Assembly: GCF_964355755.1 (NCBI RefSeq)
Contig: NC_092679.1
Span: 10,902,932 to 10,966,931 of the forward strand
Direction: 5' to 3'
DNA length: 64,000 bases
From: Antedon mediterranea
Taxonomy: Eukaryota; Echinodermata; Crinoidea; Comatulida; Antedonidae
The position numbers were made by a program, and so were the translations under genes. Positions 1 to 64,000 of the stretch are shown here, piece after piece. Each line of letters starts with the position of its first letter. Within the stretch, counting starts at the first letter, position 1. The notes under the pieces are model-generated. The model was not told where the DNA came from and ran no database searches. It saw only the letters and a program-made list of their open reading frames with translations.

Positions 1-683
1 TATTTGTGAGGTAGAACGAACTTTGACTTCGCGTCGGAAGAGCGCAACTAGCATCAGTCGGCGATGCACGTGGGTTTATTGATGGTAGAAAATGCCAGAT
101 TTGCGAGCGTAAATGCCAAATTACACATTGTGTTCAGTTGCAGATGATTACTAAATTGAGATAATGTTTGAAAGGAGAATATTGACATAAGATTTGAGGC
201 TTAGAGCGGTCATATTCACGTAAGGATTGTTCTATGCATATTATTGATTTGACATGTTAATTAATTGTTTGTATTTGCTGTAATTCAGATGATGATACTG
301 TTCACATTGTTTGCCATATTTTAATGTATTACTATGATTAGTACGGTAACTGAAGAAGTTAAGTAATACGGAATTTTAATAATTGAGCGTAAGCATTGAA
401 TGACGACGATAATGAAGGAATTTATGTTAGACGATTATAACATGTGCTTTGTGACGATTGTGACTGATTTACTTCAGTTTTATTTTATGGTAACTTGTAT
501 TTATACTTTGTATTTAGTCACCGAACGAACTAACAAAAGGTAGTCAGACAGACACGGTTGGAACATAATAAATTGAAGATTGTTTAACTGATGGTCATAG
601 TGTTGCCTTGTTCGCGTTTGTGTGATTTGACTAAACGACGCCCTCTACATTCCAAACTTGCTCCGAGCCCAAGAGCAGTTACA
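1..683 (+). repeat. 5' LTR of the BEL/Pao element (first ~44 bp missing)
   Basis: Aligns along its length with 5036-5747. It ends in ...GCAGTTACA at 683, like the 3' copy at 5747. Differences from the 3' LTR include a missing 4-bp piece near 65, a missing 12-bp duplication near 208, and rearranged bases near 455-470. No clear tRNA primer binding site was recognised just after 683. Confidence 0.92.
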
Positions 684-790
684 GTGAGTGAATGACAACT
701 AGCAGTGAGTGACGACGTCGACGACATCGTGTAAAGCTACTGTGGAAAAGTACTGGTTCTTCAACGACTGGAAGAACATCTGAGCACAAC

Positions 791-2442
791 ATGGCTACTC
801 AATATAGTAGACAGCGGAGAAACTGTAAAGGCGCGATGACGCGAGCAGTGAACTTGTGGAAGTCTGCCCTTGACAAAGAGGGAGTAAACATCAAAACCGT
901 TGAGGATCTCTTCCAGAAAGTGACAACTACATTTGAAGCCGTGTGGAGTCCGCGCATCGAAGCTTGTCCGACGAAATCGAAGACGACGAGGCCTACGCGC
1001 AAGAGGAGAAATGGATGGAAGAAGTCCAGGGTACTTTCCTGGAAGTAAGACTTGCAACCGAGAGCTTTCTGAAGGATAAGGTTAGTCCATCCAGTGATGG
1101 GAGTGCGGTAGTTGTACCTACCACTACTTCAGGTAACCATGATAATATTGATGGTGATAATGTTAGTAACATAAGTGTGTCATCAAATCGTTTAAGTGAT
1201 TTCAAAGAAATTAAGTTAGCACTAGAACTGCCTAAGGCAGAATATCTCAAGTTTTCTGGCGATCCTATTGAATATTTTTCTTTCATAACTAACTTTGAAG
1301 TTAATATCGAATCAAAACTAAGTTGTAATGCTACTCGTCTGCAACATTTGAAGACTATGTGTAAAGGCAAAGCGCGTAGCTATATCGAGTGCTGTGACTT
1401 GTTAGGCGACGGAGGCTATGATGAAGCCAAATGCATTTTAAAGAGCCAGTTCGGTCAACCTCACATGATACTAGGCGCGCTAATGCATGAGCTTACCAAC
1501 AGAAATCCTGTTAGGGCTAATGATGCCGATTCCCTTTGGGATCTTATCGCCTCAATGAAAAAATGCTTTGTTACATTAACTAAGCTCGGCTACACAAATG
1601 ATCTAAATAGCACTACAAACATCTTAAAGGTGCAGGATCTTTTGCCCAACCACTTGCAAACAACATGGATTAAAAAGGCGCATGACATCCTAACTAGTGA
1701 AAATAGGGAGCCTGGGTTTAAAGATTTGCTTAGTTTGCTAGTAAAGAACGCAGAAATATCGTCAACGATGTTCGGTAAGAATCTATCGAAATCCAGACAT
1801 TCTGCGAGTGACAGAAGGAGTCACGAGTCAGTTAACGTTCAGTCTAATCACATAAGTAGCAAGCCAGTAAGGTGTTTTGTTTGTGATGGTAATCACCAGG
1901 TTTACAAGTGCAAAGAACTTGTTGAAGGTAATTACGAAAAGAGAGTGGAAATTGCTAAATCCAAGAGACTGTGTTTTAGGTGTTTAGTATCCGGTCATAT
2001 AGGTTCTAGATGCACAAGAAAATGGACCTGCAAGTGCGGATCTGAGAAACACCATAACATGCTGCATCCGCCTTCTCCCCCAGTCGTTGAGGTAACGGAC
2101 GAAGCTAAGGTGAATTCTGGAGTTGTTTCCAGTGGAAACAAGGTATTCATGAGAATCCTGCCAGTGATCGTGACAGCGAAAAATGGAAATCAGGTAAGCA
2201 CTTTGGCTTTGTTAGATCACGGATCAGACACAAGCCTGTGTTCTGAAGACCTCAGATGTGCATTAGGTGCTAGAGGCGAGAGACTAAAGTACACGTCATC
2301 CACCATCAATGGAGACTTGGAGAACGAAGGTTGGAAGTTTGATTTAGGAGTCAAAGGTAAGTTTGAATGCCAAGAAATGAATGTCGAATTTCTGACTGTA
2401 GCTAAAATACCAGCACCAATGGAGAGTTTCCCTACTGTCTAG
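791..2442 (+). pseudogene. gag and protease part of BEL/Pao polyprotein, frameshifted
   Basis: The likely N-terminus starts at the ATG at 791 (frame 2). This frame carries a KGAMTRAV stretch like the start of other BEL gags, then ends at 1048. From about 943 the next frame takes over, so a frameshift lies near 945-960. In the 943-2442 frame there is a DUF1759-like capsid region (about residues 90-270), CCHC-type knuckles beginning at residues 311 and 344, and a retropepsin-like active site with DHGS at residue 425. The frame is closed by TAG at 2440-2442. Coding sense continues after it in the same frame, so this stop is a lesion and not the natural end. Confidence 0.85.
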
Positions 2443-4908
2443 GAACTAGGTAAGTGGGAACATTTAAGGTCTTTTCCATGGGAGAATCCGAAGTCCGCTA
2501 AAGTCGACCTCTTAATCGGAGCAGACTCACCTCAAGCGTTTTGGGTGTTGCAGGGAATAATTTCGCCAGTGTAGCATAGCAAAAAGCTATACAAAACAAC
2601 CTTATTGCTACACATTTCTAAAATTGTGTATCAAAAAATACAATACAAAACTATGTTTCTTGAATCCAAAATCAGTTTGATTAGCATTATTGCTAAACAA
2701 AATTTTAAAATGAAATTTTTCCCTGTGTTGGATGAAAGAAAGGGAAGACCTAAAGACCCTTATGGCGTAAAGACACCTCTTGGATGGTCGATTATGGGGC
2801 CAGGAGGACACGGTACCAAGAAGAGTTATTTTAACCGAATCCACGTCAGTAACCAGCGGCTTCTCGATGAGATTCAACGTTCATGGGCCATCAAAAATAG
2901 TGGACTGTCAGACGAGCAAGACTCAAAGGAAGACATCAGAGCGCATGAAATTATCCGCTCAACTATAAAGAAGATGGAAGATAATCATTATGAGATGGGT
3001 CTGCTTTGGAGAAGAGAAGACCACAATCTACCCAACAACAAATCGATGGCGTTGTCAAGACTTAGCTCGCTAAAGAGAAGACTAGTATCTGACGAGACCA
3101 TGCACTCTAAATATACCGAAGTTATTGAGGGTTACATCAAGAAGGGATACGCGGAGCCAGTGCTCAACGAAGGAAATGCCAGTAATGTCTGGTTTCTGCC
3201 CCATCATCCGGTTGTGCATCCTCATAAAAGGAAAGTTTGAGTCGTATATGACTGCGCTGCCAAGTTCGCTGGGACATCCTTGAATGATCATCTACTTAAA
3301 GGGCCAGGGTTTATGAACGATCTGTTAGGCGTGCTTATTCGATTCCGACAGAGGAAAGTAGCCATAGTTGCCGATATCGAAGCCATGTTCCATCAAGTAA
3401 GGATGATCGACTCCGACAGAGATGTGTTAAGATTCCTGTGGTGGGAGAACGGCAACCTAGATGCTCAGCCTAAAGAGTACCGGATGTGCGTGCACTTGTT
3501 TGGTGCAACCTCATCGCCATGCTGCTCTAGTAAAGCCTTGAAGCAGACAGCAGATGACAACGAGAAGCAGAATGAAGTTGGTAAGATGGCCATAGAGACC
3601 ATACGTACTGGATTTTATGTTGACGATTGTCTCAGCTCTGTTGAAAGTATAGATGTTGCGAAGCACTTGGTTCAGAGGCTCTCTGGTATTCTTAGTGAAG
3701 GTGGCTTCAGACTGACAAAATGGTTAAGCAATAACAGAGACGTGCTCGATAGCATAGACGAATCTGAACGAGCTCCATCAGTGTCGCTCTTTCTCGATGA
3801 GTTACCTACGGAACGGACCCTTGGTGTCTGTTGGGATGCCGGAAGCGACAGTTTTACTTTTCAGCTTACTCCCAAAGACAAACCGATGACCAGAAGAGGA
3901 CTGCTGTCAGTTACCAGTTCTGTATTTGACCCCTTAGGTATAGCTGCCCCATTTGTTTTATTAGCAAGGTCTCTTCTTCAAGAAGTTTGTAGGAGAGGTG
4001 CTGATTGGGATCAACCTTTAACTGAAGACGAGAAGAAGACATGGACTCAATGGCTCGACCGTACATCTATTCTATCACAGGTCAGCGTTCCTCGGTGGGT
4101 AAAACTTGATATAACTACTGCTGTGCAAATGCATATCTTCTGTGACGCGTCCGAAAAGGGGTATGCTGCAGTGGCCTATTTTCGTATCGAACCAGACGGT
4201 AAGAAGCCTACAGTTGAATTCATCATTGGTAGAGCTAGAGTTACACCGTTGAAACTTGTAACTATTCCCAGATTAGAACTGATGGCCGCAGTACTAGCCG
4301 CAACCCTCGACAGTACCATTCGAAGAGAGCTTTCTTATTCCATTAACGAGACCGTCTACTGGAGCGATTCTATGATTGTCCTCAGTTACATCAGAAATGA
4401 AAACCGTCGCTACAAAACCTTTGTAGCTAATAGAGTATCTAAGATACTTAGCGAATCCAGCAAACACCAATGGAGACACGTGCCAACCAAGGAGAATCCC
4501 GCTGACGAAGGTTCACGGGGTACTTATGAATTGGGTAAGTGGTTGACAGGTCCTGACTTTCTGTACAAAGATGAAGCCTATGGTAAAAGACGTTGGCGTC
4601 AGGTTCAATATTTAGCTAATATTTTTTGGACCCGTTGGAAGAAGGAGTACCTCCCTCTTCTCCAAAAGAGACACAAATGGACGACGCCTAGACAGAATGT
4701 GGAGGTATGTGACATTGTACTTTTAGTAGATGAAACCATGCCGAGAGGTAGATGGCCTATGGGCAAAGTTATCTCCGTCTACAAAGGCAAAGATGGAAAG
4801 GTACGTAGCGTTGATGTCAAGATTGCAGGTGGAGTTTTGAAACGTCCTATCGCAAAGCTTTGCATAATATACAGAGGATCCATCGCAAAAGATGTGAACC
4901 ATTGTTAA
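2443..4908 (+). pseudogene. BEL/Pao pol: RT, RNase H and DUF5641-like tail, integrase core missing
   Basis: All coding pieces lie in the same frame as gag and are interrupted by TAG 2572 (inside the small transposon) and TGA 3238-3240. After 3280 a 542-codon frame runs to 4908. It carries RT motif A (ADIEAMF, about residue 31) and YVDD at residues 113-116. It also has a Pao RNase H domain with CDAS, RLEL, WSDS and NPADEGSRG. Immediately after TGPDFLY, near nucleotide 4575, it passes to a DUF5641-like C-terminal domain (KEYLPLLQKRHKW). The zinc-binding and DDE integrase domains expected between them are absent, and the join is in frame. The copy could not integrate by its own enzyme. Confidence 0.9.
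2551..2725. mobile_element. 175-bp non-autonomous DNA transposon inserted in BEL pol (TSD TGTTG)
   Basis: Begins CAGGGAATAATTTC and ends with the inverted counterpart (reverse complement CAGGGAAAAATTTC). It is flanked by TGTTG at 2546-2550 and 2726-2730. It is A+T-rich and non-coding. The conserved BEL linker resumes immediately after the right TSD. Insert plus one TSD equals 180 bp, so the pol reading frame is kept, but the TAG at 2572 lies inside the insert. The superfamily is not settled; a 5-bp TSD with CAGGG ends would suit some hAT-like groups. Confidence 0.8.
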
Positions 4909-4991
4909 TTATACATTGTTAATTAGTTAAGATTGTTTGTGGAATAAAGTTCTGAAATCCTGTGTTGTGTGTTTGATTTCAGCGTGGGGAG

Positions 4992-5747
4992 TGTTAGATC
5001 TTTCCCATGCAGCGCGCCCCCAGCGTTTGAAATTGTATTTGTGAGGTAGAACGAACTTTGACTTCGCGTCGGAAGAGCGCAACTAGCATCAGTCGGCGAT
5101 GCACGTTACGTGGGTTTATTGATGGTAGAAAATGCCAGATTTGCGAGCGTAAATGCCAAATTACACATTGTGTTCAGTTGCAGATGATTACTAAATTGAG
5201 ATAATGTTTGAAAGGAGAATATTGACATAAGATTTGAGGCTTAGAGCGGTCCGGGGAGCGGTCATATTCACGTAAGGATTGTTCTATGCATATTATTGAT
5301 TTGACATGTTAATTAATTAATTGTTTGTATTTGCTGTAATTCAGGTGATGATACTGTTCACATTGTTTGCCATATTTTAATGTATTACTATGATTAGTAC
5401 GGTAACTGAAGAAGTTAAGTAATACGGAATTTAATATAATAATTGAGCGTAAGCATTGAATGACGACGATAATGAAGGAATTTATGTTAGACGATTATAA
5501 CATGTGCTTTGTGACGATTTGTATGATTCCTTTTACTTCAGTTTTATTTTATGGTAACTTGTATTTATACTTTGTATTTAGTCACCGAACGAACTAACAA
5601 AAGGTAGTCAGACAGACACGGTTGGAACATAATAAATTGAAGATTGTTTAACTGATGGTCATAGTGTTGCCTTGTTCGCGTTTGTGTGATTTGACTAAAC
5701 GACGCCCTCTACATTCCAAACTTGCTCCGAGCCCAAGAGCAGTTACA
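4992..5747 (+). repeat. 3' LTR of BEL/Pao element with upstream polypurine tract
   Basis: Starts TGTTAGATC after the purine-rich GTGGGGAG (about 4984-4991) and ends GCAGTTACA; 756 bp. An AATAAA at about 4943, just upstream of the LTR, and another near 5630 may be polyadenylation signals. Sequence after 5747 is unrelated. Confidence 0.9.
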
Positions 5748-5896
5748 AACCCCTTCTGATAGTAACCCACCCTAAAATAACCCAGGGTTACAATTAGAAG
5801 ATAAATTACGGTATTTAGGTCACCGATATTTTATCTAAAAAAAACGATAGGCAGTTTGCTGTTGCAGCACGTCGTCGCATATGCATTTGCCTTGAT

Positions 5897-6430
5897 TTGA
5901 GGGGGGTCTGTATAGTTACCGAAAACAACCGAACCGAAAACAAACTAGAAATTCTTACAAAAAAACGCTGCTCGTTTGTTGAAACCTATAAATATCTTGG
6001 TACTTACATATCAAGAAACATATCAGATCATTTTTACATCGACCAAATCATCAATAAAGGTAATAGGCCTAGAGTCATTGCTTATATTAAGTCAATTATA
6101 GACCGATTTGATAATTTTAGTAGAATTTTCTATGGTGACATTTTATGGAAAACAATTGCTCTTCCTACAATAAATTATGCTTGTTCAGTGTGGGTCAGCC
6201 AAAGCAGGAAAGATATTTATAAAATTTGAGTCATGTCAATTACAAATGGCTCGGTACATCTTAAAAGCTAATAGAATACACCTAAAGAGGCCTTGTATGG
6301 GGATTTAGGGTGGGTTCCAATAAAAGTTATTCAAGATATATAGCCAAATTTATTAATTACGTAATGAACACGGCGGATAAACACCGTTGGCCTAATTTTA
6401 TGCTTAATATTTTGTTATGCTCTACTACAA
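5897..6430 (+). pseudogene. LINE ORF2 fragment (post-RT region), decayed
   Basis: An open frame at 5897-6229 reads ETYKYLGTYIS ... LPTINYACSVW, the pattern that follows the RT catalytic core in non-LTR retrotransposons. Related coding sense continues in other frames to about 6430 (MARYILKAN, then LGWVPIKVI), with stops. There is no RT active site and no 5' or 3' end. The C-terminal piece at 10450-10899 could come from the same family. A short matching piece (TTCTTACAAAAAACGCTGCT) recurs near 13440. Confidence 0.7.
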
Positions 6431-6670
6431 ATGTAGAACCACGTACGCTATAAACTGATCCCCATTTTTGCTAGACGTGTGCGTCTATTAATATGGACAT
6501 CGATTCGACGCACCCCCCCCCCCCCCAAGTCCCAAAAGTCCACTATTTCCTCGGTTGGTATTTTTTCTTGTTTTGTTTAACTAAAGACAATATCATTATA
6601 TATATACAAAATTTACATTATCAATGGTATACAAACAAAAATATGTTAATATAAAATGAAAAAATACCGG
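6431..6670. other. non-coding A+T-rich spacer with poly-C tract
   Basis: No gene recognised. Contains a run of about 14 C near 6512-6526 and simple A+T-rich sequence up to the palindromic element at 6671. Confidence 0.6.
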
Positions 6671-6828
6671 TAATAAGGTTTATCGCAAATAGCTTCTACA
6701 ATGCATGATGGGAAGGGTACGGGTACGCGTACGTACGTGATTTGTTGTTTGTACGTACGCGTCGTGACGTTTGCTCCCAAACCCTTCCCATCATGCATTG
6801 TAGAAGCTATTTGCAATAAACCTTATTA
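6671..6828. mobile_element. 158-bp palindromic MITE
   Basis: Left arm 6672-6718 and right arm 6781-6827 are inverted copies with one mismatch in 47 bp, extended by one T/A pair at each end. The core includes the shorter inverted sequence GTACGTACGCGT. No ORF. It ends in TAATAAGG...CCTTATTA, so a TA or TAA target is possible but cannot be fixed. It sits between two different LINE fragments and may end the sequence 5' of the RT fragment at 6862. Confidence 0.8.
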
Positions 6829-6849
6829 AATTACGGAATCTGAACTGAC

Positions 6850-7863
6850 TACAAACTCGATGTGAAACATGCGCAGTCGATCGGTGTTCCACAAGGATCA
6901 ATACTGGGTCCGCTTTTGTTTATCATATACATAAACGATATCGCAAACGTTAGCACTATTTTTAAAACTATAATATATGCAGACGATACAACACTTATAA
7001 GCACCCTCAGGACATGTAATCCAATTAACAACATTCTCAACATTGAACTTGATAAAGTTAGTGAATGGCTTAAATTAAACAAATTATCTTTAAATGTGTT
7101 GAAGTCGAAGTATATGATATTTCATATGAGTAAACGTCGTGTTGATACGTTGGATATAGAAATTGACAATGTTAAGATTCAGCGGGTTCATAATTTCAAC
7201 TTCCTTGGTATAATAATTAATGAACATCTAAATTGGAATAGCCATGGTGATTATATTTCAAATAAGATTTCCAAAACTATTGGCATTTTAAATAAACTCA
7301 AGCGCTTTATCCCAGCAAATGTTATGAATATTTTATATAACTCTTTAGTTGTTTCACACATAAATTATGGTATACTGCTTTGGGGTTATGTTTGTAAAAG
7401 AGTAACAATATTGCAGAAAAAAGCTTTACTTATTATTACTCAAAGTAAATACAATGCCCATTCAGAACCTCTTTTAAAAAAATTCAGATTTCTAAATTTA
7501 TGTGATATTCATAAACTATGCCAATTAAAATGTTACTATAAATATTCAAATAATATGTTACCTGATTATTTTCAAAGGTTTTTTTTAGAACTAAATTCAG
7601 CTTTACATTCGTATAACACACGTATTAAAGACAACTTTCATGTTGTGAGGGTCAATCATGAGTTTGCAAAGAAGTGTATTATGTATAGCCTACCTTTATT
7701 AATTAACAATACTGTAAATTTGATTACTGAAAAGGTAAATACACATTCTTTGAAAGGTTTTTCTACATATTTAAAAAATAATTTTATTTCAGAATATAAT
7801 GATGTATGTTATATCCAAAATTGTTATCAATATATAAATTTACGTAAGGGCAAAATTCGGTAA
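6850..7863 (+). pseudogene. LINE reverse transcriptase, C-terminal two thirds
   Basis: About 333 codons with RT motif B (SIGVPQGSILGPLLF), motif C (YADDT) about 30 residues later, and a normal post-RT region (LKLNKLSLN, FLGIIINEHLNW, SHINYGILLWGY), ending in a stop at 7861-7863. The frame is intact, but endonuclease and motif A are missing, since the fragment starts just after the MITE at 6671-6828. This looks like a Jockey/CR1-type element. No poly(A) or simple-repeat tail was recognised right after the stop. Confidence 0.88.
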
Positions 7864-8900
7864 ATCGCGCGTTATTTCTAGAATGTTTACTCGATGGTAT
7901 ATAAAGTTGGTTCGTACTTTCGGTACTGATTTTAACCACCTGATGTAACCCTGTTTACTAATTAAATTTAGTTCGATAATTAGTTATTGACGATTAAAAC
8001 GAATTTAGGTTCAACGATTTGCCCCAAATAGGGGTGTTTTTCGATCGTGGTATACACTGTCTAATGGATGTCCGTCTTGAAAAATACCCGCAGACGATAA
8101 TACGAGGAGGCTTCGCATTTTCCTATCTCCTCTTACGATAATTGTTTTTAATGGCTGAAAACCGGTTGAACAGCTCGAGTACAGCATCATAATGTGGAAG
8201 ACAGGCCGATCTTCTTTAAAAAATACTATTTTGATAGATTTAATATACGTTTATACAAATGTATTGATTTGCGATACATTCCAATCTCTGTTCCACAAGT
8301 GTCTATTCCCTCAGGCGTCGTAAAGGCAAGTACTGTATTCTCATAACAGAAATTCGATCCATTTTTTTTTTCAATCTGTGCTGCAGAGGTTGGATATAAA
8401 TTTTGTTTAAACGGATAATGAGCTAGCGTTTTCAATCGCCGTATATTATGTACAAATCGTTATTATTGCAGTTAAACCACCCACATCATCACCCTTCCCT
8501 CACTGGCATGAGTAGCGTTGTAAAACCAGTAGAGGATAGGCCTAAGGTACATCACATGCCCTAAACGCAGAACAACTTTGGTGGGTAGGGTAGGAACCCC
8601 GGTAGGAACCAACTTAATGAATTGGCTCAAGAAACAATTGAAAACCATTAGGCCTAACTAATTAAGTTGAGTTGGATAATTTAATATTTATTGACGATTA
8701 AATCGAATTTATGATTTTCCCCGAATAGAGGTGGTTTTCACAAATTGTTTTACATTATATAAACATATACACGTCGTAGTGATGTATCGTTACATGTACT
8801 GTACTATTTCAATCGACTAGGACGGTGATAGTTTCAACAAAGTATTACATCGCAATGTTTTACTGTGTTTAGTGGTATATTATTTGTAAAACATGAAAAC
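7864..8900. other. non-coding region with a diverged direct repeat
   Basis: No gene recognised. About 7960-8047 and 8658-8742 are diverged copies sharing TTATTGACGATTAAA, a GAATTTA stretch, and an AATAG(A/G)GGTG(T/G)TTTTC segment. They are probably relics of one repeat family. Confidence 0.55.
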
Positions 8901-9353
8901 AATAATAATAATAATAACTGGTACTTGATATAGCGCATTATGCTGAAAGCCTCAATGCGCTTTACAAAGACAGAAAAATTTAGAAAATTACAAATTAAAA
9001 AGATGGGTTTTGAGGAGAGATTTGAAGACACTGGTGGAAGTAGCCTGACGGATTTCAATAGGCAACGCATTCCATAGAGAAACGGATGCCGAAGAAAATG
9101 AACGATTTCCATAAAACTTAGTGGAAGGATGAAATATATGGGCAAGAAGAGACTCAGATCTAGATCTCAGAGACCGCTTAGGAACATAAGGTTGAATAAG
9201 TTCAATTAATATTTCGTTACTAAATGGATAAAGAATATATTTAAAAATTGTTCCTCTTTCCCGTCCTCTTTGCACCCATCCTCTTCCCCATCCCTCAACC
9301 CTAATTTTACATACAAAACACAAATTAAGTTTGTTTAAATTTGACTTAAACAA
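8900..9353 (-). pseudogene. LINE ORF2 C-terminus and 3' tail, minus strand
   Basis: The minus-strand frame reads FYGNRSFSSASVSLWNALP, then IEIRQATSTSVFKSLLKTHL, the conserved C-terminal end of many CR1/L2-like LINE proteins. Downstream on that strand come the typical 3' UTR words AAGCGCATTGAGGC and GCGCTATATCAAG, and a short (ATT)n tail at about 8902-8919. This is a dead-on-arrival, 5'-truncated copy; upstream coding sequence stops at about 9350. Confidence 0.85.
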
Positions 9354-9576
9354 TTTATCTCATTTTGTGACAAGTTTCTTTTTCGGAAGTAATTCCCAGG
9401 GTGCTAATTTTAGTTGAGTACATAAATCACAGTGTCTATTTATTCGTTCCTGTAAACGACATGTATCATTGTCCTGCGGTACGTATTATTGTCCTGCGGT
9501 CGGTACGTATATTTGAAATCGCCAGTTTTTTAACGCTGAAATTATTATGTATTCGAGAACCATCTGTGGGCACGAC

Positions 9577-9613
9577 CTAGATGGTACGCGAGCGAAGCGA
9601 GCGTACCATCTAG
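9577..9613. repeat. perfect 13-bp inverted repeat around GCGAGCGAAGCGAGC
   Basis: CTAGATGGTACGC at 9577-9589 is inverted at 9601-9613, with an 11-nt spacer. The core 15-mer also occurs, as its reverse complement, near 10386, 18907 and 23830 inside GC-rich transposon ends. Confidence 0.7.
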
Positions 9614-10319
9614 TATATGTAATTGAGATGGGTTGTAGCTGTTCTGATATGATTTTGTTAATGTTATGATTTGTTAATTTTTAAATTATATTATATACAT
9701 GAGAATTATATATTATTTAAAATGTTCGGGTGGCTTCCATGCATGCGGCTTTTGGCCTTAATGGAAGGTTGTGTTTATGAACATTTAAAGTATCTGGATA
9801 TGCCAGAGGTCTCTCCTGACAAGGCTAAATCAAAATTCTCCCTACCGTTTACAGACTTCTAGTTATCCGGCTACTCATGGCCTTATTTTCAGCCTGATTT
9901 GCGTGATTATCTCATAAAATACATTGTTTAATCCAGCAAGGTCGCCTTCAACTCCCCTGAGGACAAGCCAACCCTCCAAATTTGCCGGGCTGAGGTTGGT
10001 CCGGATAACCCAGGTGGTAGTACTCAAAAAAGCCATTAAGGGTCGTTAAGGCATGATTAATGACCCCAAAAGATGACAAGTTATCCGGATACTTGCTGTT
10101 CGTAAACGGGCCTGAAGTCTCCCTGGTCCTTTTGTATATTTTTTGCTTTGTATTTTTTTATTTATTTTTTATTTTTTTCTTTTGGATCAAATAACTGATT
10201 TGTGACTTGTGACCATGTGACGACAAGCAATAGCTTAGCGCTTCATGTACGCGGTACGCGGTAAAGTGTTTGCTGGAAATACAAACAACCGGCGAATTAG
10301 GGGAATGTGCGACGTCAAA

Positions 10320-10412
10320 TAACGCAAATTTTGCCGGGACCCTAACGGGGCCTTTGGCGGGCCCCTGGCCCCCAGCCATTGTTGCTCGCTTCGCTCGCAC
10401 CCCCATTATAAA
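10320..10412. mobile_element. GC-rich relic resembling the right end of the hAT-like elements
   Basis: Has GGGCCCCTGGCCCCCAGCC, then a short spacer and GCTCGCTTCGCTCGC, the same order as near 18885-18925 and 23805-23850 in the two hAT-like copies. No TIR or TSD was found, so it is a partial or diverged copy. Confidence 0.5.
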
Positions 10413-10449
10413 TGCTGCATACGGGCCTGAATTACCATAATAATCATTG

Positions 10450-10899
10450 GGCTAAGAGATTTAAAAAGGTGATGCATGCGGGATGCATGACACAACATTG
10501 CATTTTGGAAAAGTGAAATGCTAAGGAAGTCGTCACTTTAGACATAAATTAAGTCTAATCCATGCCTTGAAAAATATCTATTGGATTGTACAGACTTTCT
10601 AGGTGCTAGCCTCAAATTCAAGCTACGTTCCTAACACCCATCCTTTAGTTTACAGGAGTTGTAAGTGGCTTCCTGATTATGATGGTATCTGTAAAATGTG
10701 TAAGAATGGTTTAGAAGACATTCAACATTTTCTATTCACATGTAACCAACTCAATGGCATAAGGATTGAAGAATATACCAAATTAGAATATGTTAATCGA
10801 TGTCAATCATTTAGATGTGTATGGGAAGATTTTATCTCTGGTGACCTGAACACCAAATTAAATCTTGTATTAGGTGGAACTGATAAATATACTATATGA
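10450..10899 (+). pseudogene. LINE ORF2 C-terminus with zinc-knuckle-like motif
   Basis: The open frame 10603-10899 encodes CKMCKNGLEDIQHFLFTC, the Cys/His motif at the C-terminus of many non-LTR retrotransposon proteins. Coding sense upstream (10450-10600) is broken by stops. It is followed by A+T-rich 3' sequence with AATAAA near 11332, probably the element's 3' UTR. May belong with the fragment at 5897-6430. Confidence 0.7.
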
Positions 10900-12006
10900 C
10901 TGACGTCGATTCCACAAATGTCTTTGATCGTTACTGTAGGCACTATGTTAAAAGAGCATGGGTACACAGATGTGTTGTTCTGAGCAAGTAATGTTCATAT
11001 CAATTAAACCAAATGATTGATATATCTATCTCATTATAGGGTTAGGTCTACATTGTTGTTGCCCAATTTTATATTGTACAGTTCCTAACTTTTCCTATAT
11101 GTTTATTTCTTGTTGTTTTGTATTTTTAGGTGTCAGTGGGTTTCCTACAGATTTAGTGATAATTATCAATATTGTAGTTACTGTATTCATTGGGGAAATT
11201 TCCTCCATGCTGTAGTCGAATTGTTTTGACATGTTGACCTACATTGATTTTTTTTATTATAATTGTTGTTTACTATATTATAATTTTTGTGTGTATAGTA
11301 GAGTGCCACTGTTGTAAAAGTGTAAATTCCAAATAAATTATTATCATTACAAGTGAGCCTTGGTTGGGTTGTCAGGATCTGACGAGTACACCAAAATTAG
11401 GGGCGGATCCAGGATTTTGAAATAAGGGTGGGTGGAGTTGGTTTCGGGGAGCAAAGGTCAAGTTTCCCGCTATGACATGTCCATTTCAAATTGAGAAGCC
11501 GAAAAAAAGCTAAACCGTCAAAGGGGTATTTTTATTTTATAGTTTACACCAAATCCTCCACTCGAAATTAATTCAATAGTCTATTACAGTATTTATTAAA
11601 CTTTGTTTTGCGGTGGCCATATAACAGCTAGAAGTAGGCCTACTAAGACTTAAATAGATTTGTAATGCCTGACAGACATCAGCGGGCTCTTTAACTCGGA
11701 TAAAATGATAAAAAGTATTGGAACCATGGTGGGGCCTGTAGCGAATTTACTTCAATGACACTCCTAGATGGCCGGAAATGGGTACTTTGCTCTCACGTAA
11801 AATTCATGATAAATGGCACCTCCGGTAATGACGCTCCCATATCAGTTGATTCTTGAATTTATTTTATTTGATTTCTTTTTTTTTGGAATGTAAAAATTGA
11901 GCGCAGCCCGAGATTTTCCCTTAACGTCATACGATAAGCGACCAGGAAAAAATGTTCCCTAATATATTACGTATTTTTGTTGATATGTGTGTGGTGTTCA
12001 TTAAAC
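10900..12006. other. non-coding; LINE 3' UTR then a possible transposon end
   Basis: About 10900-11350 looks like the 3' UTR of the preceding LINE. Near 11398 the string TAGGGGCGGATCCAGGATTT resembles a hAT-type terminal repeat, but its partner end was not found. The rest shows no gene. Confidence 0.45.
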
Positions 12007-12501
12007 GAATAACTGTTTTATACTTTTAAAATATAACAATTTATTTGAATGTATATAGTGATAAAAATGATCACGCATATACATATACTAAATGCTAGAC
12101 AAAAATATGTGGTCACGCATGTATTTGTTCAAATCCAACAACGAAATTATGCTGCAAATCTGATTAGATCCGATAATGATCGGATGACGAAAAAGATATT
12201 CTTCCAAGATAATAAATGCTCGAAGCGTGCTAGAAATACGAACGGGTTGTTCCCGATAATGTTGGAATGGTCAGAAAAGCCTTCATTAACAAATCAAAGG
12301 CCCGCTTATTTTGAATCGGCATTTATTTATTATATATGCCATCTAGAACACTCTGTCAGAGTTACAGATTAAATTTTTATATTATATTGTTTCATTAAAA
12401 ATCTTTGAAATGCGGCACGATGCGGTACATGAGGAATAACTGTTTTATACTTTTAAAATATAACAATTTATTTGAAAGTAAATAGTGATAAAAATGATCA
12501 C
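12007..12501. repeat. 495-bp segment bounded by 68-bp direct repeats
   Basis: 12007-12074 and 12434-12501 are direct repeats of 68 bp with only a few substitutions, 427 bp apart. The space between holds a 107-codon open frame (12049-12372) with no recognisable domain. The layout could be a very small LTR-type element or a local duplication; no TG...CA ends or TSD were seen. Confidence 0.55.
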
Positions 12502-14040
12502 AAACATAGGCCTACATTATCTCGGGGTGAGACGTTAATATTATGTGCACGGTAAAGAACTCAGTATACACTCTTCGAAAAGAGTATAGCTAGTCTTCTG
12601 GTATAATGTCCAATTCACCACTAGAATTTACTAGTATTTTAATACAAATTAAAATCAAGGTTAAAAAAATAATAAAAAATATAAAGTTAGTAAATTAGAC
12701 AAACAATTACTACGTCCATTCTATTTATGAAACAAGTTAAATTCTTAATGCCAGCAGTGTACGTTTTATAAAGGATTCATTTTAAGTGCCCTTTTGAAAC
12801 GACAGATTAATGTTGGTTTGAAGTTGTTAAACAGTTCAGCGTAATCTTTAAAAACCTTAACCATAAAGTATTGAGAACATCATGAGAACACAACTGAAGT
12901 CTGTAGGCCTAACATCTTTTTAGTATTAAATGTCATTTTCAAGGTACAAACGATTCAAGATATCAGATGTATTATCAACATCTAGTCAGGTTTGTTTAAC
13001 TACAACAAACAGTAAATAACATTCTTTTAAGTATTAAATAATGCATGAGAACACAACTGAAAATCTTTTTTGTATTAAAAAATGTTTTCGAGTTACAAAC
13101 TTGATTCAAGATATATTATCAACATCTAGCCAAACTAATTTTAAATGTGCCAAGGTATGTTTTTATACATACTGAAAGTTAAATGTTTTTGAGGTACAAG
13201 GCCTAAACTCAATAAAATATCATTTGTGAATTTTGTTTAGAAAAAGTACAAACTTTATTACACATGTTTGCAAAATGATTTATATTCTATATGGGGAAAA
13301 ATACAAATTGTCTTTAGATAAAAAAAGGGTATGTTTTGGTATTGAAAATCATAAAACTAATCATGCAATTTATAACTTAATAGTAGGAGGGTAGGCGTTT
13401 ATAATCAGTCAGTACAAAATGAAAATAAACAAGAAATATTTCTTACAAAAAACGCTGCTCGCTTATTGAAAAATATTTTTTATTTCAAATGTTTTTGAAT
13501 GTGTCATTTTATTGTCACATAATAGTTATTTTACCTGAAAAAAATGTAATTTAAAGCAACAAATACTTAAATTGTCTGTCAGACAATGGTTTTGGGGTTT
13601 CTTTTCTTTTTTTATATGTGAATAAATATTATTTTTTTGTTACAGAAGTGAATACTCAATTTCTGTCACTTTAGTTAATTTTATTGCTAAGGTCAAATCT
13701 GGGGGTCACTTCATCACCCTAGATATTTCAATTGTGAAGTATCCTATTACAAACACAAACTTTAATGGACTGTTTCGATAATAATTCAATGAATATCTGA
13801 CAGTGAATATACCAGAAATGCTTAGGGATTTGTAATTTTAGCATGACATGTCCTAATAGACTCTTTCCCAGCCGTTTTTTGGGTCTACTGTAGCAGCTGG
13901 AATCAATAAATCATAGTGGAGTTTCCATTTTCACAAAACTGTCTGTCCTTAGAACTATAACTGCTGCTTGCTTTAGCTTCTGATTGAGTAGTCCTAATGG
14001 GACGTAGCGGGCTAGAGCAGCAGCGTGAAAATACCAAATT
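12502..14040. other. A+T-rich non-coding region
   Basis: No long open frame. Near 12880-13200 short phrases recur (GAGAACACAACTGAA, then TATTATCAACATCTAG), suggesting old local duplications. A scrap of the LINE seen at 5937 recurs near 13440. Confidence 0.5.
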
Positions 14041-14493
14041 ACTAGGAAGTATGAAACAACAGGTATAGACCGGCAGCCCAGAGACATTTGGTTAGATGAG
14101 CTAGGTACAAATATCTGACTATTTAAGTGTGTTGGGGGTCACTTGAAGTCAATGAAAATGGGAGTCTGCCGGGTACCCTCTGCTGCGTCTAGACCGGGGG
14201 GACCCCGAAACGTGCTAAAAATCGGCCCAGGTTAGATGAGAGAGATACCACCTAATTTTAGCACCATGGGATGCCTATTGGCATCCTTATACCAGTATCA
14301 CAAACGACAGACTTTTTCTCTGCTGCAAAAGGCCCGCCAAACCCCCCGAGGGAGGGCCTAAAATGGGGTTAGCATAGATGAGTGAGGTATCACTCAAAAT
14401 TAATTCCAAATGAACAAGTTGTGTTCATACAATACTAAATGGATAACAACAGACTAATTGTCTGCTGCACCGCAAGTGCCAGACACCCTAAAG

Positions 14494-14870
14494 TTAGACT
14501 AGAGACCCCCTTCCCCCAACTAGCCCAGCTTAGATATTGTAGATACCACCAGCAACCAATATTATATGATTTAGCACATTGTAAGCAATACCAAATGACC
14601 TATTACAGACTATCTGTACACTGCCTTGGCCCTGGCAGACCCCTCTAAAGTTCGACTAGAGACCCTCCTTTCCCCAACTATCCCAGCAGATATTGTAGAT
14701 ACCACCAGCAACCAATGTTATATGATTTAGCACATTGTAAGCAATACCAAATGACCTATTACAGACTATCTGTACACTGCCTTGGCACTGGCAGACCCCT
14801 CTAAAGTTCGACTGGAGACTCCATTTACCCCAAGTATGGCCTAGCTTAGATATTGTGATACCACCAGCAG
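14494..14870. repeat. 157-bp tandem repeat, block 1 (about 2.4 units)
   Basis: Unit starts at GACTAGAGAC fall at 14497 and 14654, with the variant GACTGGAGAC at 14810 (periods 157 and 156). Each unit contains TAGATATTGTAGATACCACC. Sequence from 14040 to 14490 has weaker matches (GACCGGGGGGACCCC, then TTAGATGAGAGAGATACCAC) that look like older diverged units. Confidence 0.8.
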
Positions 14871-15316
14871 AAAAGAAAACACCATGTTTAATTGAATAAA
14901 GTTTAACTTTAATCGAACTAACACAAAACAATTGAAAATATATCACATCAATGACGATAAAATGACCATTACCATTTTAAAGGGGAAAATAGTTTAAGAG
15001 TTTCACTTCAAACTTATATAGGCTAAGCCAAATATAAACAAGTACGGATTCGAATTTTGAATTTTGAATTTTTCAAAAGCTGGCGAGCAGTCTTAAAGTA
15101 ACAAGTAAACTGAAATTGCATTTACTCGAGAACTACTTGTCAAAAAAACTTCATTTTTGAACAAGAGGCAAGAGTTATAATTTCTGATTTGTAATTTTAA
15201 AACATAATTTGATTTAATGGGCACGTTTTTTGATGCGAGTAGTTTAAAAAACATATTTCTTTTCAAATTCACTCGTTTGATTTTCTCGTTGCTGTTCTAT
15301 TGTTAGTCAATAGACT

Positions 15317-15694
15317 AAAGTTAGACTAGAGACCCCCTTCCCCCAACTAGCCCAGCTTAGATATTGTAGATACCACCAGCAACCAATATTATATGATTTA
15401 GCACATTGTAAGCAATACCAAATGACCTATTACAGACTATTTGTACACTGTCTTGGCCCTGGCAGACCCCTCTAAAGTTCGACTAGAGACCCCCCTTTCC
15501 CCAACTATCCCAGCAGATATTGTAGATACCACCAGCAACCAATGTTATATGATTTAGCACATTGTAAGCAATACCAAATGACCTATTACAGACTATCTGT
15601 ACACTGCCTTGGCACTGGCAGACCCCTCTAAAGTTCGACTGGAGACTCCATTTACCCCAAGTATGGCCTAGCTTAGATATTGTAGATACCACCA
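15317..15694. repeat. 157-bp tandem repeat, block 2, near copy of block 1
   Basis: Unit starts at 15324, 15481 and 15638, exactly 157 bp apart. The order of unit variants is the same as in block 1, so the whole 370-bp block was duplicated. About 450 bp of unrelated A+T-rich sequence (14871-15316) lies between. Confidence 0.8.
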
Positions 15695-15899
15695 TTTAAA
15701 TGACATTATGCTGGATAATACTATAATCTTAAACTATGTTTACAAATTGTCATTTTTTAAGGCACACATCTTTCTCATCATACTGACCTGTAAAATAAAA
15801 ACAAAAATCAATTATTAATATAGGCCTAATAATAATAATAAATATTCATCGACCAAAGTAAAAATAATCTAGATCGTATAACATCATTTTATCGCGACC

Positions 15900-16384
15900 A
15901 AAATTAAACGCGACCGATTTCGAACGCGACTGATATCATCGTAAAACTCCGGCGGGGTTTCCCCATCTTCAGATGGTGCGTTGTAGTGCGACAACGGCGG
16001 AGTAATTCCGGGGGTTTCCCTTTGGTAAGCTAGCACATTAGTGCGACCGCGGAGTGATTAGTCGGTGTTTCCTCTCTAATGATGGGGGTGCGTGCCGATC
16101 GTGTGATCTGAGACTACACGTTCCGTGTTATTTTGTGCATCATTGCGACATTTTACGCACTTGTAAACTATTTTTTAACGTTTTGGGGCGACTTTGCGAT
16201 AGGGCGACTTTGCGATAGGGCGACTTTGCGATGGGGCGACTTTGCGTTGGGGCGACTTTGCGTTGGGGCGACTGTGCGATGGGGCGACTTTGTCGGGGCG
16301 ACTGTGTCGGGGCGACTTTGCGATGGGGCGACTTTGCGATGGGGCGACTTTGTATGGGGCGACTTTGCGATATGGGGCGACTTG
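15900..16384 (+). promoter_or_regulatory. probable 5' UTR/promoter region of the 2A LINE, with tandem repeats
   Basis: About 15940-16110 holds three degenerate ~58-bp units sharing (G)CGGAGT/GGGTTTCC words. 16185-16384 is a minisatellite of about 13 copies of the 16-mer GGGGCGACTTTGCGAT. It lies directly upstream of the LINE coding region on the same strand. Tandem promoter monomers are common in LINE 5' UTRs, so the promoter role is inferred from position. The open frames across the minisatellite are products of the repeat and are not called genes. Confidence 0.55.
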
Positions 16385-16400
16385 ACTAGCATCCGTCAAC

Positions 16401-16505
16401 ATGATGTGTTCGACCGGGCTACGTGTGCCGCTACTTCTTTTGAACTTATTTCTTGGCCTCTATTTTTCAAGTTTTAATATGGGATTTTCATCCAGAAATC
16501 AATGA
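16401..16505 (+). other. possible hydrophobic leader just upstream of the 2A ORF
   Basis: The ATGs at 16401 and 16404 open a 34-codon frame starting MMCSTGLRVPLLLLNLFL, hydrophobic like a signal peptide, with a stop at 16503. The 2A-bearing frame that follows (from 16540) is in a different frame and has no ATG of its own. This could be the displaced original N-terminus. Weakly supported. Confidence 0.3.
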
Positions 16506-16539
16506 CTAAGGCCAGTCGATGGATACTCTGAGCCGGTAA

Positions 16540-16846
16540 GCTGCAACATTCCTAGCACCGTTGTATGTAAATGTTGGAATTTGTATCTATGCGGTCAAAG
16601 CAGTACGACTACGAGTGTTGTTGCATTCCAACGTAGCAGCAGACAGTCAAGGAAGACTCTACAGTGCACCACGTTTGCTCTATTCTAATTCTACTGTTAC
16701 ATTCTGTATTCTTTTAAGTGGCGATGTTGAATCGAATCCAGGTCCAGGTAATACTCAGACATCTTCAGTTAAGGTATACTATCAAAACATACGTAGCCTG
16801 AAGAATAAAATGGACGTATACAACTCAGATCTGAATGTACACCTAA
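16540..16846 (+). pseudogene. N-terminus of CR1/L2-like LINE ORF with 2A-like peptide and start of endonuclease
   Basis: This frame has no ATG start. It encodes ILLSGDVESNPGP at 16708-16746, the canonical 2A/stop-carry-on signature D-V-E-x-N-P-G-P with its hydrophobic lead-in. It continues VKVYYQNIRSLKNK, the first conserved motif of the apurinic-type endonuclease domain of CR1-like LINEs. The frame is broken at 16846 by a transposon and resumes in phase at 19928. A 2A motif ahead of the endonuclease is known from sea urchin and other marine LINEs. There it causes ribosome skipping, separating a short N-terminal peptide from the EN-RT protein. Confidence 0.85.
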
Positions 16847-19800
16847 GGCCAAATAAAAAAAAAATACTTGTTAAGCGTCACACCCTCATAAATTTTCAGG
16901 GGCGGGGGGACGGTTTTTTTTTTTTTTTTTTTTTACTTTTTATGGAGGTATAATTTTGCGCGATGGACGTTTTGGCCCACTTTTTTTTAGGACGAAACGT
17001 CAAACTTTTAAAATGCGAAACAGAACAAAATTGACTATGTATGAAATATTATTGCTTATGACAAAATTGAGTTTTGTATTGTTTATATCCAGACGTAATT
17101 AAAACATTAAATTTAATTGCCACCGAGCGAAATTGTAGGCCCTAGGCTAATCCGTCCAAGCTGCCACCCCCGCCTCACTCATCGGCGGCCATGGTCCCAG
17201 TGGTGGCGCCAGCGGGGGGGCTACGGGGGCTCTAGCCCCCTCGTCGGGGAGCCTAGCCCCCCCGTCGGGGAACACGGGTACTTTTTGTCGGGGAATATAA
17301 TATACAGTAAAAAACGTTCGCGTTCACTTCATGCTTCAGCGCCTAGAAAACCACGACGTTCCATTGACCGTGAGAGTACGTCAGAGGGCTATTATGCACT
17401 TTTATGCATTCATTTATTGCCAGCGATCTAACTTACTACTAAACATTAGCTAGGTACGCACTTGTCTGGCGGTATCCCTTTGTACGAATCGTTCAACGTT
17501 GGGTCGAGACGCGTGATATCAAGTTCCATACAGGGACCAAAATGTGTAATGTAGTTATTTTCCAGGCGAAGTTTACCGACGGTTACCGAAGGGAACACGG
17601 GTACTTTTTGTCGGGGAATATAATATACAGTAAAAAGCGTTCGCGTTCACTTCGTAGCTAGCTTCAGCGCCTAGAAAACCGCGACGTTTCATTGACCGTG
17701 AGAGTAGGCCTACGTCAGAGTGATATTATGCACTTTATATGCATTCATTATTGCCAGCGACCTAACTTACTACTAAACAATAGCTAGGTTCGCACTTGTC
17801 TGGCGGTATCCCTTTGTACGAATCGTTCAACGTTGGGTCGAGACGCGTAATATCATGTTCCATCCAGGGACCAAAATGTGTAATGTAGTTATTTTCCAGG
17901 CGAAGTTTACCGACGGTTACCGAAGGGAACACGGGTACTTTTTGTCGGGGAATATAATATACAGTAAAAAGCGTTCGCGTTCACTTCGTAGCTAGCTTCA
18001 GCGCCTAGAAAACCGCGACGTTTCATTGACCGTGAGAGTACGTACGTCAGAGTGATATTATGCACTTTATATGCATTCATTATTGCCAGCGACCTAACTT
18101 ACTACTAAACAATAGCTAGGTTCGCACTTGTCTGGCGGTATCCCTTTGTACGAATCGTTCAACGTTGGGTCGAGACGCGTAATATCATGTTCCATCCAGG
18201 GACCAAAATGTGTACTGTATAGTTATTTTCCAGGCGAAGTTTACTGACGGTTACGTCGTGTACTGCGTCGACGTACGCTACACTACAGCAAAAACGAATT
18301 ATGTTAATTGTTCGTATGTTCACCAATTTTTTAATTTACAAGTAACCTTCTGTACCGTGGGGCACCTAAAATAAATTTTTCATCCATTACTAAACAAAAA
18401 AACATGCCATTTTCTTATTATAGCTAAGTTATTACATTTTCAATGTCCTGTATGTCATGAATTTCTCACCACTCGGAAGTCCAGATAAACAGTTTCTTAG
18501 CTCAGCCCCAACAATAAAGCTGGTCATATTTCGAAGTACAAGAAGTGCATTTTCCGCGACCTAACATCTCTATTTTTCAAAAATTTCTTAGCTCAGTCAC
18601 AACCATGATAGGGACTATTTTGTTTCATGTTTTGAAGTATATTAAGTCCAATTTCCGGGACCTCCAACTCTATTTTTCTAAATTTTCTTTGAACTTTTAT
18701 TTTTTAAATTGAAAAATATGGATTGAAACAGTCATCGCGCATCGTTTTTTTGCACGCAGTATTTTATTTATGCATTATAAAAAATGGAAAAAATGGCTAC
18801 CCTAAATCTGATTAAAATGACCTCAAATAACGCTAGAACGCGTTGCTTCCGGGGGCTTCGCCCCCTGGACCCCCACCGGGGGCCCTTGGCGGCCCCCTGG
18901 CCCCCAGCCTAGTGATGCTCGCTTCGCTCGCATAGCCCCCTCGTCGGGGAATGTAGCCCCCGCGTCGGGAAGATCCTGGCGCCACCCCTGCATGGTCCGC
19001 CGTCTCTCGCTCGACTCATCTATCCAGGAAATTCCCTATCGCGAGAAGCATGATGTTGGTCTCAATAATACTAAATTATAGTGGGCTGATTTTGAAAACA
19101 GCTTACGGCATTTCTTAAGTGAATTTTTATTCAACGTATTCATTCTTCTTTGATGAATCCGTTGCCAATTGCTGTGTAAATCAGTATTTAAAGTTGTGAT
19201 GCGAAAAGTGTGTGTAATTATTCCACAGGTAAACCAGGCATAATAAAACGCATCGTATCGCCGGGCCCATCGCCCAACAGGACCTCGTGGTGTGCCGATC
19301 TCGAGCGCGAGATCATGGTAAACAAAATTGGTAGAGTCCATTATGTATGGGGTGTTTCCTATTTACGAACCTATAAAAAACGCGTTTCGACCACTGTGTA
19401 GGCAAAATATTTATTTCAGTAATCCCTAAATTGATAATCGTGTATTCTGTAATCACGTGACTGATGATGTAATCCTCAGCGACGTACTAAATGCACGTGA
19501 TTTAATGTGTTGGGGAAAAAGCTTGCTGTTTACCACACATGATTCGCGGTGCTATTCGCGTTTCCTTGACGTAAATCGGCGGCGTGTAAATGAAACAATT
19601 GTTTTCACCAAATTGCCGTTGTCGACATAGAGCGATCGGTGGCTAGCTAGCGTGGCTAAGCTAAGAAGTACGTATTTTTCAAAAATTACACCAGCCTAGC
19701 AAACATTTGCTAGTTTTGAAATTTTCAACTAGCAATTATGAATAATCTACTAGCAAAATGCTAGTTTGCTAGCGCGAATTTTGAGCCCTGCTCTAGAGCT

Positions 19801-19927
19801 GGGCCGGGCCGCTAAACTTTCCGTTGTATAGGCCTATGGGTAAAAAAAAAATAAAAATAAAAAGAGAGGCGGCTGGATAATCAGGAGCGGGCGGTGACGC
19901 TTAACAAGTATGTTTTTTTATTTGGCC
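16847..19927. mobile_element. PIF/Harbinger-like non-autonomous TIR element (TSD TAA), hosting a hAT-like copy
   Basis: The ends are inverted over about 38 bp: left GGCCAAATAAAAAAA with TACTTGTTAAGCGTCAC, and right the same in reverse complement at 19890-19927. Flanking TAA at 16844-16846 and 19928-19930 fits the 3-bp target of PIF/Harbinger. Removing the element and one TAA rejoins the LINE endonuclease in frame. Without the nested hAT-like element it is about 1.28 kb. No transposase was recognised in 18999-19890. Confidence 0.85.
17198..18990. mobile_element. hAT-like non-autonomous element, copy 1 (TSD CATGGTCC)
   Basis: Left end CAGTGGTGGCGCCAG; right end reverse-complements to CAGGGGTGGCGCCAG. 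The perfect 8-bp TSD CATGGTCC lies at 17190-17197 and 18991-18998, as expected for hAT. Inside are three tandem units of about 323-334 bp starting at 17271, 17594 and 17928, and a GC-rich right end with GCTCGCTTCGCTCGC. Compared with copy 2 it has one extra internal unit and lacks about 130 bp near 18487. No transposase. Confidence 0.92.
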
Positions 19928-20075
19928 TAATTCAGAGCAATTTGGATATTGTCGCACTTACGGAAACTGAACTTTCCGTTTCTAATTACACATTATTTCG
20001 ATGCGATAGAGATACTGATAAACGCGGTGGTGGTATCCTGATGCTAGTGAATAACAAATTTACCTGTAACCGAGT
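19928..20075 (+). pseudogene. endonuclease segment of the 2A LINE (middle)
   Basis: Encodes LDIVALTETELS and KRGGGILMLVN, the second and third conserved motifs of a CR1-like endonuclease, in phase with 16540-16846. The catalytic Glu of the LTET motif is present. It ends at the GAGT target site of the next transposon. Confidence 0.85.
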
Positions 20076-22259
20076 CAGTGGGAAAGCCACTTCGCGTTTT
20101 GACCGTTAAATCGTGTAAAATCGACTTACTTCCGCATTGACGATTTTGAAGCGCCACCTATCGTTGAAAACTGAAACCACGATTTTTCGTCGCCTAGCAA
20201 ATAAGTGCTGTTTTATTTTAAGCTCTCAAGAATATTTAAGAACCGCCCAACATTACCTATTATGGTAAAAGCATTTCCTAATAAGTATAATTGAATAACC
20301 AATCGGTTTTCTTCAAAGAAACCGAAGCTAATACAATACATTCGGCGACAGAAGTCGGGACTCGTGAAATTTATAAATGTGGTACGATTTGACTACTGTT
20401 TTGTTGTCCATTTTCTGAATAGTTGGAGGTGCATCCCAACAAATTAAAAAAATTGTAATCAATTGTTTTATCAAGAATAATATTAGTTTAATCGAGTATG
20501 ATATATTTCTATCCTGTTCAAAATGTGTTGGTGTATTCTCAGGCCTCGAAAGGTAGGTACATTTTCTAGCTGTGAGCGTGGTTTCGGCAACGCGAGACAC
20601 GTGTGTCAGTATAGGCGATAGCGAGACGTGTGTTGGTACTGTGTTGATGCTGATCCGATAGTCGTTAAGTTGTACTGATTACGAGTATCATTGGTCCTGG
20701 CCGGCCTAGCCTGGTGATCTGATCCCCCCCCCCCCAAAAAATACTTTTTTTCAATCAGTATTAATATTATTTTATTTTTCATTTATTATTTGATTTATTA
20801 GGCTCAATAGATGCCTAGCTAGGCTACTAGTAGGCCTAGGCTAGATTATATAAATAATAATAGTAATTACTATAATTTAATTAATAAAATACAGCTTCCA
20901 TTTGCCTTACTTTTATGTCATCATATAATATTATAATTATATATACAACCAGGACATTAACATTTTTTTAAAATAATATTTATTATTTTTTCTGACACTT
21001 TCAGGAATCGTTGATGATGCAGAGTTCTTTGTCTTTGTGACTTCAAACTGAGAGTGAAGTGGATAAAAAGATGACACCGGTACCTACCGACATTGTCATA
21101 CCCAAACTATAATTTAATTATTTAAAACAAAATGTTGAATTACAAATATATATGTATGTTGCAGAGGATTTAGATGAATTACAATACAAATATTTATGTT
21201 GAATGCAAACCTACTACACTATACTCTGTAAATGATGTTATTGTCATGTGGTAGACCTTAAAAATTGAATATTTATTGTATGTTAGGCCTATTTTATATT
21301 TTAATAATACTCTATTAGTTTAATATTACTATTAATTTATATTATACAGTACTAGGCCCCTAGGCCTAGTTTGTACATGTTTTTACCCCAAAAAAATGAA
21401 TAAATAATTTGTTATTCAATCTAATTGCTTGTTTGTTCATCAATAACAAAACAATTGTAAGCAAGTATATAACAGTTCTTGTTAGCCGCTTATTTCAGGT
21501 CATATTATTAATATTAGCTAGGCCCGACGCGCCCGATCACAACGTCACTAAGTGACTTTCCGCCCCTGGAACAATCGCTCGCTAATAGGGCTAGGCCTCG
21601 GACTCGTATAAAAGCTATTATAATAGTTATGATAAATATTCCTCAACTAAAATGTTTACTGTGATAAATAAACAAGTAATAATATACGTTGTATTGGAAT
21701 GTATTTATTTATATGAATTCTTATACGCGGACAATTATAAACATCGCGTATATCGTTCGCTATAAATAAATTCATAAACACGATGACGATGTGTTTACAA
21801 AATGGCGGTTTCGCTAGTTTTCGATGGAACAAATAGTGGTACCTTTAGTTTGAATAGTCGGAGCTGCATCCCAACCACCGAATTTTGTATCTTAATATCG
21901 TATTCTGTAGATTATTAATTTTTCTAACAGGGATTTTAAATTCAGGACTGTTCAATTTTTCTAAATATTTTATTTTAATGATTTTCTAGGGTACAATTTC
22001 GGAAAAAAGACATTGGTTGATTTTGCCGTTAAATTACAGATTATCGTTTTGTTCAAATACATTTAATTTTACATGACAATATATTAAAACCATTTATGAA
22101 TTTATTTCACAAACAACATTTTTCCGATAATCAACTAAATTTACAAATATTGTGTTTTTCCAACACCCTAAAATTTAGCCATTTTGAACTAAATTAGAAA
22201 AGTAGGGCGCCCTCTCCGAGTCGAAATTTGACACGATTTGTCGACTGGCTGTCCCACTG
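20076..22259. mobile_element. 2184-bp TIR element with 4-bp TSD (GAGT), superfamily unknown
   Basis: Left end CAGTGGGAAAGCCA; right end reverse-complements to CAGTGGGACAGCCA, with weaker inverted similarity for about 50 bp (both arms contain AAATCGTGT). GAGT flanks it at 20072-20075 and 22260-22263. Excision at these points keeps the LINE endonuclease frame, which supports the boundaries. The interior is A+T-rich with no recognisable transposase; two near-copies of GAATAGT(T/C)GGAG(G/C)TGCATCCCAAC lie near 20416 and 21855. A 4-bp target is unusual, so the class is left open. Confidence 0.72.
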
Positions 22260-22299
22260 GAGTGGAACGCCTAGAAAGTGATTCAACGGAGTTCATGTG
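22260..22299 (+). pseudogene. short endonuclease segment of the 2A LINE between two transposons
   Basis: Forty bases that read VERLESDSTEF, a conserved strand of the endonuclease domain, in phase with the pieces before and after. It ends in the hAT target TTCATGTG. Confidence 0.75.
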
Positions 22300-23904
22300 C
22301 AGTGGTGGCGCCAGCGGGGGGGGGGGGGGGAGCTACGGGGGATCTAGCCCTCTCGTCGGGGAGCCTAGCCCCCCCCCCCCGTCGGGGAATACGGGTACTT
22401 TTTGTCGGGGAATATAATATACAGTAAAAAATGTTCGCGTTCACTTCATGCTTCAGCGCCTAGAAAACCACGACGTTTCATTGACCGTGAGAGTACGTCA
22501 GAGGGCTATTATGCACTTTTATGCATTCATTTATTGCCAGCGATCTAACTTACTACTAAACATTAGCTAGGTACGCACTTGTCTGGCGGTATCCCTTTGT
22601 ACGAATCGTTCAACGTTGGGTCGAGACGCGTGATATCAAGTTCCATACAGGGACCAAAATGTGTAATGTAGTTATTTTCCAGGCGAAGTTTACCGACGGT
22701 TACCGAAGGGAACACGGGTACTTTTTGTCGGGGAATATAATATACAGTAAAAAGCGTTCGCGTTCACTTCGTAGCTAGCTTCAGCGCCTAGAAAACCGCG
22801 ACGTTTCATTGACCGTGAGAGTACGTCAGAGTGATATTATGCACTTTATATGCATTCATTATTGCCAGCGACCTAACTTACTACTAAACAATAGCTAGGT
22901 TCGCACTTGTCTGGCGGTATCCCTTTGTACGAATCGTTCAACGTTGGGTCGAGACGCGTAATATCATGTTCCATCCAGGGACCAAAATGTGTACTGTAGT
23001 TATTTTCCAGGCGAAGTTTACTGACGGTTACGTCGTGTACTGCGTCGACGTACGCTACACTACAGCAAAAACGAATTATGTTAATTGTTCGTATGTTCAC
23101 CAATTTTTAATTTACAAGTAACCTTCTGTACCGTGGGGCACCTAAAATAAATTTTTCATCCATTACTAAACAAAAAAACATGCTATTTTCTTATTATAGC
23201 TAAGTTATTACATTTTCAATGTCCTGTATGTCATGAATTTCTCACCACTCGGAAGTCCAGATAGTACGCACGCATACACTTGGGAGGAATAAACTTATTT
23301 CCCCGACTGAAAAAGCTCTACGCTTGCGTTTTTTAAGCCTCTAGGCCTGATGTTTCCAAAGTATAAAATGCAATTTTTTGAAGACCTGCAGCTCTAGTTT
23401 TAAACAGTTTCTTAGCTCAGCCCCAACAATAAAGCTGGTCATATTTCGAAGTACAAGAAGTGCATTTTCCGCGACCTAACATCTCTATTTTTCAAAAATT
23501 TCTTAGCTCAGTCACAACCATGATAGGGACTATTTTGTTTCATGTTTTGAAGTATATTAAGTCCAATTTCCGGGACCTCCAACTCTATTTTTCTAAATTT
23601 TCTTTGAACTTTTATTTTTTAAATTGAAAAATATGGATTGAAACAGTCATCGCGCATCGTTTTTTTGCACGCAGTATTTTATTTATGCATTATAAAAAAT
23701 GGAAAAAAATGGCTACCCTAAATCTGATTAAAATGACCTCAAATGACGCTAGAACGCGTTGGGGGCTTCGCCCCCTGGACCCCCACCGGGGGCCCTTGCC
23801 GGCCCCCTGGCCCCCAGCCGGCCTAGTGATGCTCGCTTCGCTCGCATAGCCCCCTCGTCGGGGAATGTAGCCCCCGCGTCGGGAAGATCCTGGCGCCACC
23901 CCTG
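22300..23904. mobile_element. hAT-like non-autonomous element, copy 2 (TSD TTCATGTG)
   Basis: Same ends as copy 1 (CAGTGGTGGCGCCAG and its inverted CAGGGGTGGCGCCAG). The perfect 8-bp TSD TTCATGTG lies at 22292-22299 and 23905-23912. It has two internal units of about 323 bp (starting near 22388 and 22711) where copy 1 has three, and retains about 130 bp near 23265-23395 that copy 1 has lost. It interrupts the LINE endonuclease. Confidence 0.92.
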
Positions 23905-24185
23905 TTCATGTGGATAGAGATTCAGCTAAAGCGGCGTATTAGCCTACTTGTTGGATTATTCTATAGACCACCGAACGCTACACTCGATGTCCTCCGTCGT
24001 TTTACTTCGTCTGTGGAAATCGCTATGCTCTACTACAAAAACAGTGAATTCCTCATTCTTGGAGATTTCAACCTGACCGAAATTAATTGGAGTAGGAACC
24101 CTTATTCTGCTCCAGCTCAGTCCATGGGAGAACACTTACTTGAATCCAGAAAAATACAAACAGTTAGTATACACAGTCTAATTGC
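23905..24185 (+). pseudogene. C-terminal endonuclease segment of the 2A LINE
   Basis: Encodes LLVGLFYRPPN and LILGDFNL, the YRPP and GDFN motifs of LINE endonucleases, including the catalytic Asp/Asn pair. The coding sense ends where gypsy sequence begins (about 24186). The remaining EN C-terminus and the EN-RT linker are missing, so this junction also includes a deletion. Confidence 0.85.
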
Positions 24186-25751
24186 ATAGTAACATGGGAC
24201 ATCTTGGTCCAGAACGAGTTGTACATAATGGCACGAGAGAGGTTTTATTGGCCACATATGGAAGCAGAAATAGAGCATTATATCACCAAAGTCTGCCGAT
24301 GTCTGATCCAGAAGAAACCAGTTCGTATAATTAGAGCTCCTTTAGTCAATATCATTACGACTCAGCCCTTTGAACTTGTTTCTATCGATTATGTACACTT
24401 GGAAAAGAGCAAAGGCGGATATGAGTATATTTTGGTGATAATGGACCACTTTACTCGATTTGCGCAAGCATATCCGACAAGGAATAAGAGCGGGAAAACT
24501 GCAGCCAACTTAATTTTCAATGACTTTATATTGCGATTTGGATTTCCAAAGACATTGCACCACGACCAGGGTAGGGAATTTGAAAATCACTTATTTACCA
24601 ATCTGGAAGCTTACTCTGGGATCGCACATTCACGTACCACACCTTATCACCCTCAAGGCAATGGCCAAGTGGAAAGGTTCAATCGAACGTTGCTTGGAAT
24701 GTTACGAACCTTGCCAGAAAACCAGAAAGACAATTGGAAGGAATCACTCAATAAAGTTGTACATGCTTATAACTGCACCCGCCATGATTCAACAGGGTAC
24801 TCACCGTTTTATCTACTCTACGGCAGACCTCCTCGTCTACCAATTGACATTGCCTTCGGGTTAGACAATCAAGACGATGGAAAGACTGTTAACACACGAG
24901 AGTATGCACAACGATGGAACCAACAAATGAGAGAGGCCTATACATTAGCCGCAGAGAGTTCCAACAACAGTGCCAGAAGAAGTAAAACTCATTACGACAT
25001 CAGAGCCAAAGGTGTACTTTTATTACCTGGTGATCGTGTACTTGTTCGAAGGCTTGGGAAGACAGAAGGTCCTACCAAATTACGAGCATACTGGGAAGAT
25101 AATGTTTATGTTGTAGTTGCACAGAAGAGGAACGATATTCCAGTCTACGAGGTAAAGCCAGAAATTGGTAGTGGACGGCATCGGGTTCTTCACAGAAACC
25201 TACTTTTGCCATGTGACTGCCTTTCAGATGACTTCAATCCTAGTGTGGCACCGAAACAACAGAAACCTAAGACTACTACACCTTTGCGTAAAAAGCCCAC
25301 CACCCCAGAATTAGTAGCACACGCAAATACACAGCAATCAGAGGAAGATGGGTTGTATACCACCAGAGCAGAGGATGATACTGACAGTGAGGATGAGGAG
25401 GTAGCAATGACGGTAACGTTTGTCAATCAACCTACAAGTAATGTGGATGTACAGGATGACATAGCTACAAATTGCAGTGAAGTACAGGATGCAATAGCAG
25501 CCATTCCGCCGGTAGTCGAACCCCCAGTTGTAGTCGGACATCCGGTAGAACCTGTTCCAGTCAATGTCGAAGTGGATGTACCTGCACCAACTAGACCAAC
25601 ACGAAATAGGAGACCGCCAGAACCACTACAGTATTATACTTTAGGCACTCCACAATGGCCACCGTATGTAAATATGATCCACGCGCTACCCCCACAATTT
25701 CCAGTTTATTTTTACAATACGTACCTATCTAACCCACAACTTAATATTTAG
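24186..25751 (+). pseudogene. Ty3/gypsy integrase and pol C-terminus (5'-truncated)
   Basis: The open frame 24204-25751 (515 codons) carries the tail of the zinc-binding domain (CRC at about residues 31-33) and a DDE core with D62 (SIDY), D121 (HHDQG) and E157 (QVERFNR). That gives 35 residues between the last two, the classic DD35E spacing. It continues into a linker and an acidic, proline-rich C-terminal tail. MGHLGPERV just upstream (about 24193) belongs to the same domain in another frame, so a one-base shift lies near 24220. No protease, RT or 5' LTR is present. The catalytic triad is intact but the element is not. Confidence 0.92.
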
Positions 25752-26250
25752 AAGTACATAATTATCAGAAAATGTTTGTAATGATATGATTGTATAGATG
25801 ACCAATTTCAGTTTGTTTTATTTATCCAGTTATAGTAGATTTATTTTTGAACATTAATTAACATCTAAGAAGATACTGTTAGAAGATGTGCACATGTAAG
25901 AAGAGATGAGCGTGCACATGATAAGAGCAGCTACTACAGGATTGTTGTTATTATACAACGAATGTCACACTTTATCGGGTGATCTGTTCTACGACAACAT
26001 GTTCTCTTGGAACCTGATCAATTTCAAGTGGACTGCAAAGCCCGGAAGCTTAACATGAATTTGTTTTGTTTGTAAAGACATTTCTTTTCTATAAGTGGAC
26101 ATTTCTTTTTATTTAGTAGCCTGATATAGGAAAATAATAATTGTGCAGTATTTGTTCTTACAACTGGATATCTTTATTTAAAAATAGTAGACTCATTGTT
26201 TATGGTTAAGGTTCCCTTTTAAGTTATGATGTCGGGGACGCCATCACATT

Positions 26251-26996
26251 GGCGGGGGGAGAGTGTAAGCAGCACAGAAATTAGACCCCTATAAAAATTA
26301 GACCCCTATAAAATGTAGTTCAAAGACCTGTGGAGTATCACATGACCTCCTTTGCATCTAAGGTTGGGTCTCAGGAATTTGACTTATCATTAAATAGTCA
26401 GATACTGAGACACCAACAAGTGCATTTACGTCGTGTGTTATTTCACAGGTGAGTACATTTCTTTTCATTATTTTAGACTTTATATACTTTTATGTTTAAA
26501 TGAAATACTTTTGTCTACTTAGACAAGTATTAATTTAATCTTTTATTATCGTTTATAGATGTAGAATAGAATGGTTTAATGTATAACCTGAATCATTATA
26601 ATAGGATAAATGATTATGATTATTAATTATACATATCCTATGATAGGGACTATAATGTATTGTAATTCTCTATGTTAACTAGTAACTTTTGGAACTGTAA
26701 ACATACATTATTATAATATTATAAGCATATGTATATGATAGTCCCATATCCCCCTGCACTGAGTTAGTGACCTTGTTAATAGAGTACAAGGTATACAGGG
26801 GTATGCTACTGAAACTGGAATGTTGCTATGGTAACAGAGGTCAGTAGGCTGTTTAGGGTATGCATGTCTCAAGGGTACCATCTATCAGTTAAGTTAAGTT
26901 GATGTATAAACCCAGATGTAATTTGATTTGAGTTACGATTAAATAGTCAGATACTGAGACACCAACAAGTGCATTTACGTCGTGTGTTATTTCACA
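26251..26996 (+). repeat. polypurine tract and 3' LTR of the gypsy element (end uncertain)
   Basis: Purine tract GGCGGGGGGAGAG (26251-26263), then TGTAAGCAGCAC. Two CTATAAAA boxes follow near 26290-26310 and may be the promoter. A sequence ending TTATTTCACAG occurs twice as an almost identical ~58-bp direct repeat (about 26391-26448 and 26940-26997). The LTR could therefore be 184 bp (ending 26447) or 733 bp (ending 26996). Confidence 0.6.
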
Positions 26997-27660
26997 GATC
27001 ATTTTGGGACCCGTAACACAAGTCAAATAATCTTCCTTCTGTCATGAGTAATGATAACATTTCATTCCAGTCTAATTATGATAAAGCTACCACATTTAAT
27101 TCTTATTTTCATTCTTTTTTCAGTGAGCCTTCTCCGGACGTTCCCTGGGACTATCCAGGTCTTCCTGACTATCTGTGAATCAGCATTCTGTGGAAAAGGC
27201 ACTTAGTAACATTGATATCAATAAAGCTACTGGCATTGATCAGATTAGTAACGTTGTCTTAAAGGGTGCCTCCTCCTCACTCTCTTATCCGCTTTGCAAA
27301 TTGTTTCAGCTATCTTTTAATTCTGGGGTTTTTCCTTCATCTTAGAAACACGCTAATATTGTCCCAATTCACAAGAGTGGTCCCAAAAAACTAATCTGTA
27401 ACTATTGTCCTATTTCGTTATTGCCTACTATGTCTAAGATTTTTGAGCGCATTGTGCATGATGGTTTGTCATCACAGTCCTAGGCAGCATGGTTTTGTCT
27501 CTGGGAGATCATGTCAAACCAACCTCGCACTGCTTCTTGCTACATCATACGATGCAATTAACAGCAAGAAGCAGTGCGATGTGATTTACACTGATTTCTC
27601 TAAGGCTTTTGATTCCGTTTCCCATGATTTGCTTATTTTTAAACTTTCAAAATAATATAT
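26997..27660 (+). pseudogene. RT segment of the 2A LINE, frameshifted, 3'-truncated
   Basis: Coding sense resumes with FNSYFHSFFSEPSPD, then EKALSNIDINKATGIDQIS, IVPIHKSG, and finally QHGFVSGRSCQTNL and VIYTDFSKAFDSVSHDLL (RT motif A with its catalytic Asp). There are several frameshifts and stops, including one at 27345 and one before QHGF. It stops before motifs B and C (YADD). Position and orientation fit the continuation of the element whose endonuclease lies at 16540-24185. Confidence 0.8.
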
Positions 27661-29049
27661 TAATATAAAAAGATGTGAACGTTTTAAAGCCCATCCTAAA
27701 AGTTAGTTGAGAATAATAACCAACTAATAATGTTGGTGGAAGAACATTTGTCTTGTCTGGAATCAATGAAGATGATGTAGCTGACGCTGTGCAGAAATAC
27801 TAATAATAAAAGATGATGATGAGAATACAAAATACAGTAATAAATAGCAAATGATAGTAGTAGGCCTGTGTTTAACTTGAAAAAAGGTGTCAAAATCATT
27901 AATAAAAACTAATTAATAAAGGTAAATCAGCAAATGTGTTTACTTTACTGTAGTTTTGTATTTTTCTCAATAAATTAGTGACGTACAAAGCTGAGGGTGG
28001 GGTGGGTTACTATTTCCAAGTACCTAGATTAAGTTTAGTAAGCTTCTACAGTAATCTACACCAAGTAAGTTTGTATGACAAAATGTTATCAAGTACATGC
28101 AAACATGATGTTATATTTCTTTTTAAACGGATGAATAGAGATTATAATTGAATACATTGACTATACAAGATTGTTTTTTTAACTTGTTTTTGGTCGAAAA
28201 TAAATAGAAAATAACATTGGAGCATGTTAATAACATGTAGTTGATAACATTTTATATAATAAAAACTATATGTTGACAGACACTAATAGACCTACGCTGT
28301 GGACAACACTGATGCAGTGTAATACAACTTTGGATGTTACAAGAATTATGGACAAGAAAATCAACAACTCCATCCATAAACATCATCATGTGCTAGGGTT
28401 CTCCTAATTCATTTTTAATTCATGTTTAATGTAGTAAACCTCATAATTATGGCAGCCTTCATCTGTAGCTGTATGTATTAGATAAAAGCAGGTGCACACA
28501 GAATTGAAGACAACTTTTATAACTTTATTTCATCTTTGATTTAATTTAATGACAAATTAAAATAAAACTTACAAAATACTAAAAAACAAACTGTAAGGGA
28601 AGAGCTTAAATTAATTCAAAATAATTATTTCTTATAAAAGGTAACACATTTAATAGTTTAACCTGGAAAGGCTAAAGAATTAAGGCCTATGTAAGCATCT
28701 ATGTAACGTTTGTTAAAAAATGTCATTGAATACAAGTCCTGGCCAATCATTCATGCAACCAAACACTATGGAGCTGCTGCTGTATAATGTTGATGAGTTT
28801 CAAATGAATAGGTGAATACATTTAGACTTCTACTTCAGTATGCTCATTCTATGAAAATGCTCCTTCAATGACAGTCCAAACAGCAACACACTGTGGGTAG
28901 AAGAATATTGCAGGATTTAACCAGGTTTCACAATAAGCATGTTAAGTGTTCATTTAATTGACTGCAAACATTAAAATTGTATCAATAATACTACTAAAAG
29001 TACAGTTGTTTAACAATAGTTACTTTTGGTTTTTGCATTTGGGTGTATA
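27661..29049. other. A+T-rich non-coding region
   Basis: No gene, transposon end or strong repeat recognised. Short open frames here have no familiar motif. Confidence 0.5.
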
Positions 29050-32000
29050 ATTAAATATGTTTAAAATATGTACTCCCAAATGGGTTCTATAAGAACTCTA
29101 CCCCTACACATGTTTAACTACTTGAATGTGCTGTAATATTGTGTTGTCTAATAGATTAGATAGATAGATTTCTCAACTAATTATTCTGTTAGATTTGTCT
29201 CAAATATTTACTCTTAATTGTGTCCTATAACCTGAACTGCTGTGTTTAATTTTGTCCTACAACCAATTAAACTAAACTGAATTGCTCTGTTTAATTTTGT
29301 TCTACAACCAACTTAAATAAACTTCTCTATTTAATTTTGTCTTACAACCAACTAAACTAAACTGAATTGCTATGTTTAATTGTGTCTTACAACCAACTAA
29401 ACTAAACTGAATTGCACAAGTCTAAATATATGAATGTTCTGTATTATTGTGTTGTCTACTAGATAATTTCTTAACCAATTATACTTTTAGATTTGTCTAA
29501 AATATGTACCCTTAATGATGTTCTATAATAACTGTACCCCTACACATGTCTAAATATTTGAATGTTCTGTATTGTTTTGTTGTCTACTAGATAATTTCCC
29601 AACCAATTATACTTTTAAATTTGTCTAAAATATATTATCTTAATTGTTGTCTACAATAACTGTACCCCTACATATGTCTAAATATTTGAATGCTCTGTAT
29701 TATTGGCTAATAGATGAATTGCTGTGTTTAATTGTGTCCTACCAACTAATCTAAACTGAATTGCTCTGTTTAATTTTGTTCTACAACAAACTAGACTAAA
29801 CTGAACTGCTATGTTTAATTGTGTCCTACAACCAACTAAACTAAACTGAATTGCTCTGTTTAATTGTGTCCTACAACCAACTAAACTAACCTGAATTGCT
29901 CTGTTTAATTGTGTCCTACAACCAACTAAACTAAACTGAATTGCTATGTTTAATTGTGTCCTACAACCAACTAAACTAAACTGAATTGCTCTGTTTAATT
30001 GTGTCCTACAACCAACTAAACTACACTGAATTGCTATGTTTAATTGTGTCCTAAAACCAACTAAACTAAACTGAATTGCTATGTTTAATTGTGTCCTACA
30101 ACCAACTAAACTAAACTGAATTGCTCTGTTTAATTGTGTCCTAAAACCAACTAAACTAAACTGAATTGCTCTGTTTAATTGTGTCCTACAACCAACTAAA
30201 CTAACCTGAATTGCTCTGTTTAATTGTGTCCTACAACCAACTAAACTAAACTGAATTGCTGTGTTTAATTGTGTCCTACAACCAACTAAACTAACCTGAA
30301 TTGCTGTGTTTCATTGTGTCCTACAACCAACTAAACTAACCTGAATTGCTGTGTTTCATTGTGTCCTACAACCAACTAAACTAAACTGAATTGCTCTGTT
30401 TAATTGTGTCCTACAACCAACTAAACTAAACTGAATTGCTGTGTTTCATTTTGTTCTACAACCAACTAAACTAAACTGAATTGCTATGTTTAATTGTGTC
30501 CTAAAACCAACTAAACTACACTGAATTGCTATGTTTAATTGTGTCCTAAAACCAACTAAACTAAACTGAATTACTCTGTTTAATTGTGTCCTAAAACCAA
30601 CTAAACTAAACTGAATTGCTATGTTTAATTGTGTCCTAAAACCAACTAAACTAAACTGAATTACTCTGTTTAATTGTGTCCTAAAACCAACTAAACTAAC
30701 CTGAATTGCTCTGTTTAATTGTGTCCTACAACCAACTAAACTAAACTGAATTACTCTGTTTAATTGTGTCCTAAAACCAACTAAACTAAACTGAATTGCT
30801 ATGTTTAATTGTGTCCTAAAACCAACTAAACTAAACTGAATTACTCTGTTTAATTGTGTCCTAAAACCAACTAAACTAACCTGAATTGCTCTGTTTAATT
30901 GTGTCCTACAACCAACTAAACTAACCTGAATTGCTCTGTTTAATTGTGTCCTACAACCAACTAAACTAAACTGAATTGCTCTGTTTAATTTTGTTCTACA
31001 ACCAACTAAACTAAACTGCTGTGATTGTGTCCTACAACCAACTAAACTAAACTGAACTGCTGTGATTGCGTCCTACAACCAAAAATGTCTCAACCAATTA
31101 TACTGTTAGATTTTTCTAAAATATGTAATCCTAATTGTGTTCTATAATAACTATTACCCCTACACATGTCTAACTACTTGAATGTCCTGTATTATTATTC
31201 TGTTAGATTTGTCTAAAATATGTACTCTTAATTGTGTTCTATAATAACTGTATCCTTACACATGTCTACTTGAATGTCCATTTGGTTGTTCAATAGATGA
31301 TTTCTCAACCAATTATACTGTTAGAGTTGTCAAATATGTACTCCAAAATGGGTTATATAATAACTGTACCCCTACACATGTCTAACTACTTGAATGTCCT
31401 GTATTATTGGGTTGTTTAATGGATGATTTTTCAACCAATTATACTTTTAGATTTGTCTAAAATATGTACTCTTAATTGTGTTCTATAATAACTGTACCCC
31501 TAGACCTATCTAAGTACTTGATTGTCCTGTATTTTTTAGTTGTTCTACAGATGATTTCTCAACCAATTATACTGTTAGATGTGCTGTGTTTTATTTTGCC
31601 CTAAACAACTAACTAAATTGAACTGCATTCCTCTGTTTAATTTTGTCGTAAGTAATTAACTAAACTGAATTCCTTGTTTAACTTTGTCCTAAAGCAACTA
31701 ACTAAACTGAACTGCATTGCTGTGTTTAAATTTCTCATACAACCAACTAAACTGAACTGCATTGCTGTGTTTAAATTTCTCATACAACCAACTAAACTGA
31801 ACTGCATTGCTGTGTTTAAATTTCTCATACAACCAACTAAACTGAACTGCATTGCTGTGTTTAAGTTTCTCATACAACTAACTAAATTGAACTGCATTCC
31901 TCTGTTTAATTTTGTCGTAAGTAATTAACTAAACTGAATTCCTTGTTTAACTTTGTCCTAAAGCAACTAACTAAACTGAACTGCATTGCTGTGTTTAAAT

Positions 32001-35000
32001 TTCTCATACAACCAACTAAACTGAACTGCATTCCTGTGTTTAATTTTGCCCTTAACAACTAACTAAACTGAACTGCATTGCTGTGTTTAAATTTCTCATA
32101 CAACCAACTAAACTGAACTGCATTCCTATGTTTAATTTTGCCCTTAACAACTAACTAAACTGAACTGCATTGCTGTCTTTAAATTTCTCATACAACCAAC
32201 TAAACTGAACTGCATTCCTATGTTTAATTTTGCCCTTAACAACTAACTTAATTGAACTGCATTGCTGTGTTTAAATTTCTCATACAACCAACTAAACTGA
32301 ACTGCATTCCTATGTTTAATTTTGCCCTTAACAACTAACTAAACTGAACTGCATTGCTGTGTTTAAATTTCTCATACAACCAACTAAACTGAACTGCATT
32401 CCTGTGTTTAATTTTGCCCTAAACAACTAACTAAACTGAACTGCATTGCTGTGTTTAAATTTCTCATACAACCAACTAAACGGAACTGTATTCCTATGTT
32501 TAATTTTGCCCTTAACAACTAACTAAACTGAACTGCATTGCTCTGTTTAAATTTCTCCTACAACCAACTAAAATTAACTGCATTCCTGTGTTTAATTTTG
32601 CCCTAAACAACTAACTAAACTGAATTTCTCTGTTTATTTTGTTCTAAACTAAACTGAACTGCTGTGTTTAATTGTGTCCTAAAACCAACTAAACTAAATT
32701 TCTCTGTTTAATTACTAAACTAAACTGTGCTGCTGTGTTAAATTGTGTTCTACAACAAACTAAACTAAACTAAGCTGCTGTGTTTAATTTTGTCCTACAA
32801 CCAACTAAACTAAACTGAATTGCTCTGTTTAATTTTGTTCTACAACCAACTAAACTAAACTGAATTGCTCTGTTTAATTGTGTCCTACAACCAACTAAAC
32901 TAAACTGAAATGCTGTGTTTAATTGTGTCCTACAACCAACTAAACTAACCTGAACTGCTGTGTTTAATTGTGTCCTACAACCAACTAAACTAAACTGAAT
33001 TGCTCTGTTTAATTGTGTCCTACAACCAACTAAACTACACTGAATTGCTATGTTTAATTGTGTCCTACAACCAACTAAACTAAACTGAATTGCTCTGTTT
33101 AATTGTGTCCTACAACCAACTAAACTAAACTGAATTGCTCTGTTTAATTGTGTCCTACAACCAACTAAACTAAACTGAATTGCTCTGTTTAATTGTGTCC
33201 TACAACCAACTAAACTAAACTGAATTGCTCTGTTGTTTCATTTTGTTCTACAAACAACTAAACTGAACTGAATTGCTGTGTTTAATTGTGTCCTACAACC
33301 AACTAAACTAAACTGAATTGCTCTGTTTAATTGTGTCCTACAGCCAACTAAGCTAAATTAGAATTGCTGTGTTTAATGTTGTTCTACAACCAAATAAAAT
33401 AAACTTAATTACTCTGTTAAATTGTGTCCTACAACCAACTAAACTAAACTGAATTTCTCTGTTTAATTGTGTCCTACAACCAACTAAACTAAACTGAACT
33501 GCTGTGTTTAATTGTGTCCTAAAACCAACTAAACTAAACTGAATTGCTCTGTTTAATTGTGTCCTACAACCAACTAAACTAAACTGAATTGCTCTGTTTA
33601 ATTGTGTCCTAAAACCAACTAAACTAAACTGAATTGCTCTGTTTAATTGTGTCCTACAACCAACTAAACTAAACTGAATTGCTCGGTTTAATTGTGTCCT
33701 ACAACCAACTAAACTAAACTGAATTGCTCTGTTTAATTGTGTCCTACAACCAACTAAACTAAACTGAATTGCTCTGTTAATTGTGTCTTACAACCAACTA
33801 AACTAAACTGAATTGCTATGTTTAATTGTGTCTTACAACCAACTAAACTAAACTGAATTACTCTGTTTAATTGTGTCCTAAAACCAACTAAACTAAACTA
33901 AACTGAATTGCTATGTTTAATTGTGTCCTAAAACCAACTAAACTACACTGAATTGCTATGTTTAATTGTGTCCTAAAACCAACTAAACTAAACTGAATTG
34001 CTATATTTAATTGTGTCTTACAACCAACTAAACTAAACTGAATTACTCTGTTTAATTGTGTCCTACAGCCAACTAAGCTAAATTAGAATTGCTGTGTTTA
34101 ATGTTGTTCTACAACCAAATAAAATAAACTTAATTACTCTGTTAAATTGTGTCCTACAACCAACTAAACTAAACTGAATTTCTCTGTTTATTTTGTTCTA
34201 AACTAAACTGAACTGCTGTGTTTAATTGTGTCCTAAAACCAACTAAACTAAATTTCTCTGTTTAATTACTAAACTAAACTGTGCTGCCGTGTTAAATTGT
34301 GTTCTACAACCAACTAAACTAAACTAAGCTGCTGTGTTTAATTTTGTCCTACAACCAACTAAACTAAACTGAATTGCTCTGTTTAATTGTGTCCTACAAC
34401 CAACTAAACTAAACTGAATTGCTCTGTTTAATTTTGTTCTACAACCAACTAAACTAAAGTGCTGTGATTGTGTCCTACAACCAACTAAACTAAACTGAAC
34501 TGCTATGATTGTGTCCTACAACCAAAAATGTCTCAACCAATTATACTGTTAGATTTTTCTAAAATATGTAATCTTAATTGTGTTCTATAATAACTATTAC
34601 CCCTACACATGTCTAACTACTTGAATGTCCTGTATTATTATTCTGTTAGATTTGTCTAAAATATGTACTCTTAATTGTGTTCTATAATAACTGTATCCTT
34701 ACACATGTCTACTTGAATGTCCATTTGGTTGTTGAATAGATGATTTCTCAACCAATTATACTGTTAGAGTTGTCAAATATGTACTCCAAAATGGGTTATA
34801 TAATAACTGTACCCCTACACATGTCTAACTACTTGAATGTCCTGTATTATTGGGTTGTTTAATGGATGATTTTTCAACCAATTATACTTTTAGATTTGTC
34901 TAAAATATGTACTCTTAATTGTGTTCTATAATAACTGTACCCCTAGACCTATCTAAGTACTTGAATGTCCTGTATTTTTTAGTTGTTCTACAGATGATTT

Positions 35001-38000
35001 CTCAACCAATTATACTGTTAGATGTGCTGTGTTTTATTTTGCCCTAAACAACTAACTAAATTGAACTGCATTCCTCTGTTTAATTTTGTCATAAGTAATT
35101 AACTAAACTGAATTCCTTGTTTAACTTTGTCCTAAAGCAACTAACTAAACTGAACTGCATTCCTGTGTTTAATTTTTCCCTAAACAACTAACTAAACTGA
35201 ACTGCATTGCTGTGTTTAAATTTCTCATACAACCAACTAAACGGAACTGCATTCCTATGTTTAATTTTGCCCTTAACAACTAACTAAACTGAACTGCATT
35301 GCTCTGTTTAAATTTCTCCTACAATCAACTAAAATTAACTGCATTCCTGTGTTTAATTTTGCCCTAAACAACTAACTAAACTGAACTGCATTGCTGTGTT
35401 TAAATTTATCCTACAACCAACTAAACTGAACTGCATTCCTATGTTTAATTTTGCCCTTAACAACTAACTAAACTGAACTGCATTGCTCTGTTTAAATTTC
35501 TCCTACAACCAACTAAAATTAACTGCATTCCTGTGTTTAATTTTGCCCTAAACAACTAACTAAACTGAACTGCATTGCTGTGTTTAAATTTATCCTACAA
35601 CCAATAGATCAAACTACAATGTACTCTTAATTGTGCTCTACAATAACTGTACCCCTACACATGTCTAAATACTTGAATGTCCTGTATTATTGGATTGTTC
35701 TATAGATGATTTCTCAACCAATTATACTGTTAGATTTGTTTAAAATATGTACTCCCAAATGGGTTCTATAAGAACTCTACCCCTACACATGTTTAACTAC
35801 TTGAATGTGCTGTAATATTGTGTTGTCTAATAGATTAGATAGATAGATTTCTCAACCAATTATTCTGTTAGATTTGTCTCAAATATTTACTCTTAATTGT
35901 GTCCTATAACCTGAACTGCTGTGTTTAATTTTGTCCTACAACCAACTAAACTAAACTGAATTGCTCTGTTTAATTTTGTTCTACAACCAACTTAAATAAA
36001 CTTCTCTATTTAATTTTGTCTTACAACCAACTAAACTAAACTGAATTGCTATGTTTAATTGTGTCTTACAACCAACTAAACTAAACTGAATTACACAAGT
36101 CTAAATATTTGAATGTTCTGTATTATTGTGTTGTCTACTAGACAATTTCTTAACCAATTATACTTTTAGATTTGTCTAAAATATGTACCCTTAATGATGT
36201 TCTATAATAACTGTACCCCTACACATGTCTAAATATTTGAATGTTCTGTATTGTTTTGTTGTCTACTAGATAATTTACCAACCAATTATACTTTTAAATT
36301 TGTCTAAAATATATTATCTTAATTGTTGTCTACAATAACTGTACCCCTACATATGTCTAAATATTTGAATGCTCTGTATTATTGTTTTGGCTAATAGATG
36401 AATTGCTGTGTTTAATTGTGTCCTACAACCAACTAATCTAAACTGAATTGCTCGGTTTAATTTTGTTCTACAACCAACTAAACTAAACTGAATTGCTGTG
36501 TTTAATTGTGTCCTACAACAAACTAAACTAAACTGAATTGCTCTGTTTAATTGTGTCCTACAACCAACTAAACTAAACTGAATTGCTCTGTTTAATTGTG
36601 TCCTACAACCAACTAAACTAAACTGAATTGCTCTGTTTAATTGTGTCCTACAACCAACTAAACTAAACTGAATTGCTCTGTTTAATTGTGTCCTACAACC
36701 AACTAAACTAAACTGAATTGCTGTGTTTAATTTTGTCCTACAACCAACTAAACTAAACTGAATTGCTCTGTTTAATTTTGTCCTACAACCAACTAAACTA
36801 AACTGAATTACTCTGTTTAATTGTGTCCTACAACCAACTAAACTAAACTGAATTGCTCTGTTTAATTGTCTCTTACAACCAACTAAACTAAACTGAATTG
36901 CTCTGTTTAATTGTGTCTTACAACCAACTAAACTAAACTGAATTGCTCTGTTTAATTGTGTCCTACAACCAACTAAACTAAACTGAATTGCTCTGTTTAA
37001 TTGTGTCCTAAAACCAACTAAACTAAACTGAATTGCTATGTTTAATTGTGTCCTAAAACCAACTAAACTAAACTGAATTGCCGTGTTTAATTTTGTCCTA
37101 CAACCAACTAAACTAAACTGAATTGCTCTGTTTAATTGTGTCCTACAACCAACTAAACTAAACTGAATTGCTCTGTTTAATTGTGTCCTACAACCAACTA
37201 AACTAAACTGAATTACTCTGTTTAATTGTGTCCTACAACCAACTAAACTAAACTGAATTGCTGTGTTTAATTGTGTCCTACAACCAACTAAACTAAACTG
37301 AATTGCTCTGTTTCATTTTGTTCTACAAACAACTAAACTGAACTGAATTGCTGTGTTTAATTGTGTCCTACAACCAACTAAACTAAACTGAATTGCTCTG
37401 TTTCATTTTGTTCTACAAACAACTAAACTGAACTGAATTGCTGTGTTTAATTGTGTCCTACAACCAACTAAACTAAACTGAATTGCTCTGTTTCATTTTG
37501 TTCTACAAACAACTAAACTGAACTGAGCTGAACTGCTGTGTTTAATTGTGTCCTAAAACCAACTAAACTAAACTGAATTGCTCTGTTTAATTGTGTCCTA
37601 CAACCAACTAAACTGAACTGAATTGCTCTGTTTCATTTTGTTCTACAAACAACTAAACTGAACTGAGCTGAACTGCTGTGTTTAATTGTGTCCTAAAACC
37701 AACTAAACTAAACTGAATTGCTATGTTTAATTGTGTCCTACAACCAACTAAACTAAACTGAATTGCTCTGTTTAATTGTGTCCTAAAACCAACTAAACTA
37801 AACTGAATTGCTCTGTTTAATTGTGTCCTACAACCAACTAAACTAAACTGAATTGCTCTGTTTAATTGTGTCCTACAACCAACTAAACTAAACTGAATTG
37901 CTCTGTTTAATTGTGTCCTACAACCAACTAAACTAAACTGAATTGCTCTGTTTAATTGTGTCTTACAACCAACTAAACTAAACTGAATTGCTATGTTTAA

Positions 38001-41000
38001 TTGTGTCTTACAACCCACTAAACTAAACTGAATTACTCTGTTTAATTGTGTCCTAAAACCAACTAAACTAAACTGAATTGCTCTGTTTAATTGTGTCCTA
38101 CAACCAACTAAACTAAACTGAATTGCTCTGTGTTATTGTGTCTTACAACCAACTAAACTAAACTGAATTGCTATGTTTAATTGTGTCTTACAACCCACTA
38201 AACTGAATTACTCTGTTTAATTGTGTCCTAAAACCAACTAAACTAAACTGAATTGCTATGTTTAATTGTGTCCTAAAACCAACTAAACTACACTGAATTG
38301 CTATGTTTAATTGTGTCCTAAAACCAACTAAACTAAACTGAATTGCTATATTTAATTGTGTCTTACAACCAACTAAACTAAACTGAATTACTCTGTTTAA
38401 TTGTGTCCTACAGCCAACTAAGCTAAATTAGAATTGCTGTGTTTAATGTTGTTCTACAACCAAATAAAATAAACTTAATTACTCTGTTAAATTGTGTCCC
38501 ACAACCAACTAAACTAAACTGAATTTCTCTGTTTATTTTGTTCTAAACTAAACTGAACTGCTGTGTTTAATTGTGTCCTAAAACCAACTAAACTAAATTT
38601 CTCTGATTAATTACTAAACTAAACTAAGCTGCTGTGTTTAATTTTGTCCTACAACCAACTAAACTAAACTGAATTGCTGTGTTTAATTTTGTCCTACAAC
38701 CAACGAAACTAAACTGAATTGCTCTGTTTAATTTTGTTCTACAACCAACTAAACTAAAGTGCTGTGATTGTGTCCTACAACCAACTAAACTAAACTGAAC
38801 TGCTATGATTGTGCCCTACAACCAAAAATGTCTCAACCAATTATACTGTTAGATTTTTCTAAAATATGTAATCTTAATTGTGTTCTATAATAACTATTAC
38901 CCCTACACATGTCTAACTACTTGAATGTCCTGTATTATTATTCTGTTAGATTTGTCTAAAATATGTACTCTTAATTGTGTTCTATAATATCCTTACACAT
39001 GTCTACTTGAATGTCCATTTGGTTGTTGAATAGATGATTTCTCAACCAATTATACTGTTAGAGTTGTCAAATATGTACTCCAAAATGGGTTATATAATAA
39101 CTGTACCCCTACACATGTCTAACTACTTGAATGTCCTGTATTATTGGGTTGTTTAATGGATGATTTTTCAACCAATTATACTTTTAGATTTGTCTAAAAT
39201 ATGTACTCTTAATTGTGTTCTATAATAACTGTACCCCTAGACCTATCTAAGTACTTGAATGTCCTGTATTTTTTAGTTGTTCTACAGATGATTTCTCAAC
39301 CAATTATACTGTTAGATGTGCTGTGTTTTATTTTGCCCTAAACAACTAACTAAATTGAACTGCATTCCTCTGTTTAATTTTGTCATAAGTAATTAACTAA
39401 ACTGAATTCCTTGTTTAACTTTGTCCTAAAGCAACTAACTAAACTGAACTGCATTGCTGTGTTTAAATTTCTCATACAACCAACTAAACTGAACTGCATT
39501 CCTATGTTTAATTTTGCCCTTAACAACTAACTAAACTGAACTGCATTGCTCTGTTTAAATTTCTCCTACAACCAACTAAAATTAACTGCATTCCTGTGTT
39601 TAATTTTGCCCTAAACAACTAACTAACCTGAACTGCATTGCTGTGTTTAAATTTCTTCTACAACCAATTGATAAAAACTACAATTTACTCTTAATTGTGT
39701 TCTATAATAATTGTCCCCCCAGACATGTCTAACTACCTGAATGTTCTGTATTATTGAGTTGTTCAATAGATGATTTCTCAACCAATTACACTGTTAGATT
39801 TGCTGTTTATTTTGCCCTAAACAACTAACTAAACTGAACTGTATTGCTGTGTTTAAATTTCACCTACAACCAACTAAACTGAACTGCAATCCTGTGTTTA
39901 ATTTTGCCCTAAACAACTAACTAACCTGAACTGCATTGCTGTGTTTAAATTTCTTCTACAACCAATTGATAAAAACTACAATTTACTCTTAATTGTGTTC
40001 TATAATAACTGTACCCCTACACATGTCTAACTACTTGAATGTCCTGTATTATTGGGTTGTTCAATAGATGATTTTTAAACAAATAGTACTGTTAGATTTG
40101 TCTAAAATATGTACTCTTAATTGTGCTCTATAATAACTGTACCCCTACACTTGTCTGACTACTTTAATGTCCTGTATTGTTGAGTTGTTCAATAGATAAT
40201 TTCTCGATCAATTAGACTTTTAGATTTGTCTAAAATATGTACTCTTAATTGTGCTCTATAATAACTGTACCCCTACACTTGTCTGACTCCTTTAATGTCC
40301 TGTATTGTTGAGTTGTTCAATAGATAATTTCTGAATCAATTAGACTTTTAGATTTGTCTAAAATATGTACTCTTAATTGTGTTCTATAATAACTGTACCC
40401 CTACACATGTCTGACTACTTTAATGTCATGTATTGTTGAGTTGTTCAATAGATAATTTTTCAATCAATTATACTTTTAGATTTGTCTAAAATATGTACTC
40501 CTAATTGTGTTCTATAATAACTGTCCCCCTACACATGTCTAACTACTTGAATGTCCTGTATTATTGTGTTGTCCAATAGATGATTTCTCAACCAATTACA
40601 CTGTTAGATTTGCTGTTTTATTTTGCCCTAAACAACTAACTAAACTGAACTGTATTGCTGTGTTTAAATTTCACCTACAACCAACTAAACTGAACTGCAA
40701 TCCTGTGTTTAATTTTGCCCTAAACAACTAACTAACCTGAACTGCATTGCTGTGTTTAAATTTCTTCTACAACCAATTGATAAAAACTACAATTTACTCT
40801 TAATTGTGTTCTATAATAACTGTCCCCCCAGACATGTCTAACTACTTGAATGTCCTGTATTATTGAGTTGTTCAATAGATGATTTCTCAACCAATTACAC
40901 TGTTAGATTTGTTGTTTTATTTTGCCCTAAACAACTAACTAAACTGAACTGCATTGCTGTGTTTAAATTTATCCTACAACCAATAGATCAAACTACAATG

Positions 41001-42440
41001 TACTCTTAATTGTGTTCTATAATAACTGTACCCCTACACATGTCTGACTACTTTAATGTCCTGTATTGTTGAGTTGTTCAATAGATAATTTCTCAATCAA
41101 TTAGACTTTTAGATTTGTCTAAAATATGTACTCTTAATTGTGTTCTAAAATAACTTTACCCCTACACATGTCTAACTACTTGAATGTTCTGTATTATTGA
41201 GTTGTTCAATAGATGATTTCTCAACCAATTACACTGTTAGATTTGTTGTTTTATTTTGCCCTAAACAACTAACTAAACTGAACTGTATTTATATTTCACC
41301 TACAACCAACTAAACTGAACTGCAATACTGTGTTTAATTTTGCCCTAAACAACTAACTAAACTGAACTGCATTGCTGTGTTTAAATTTCTTCTACAACTA
41401 ACTAAACTGAACTGTATTCCTGTGTTTAATTTTGCCCTAAACAACTAACTAAACTGAACTGCATTGCTGTGTTTAAATTTCTTCTACAACCAACTAAACT
41501 GAACTGCAATCCTGTGTTTAATTTTGCCATAAACAACTAACTAACCTAAACTGCATTGCTGTGTTTAAATTTCTTCTACAACCAATTGATAAAAACTACA
41601 ATTTACTCTTAATTGTGTTCTATAAAAACGGTACCCCTACACATGTCTAACTACTTGAATGTTCTGTATTATTGAGTTGTTCAATAGATGATTTCTCAAC
41701 CAATTATACTTTCAGATTTTTTTAAAATAATTACTCTTAATTGTGTTCTATAATAACTGTACTCTTAAACATGTCTAACTACTTGAATGGCTATTGGGTT
41801 GTTCAATAGATGATTTCTCAACCAATTATAATTTTAGAGTTGTCAAATATATGTACTCCTAAATAGGTTATATAATAACTGTACCCCTACACATGTCTAA
41901 CTACTTGAATGTCCTGTATTATTGGGTTGTTCAATAGATAAATTGAATTGCTCGGTTTAATTTTGTTCTACAACCAACTTAACTAAACTGAATTGCTGTG
42001 TTTAATTGTGTTCTACAAACAACTAAACTAAACTACATTGTTGTGTCTACATTTGTCCTACAACAATTAACCAAACTAAACTATGTTCACTTTTGTTTCA
42101 CAACCAACTAAATTCCATTGCTGTGTTTAAATTTGTCCTACAGTACAATTAACTAAACTATACTAAACTGAATTGATGTTTTTAATTGTTTTCCTATACA
42201 GAAAATAACTAAACTGAACTGTATTCCCCTGTTTAAATATGTTCTACAACCAACTAAACTACATTGCTGCTTCTAATTTTTCCCTACAGTAAATAACTAA
42301 ACTAAACTGTATTCCTTAGTTTAATTTTGTCCTATAACAACTAACTGAACTGTATTGCTGTTTTTAATTTTCCCTACAGTAATTAACTAAACTGACTGCA
42401 TTTCTGTGTTTAACTTTAGTCTAGTACAAGAAGATTTAAT
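29050..42440. repeat. ~13-kb higher-order satellite (45-, 92- and ~128-bp units)
   Basis: Three unit types alternate. Type A is a 45-bp monomer (TCCTACAACCAACTAAACTA is a typical part). Type B is about 128 bp with ATAATAACTGTACCCCTACA. Type C is a 92-bp dimer (45+47) with GAACTGCATTGCTGTGTTTA and GAACTGCATTCC. Approximate order: B/A 29050-29715, A 29715-31080, B 31080-31580, C 31585-32640, A 32640-34510, B 34515-35030, C 35035-35605, B/A 35605-36390, A 36390-38815, B 38815-39330, B/C mixed 39330-41940, degenerate A 41940-42440. Whole macro-blocks repeat: the start at 29055 recurs at about 35746, and the A-to-B junction recurs at about 31067, 34517 and 38818. Confidence 0.92.
36390..38815. repeat. 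most homogeneous 45-bp array within the satellite
   Basis: More than 50 type-A monomers, many identical over the full 45 bp. A few variants alternate (TGCTCTG, TGCTATG, TGCTGTG; CTACAACC or CTAAAACC). Because 45 is divisible by three, frames stay open and give a 15-residue repeating peptide on the minus strand (37653-38018). No start context, splice sites or flanking coding sequence support a protein. Confidence 0.88.
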
Positions 42441-42447
42441 TTGTTCT

Positions 42448-44254
42448 ACATTAAATAGAAGCTATTCTAAAAGGTGTTTTGTGTATGTTGGTGTGTGAGT
42501 GTGTTTATGTATGGTTAGTAGATAAATGAAACATTGTTAGTAAATTAAAGCAAAACATTTATAATGAGTTTACTGATTACCTTAATTATTAATAAGCCAT
42601 TAACTTGTATGTGAAGTGGAGGATGTCTAAAACCACAGCAGTAACTGAGAAAAAAAATGAAAAAGCACATTTTAATAAACATTAGAAGTTGTCTAAAAAA
42701 AGTTTTAATTTTGGGTTTGAAATGTAATACTTTACTAACAATTCTCAGATGTGTTACATTACACTTTTCTCGCTTCATTTTTAATTGTAAATGTATTTGC
42801 TTTGTATTGGCTTTAGAATTAATTTAAGAAACCTGTTAAATTACATTTCTAGTCATTGACTTGGGTGCTTTGTTGTATTTAATTGGGCTTAAAATTGTTT
42901 AATGGTCATCTTGTTTTAACATGAATTAATGTGTATGAAAATAAGACTATTAGTTATATTCAACCATCTCCTTTTTTTTCTTCCTAAATGTATTATTCAT
43001 CTTGTTTCCACTTCCACTTCTAGATTATCCTCTTTCTTATCCATTATCACTGTTTAAAAAAAACCCATTATATTCAGTCATTAGTATACAGTACTAATAA
43101 AACTAATAACATTTTTAGTGCATTATTCATTTTTATGACCTAAACAGACTGTATTTCTGTGTATAATATATTGTGAGCTTTAACAATGTACCCAAACAAG
43201 AACAGCTGATGGAGAAGGGAAAGCTAAATTGAATTTGGGCATTTCAAATTAACTACTTTTTTACTGTCTTTTGTAATTGTGTTGTCAACTAATCACATTA
43301 GACATTTTGTTTGATAAATGTAATGTAAATTTAATTTCTAATTGTACTGCTACAATTATTACTATTATCTGATGGTTTAAAGCGTAAAGCAATATTGAGA
43401 TGACCAATTACCTTTAAAAGACATCAAATTGTGAAGTAAGACTTGTTGAAAGCAACAATACTTGGTACTAATCATAGCAGAGGCTGAAAATATAATTAAT
43501 AAAAAAAATATGTGAATAAACATTTTTACTTGTAGTACTAGCATTTTTTTTTATTATCATTTTTCCACCTAAATTACCTCTTTATTTTACATTTACTCTA
43601 TTTCAATACTATATGTTATTAGTTTGACTGGCCTCATTACATGTCCTACCATTGATTTCATCCTTTATTGTAATATAAAATATTAATTTAATTGATTGTT
43701 TTAATGTAAGGTATGATTTTAGTCATATATTCAACCATATATTTTCTGCTCCTTCATCTTGTTATTTTCCTCTCTTCTAGACCTTTTTTCCATTTGTACC
43801 ATCATGTTTTTCACTGAAAAAAAAAACTGAATACAGTCAACACCAACAGCATTCAATAGTTACTATTTTAAGAAATCTCTTTTGTTACCACTAGGCCTAC
43901 TACCATTATTTGCATTGAATTATTATTATTTATTACTTTATTTATAATTTTAAGGAGTAATTGTTATTTTTATGACCTAAAAATAATTGTATTTTCATAT
44001 GTTGTTAGTAACATTAAAACGTTGATTAAGCGTGGGACTTAAAATACCTGAAGTTAAGTTGAGTTTTGAGTCATCAGAAATTGAATAGGCTAGTTGATTG
44101 AATACTCCAAACCGGACACTAAAACTAAAAATTTATTTGCATTATAATATAAGTCATATAGTATTTTTAATTCATGAAAATAGTATTACAAAATTATGTT
44201 TAAAATATTTACGATGGATGCTTGATTACTGATTTAATGCGGGGCTTGTTCTAA
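42448..44254. repeat. segmental duplication, copy A
   Basis: Starts TACATTAAATAGAAGC and ends near TTGTTCTAA. It matches 45206-46159 in order and orientation. It holds about 785 bp (about 42945-43730) that copy B lacks. No gene; poly-A/T tracts and pyrimidine-rich stretches. Confidence 0.85.
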
Positions 44255-45205
44255 CTAAACTAAACTGCTGTGTTTAATTGTGTCCTACAACAAACTCCTA
44301 ATTGTGTCCTATAATAACTGTACCCCTACACATGTCTAACTACTTGAATGTCTTGTATTGTTGGGTTGTTTTATAGATGATTTCTCAACCAATTATACTT
44401 TCAGATTGTCTAAAATATTTACTCCTAATTGTGTTCTATAATAACTGTACCCCTACACATGTCTAACTACTTGAATGTCCTGTATTGTTGAGTGATTTAA
44501 TAGATGATTTCTCAACCAATTACACTTTCAGATTGTCTAAAATATGTACTCTTAATTGTCTTCTATAATAACTGTACCACTACACATGTCTAACTACTTG
44601 AATGTCCTGTATTATTGGTTTGTTTAATAGATGATTTCTCAACCAATTATACTTTCAGATTGTCTAAATATGTACTCTTAATTGTGTTCTATAATAACTG
44701 TACCCCTATACATGTCTAACTAGTTTAATGTTGTGTCAATAAATGATTTCTAAACCAATTTTTTCCTACAATTAACTAAATAAACTGCAATGTTTATGTG
44801 TTTATTTTTTCCTACAGTAAATAACTAAACTGAACTGTATTGCTGTGTCTGCATTTGTAATACAACAATTAACCAAACTGTTCATTTTTGTCCAACAACC
44901 AACTAAAACTAAACTTCATTCCTCTGTTATTTTTTTTTCCCTATACAGTAAATAACTAAACTCAACTGAACTGCATTCTCCTGTTTAAATTAGTTCTACA
45001 ACCAACTACTAAACTACATTGCTCCGTTTAATTTTTATATACAGTAAACATAAACTAAACTGAACTGTATTCCTCCGTTTAATTTTAAGCAACTAACTAA
45101 GCTTTATTGATGTTGAATTTTGTCCTACAACTAATAAGCCTAGATCAAACTTTTGTTGTGTTTAATTTTGTCCTACAACTACATTGTTATGTTTAATTTT
45201 GTCCT
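44255..45205. repeat. degenerate satellite block between the duplicated segments
   Basis: Four B-type ~128-bp units (44290-44760) followed by diverged 45-bp-like units (AACTAAACTGAACT words) to 45205. It mirrors the end of the main satellite at 41640-42440, so satellite tail and flank were duplicated together. Confidence 0.8.
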
Positions 45206-46159
45206 ACATTAAATACAAGCTATTCTAAAAGGTGTTTTGTGTATGTTGGTGTGTGAGTGTGTTTATGTATGGTTAGTAGATAAATGAAACATTGTTAGTA
45301 AATTAAAGCAAAACATTTATAATGAGTTTACTGATTACCTTAATTATTAATAAGCCATTAACTTGTATGTGAAGTGAAGGATGTTTGAAACCACAGCAGT
45401 AACTGAAAAATGAAAAAGCACATTTTAATAAACATTAGAAGTTGTCTAAAATAAAAGTTTTAATTTTGTATTTTATTTATATTACATTTCTAACAATTCT
45501 GACTGTTACATTACACTTTTCTCACTTCATTTTAATTGTCAATGTATTTGCTTTGTATTGGCTTTAGAATTAATTTAAGACACCTGTTAAATCACATTTC
45601 ATGGCATTGACTTGGGTGCTTTGTTGTATTTAATTGGGCTTAAAATAGTTTAATAGTCATTTTGTTTTAACATGAATTAATGTGTATGAAAATCGCCATA
45701 CAGATAAGTATACCATATTTTTCCTGCTCCTTCATCTTGTTATTTTCCTCTCTTCTAGATATATTTTTCTCCATTTGTACCATAATGTGTTTCACTGAAA
45801 AAAAAACTGAATACAGTCAACACCAACAGTATTTAATAGTTACTATTTCATAACATCTCTTTTGCTACCATTATTTGGATTGAATTAATGTTTATTTATA
45901 GTTTTAAGGAGTAATTGTTATTTTCATATGTTGTTAGTCACATTAAACATAAGTTGAATAAGCTTGGGACTTAAAATACCTGAAGTTAAGTTGATTATTG
46001 AGTCATCAGAAATTGAGTAGTTGATTGAATACTCCAAACCGGACACTAAAACTAAAAATTAATTTGCTTTGTATTTGTAAATCATAATAGTATGTTTAAT
46101 TCGTGAATGTTAAAAATATTTGGGATGGATGCTTGATTTAATGCAGGGATTGTTCTAAG
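45206..46159. repeat. segmental duplication, copy B
   Basis: Starts TACATTAAATACAAGC and ends GATTGTTCTAAG. It is closely similar to copy A but shortened by a large deletion near 45693 and small indels. Confidence 0.85.
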
Positions 46160-46720
46160 CTAGCTGTTAATGATGTAGAAGGGAAACCTACAGTACACCT
46201 TCTGTAAATGTCTAGGCTAGGCCTATGCTAGAAGTCAGATAGGCCCTAACATACATAATGTAGGTAGGGCCTAGAAAACTGTCAAAGCCTTTACTAGAGG
46301 TTCTAGCCTAGGCCTAGTCTAGTTTTAGGATGTAGGCTACATCTAGGCCTAGGCAGGCTTCTAGCACTGAGTACTACCTCTAGGCCTAGCCTAGCCTGAG
46401 ACAGGCTAGGTAGGAGTAGGCTAGGCCTATTAGGCTTCCAGGCTAAAGCTGTAAATAATAGGCCATGCTTATTTCTAGACATAGGACTAGTCAGTGCCTA
46501 TCCTATGCCTAGATTCCAGAAAAGTTAGGTCTAGGCCTACTCTGTTTATGGACTTACAAACCTGTAAACAGACACTAGGGCCTAGGCCTAATGTAGACCG
46601 AGGCCTAAGCGGTAAGCCTAATTAGGCCGCCTGGGCCGGGCGCAGCAGCCCCCCGGCTGCACACAAGGTTTGGCATTTTATGTGCATCATAGACCTAAGG
46701 CCTAGGCCCCTAATTTACCT
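46160..46720. repeat. TAGGCCTA-rich stretch
   Basis: At least nine AGGCCT palindromes, mostly as TAGGCCTA/CTAGGCCTAG variants, within about 500 bp. It ends in a short GC-rich patch (46625-46665). No gene seen. The same word is scattered at lower density across the window. Confidence 0.7.
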
Positions 46721-48185
46721 CTCATAGATTACCGCCAGAGAGTCAGATAACAACATTAAATATATAACATTGAACTATAACTATTTAAAAATCTATATTA
46801 CAACAAAAATAAATAAAAACTTACGGTATACCTGGTTTATCTATAGTTTGCTGTAGGCTGTCGATGCTGTTGGGCCTAGGATGCTGTGGTTCCAGTGAAA
46901 ATGCTTAGGATTTTTAAATTTCGTGACATTTAATCGCCAATTTAATTGTTTTAAAACTATATAAATCAATAAAATCAACGTCTAGTGGATGCAGAATGTT
47001 TTAATGATTACACACATTAAAGGAATTTTTGTTTCTAAAATGTTAAACAAAATAAATCGTAATTTAATACAAGACCTGCCACAAGTCCTTAAATTTGAAA
47101 CGTCTTCCAATTTTAAAATGATAACAAAATTCCGAAAAATTGTAATATATACTTTTAAAATAATCATTTGCTAACTAAATGATGACTAATAATGAAAATA
47201 AAGCTTTTCATTATGTAAATTGCAATTTAATGATAATAAAGATATTTTAATAAGTCATTTTACATTTATAATAAACTTTGAGTGAACGAGACAATTATAT
47301 TTGAGTTCTAGCGACCACAAAATCTAAAAAAAGTCGGTTTTTATTAAAAATATAAACACGCTTAAATTCAAAAAATCAAAATAGCAGATCGATAGTATGT
47401 TAAACATAGACTAACATACCTAAAAATAGTTTGTTTTCGTAAAGTAACCACGTTGTAAAAGCATTTTCAAAATTAAGAAAATACGTAGCAAACGGCCAAA
47501 ATGAGCAATATTTTTTTAATATCTCCGAATTTTTTTAGTTTTATAAATCCAAATTTGGCACACATAATCCAACAATATATATGAACACATTGTACAAAAA
47601 TTACATTTATTGAGTAAATACGTTAAACGCAATGACTATTTGAGTTTTGGTACGTAGCAAAATGACATCCCAATTTTTCGCGAAAAAATTCAATATAGAA
47701 TTATTTTTTTAAAGTAACTTAAAATTAAGATAAATCGATGAAATTTCGTATACACGTTCTTTATATGATCTTCTATCGTATACAACAAAGAAATTTCAAA
47801 TCGGATAAGTAAAAAAAAAATTAGAAGTTCAAGACGGTTTAGGTTGGTTGTTGTCAAATCAGGCCTATCAAAACTACTACCCGATAAGTAGGCATGATTC
47901 AGAAACCAATATTTCAAAAAGTGCGTGATAAGAAAATATAAGCTGATGATAGGGTAAACTCTATTAAATTGTCTTTATAAATGTGGTTATCCGATCAAAT
48001 TTCGATCATTTTTACAAAAGTTATCGTAATTTAAAAATTTAAATTCTCAAGACGCTTTTGGCCGTTTGCTCCTATCGATGAGCACTGTAATTGAATAGGA
48101 AAACATATACGTCACAGGTCAAAATGCAAAGTAGCAAAGGCCATTTGAGAAATAGCACTATATATCCATCGTAGCAAAGGCCGTT
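46721..48185. other. A+T-rich non-coding region
   Basis: No supported gene. Small open frames on both strands lack motifs. The phrase GTAGCAAAGGCC recurs near 48130-48180, just before a (TA)n tract at about 48190-48231. Confidence 0.45.
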
Positions 48186-48188
48186 GAG

Positions 48189-48234
<46 letters not shown>

Positions 48235-48342
48235 CATACTGTAAATTATAGAAACAGTGCTCATATTCGGAACATGATCTCATAATCGCGTCGAGCATAG
48301 CTCATTGGCGAAAGTTCCGTATTTTTTAGTTGTATGAAAAAA

Positions 48343-48414
48343 TGTCTCTGGCTGGATTCGAACCTGCAACCTCTCGCTTACAGGGCGAGTATCATACCAC
48401 TAGACCACAGAGCC
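48343..48414 (-). tRNA. tRNA-Thr(UGU)-like gene or tRNA-derived repeat head
   Basis: Read on the minus strand, 72 nt fold as a cloverleaf. The acceptor stem is 7 bp with one mismatch (G2-A71), the D arm has A-box sequence GGTCTAGTGGTATGA, and a perfect 5-bp anticodon stem CTCGC/GCGAG encloses the loop CCTGTAA (anticodon TGT). The T arm has B box GGTTCGAATCC and one mismatch in the stem. A run of six T follows directly and would end Pol III transcription. Position 33 is C where U is nearly universal. With two stem mismatches, this may be a pseudogene or SINE head and not a working tRNA. No intron and no encoded CCA. Confidence 0.72.
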
Positions 48415-48549
48415 ATGTATGGTATTATCACAGATTTTCACCCACCAGATACATTCTCTCATACAACAAACGCCCTCACAATCAGTGGAGGCTTAACAAG
48501 TCAGAATAAATTCCAACTTTAATTCGCAACGGTTTTTTAAATAATATTG

Positions 48550-48565
48550 TGTATATGTAAATCAA

Positions 48566-48645
<80 letters not shown>
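48550..48645. repeat. (TA)n microsatellite
   Basis: About 45 uninterrupted TA dinucleotides, shortly after a smaller (TA)n at 48190-48231. An (AATAA)n run near 48737-48760 looks like the 3' tail of a LINE. Confidence 0.9.
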
Positions 48646-48646
<1 letters not shown>

Positions 48647-48779
48647 ATCTGTATTTTATTGTTAACCGTTTTTGATGTATTGTTTTTTGTTTCAAACCTG
48701 TTAGTGGCGGTATTTATCGCTGTTGGTTTTGACTGAATAAAATAAAATAAAATAAAATAAAAATACTCATGATATTAAC

Positions 48780-49490
48780 GGTTTCAGGACGATTCGGCCC
48801 TGAGACAATTCGGCCCGGGACTATTCAGCCCGCTTTTGGTGGGACGATTCGGCAAACTTTCAGGCCCAAACATCCCACTTTGTGGGCCGAAACGTCTCAC
48901 TTTAGACCAGATTTATAATCATTCTTTTGGGTGTTTAACAATCCGTAATTTATTGATAATGATATTGACAATGTTGATATAAAATATATAATAAATTACA
49001 AAAAAAACGTAATTTTATATTCAACTTATTACTTCATATTTTTCTATGTATTTTTCTAAATTTGTTAAATGTCGGTTTTATTGTATCGTTCAAGTTGACA
49101 GGGGGGGCTGGTCAAGCACATCACAAGATGACAGTTTAATACTTTTGCTTTTCCGCTACTCCCCTGTTATACTTATATGTTTGTTTTTTTGTTGCTATGT
49201 AGAAAGATTGAAAATAAATAAAAATAAATAAAAACCTTGTTTATTTCGTGCATTCGCCAAGCGGCCAACTTGTTTACATCGTTTGCGTGACTAAAAAATG
49301 ATCATTTTCGACAATGTTTTCATTCATTCATGCTTTATTGCATCTTAATCCCTAGTAGTACTACCCTATAGTCTCTAAAAATAAATTTTGGGGAAAAAAA
49401 GCTTATTCTATGATAAATTTAAGTGTGCCGAATCGCCCCGGGCCAAAGTCCCAGGGCCGAATTGTCTCAGGGCCGAATCGTCCTATTACC
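48780..49490. mobile_element. 711-bp TIR element with 8-bp TSD (ATATTAAC)
   Basis: The ends are inverted: AGGACGATTCGGCCCTGAGA is shared, and the match continues through ACAATTCGGCCC; about 37 bp in all, preceded by GGTTTC on the left and GGTAAT on the right. ATATTAAC flanks at 48772-48779 and 49491-49498. The interior has LINE-3'-end-like sequence (TTGTTGCTATGTAGAAAG and AATAAATAAA) near 49170-49235 but no transposase. An 8-bp TSD fits hAT, P or Merlin-like groups; the ends do not decide between them. Confidence 0.85.
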
Positions 49491-49498
49491 ATATTAAC

Positions 49499-50640
49499 AT
49501 CGATAGTTATGGTGTTCAGGAATTATCTGAACAATTTGAATCTTTTAAGGATCCAAATTTGGATGTGGAAACCTCAAATCAGTTAATGAAGTATATATAT
49601 GTCTGAAAAATGATGTTGGTTGAACCTAACGAAATTCCCTTAGGGACACGAATGGACCAGGTTATTGATAGAAAGTCAGGCCAGTACATTTATAAAACGA
49701 TTACAGAAACATTTCAGTATGTTCTATTCTTAAAGTATTACCTATTATTCTACAAAAGTATGTTTTAGAATTAATGGAAGGAGAGGGTAATGTGCAATGT
49801 GGATGTCCTGCTAAATGTCAATATCTCAAATATATTGTGATGGTATAATCAGCATGGATTTCTTAGTCGAACATCCAAATGATTTACGCTTTCAACTTGA
49901 TTACGATAATGTTGAGGTGGTAAACCCACTAGGTAGTCAAAATGTATTCATAGGCCTATTTTATTGCTGTATTGAAAAATCTTCCAAGACGATATAATTC
50001 TACAATGAATAGCATCCATCTATTAGCCGTGTGTTAAACTGCTGATATGAAAAAATGGAGTGCGACACCGGTGTTAAAATAACTTTCAATGGAAGAAATA
50101 CTACAGTTCATGGTACATTAGTTTCATTTTGTGGTAACACATTGGCAGCACATGATTTATATTGGAAATATTCTTTTTTTCAAACCAATAATTAGTAAAA
50201 CTAACCGTGACAGTTTCGCTGTCCTGATCGGACAGCTTCTTCAGAAATAATGACGATCTATCATCAAACAGACTAACCTCATTATTTCTGAAGAAGCTGT
50301 CCGATCAGGACAGCGAAACTGTCAAGGTTAGTTTTACTAATTATTGGTTTGAAAAAAAGAATATTTCCAATATACTTATACCTACAAACCAGATGAACAT
50401 TTTCAATCATCACATGATTTGCTTGGATTCAACTGCAAACATGCTTTGTAGGCTTTGAAAAGGTACACAAGATATTCAGACATTTTTTCTAGAAGACTTG
50501 GAGCTGAGGAATATAGAGGAGCATGAGCAGCTCAAATAGCTCAGAGAAATGGATCAGACCCAACAACAGGGATACGAAGACCATGTTTGCTTGATCGTTT
50601 AAGATGTTTACACTCGGTAACTAACTTTATTGGTGAACAG
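49499..50640 (+). pseudogene. decayed ORF of a widespread transposon-associated protein family
   Basis: Pieces in changing frames read VEPNEIPLGTRMDQ and TITETFQYV (49609-49730), then FLVEHPNDL and DNVEVVNPLGS followed by IGLFYCC (49855-49975), then VHGTLVSFCGN (50107-50140). After an insertion come LLGFNCKHA and a later TGIRRPCLLDRL (about 50565). These match my memory of a large uncharacterised family, repeated in fish and invertebrate genomes, that carries motifs such as ETFQYVP and DLEVVNPLGS. There are many stops and frameshifts. Identification is by motif only. Confidence 0.5.
50159..50410. mobile_element. 252-bp insertion containing a 96-bp-armed palindrome (TSD CACATGATTT)
   Basis: CACATGATTT occurs at 50149-50158 and 50411-50420 and brackets the insert. 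The preceding and following coding scraps join there. Arms 50158-50253 and 50279-50374 are inverted copies with one mismatch in 96 bp, separated by 25 bp. A 36-bp tail follows the right arm only. Each arm contains a smaller hairpin, GCTGTCC-GATCA-GGACAGC. The variable-length TSD plus an inverted partial copy suggests target-primed insertion (for example Penelope- or LINE-like with twin priming). No coding domain proves it. Confidence 0.75.
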
Positions 50641-51350
50641 ATTTATTTGTGTTGATAACTTTTTGTCATTAAATGAATTCAATCGACGTGTCAGTTCCAT
50701 GCATTTCGTGTGATCGAGTCAGAAACACCTACTTACAACAATGGAAAAACTTAATACTCTGATAGATTATCTTCCATTGACTGTACTAAATTCCCACACT
50801 GTACATTCTTCAGTATATTTATGTCCTCGATATTCACTTGTTAACAGATGTCACTGAAATTAGCAAGCTTTTTTTAAAGCAACATTATGGTTTTGTAATT
50901 GTTACATTTCAGGTGTTGAAGGTTCTGTTGGTTTTAAGGGTTTGTGATGTTAATTAATGTTGCTTTCTTTTATTACTGTATTTTCTGTCTGAATGTATTT
51001 GCTCTCTTTTCTCATTTTGATCATAATATTGTATATATATCGTTACTGTCCCCCTATGTTTTGTCACATCATGTTTCATGCATGCAACTGTATCATGTAA
51101 TGTTTTATGCTACTTATTTTTCTGTATATAAATTTCAAATGGGCCATTCATTTTATCATTGATTTTTATTGATGAACTCTGCTGATGATTGAGATTTAAT
51201 TAGTTCCAATTAAATAAAATAAAGATATGTTGATAATTTTTAGTACAGGGTTGAACATTAATTCTACTACTGAAAATAAATTTTTGATTATCATATGAAT
51301 AATCACTTAATAATTCAGTGCTTAAAACATTCTTATACAGTGTAAATTAG
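50641..51350. other. non-coding, including a probable LINE 3' end
   Basis: No gene recognised. The stretch ending AATTAAATAAAATAAAG near 51230 looks like a LINE 3' UTR with its tail. Confidence 0.45.
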
Positions 51351-51540
51351 CAGAAACAATCAGAGAAGAACCTCATTTAAAAGAAATCGCAAAACACATT
51401 GGGTACGTTTTCTTTATAATTACACACCACATTTATTGTTGTCTACAGTAGGCCTATAAAGTCATATTTTCATTCAGTTTTAAAGTAATAATAATAATTA
51501 TAAATGGGGCTTATTCAACTATCAACAAATTTCAAAGGGC

Positions 51541-51776
51541 ATGTTTATAGGAACATTTAAGCTTGTAGAGATGTACTGTAATAATACTTCTTTAAGGATA
51601 ACAAAGAAGATAACTTTTTTTAAAGCTAATGATGTTGACCTAATGGTCCTAAAAACGCTTGACGAAAATGATATGCAATCGCTGGGGATAGAATCATTTG
51701 AGGTAACACAAAAGCTGAAAATATTTATTCAAAATTTAGATGAAAACAAAACTAACACATCAGACTCAGTTTTGGT
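51541..51776 (+). CDS. SAM-domain-like exon
   Basis: The frame reads FFKANDVDLMVLKTLDENDM, then QSLGIESFEV and KLKIFIQNL, with the spacing of helices 2 to 5 of a sterile alpha motif (D-x-x-x-L-x-x-L, D-M/L-x-x-L-G-I, K-I-x-x-x-I-x-x-L). SAM domains mediate protein-protein binding. The frame meets G|GTATGT at 51776/51777, a good 5' splice site. The open frame beyond it (to 51873) is hydrophobic, unlike the domain, and is likely intron. The upstream boundary is unclear. It may be an exon of the gene at 53248-55268 or a separate relic. Confidence 0.55.
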
Positions 51777-51873
51777 ATGTGATTTGGTATTTTCATTACA
51801 GATTTTTATTTGTAAAACATTCAACATTATATTTGTTCTCCTATTCATCTCTCAAATCACTTGCCTCTTTTGA

Positions 51874-53247
51874 TCAACTAATTGGAATTAATTTTGTGCT
51901 TAATTTCAAATCAAACTATAAACAAAATATACAGACTAACTTGCAGTAAAACCAACCAATTTTTGGATTTTCCTGGCTAATATACTAAAAGTCACATGGC
52001 ACTGTTTATTCTTGCTTTACCAAATTAGTCTTAAAACAGTGCTTTAACCTAATGATCTCTTCATAACTTGTTATTAGAATGTGTCCACAAGTAGTACAGT
52101 TGAAGAAAATGAATGTAGGCCTCCTAGTACCAAAAGGAGATGTGACAATGTGGTAGGTTGTTAGCTGGTAAAAAGCGGTAATGTACAAACGTCATAAGCT
52201 AGCTATAGGCCTAGTCTGACGTTGTCTTGTTGCTAAATTAATTGTCTTTTTCTTTGTCCTTTTTTTGGCAGAATTTATTAATACAAATTGGGAAAGACTA
52301 GGTATTTTCGCTGAAAAGTTAGGTTTTTTTTAAAGTGTCATTAAGCATGATCTCTTTCATAAATAGTGATTAGTACAAAAGTTGATATTCAAGAACCTAC
52401 GAACTTACAAAATAAATCAAATGACAAAAAGAAAGCATTTGTTGCACTTGTCAGGTGAAATACAAAACATGATTTTGTTTGCTAGCCATACAGTAAAGTG
52501 CCTATAGTAAATACAAATGAAGTTTTGTCATTTTATATATTATACTGATACACAGTACAATAAAATAGACATTTTATTTATAAAAGAAGATTGTTTAATA
52601 TTTGTTATTGTTATTAATATTGCCATAGTAGACCATAGCATTAAATCCCAGGTTTGCGGTAAAATTTGTCTATGACAAAATATATTTATGAAGCTGCTTT
52701 GTACAACATGTGTGCTTGATTGTCAATTGCTATAATCCTTGATTGCCTGGGAAACTGTGTAACATTTATTTATGTTTTACAGCACTTTACAAGAAATATT
52801 GCATGCGTGTAATATCCATTGAATGGATATTATTGGATTCCATATCCATATACAAGATACAACAAATTGATAATTACGATTTATCTGAAATAAGAAATAA
52901 CAAATGAGTGTTGCAGAAAACTTAGATGATACAAGTTCAGAGGAGAGGAGAATTTTAAACGAAAGAAGATATCGGACTGTGAAGAAGTTGAAACAGAAGA
53001 TGAAATGCAACATATAACACACAACAAATTAAAACACAAACAACATTCTTTTAACAGTGATGACTTCAGATGATGAGTAGATAAAACAAAAGTACAAAAG
53101 AAAGAAGATAACAGACCATGAAAGAGATGAAACATCAGAAGAGGACATGTGGCATACAACACACAAGAAATTAAAACAAAAAAACAGAAAGAATAAGAAG
53201 AAAGAAAAAGAAGAAGGTGGAAAATAACATATCTGTTCAGGTTATAA
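51874..53247. other. no clear gene; short charged coding-like scraps near the end
   Basis: 52904-53018 encodes a short Met-initiated stretch rich in Glu, Arg and Lys (starts MSVAENLDDTSSEERRI) that soon meets stops. Similar Lys/Glu-rich sequence continues to 53230. It may be the decayed N-terminal part of the following gene. Confidence 0.4.
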
Positions 53248-54879
53248 AAAAAAAATGGTAAAAGAGTTTGGGATCAAAAGCAGTATGGCTACTATTGCGG
53301 TAAAGGAGATTTTAAAATAGTATGTCATTGGTGTACATGGCATAAGAAAGAGCAATTAGTAATAGAAATAGAAGATTTATCATTAAATACAACAGCTAGA
53401 AGTGGGAAGATAGCAATCTTCAGAAACAAAAGCAATCTAAAACATAATTTTTTAGTATGGGAATCGGGTATTGGCCAAATTATACCCAGAAAAAGACCTG
53501 CTTATATTTCAGATGCTGATGATTACGCCCCATGCCTGATATGTTCTGGTTCTTTTAGGAGAAAATGGCTAGCGAAGCATGAGAGGGTGTGTGCTAAAAA
53601 AGGACGAAAAGGCAAAAAAGAGTGCAGGCAGCTGAAAAAATGATCATACCTTTTGGAGAAGAAATGTTCAACCAAGTTAGAAACGATATCCTGATCTATG
53701 GATCTAAGTTAATAAAAACAAGACCTGAAGACCACAAATGTTTGGCAGTGTCCCAAAAAAATGAGAGATCTAGCAAAGTTGGTACTAGCTGCTCAGACTG
53801 AACATCAATCAATTAAAAGGATAAGAGACTGCATTGATCCAAAGAAATTTTGCACAGTTGTTACTGCAGTTAAGAAAATAGCAGGATATTCAGAAAAAGA
53901 TAATACATATGACACTCCTTCTTATGCAAGGAATATTGGCTATGAGTTGAATAAAGTGGTTGCTCAACTCCTGGCAAAAGCACTACAAGAAGACATGAGA
54001 GATAGTAAACGACTAAGTAGGGAAATATGATGTATTTTCGAGACATAAAGCTGGCAGAATGGTCTTCTGAAATATCAGGTATTGCTCATCACAACCTAAA
54101 TAAGCGAAAAAGGAATAAGCCGCAAATTTTGCCTTTAGCTGATGACTTGAAGAAGTTCATTGCTTATTTGGATAGCCATATTGACAAGATAAAAAAAGAT
54201 CAGACCTCAACAAGGGATTGGTTAGAACTGAGTCAAGGACTGCTGGCATATGTGTGTCTCTGTTCAACAAGCGTCGCTCAGGGGAAACAGAATAACTTCA
54301 TTTGAAAGACTACGTAAAGGGTCTTGATTGAGATGATCACATACCAAAGGAAATTTTTGATTCACTTTCAGAAATAGAAAAGGCTGTTGTATTAAAGCTT
54401 CACAGAATTGAAGTGGCAGGTAAACGTGATAGGAATGTTCCTATTCTGCTGAATTTTGCATAGGAAGGAGCATGGTCAAACAAATCAAATTTCTCAATCA
54501 AACAAGAAATTCTGCTGGTGTAAGTGATGATAATCCATATGTGTTTGCCAGTCCATATTACTTTTTCAAACTAAAGTGTCCGAGTGTTACCAGAAATTTT
54601 TAACTGCATGCTGCTCAGAATCCAGAAATCATCCGGGCAACAAAATTAAGAAAGCATGTTGCAATCATGTCACAGGTACTAAGTTTAAAAGAAAACGAAT
54701 TAGACCTGCTGCCTACATATATGGGCCATGATGTAAAGATACATAGGGAGTTTTATCGACTGCCCGAAAGTACTCTACAACTAGCAAAAGTCTCCAAAAT
54801 TCTAATAATGATGGAAAATGGAACCATGGGATAACAAAGGAAAGTCTTTGGACGAGATAGATATCCCACTCGAAAAAAG
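53248..54879 (+). pseudogene. broken gene with tyrosine-recombinase-like C-terminal region
   Basis: 53248-53643 is open, has no ATG, and carries Cys-pair motifs (CHWCTWHK, CLICSGSFRRKW). The sense then passes through several frames: MIIPFGEEMFNQV, MRDLAKLVLAAQ (53761), a segment at 54027 with KRKRNKPQILPL, FNKRRSGE near 54262, EVAGKRDRNVPILL, and, after a TAA at 54601, RATKLRKHVA, MGHDVKIHREFYRLPE and KVSKIL. It ends GKSLDEIDIPL with a donor AG|GTAAGT at 54879/54880. RRSGE, LRKH, GHD and a downstream REFY Tyr follow the R...(H/K)xxR...H...Y layout of tyrosine recombinases. The family is common in fish and invertebrates but unnamed. At least four frameshifts and two stops; two shifts lie at A-runs. 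Confidence 0.6.
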
Positions 54880-54989
54880 GTAAGTTACTTTCACAATACT
54901 TTATTCTAATGACATTATTTTGATTTCAAAGCATTTTGTACATGAAAAACAAGTTTTCCATTGCCTGTTTAATTTTTTATTTTAAATAC

Positions 54990-55700
54990 TGTTCAATTTG
55001 TTGCAGCTGATGATGAAGGTGATACAATTGGATCATTTAGTCGAGCAAGTTTGTGTAATTATTGTCTTTAAAAATAGTACCACCTTGTCTGGAGCGAATG
55101 TATTATAATAAAAATAACAGAAAAAGAGATTAGTCATATTACAAGCCATTTGTTTATAAAAGTTAGTGTTTGAATTTAATAAAAAAATTATTATTATTAT
55201 TACTTTTAGTTCCTGCTAGTGATGAAGAAGGTGTTGAAAGTGGTGCCATAGAGGAAGATGTACCCATAGGTTTGTCTATATTGCATTTATTTAAACACAT
55301 TTCTACTATGAAGTTATTTTAAATTGTATATATAACATGTTGACATCATGGTACCTTCCAATTCAATCCACTGAAATTATTATTAGACAGAAATTGGCAC
55401 ATTTATAGCATCTTGAACAGTTTCCAAATCATTTAATTGTGTTGGGTGCACACATTTGCATGTTATGCCTATCACATTGATTTGAGCATTTGAGCTGTCA
55501 CCTGCTAGTTATAATATTTAAATAACAAACAGCAATGTAGTAAACTCATTAATGCAATATTTATAATGATTTGGTTTCACATAAAGGTAATTACTTTCTA
55601 TTGTCATTTAACATACAGTAGATGATGATACTGTAGTGGTAAATGTTGGGATCTTCCCACTTGATGGCGTGGTTTGTGGGGTGTATCATTTAGTTTTGAA
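54990..55700 (+). other. possible small downstream exons with acidic residues
   Basis: Three short stretches follow plausible acceptors (TTGTTGCAG near 55006, TTACTTTTAG near 55210, AACATACAG near 55620). They encode similar acidic pieces: ADDEGDTIG, VPASDEEGVESGAIEEDVPI before a GT donor at 55269, and VDDDTVVVNVG. Their repeated form suggests tandemly duplicated exons after the gene ending at 54879. Confidence 0.4.
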
Positions 55701-56460
55701 GCAGGTATAAATTAAAGTGCTTTTGAAACCAGTGCTTTTAAAAAACACCAAACCATATTTCCAAAAGAAATCATTTGTTTTCCGTAGTTAAAAAAAAACG
55801 GCATTATTCGGCAAGGCAACCCTGGACAGCACAGGAAAGGGTTGCTGTTTAAATGTTTTTCAAGGAAATGGTTTGTGATGTCATTTTTGCTTGGGCTCGG
55901 GGTTGTAGGCTATCGAAATGTAAAATTATACTACAAAAGTTTTACAGTATTTGAATTATCCTCAGCAATATACATATTTTTTAATCATTAAGCAATATGA
56001 CACCTATTCATTTACACATTTACAGTAGCAAAGTACTTTAACCATATCGGTCTCTTGGATTGTCTCATTACAGGCATCAATTCCTGTGTGAACATATACA
56101 CGTTTTTTACTGTTACTGTGTTCTACTACTATATTTGAACATCATCCGCCATCTAGGATCCAAATTAGGGGCTGGGATGGTGAGAGGAGAAAGAAGGATG
56201 GGGGAACGCAGCATCAAAATTAGATATTTTATATTCAGCCAGTATGACACCTATTTATTTTACACAGTCTACAACGTACTGAAACCATAGGCCTATCATA
56301 GCTATGTACCTCTCAATTTAAAGCTGAAGTTGAATTTGTCCTGGGAAGAATTTGTTTTTAGAAAAGAGTGTGGGGTGTTATTGAAAAGGGTGGGGTTGAT
56401 GAGTAAAAAGAGGTACTGGCGTCGGGTGCTATGTACTGAGAAGGCTTTAAACTAATTTTA
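55701..56460. other. non-coding; body of the candidate upstream Helitron
   Basis: No gene recognised. If the Helitron 3' end at 56460-56490 is real, part of this region should belong to that element. Its 5' end was not found. Confidence 0.35.
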
Positions 56461-56490
56461 AAACCCGCCCTGGGGCGGGTATAATTGCTA
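56460..56490 (+). mobile_element. candidate Helitron 3' terminus
   Basis: ACCCGCC-CTGG-GGCGGGT forms a 7-bp GC-rich hairpin, followed 11 nt later by the terminal CTAG at 56487-56490. This is the standard Helitron 3' end (hairpin about 10-12 nt before CTRR). Confidence 0.65.
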
Positions 56491-57360
56491 GTCTATATTA
56501 TAAGTGAGAGAGTTTGTACGTTTGTCTGTCTGTCTGTTTGTTCGCTATTGTAGTAATACGGGATATTACAGGGTATGGTCGGATGTCACAAAAAGAAACG
56601 GCAAAGCACTGTTGGGTTCATATGATTTTATTTGAGTAACAAGAAATACAGCAAAAAGAAAAACCTGAAAATATATAATACATTGTATTAAACTCCATGC
56701 AAAAAAATGTAATTAAGGATATATATATAATAAACTTAATAATAGACTAAATTAAATGTGAGCAGCAACGCATAATGTCAACTAAAATTATCAAAATACA
56801 ATTATTCGTGAAAATAAAGGATTTCCAATTCTCTTTAGAAAACGACCACATTACACTATATATTACGGTGGCCCACAACTGTCACGCACACTATATAAAT
56901 CATATTCACACAATTAAAGAAGGAATCACACAATTAAAGAAGGAATCACAGAATTAAAGAAAAATTGCACAATTAAAGAAGAAATCGCATATAAACAAAA
57001 GAAAGCATGAAAATATAAAACGAAATGCAAAAATAAAGAAGAAACGCGCAATTAAAGAAGAGCTACAGTATGCACAATTAAAGAAGTCCGCAACAAATTC
57101 GAAAGCTCCTCGCACAATTAAAGAAGTCCGCAACAAATTCGAAAGCTCCTCGCACAATTAAAGAAGTCCGCAACAAAATCAAAGCTCCTCCCACAATTAA
57201 AGAAGTCCGCAACAAAATCAAAAGCTCCTCGCACAATTAAAGAAGTCCGCAACAAATTCGAAAGTACCTCGCACAATTAAAGAAGTCCGCAACAAATTCG
57301 AAAGTACCTCTCACAATTAAAGAAGTCCGCAACAAATTCAATTCCTCACTGCAGCAGACG
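56491..57360 (+). mobile_element. candidate Helitron 5' end and following sequence, abutting the previous terminus
   Basis: Starts TCTATATTATAAGTGAGAGA, then a GTTTGT/GTCTG-rich stretch, like the 5' ends of many animal Helitrons. It begins at the very next base after CTAG. No Rep/helicase coding sequence is present. The 3' limit is unknown; the minisatellite at 56915-57345 may be part of it. Confidence 0.5.
56915..57345. repeat. ~40-bp minisatellite upstream of the HECT gene
   Basis: Seven or so units of ACAATTAAAGAAGTCCGCAA plus AAATTCGAAAGCTCCTCGC, with shorter diverged units (ACAATTAAAGAAGGAATC) at the 5' side. It ends about 30 bp before the first ATG of the next gene. Confidence 0.85.
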
Positions 57361-57376
57361 CACGTGTTCAACTGAG

Positions 57377-57458
57377 ATGATGTTTTTTTGTCAAGCTTGT
57401 GGTAAACATGGGCCTATTCAGCACAAATTTTGTGCCAATTGTGGGACCAGTATTTTTG
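57377..57458 (+). CDS. exon 1 of zinc-ribbon/HECT gene
   Basis: ATG at 57377 opens a frame with CQAC at residues 5-8 and CANC at residues 19-22, a four-Cys zinc ribbon. It stops at TTTG|GTAAGT (donor at 57459), leaving phase 1. Exon 2 starts in the matching phase. The AT-rich intron (57459-59097) contains a short repeat (58493-58660) with a TTTATATAGCGCC word, like LINE-derived 3' sequences. The minisatellite lies just upstream, so the 5' UTR and promoter may be transposon-derived. Confidence 0.72.
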
Positions 57459-59097
57459 GTAAGTTTTATTAAGTAATATTTATTTGAGGGATATGTTCCA
57501 GTGGGTTGCCTTTTTACTAGGTGGGTAGGCCCTAATGCCGCGGGAAGGTAGGTTTGCATGGATCATGGCTCCATCATGCATGGATCTAAACAGGCTAGAA
57601 GATAAGCCTGTTGCTATAAAAGCCCAATACAGACCTACCATATACAGGTACGTCTCCCTCCAATTAAAGACCCCTTTAATCAGGGAGGTACAAGCTCCCT
57701 ACTCTAATTAAAGACTCCCTCCAATTAAAGATAGGGATACCGAGAGCTGACTCCATTTTCATTACCACGATTAAACAGCGCGCACGTTACTACGCGCGCA
57801 ATGTCATTGACGCGGTGTTTTTTTTTACTTTGGTAAACACTTTTTATTAGGTAATTATTCTGAAAATAAATTAATTATGAAAATATCCTTTTGAGTAAAT
57901 ATTTATTTACCTATTATTCTATGAGATCAAGTATTTTTTATTTCCATTTCATTCAACCAAAAATGTGAATATAAGTGGTTAAAAGATCATTAATATTGCC
58001 TAGCGCGTATAGCTTTTACTATACGAAACCCTCGGAAGGCTCAATGACCTACCATTTTCAACCTTATTTTTGTAGTTCTCTAGAGATATCGAAGTCGCAT
58101 ATTAAGGGGACACTTTCCTTTCAAACGAGGGGATATAGGGCCTAATTAATATTTTAACACACGACCAACCCCTATTTATATTCCATTCTGGTTATATACA
58201 TGTAATACAAAAAGGATCTCGGTGTCAAGTCTTTGACTTTCCAGTCCGACATTGTCCAATTAAATGTAAAATGTTATGATATTTTTCATTGGCCAGGCCT
58301 AACTGTTACCCCACTTCGTATCACCAACATTGTCAATTTTGGCCCTAATATATTAAAGATTTATAGTCCCTTGACACAGTACAAATAAAGATCAATCAAT
58401 TTCAATTTTGAATAGACCATAATATAGTTATATGAAAGTTATACACTTTACGTCAAAAAATCGAGCGAAAAACAAACAGTTTATCAATCAATCGTTCGAT
58501 TTATATAGCGCCATTCCAACATTCATTGCTCATGGCGCTGTAGAAAAAATCAGAAAAGGTGAGTTTTGAGTAGTGACTTAAAGTGACTCAATAATGATGT
58601 GTGTTTAATGTTCAAGGGTAGGTGGTTCCAGTGGCTCAAGTACTTGGTGTTTGGAAGGATCAGCCCCTGTTTGCCCCCCTGACAAGACCCCTTTGTTACA
58701 CGGCTGATCATCATCTTTCCATTGTACAATTGTTTTTTTTAAATTTTAATCTTAAATGTATACTGTATGCCTACTTTGAAATTGCATGAAAAGTATTGTT
58801 ACAGTATATTAATTAATTAACTCTAATTATGGTTACTCATTTTCAATTAAAATAAAAGAAGAAGAATCTATGTTTATCATTTTAACTTTGTTGATTTGTT
58901 TTTTCAAGATCACGCTAAGTCTCTGGGATATCCGTATTAAGGGGACACTATTGCTGTGGTTGAGTTTTTGATGTGCATGGAAATTGATCCAGGCTAGTTA
59001 TTCCTAGACTTTACTGCCTTACTGCAATCGCTGTATAAATCACCTACGGTACTACTTCATAACATTCGTTGTATTATTATGTAATGTTTTTTTGCAG
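57459..59097 (+). other. probable intron 1 of the zinc-ribbon/HECT gene
   Basis: GTAAGT donor at 57459 and TTTTTTTGCAG acceptor ending at 59097. Contains short AATTAAAGA-rich repeats (57650-57740) and a LINE-tail-like repeat at about 58493-58660. No gene inside. Confidence 0.6.
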
Positions 59098-59163
59098 ATC
59101 CTGACAAGCCAACTACTAGTACAGCACCAGATATACCACCATCATCAAGTTTCATGCCTACAG
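59098..59163 (+). CDS. exon 2 of zinc-ribbon/HECT gene
   Basis: 66 bp between TTTGCAG and G|GTAATT, phase 1 at both ends. Encodes the Pro/Ser/Thr-rich linker DPDKPTTSTAPDIPPSSSF. The matching phases with exon 1 support the model. The acceptor of exon 3 is not clear. Confidence 0.65.
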
Positions 59164-59213
59164 GTAATTAGACAAAAAATAGGATCAGGCATACTGTAAG
59201 GCTATTAAAGAAG

Positions 59214-60817
59214 ATGACGACGACATTAAAAAAATGCGAAACCTCACTATTAGTAGTTAAAACACTGTTAATTTTGAATTACTTGAAGAAGTACAGAGAA
59301 GAGGTGGGAAAGGAATTCAAGCGTATAGTGTTCTATCTGTGCACTCTGGAAGACCATCTCTTGGCAGAAAAGAAAGAGATTGATAGTGAACACGATTCTG
59401 AACCTCTCACTAAGCAGATGAGAGTATTTGATGAATTTGATATCACTACCTTTGATGATAATGCATTTACAGCAGAGTCATTGCTAAGCAACGTACAACC
59501 ACAACATACAGCCACTGAGAACAATCACAGCTCTACAGCAATATCCACAGAAACCACAAATCCACCAGTAGCAACAAACGAGCAAGTGATAAATACATCA
59601 TGCACAGAAGCTGAAGAATTTGACAGGAAAGAATTGTCATTCAAAGAGAAACTGGAAAACATTGGAAAGGCATTTCAAGAAAGTGGTGATCCGGAAATTC
59701 TATCTGTACGTCGAAGGAAGCTCTGGCAGGACACTGCTCAAAAACTTGGTCATCTTTATGCGAATTGCATAAAACCATTCAGTGTGTCATTCATTGGAGA
59801 AGCTGGTATTGATGCAGGGGGCCCGAAAAGAGAATTCTTTTCTTTACTTTTTGATGACTGCAAAAAGCATCTCTTCGCTACTGGTGATGGTAGCAGTTTC
59901 ACCTTACTCCATGATGTTGAGAAGATGAGAAAGGGGGAATTTCAGCTACTTGGTAACATGATTTCTATTGCACTGCTGTATGAATGTGCAGGGCCACGTT
60001 GCTTCACCCCCTCATTCACTGCATGCTTACTGAATGGTCCAGAAATTCGACCAACCATTCAGGAGATTCCCGATTTCGAAATTCAGGAGAGATTAAGATC
60101 TTTAATGGCAGCAAAAGATGATGAGGAATTTCAGGGTATGATGTCAACCTTTGAAGAAAGGTTTTCCTTTGGTGTGACCCGGTTCAAGGTTCCCTTTTCT
60201 GAAAGGGAAGATATGATCAGAAATATTGGCCAGCATTTTTGTATTTCCGCTTGCAATGAAGAAATACAAGAGGTTCGAAGACGAATGGAGGTTATCGGGG
60301 TGCTTAAGGTTTTAGAAGAGCATTATGAGGAAAGTAAACATGAGTTCCTTCTGTCAGAAATTCACAAAGCTTCAAGTATTCTCGGTATATTTACCAGCAT
60401 AGAATACACACATGTGAAAGAAGGGGATTCGCTTGATAGGGGGAAAAGAGATTTGGAAGAAGACATATTTTATAACTTCACAAACTGCATGGAGATTCTA
60501 CAGCACGAGGGTGCGGTGCAATGAAATTACCCCTTATCATCCTTGAAGATGATGGCTCTGGGAGGGAAATTAACACTGTAATTACTTTGCAGGAAGTAAC
60601 AAGATTTGTCACAGGATCAAAATATGTAACGGCGTCATTAGAGGGCAAAGGCACGATTTGCTTCGACCACTTGAAAAGAAGTGGCACACTCATGGTCAAC
60701 ACATGCAACATTGTATTGACTTTTCCTGTTTTGGAGAAATACTATGGATCTCCAGATGTTTTTATTAAGAGTTTCTTTGAAGATATGCGTTCAGATTCTG
60801 GCTTTGGTATGTTATAG
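59214..60817 (+). pseudogene. HECT E3 ubiquitin ligase exon (G2E3-like), one frameshift
   Basis: 59214-60524 (436 codons): a low-complexity Glu/Thr/Asn-rich N-terminal part, then a HECT N-lobe from about residue 188, with the conserved GIDAGGPKREFF at about 199-210. At 60521-60524 the frame changes. The second frame (60521-60817, 98 codons) carries the C-lobe: TLQEVTRFVTGS, NTCN with the ubiquitin-accepting Cys at residue 62, and the GFG end. HECT ligases take ubiquitin on this Cys before passing it to substrates. The divergent HECT with a zinc ribbon resembles G2/M-phase-specific E3-like families expanded in marine invertebrates and fish. A single frameshift could be decay, a sequence error or, less likely, an unseen intron. 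Confidence 0.8.
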
Positions 60818-61182
60818 CATGGATAAACATTTCTGTTACACATCAACACATTTATTTTACATCATATAGTATTAACATAGTATATTTCTTTCTTTCATTT
60901 ATTTGGCATCTCAAAACATAACAATTAAAAATACGTCAATAATATATATAATCACCTTAAATATTAAAATACATCAAAAAAGCAAATAAAAATGGCTGGA
61001 TTAATGAGGTCTGACGATGCACGGGAAAACACATAAAGTCGTTTAAAGTAAAACAACTTAATTCCAATGTGGTCCCTAAAAAGATAGTAATTATAATTTT
61101 AACAAAACAAACATTATAAGACGGGGTTCATAAATATATAAGCACATAAGCAAAACATCTGATATAATGGCACAATAATAAT
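60818..61182. other. spacer between HECT gene and minus-strand LINE
   Basis: A+T-rich; no gene. The right part is probably the 3' UTR of the minus-strand LINE. Confidence 0.5.
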
Positions 61183-63763
61183 TTATCTATGTTTAATTTT
61201 GTAATATTGTTTCAATTCAGTTTTAAATTTAGATGTGTTGGAAATTTGTTTAATATAGTCAGGAAGGTTATTCCATTCTCTGATTGCATTAAAATAGAAT
61301 GTATTGCATTCTATGCCTTGGACTTTAGGTACAACGAAATTGAGTTTACTACCACGAGTGAAGTGACCATGTAAGTCATTAACTCTACGAAAGTTTTCGT
61401 TTAGGTATGAAGTACTTCTGCCCATAAATATCTTATGAACTTGGCTAATTTGCAAGAACTTTACTCGATATTGTACATTTAACAATCCATAATCGTCTAA
61501 TTGATACCTATATGTCTTCTGGGTTCAACTCCTTTTATGAGTCTAACCATTTTGTTTTGAGCAATTTGTAGTTTTCTTTGGATAGCTTTACTGGTTCCAC
61601 AGAATCGAGAAGATGCAGCATAATCAAAAATACATTGGATGAGAGCAGAGCATAATAGTTTACGATTCTTACAACTTAGTATCTTACGTTGGCGGTACAT
61701 AAACTTAAGCCTATTATTTATTTTCTTAATGGTTTTACATGCATATTCAGAACACGTTAAATTTTGATCTATTTCAATACCCAGATACTTGACACAATTA
61801 GTAGTGTTGATATTGTTACCATTTGTTGAGACATTAAAATTGTTAACCTTTTTAGTTTTTCTCTTAGAACCAAATAGTATACATTCAGTTTCATCCAGGT
61901 TAATTGTTAATTTATTGTCTACAAGCCAATCACACAAGGAGTCTAGTGTTGACCCTAGCTTCTTAGAAATAATATCTGGATTTCTGTGTGAATAAAATTG
62001 CACTGTCATCAGCGTATAGAAGGAGTTTACAATCAGGATCAATACAAGTTACCATGTCATTAACAAAACATAAGAACAAAAGGGGTCCAAGGATACTTCC
62101 TTGAGGAACCCCGCATGTAACAGTACAAGATTGAGAGCAATGATCATCAACAGTTACTATTTGCTTTAATTCTTATTGATAAGTAAGATTTAAACCATTC
62201 AATAGATCCAATACCCATTAATCATTAGCTTATTAAATAAAATGTCATGATCTACAGTGTCAAAAGCCTTCTTTAAATTGACCAACACCATACCCGAGAA
62301 ATTTCCCTTAGAAGTTTGGGTTTTAAGGGAATCAACTAAGTCTATCAAACATGTGTCAGTAGAGAAGGCAGCTCGAAATCCAGATTGATATTTATACAAT
62401 ACGTTGTTTTCAGTAAAGTATTTTTCGATTTGAATAAAAACAGCCTTCTCTAAAATTTTAGACATTGTACTGAGTATACTTATAGGGCGATAGTTTCCAA
62501 TATGGGTTCTACTACCTTTTTTATAAAGAGGTATGACCTTGGCCTTTTTCATGTCTTCTGGGACTGTACTGGTACTAATTGATAAATTAATTATGTAGGT
62601 AATGGGAACTTTTAGAATTTCAGCCCCATCTTTTATGAAGCGGGGAGGTATCTTATCGACACCCGTGCTTTTTGTCGCATTAAGTTGGTTTAATTCACTA
62701 TATATAAAGTCTTCGTCCACTGAGTTGACCATAAAGTTATTGCCAATAACGGTTCTATAGAAATCCTTAAGTTTGGACGATGTCATACACATTCTTAGGG
62801 GATGGAAGTTTACTGACCAAATTGGCTGCAATAGTAGTAAAATATTCGTTGAAGCAAGAAGCAATTTTGGCTGGGTCGAAACATTTAGTACCATTGGGCA
62901 GGTCAATAACCGTTTTAGCACTATCCTTAGATTTATTACTATAGCCTAGACCTTTAAACATTTTCCATAATTTTTTAGGGTTATTTTTATTTTTTTCAGC
63001 CTTGTTTAACAAATGATTTGATTTAGCTTTATTTATATCACGCTGTATTTTATTTCTTAGTTTGCGAAATTGTATTAATAAGTCGGTATTTATAGTCTTG
63101 TTTTTATTATACATATTTAATAATTTATCTCTGGTTTCAATGTCTTGTAATATTTCTCTAGTTAACCATGGTTCCGTTCTTGGTTTCATCCTAATGTTTT
63201 TAAGGGGGGCAATGGAATCAATAGCAGCCAAAAGTAATGCATTAAATTTATACAGAGCTTCATTTACATCTCCGATAGAGGTAACTACTGACCAATCGAT
63301 ATCTATTAGTATGTTTCTAAATTGATCAACGGTATAGTTTTTTAGTGATCTGATATATACATTTTTATGTCCATTGAACTTAAGTTTAATAGTTTTCCGT
63401 GTACAAAATGTCATTAAGTGATCGCTTAGACCTGTTGCGATTGTACCCGATTGGCTTATCTTATTCTCATTATTACATAATATATGATCGAGGCATGAAG
63501 CAACTGTAGGGCATATCCTAGTTGGTTCAGTTACTTTGTTACTTAAACTAAACATATTTAGAATTTGATTATAGCTATTCAATAAAGATGACTTTGTTAA
63601 AGTACATATATTAAAATCGCCAACAACAATTAATTCACTGTCCATTCCAATTTTAGATAACATATTTTCAAACAGAGTTAGAAAGTTCGTTTGCTTTGGT
63701 GGTCTGTAACATGTTCCAATTATAATGGGTTTGGTTTTAGGCAGGTTCAGTTCAATCCAAAGT
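61183..63763 (-). pseudogene. LINE with endonuclease and RT, frameshifted, minus strand
   Basis: On the minus strand the order is YRPPKQTN (about 63690) and GDFN (residues 15-18 of the 62767-63663 frame), then CLDHI and SDH of the endonuclease. Next come a Lys-rich linker, RT motifs YRPISIL, GFRAAFSTDT and motif A, then GVPQGSILGPLLF near 62090, YADD near 62015, and the post-RT region down to the stop at 61183. Three or more frame changes (about 62800, 62200, 62000, 61490) break it. Motif A reads VNLKKAFDTV, with Asn where the catalytic Asp is expected. The endonuclease is cut at 63763 by another transposon. A Jockey/CR1-type element, clearly inactive. Confidence 0.88.
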
Positions 63764-64000
63764 CAGGGTTCGTACGCGTCCTTAAATTCCTTGAAAGTCA
63801 TGGAAAAATAAATCTCTTTTTTCAAGTACTGGAAAGTCCTTGAAATTGGCATTTGTCCTTGAATGTCCTGAAAATTGTTAAAATACAATAAAGTTATATG
63901 AATTCTTTTTAATAAAGTTTTGAAAACACTGAACAATAAAAGTATTAAGTATGAAAGTACATGGAAGATAACAACGTTTGTACGTGCCGACTTTTCCGCC
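63764..64000. mobile_element. start of a DNA transposon (hAT-like end), runs off window
   Basis: The LINE endonuclease stops at CAGGGTTCGTACGCGTCC, a terminus of CAGGG type. Repeated words AAGTCCTTGAA/TTCCTTGAAAGTC follow. Its other end and TSD are outside the window, so the class is tentative. Confidence 0.5.

Follow-up and report, generated by a model that had tools for sequence, protein, structure and literature searches.

A 2A-like motif behind hydrophobic leaders in LINE families of the crinoid Antedon mediterranea

Does the motif DVESNPGP that stands ahead of a LINE endonuclease in Antedon mediterranea belong to a genuine 2A-like ribosome-skipping site, and what might the protein segment in front of it do? 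We addressed these questions starting from a stretch of 64,000 nucleotides of contig NC_092679.1 (positions 10,902,932 to 10,966,931), hereafter the window, and extended the analysis to the 354-Mb genome.

The 2A core and its LINE family

The sequence LLSGDVESNPGP is encoded at window positions 16711-16746 (+), and is followed in the same frame by GNTQTSSVKV and then by YYQNIRSLKNK (16777-16809, +), which the sequence and a domain search identify as the start of the LINE endonuclease domain. Its DVESNPGP core (16723-16746, +) is the sole D.E.NPGP match in the six frames of the window. The extended 2A, read from the sequence as YSNSTVTFCILLSGDVESNPG/P, occupies 16681-16746 (+), with the expected skip point lying between the Gly codon at 16741-16743 and the Pro codon at 16744-16746, the place of skipping being taken from PMC4981915 and PMC12846837. 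The residues TFCILLSG precede the core in the window family and fit the L-rich upstream class ending in (A/S/C)G that is described in PMC12846837. A search of the genome with a degenerate DVExNPGP pattern gives 29 matches vs none for the reversed control, and a wider pattern, in which Asn, Ser and some Gly codons were also permitted in first place, has 97 matches, all of which (97/97) begin with Asp, again vs none for the control. As a third pattern, GD(V/I/M)xxxPGP, has 199 matches vs two in the reversed control, a chance match is ruled out. The original observation, that a complete 2A signature stands directly before YYQNIRSLKNK, is borne out. Position 16540, from which the frame had been read, is a mere reopening of the frame after the TAA at 16537-16539, and the boundary of the element lies elsewhere.

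The 5' part of the LINE copy spans 16395-16846 (+), starts 6 bases upstream of the leader ATG and is 97.6% identical to the intact sister copy L009 (blastn and alignment; L numbers denote loci). By alignment, the leader, 107 residues long in the sisters, takes up 16401-16722 (+) and comprises a hydrophobic N-terminus, a variable body and the upstream 2A context; it is broken in the window. The ATG at 16401 is the leader start of the intact sisters, so that the hydrophobic frame noted there originally proves to be real, being the start of the single reading frame of the sister copies. Beyond a 3.1-kb insertion the LINE continues with endonuclease sequence at 19926-20075 (+), then with a piece of 40 bases at 22260-22299 (+) flanked by two more insertions, and with further endonuclease sequence at 23904-24143 (+), all by blastn and alignment. 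The reverse transcriptase region follows at 27015-27653 (+, blastn), with about 0.6 kb of the element missing between 24143 and 27015. A 3' end of a same-family element with a (TAAAA)n tail lies at 48625-48765 (+, blastn and alignment), and may be of the same copy or of another. Since the element resumes downstream behind the insertions, a 3'-truncated or fused gene is ruled out. With its frame stopped by a TGA (16503-16505) and shifted by one base near 16657, its 5' truncation just ahead of the ATG and its interruption by three insertions, the window copy is a dead, non-functional member of a young LINE of the endonuclease type with a single ORF.

The three insertions that split it (16847-19925, 20076-22259 and 22300-23903) look like DNA transposons: their termini are inverted, and short duplications flank them (TAA-like, GAGT and TTCATGTG). 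The first contains a 334-bp unit in three repeats (17268-18254). A 16-bp tandem array of 12.7 units of TGGGGCGACTTTGCGA (16184-16383) adjoins the LINE copy; it is ruled out as a part of the LINE since the aligned sister copies have different flanks there. Fragments from other LINE families lie at 62005-63762 (-) and 6883-7422 (+), with 27-43% identity to the protein of the window family.

The 2A site is covered by at least 13 genomic copies, the one in the window included, and all 13 found carry an identical 23-base core; a nucleotide search with the core and a protein search return the same 13 copies, and these counts are lower bounds. NPGP is kept by every relative found that covers the site, whereas its loss would have counted against the original prediction. 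An open frame of 1065-1070 codons is present in four of the 13 copies (L008, L009, L010 and L012), where an ATG, a hydrophobic N-terminus, the 107-residue leader, the 2A, the endonuclease and the reverse transcriptase follow one another in this order. The full-length relatives that had been asked for, in which a single frame runs from an ATG through a hydrophobic leader to NPGP, therefore exist, and in these four copies the 2A separates two coding units within one frame, which is broken in the window copy. Their leader begins with MMCSTGLRVPLLILNLFLGLYFSSF and counts 107 residues before DVESNPGP, its ATG being the first of the roughly 3.46-kb element in the sister alignment as judged by eye. 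The endonuclease (PF03372/PF14529) and reverse transcriptase (PF00078) domains score above the Pfam cut-off in L009, and the other eleven of the twelve sisters fetched are 97.3-99.7% identical to it over their main aligned stretches. The 3' ends of the elements consist of TAAAA repeats or poly-A, L004 is 5'-truncated as is the window copy, and no clear target-site duplication was seen by eye in the flanks of the aligned copies. With the endonuclease before the reverse transcriptase, a simple 3' tail and 5'-truncated copies, the window family fits an APE-type LINE. The search for relatives outside this genome returned one weak locus in viral_contigs at 30% identity and none in genome_contigs.

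Hydrophobic leaders across LINE families

Almost every distinct canonical core was sampled by one copy, along with 20 of about 30 protein matches that had no such core; some better-preserved sisters were added later. About two dozen related families in the genome share the build of leader, 2A and enzyme. Downstream of the 2A comes either the endonuclease directly, a PHD-like finger and the endonuclease (L062, L065 and L067, with PHD matches just below the cut-off), or a coiled-coil ORF1-like protein (L014 and L025, by weak matches only). Some core matches are decayed or possibly due to chance, e.g. L027, L028 and L039. The tree of 16 downstream proteins, 14 of which come from families with an open leader while the copies of L034 and L035 are broken upstream, contains several deep, well-supported groups, all of them families of one genome. 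At L026 (C3:15585898-15589198) a 2A-LINE copy is fused in frame within an open frame of 1945 codons, and the piece upstream of it may be a gypsy-type pol fragment.

To the leaders we applied a proxy for a signal peptide, namely, the position of the most hydrophobic 13-residue window, with the 20 residues next to the core excluded. We hand-picked one representative per family wherever the leader was open from Met to core over 60 residues or more (n=25). Excluded were the short-leader families L014, L019, L025, L041 and L089, loci without an open 60-residue leader (e.g. L020, L021, L023, L027-L029, L031-L036, L038-L040, L099, L101, L103-L105 and L107), L026, whose leader is replaced by other sequence, loci with decayed cores (e.g. 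L042, L043, L044 and L052) and same-family duplicates. The hydrophobic maximum falls within the first 37 residues in all 25 representatives, whose leaders are 68-238 residues long, and in 23 of them the N-terminal stretch beats shuffles of the leader's own composition at p<0.05. In a first run the maximum was N-terminal in 18 of 19 representatives, and the one failure, L024, is a copy broken at its 5' end; in its open sisters L070 and L071 the N-terminus carries a clear hydrophobic stretch. In the set of 25, L070 replaces L024, L065 replaces L048 (same locus), and L091, L092, L098, L100, L102 and L106 are added. For the window family the maximum starts at residue 9, about 85 residues upstream of the 2A and separate from it, and is borderline taken alone (p 0.053 in the first run and 0.047 in the run with 25 representatives). 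The leaders of L054 and L055, which belong to one family, seem frame-shifted relative to each other over part of their length, and both N-termini are hydrophobic.

As controls we hand-picked 20 loci without a canonical core and with frames of at least 979 codons among 150 scored PF14529 matches (938 candidates). Three of them proved to have 2A-like cores and hydrophobic N-termini, namely, L089 (DIHPNPGP), L091 (DISSNPGP) and L092 (DVHPCPGP). The remaining 17 loci represent 15 distinct endonuclease sequences. A mean hydropathy of 1.6, attained by all 25 representatives, is attained by just one of these (L096/L097), eight of the 15 being without an early Met and therefore scored at the open-frame start only; two others come just below this level (L080 at 1.46 and L084 at 1.34). 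The difference is marked by Fisher's test (25/0 vs 1/14, p 6e-10) and by the Mann-Whitney test (p 1e-7), where the trials are not independent because the families share ancestry. The one exception to the association between hydrophobic N-terminus and 2A, L096/L097 (C3:29781706-29782866 and C10:7101284-7102444), has a hydrophobic N-terminus, a finger-like Cys-rich stretch and the endonuclease, without a 2A motif. The architecture of hydrophobic leader, 2A and enzyme is thus shown in 25 representatives of one genome, and is rare in 15 endonuclease families without 2A.

Variation in the core

We counted core residues in 100 of the 199 GD(V/I/M)xxxPGP matches, the first by position (C1 to part of C4). 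Among these 100, position 14 is Glu in 47, His in 28, Ser in 15, Ala in five, Asp in two, and Lys, Gln and Gly in one each, so that 53 are without Glu; position 16 is Asn in 87, His in eight, Cys and Glu in two each, and Arg in one. Some of the rare core forms belong to broken copies. Position 14 in viral sequences is almost exclusively Glu, and His at 14 and at 16 is rare yet active in vitro, according to PMC12846837; Ser and Ala at 14 are not among the variants flagged in the portion of this 2026 viral StopGo survey that we consulted. Here, Ser or Ala cores occur in several families, four of which have an open hydrophobic leader (L091, L098, L100 and L102). Families with these cores may not skip at all.

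His-core families adjoin Glu-core ones in two well-separated groups of the tree (L065 in one, L064 and L066 in the other), and L049, L053, L054 and L056 are nearest by best match to the L064/L066 group. Because His cores are found in two such groups, the change between Glu and His has probably taken place more than once. Many Glu/His families have a common (Y)YSNxTxTF-like stretch upstream of the core, where the Ser/Ala families are Leu/Ile-rich. A YxN pattern, defined after looking at the sequences, occurs upstream in 24 of 35 segments vs 14.0 expected by shuffling, and is found with 22 of 26 Glu/His cores vs one of six Ser/Ala cores (p 0.003), a post hoc comparison to be taken as a lead only; it misses the window family at the edge of its slice.

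A role for the leader, and known systems

From this architecture we lean towards a mechanism in which an ER-targeting leader would bring the translating ribosome to the membrane, and the 2A would release it before the enzyme is made. On emerging, the hydrophobic N-terminus would recruit SRP, and the ribosome would dock at the ER together with its mRNA. At NPG/P the leader would be freed into or at the membrane, and the ribosome would resume from Pro to make a signal-less endonuclease-reverse transcriptase, able to bind its own RNA and to enter the nucleus. A signal clears the ribosome exit tunnel after about 30-40 residues; therefore, with leaders of 68-238 residues, the signal can leave the tunnel before the 2A is read. 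Because the leader bodies are hardly conserved (see below), the leader would most likely serve to target translation, and not to provide a released peptide with an activity of its own.

2A sites with such a context skip one Gly-Pro bond (PMC4981915 and PMC12846837), and a 2A placed behind a signal sequence works on ER-bound ribosomes in Arabidopsis cells, where skipping was raised (PMC3522588). However, some signal-bearing 2A constructs skip poorly in mammalian cells, and the downstream protein slips into the ER (PMC3522588 and PMC5373624). Such slipping would harm an endonuclease-reverse transcriptase and counts against the proposed mechanism. Since residues just before the 2A influence skipping behind signal sequences (PMC3522588 and PMC5373624), the shared upstream stretch could be an adaptation to this effect. 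With clearly less confidence, we tentatively suggest a broader possibility, namely, that in several deep LINE lineages a throw-away signal leader may first direct translation to the ER, with 2A then freeing the enzyme, and that their cores may have drifted (to Ser or Ala for Glu and, in one family, to Cys for Asn, in addition to the known His) and yet still work by virtue of a matching upstream context.

Among the alternatives, the most probable, though in our judgement unlikely, is that the released leader is a functional small secreted or membrane protein, the 2A merely yielding two proteins from one frame. Some leaders are indeed long, contain Cys and are internally duplicated, as in L070/L071, where a 238-residue leader has an internally duplicated Cys-containing segment, and in the all-vs-all comparison of the 25 leaders two pairs, L070-L068 (E 3e-4) and L100-L102 (E 4e-3), have weak stretches in common. 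However, no other pair reaches E 0.01, the five leaders searched in Pfam pass no cut-off, and some leaders have just 68-71 residues. A leader domain shared beyond these two weak pairs is thus ruled out for the 25 leaders compared, five of them also in Pfam. Codon comparisons within families, whose copies were too few, too close or broken, gave no signal of purifying selection on the leader.

Less probable still is a dual targeting like that of the sea-urchin NLRs, by which skipping would be deliberately incomplete and the part of the enzyme still fused to the leader would end up in the ER or be exported from the cell, limiting or redistributing it. This has been demonstrated for N-terminal 2A signal sequences (PMC4981915), and short leaders with a hydrophobic stretch abutting the 2A exist here (L014, L041 and L089). 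In the window family, however, this stretch lies outside the 2A, at the distance given above, and a secreted enzyme is of no evident benefit to the element. Finally, we regard it as very unlikely that these are ordinary 2A LINEs of the published type, which are established among APE-type elements (Odon et al. 2013, cited in PMC12846837 and PMC11512398), with a hydrophobic N-terminus that results incidentally from the AT-richness of the genome (65% AT in the window) or from the choice of start codon, since composition-keeping shuffles rarely match the N-terminal stretch and it is absent from 14 of the 15 endonuclease families of this genome that have no 2A.

If the leader does direct translation to the ER, a throw-away targeting leader split off by 2A would explain the purpose of some 2A sites, and could link assembly of the LINE RNP to the ER and the nuclear envelope. 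To our knowledge, ER-directed translation has no established role in LINE biology. The genome is also a natural library of 2A cores with changed Glu or Asn in their native contexts, partly beyond those flagged in the consulted portion of the 2026 viral survey, so that the sequence rules of StopGo can be tested directly. A keyword search of titles and abstracts, whose reach did not extend to Odon et al. 2013 and the 2025 survey of cellular 2A, found, among the papers listed, no signal leader ahead of a 2A in a LINE.

The sites described here are like the 2A sites of APE-type non-LTR elements (Odon et al. 2013, via PMC12846837 and PMC11512398) in having a canonical core and a frame joined to endonuclease and reverse transcriptase in an animal LINE. 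As far as the citing papers describe those elements, the present families differ from them in the separate signal-like leader (25 representatives) and in that about half of the 100 listed cores are without Glu. They resemble the sea-urchin NLR 2A signals (Roulston et al. 2016, PMC4981915) in placing a hydrophobic N-terminus and a 2A before a large protein. However, in the NLRs the N-terminal 2A of 26 residues is itself the signal, whereas the window family, a LINE, has a leader of 107 residues in which the hydrophobic stretch is set apart from the 2A; it is the short-leader families L014, L041 and L089 that resemble the NLR arrangement (PMC4981915). Compared with viral StopGo as presented in PMC12846837, LLSG-DVExNPGP is close to the class that is L-rich upstream and has Asp at position 12, whereas position 14, almost always Glu in viruses, is here Glu in 47, His in 28, Ser in 15, Ala in five and another residue in five of the 100 matches listed. 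The presence of 2A in LINEs is already known, and the genome-wide leader pattern goes further.
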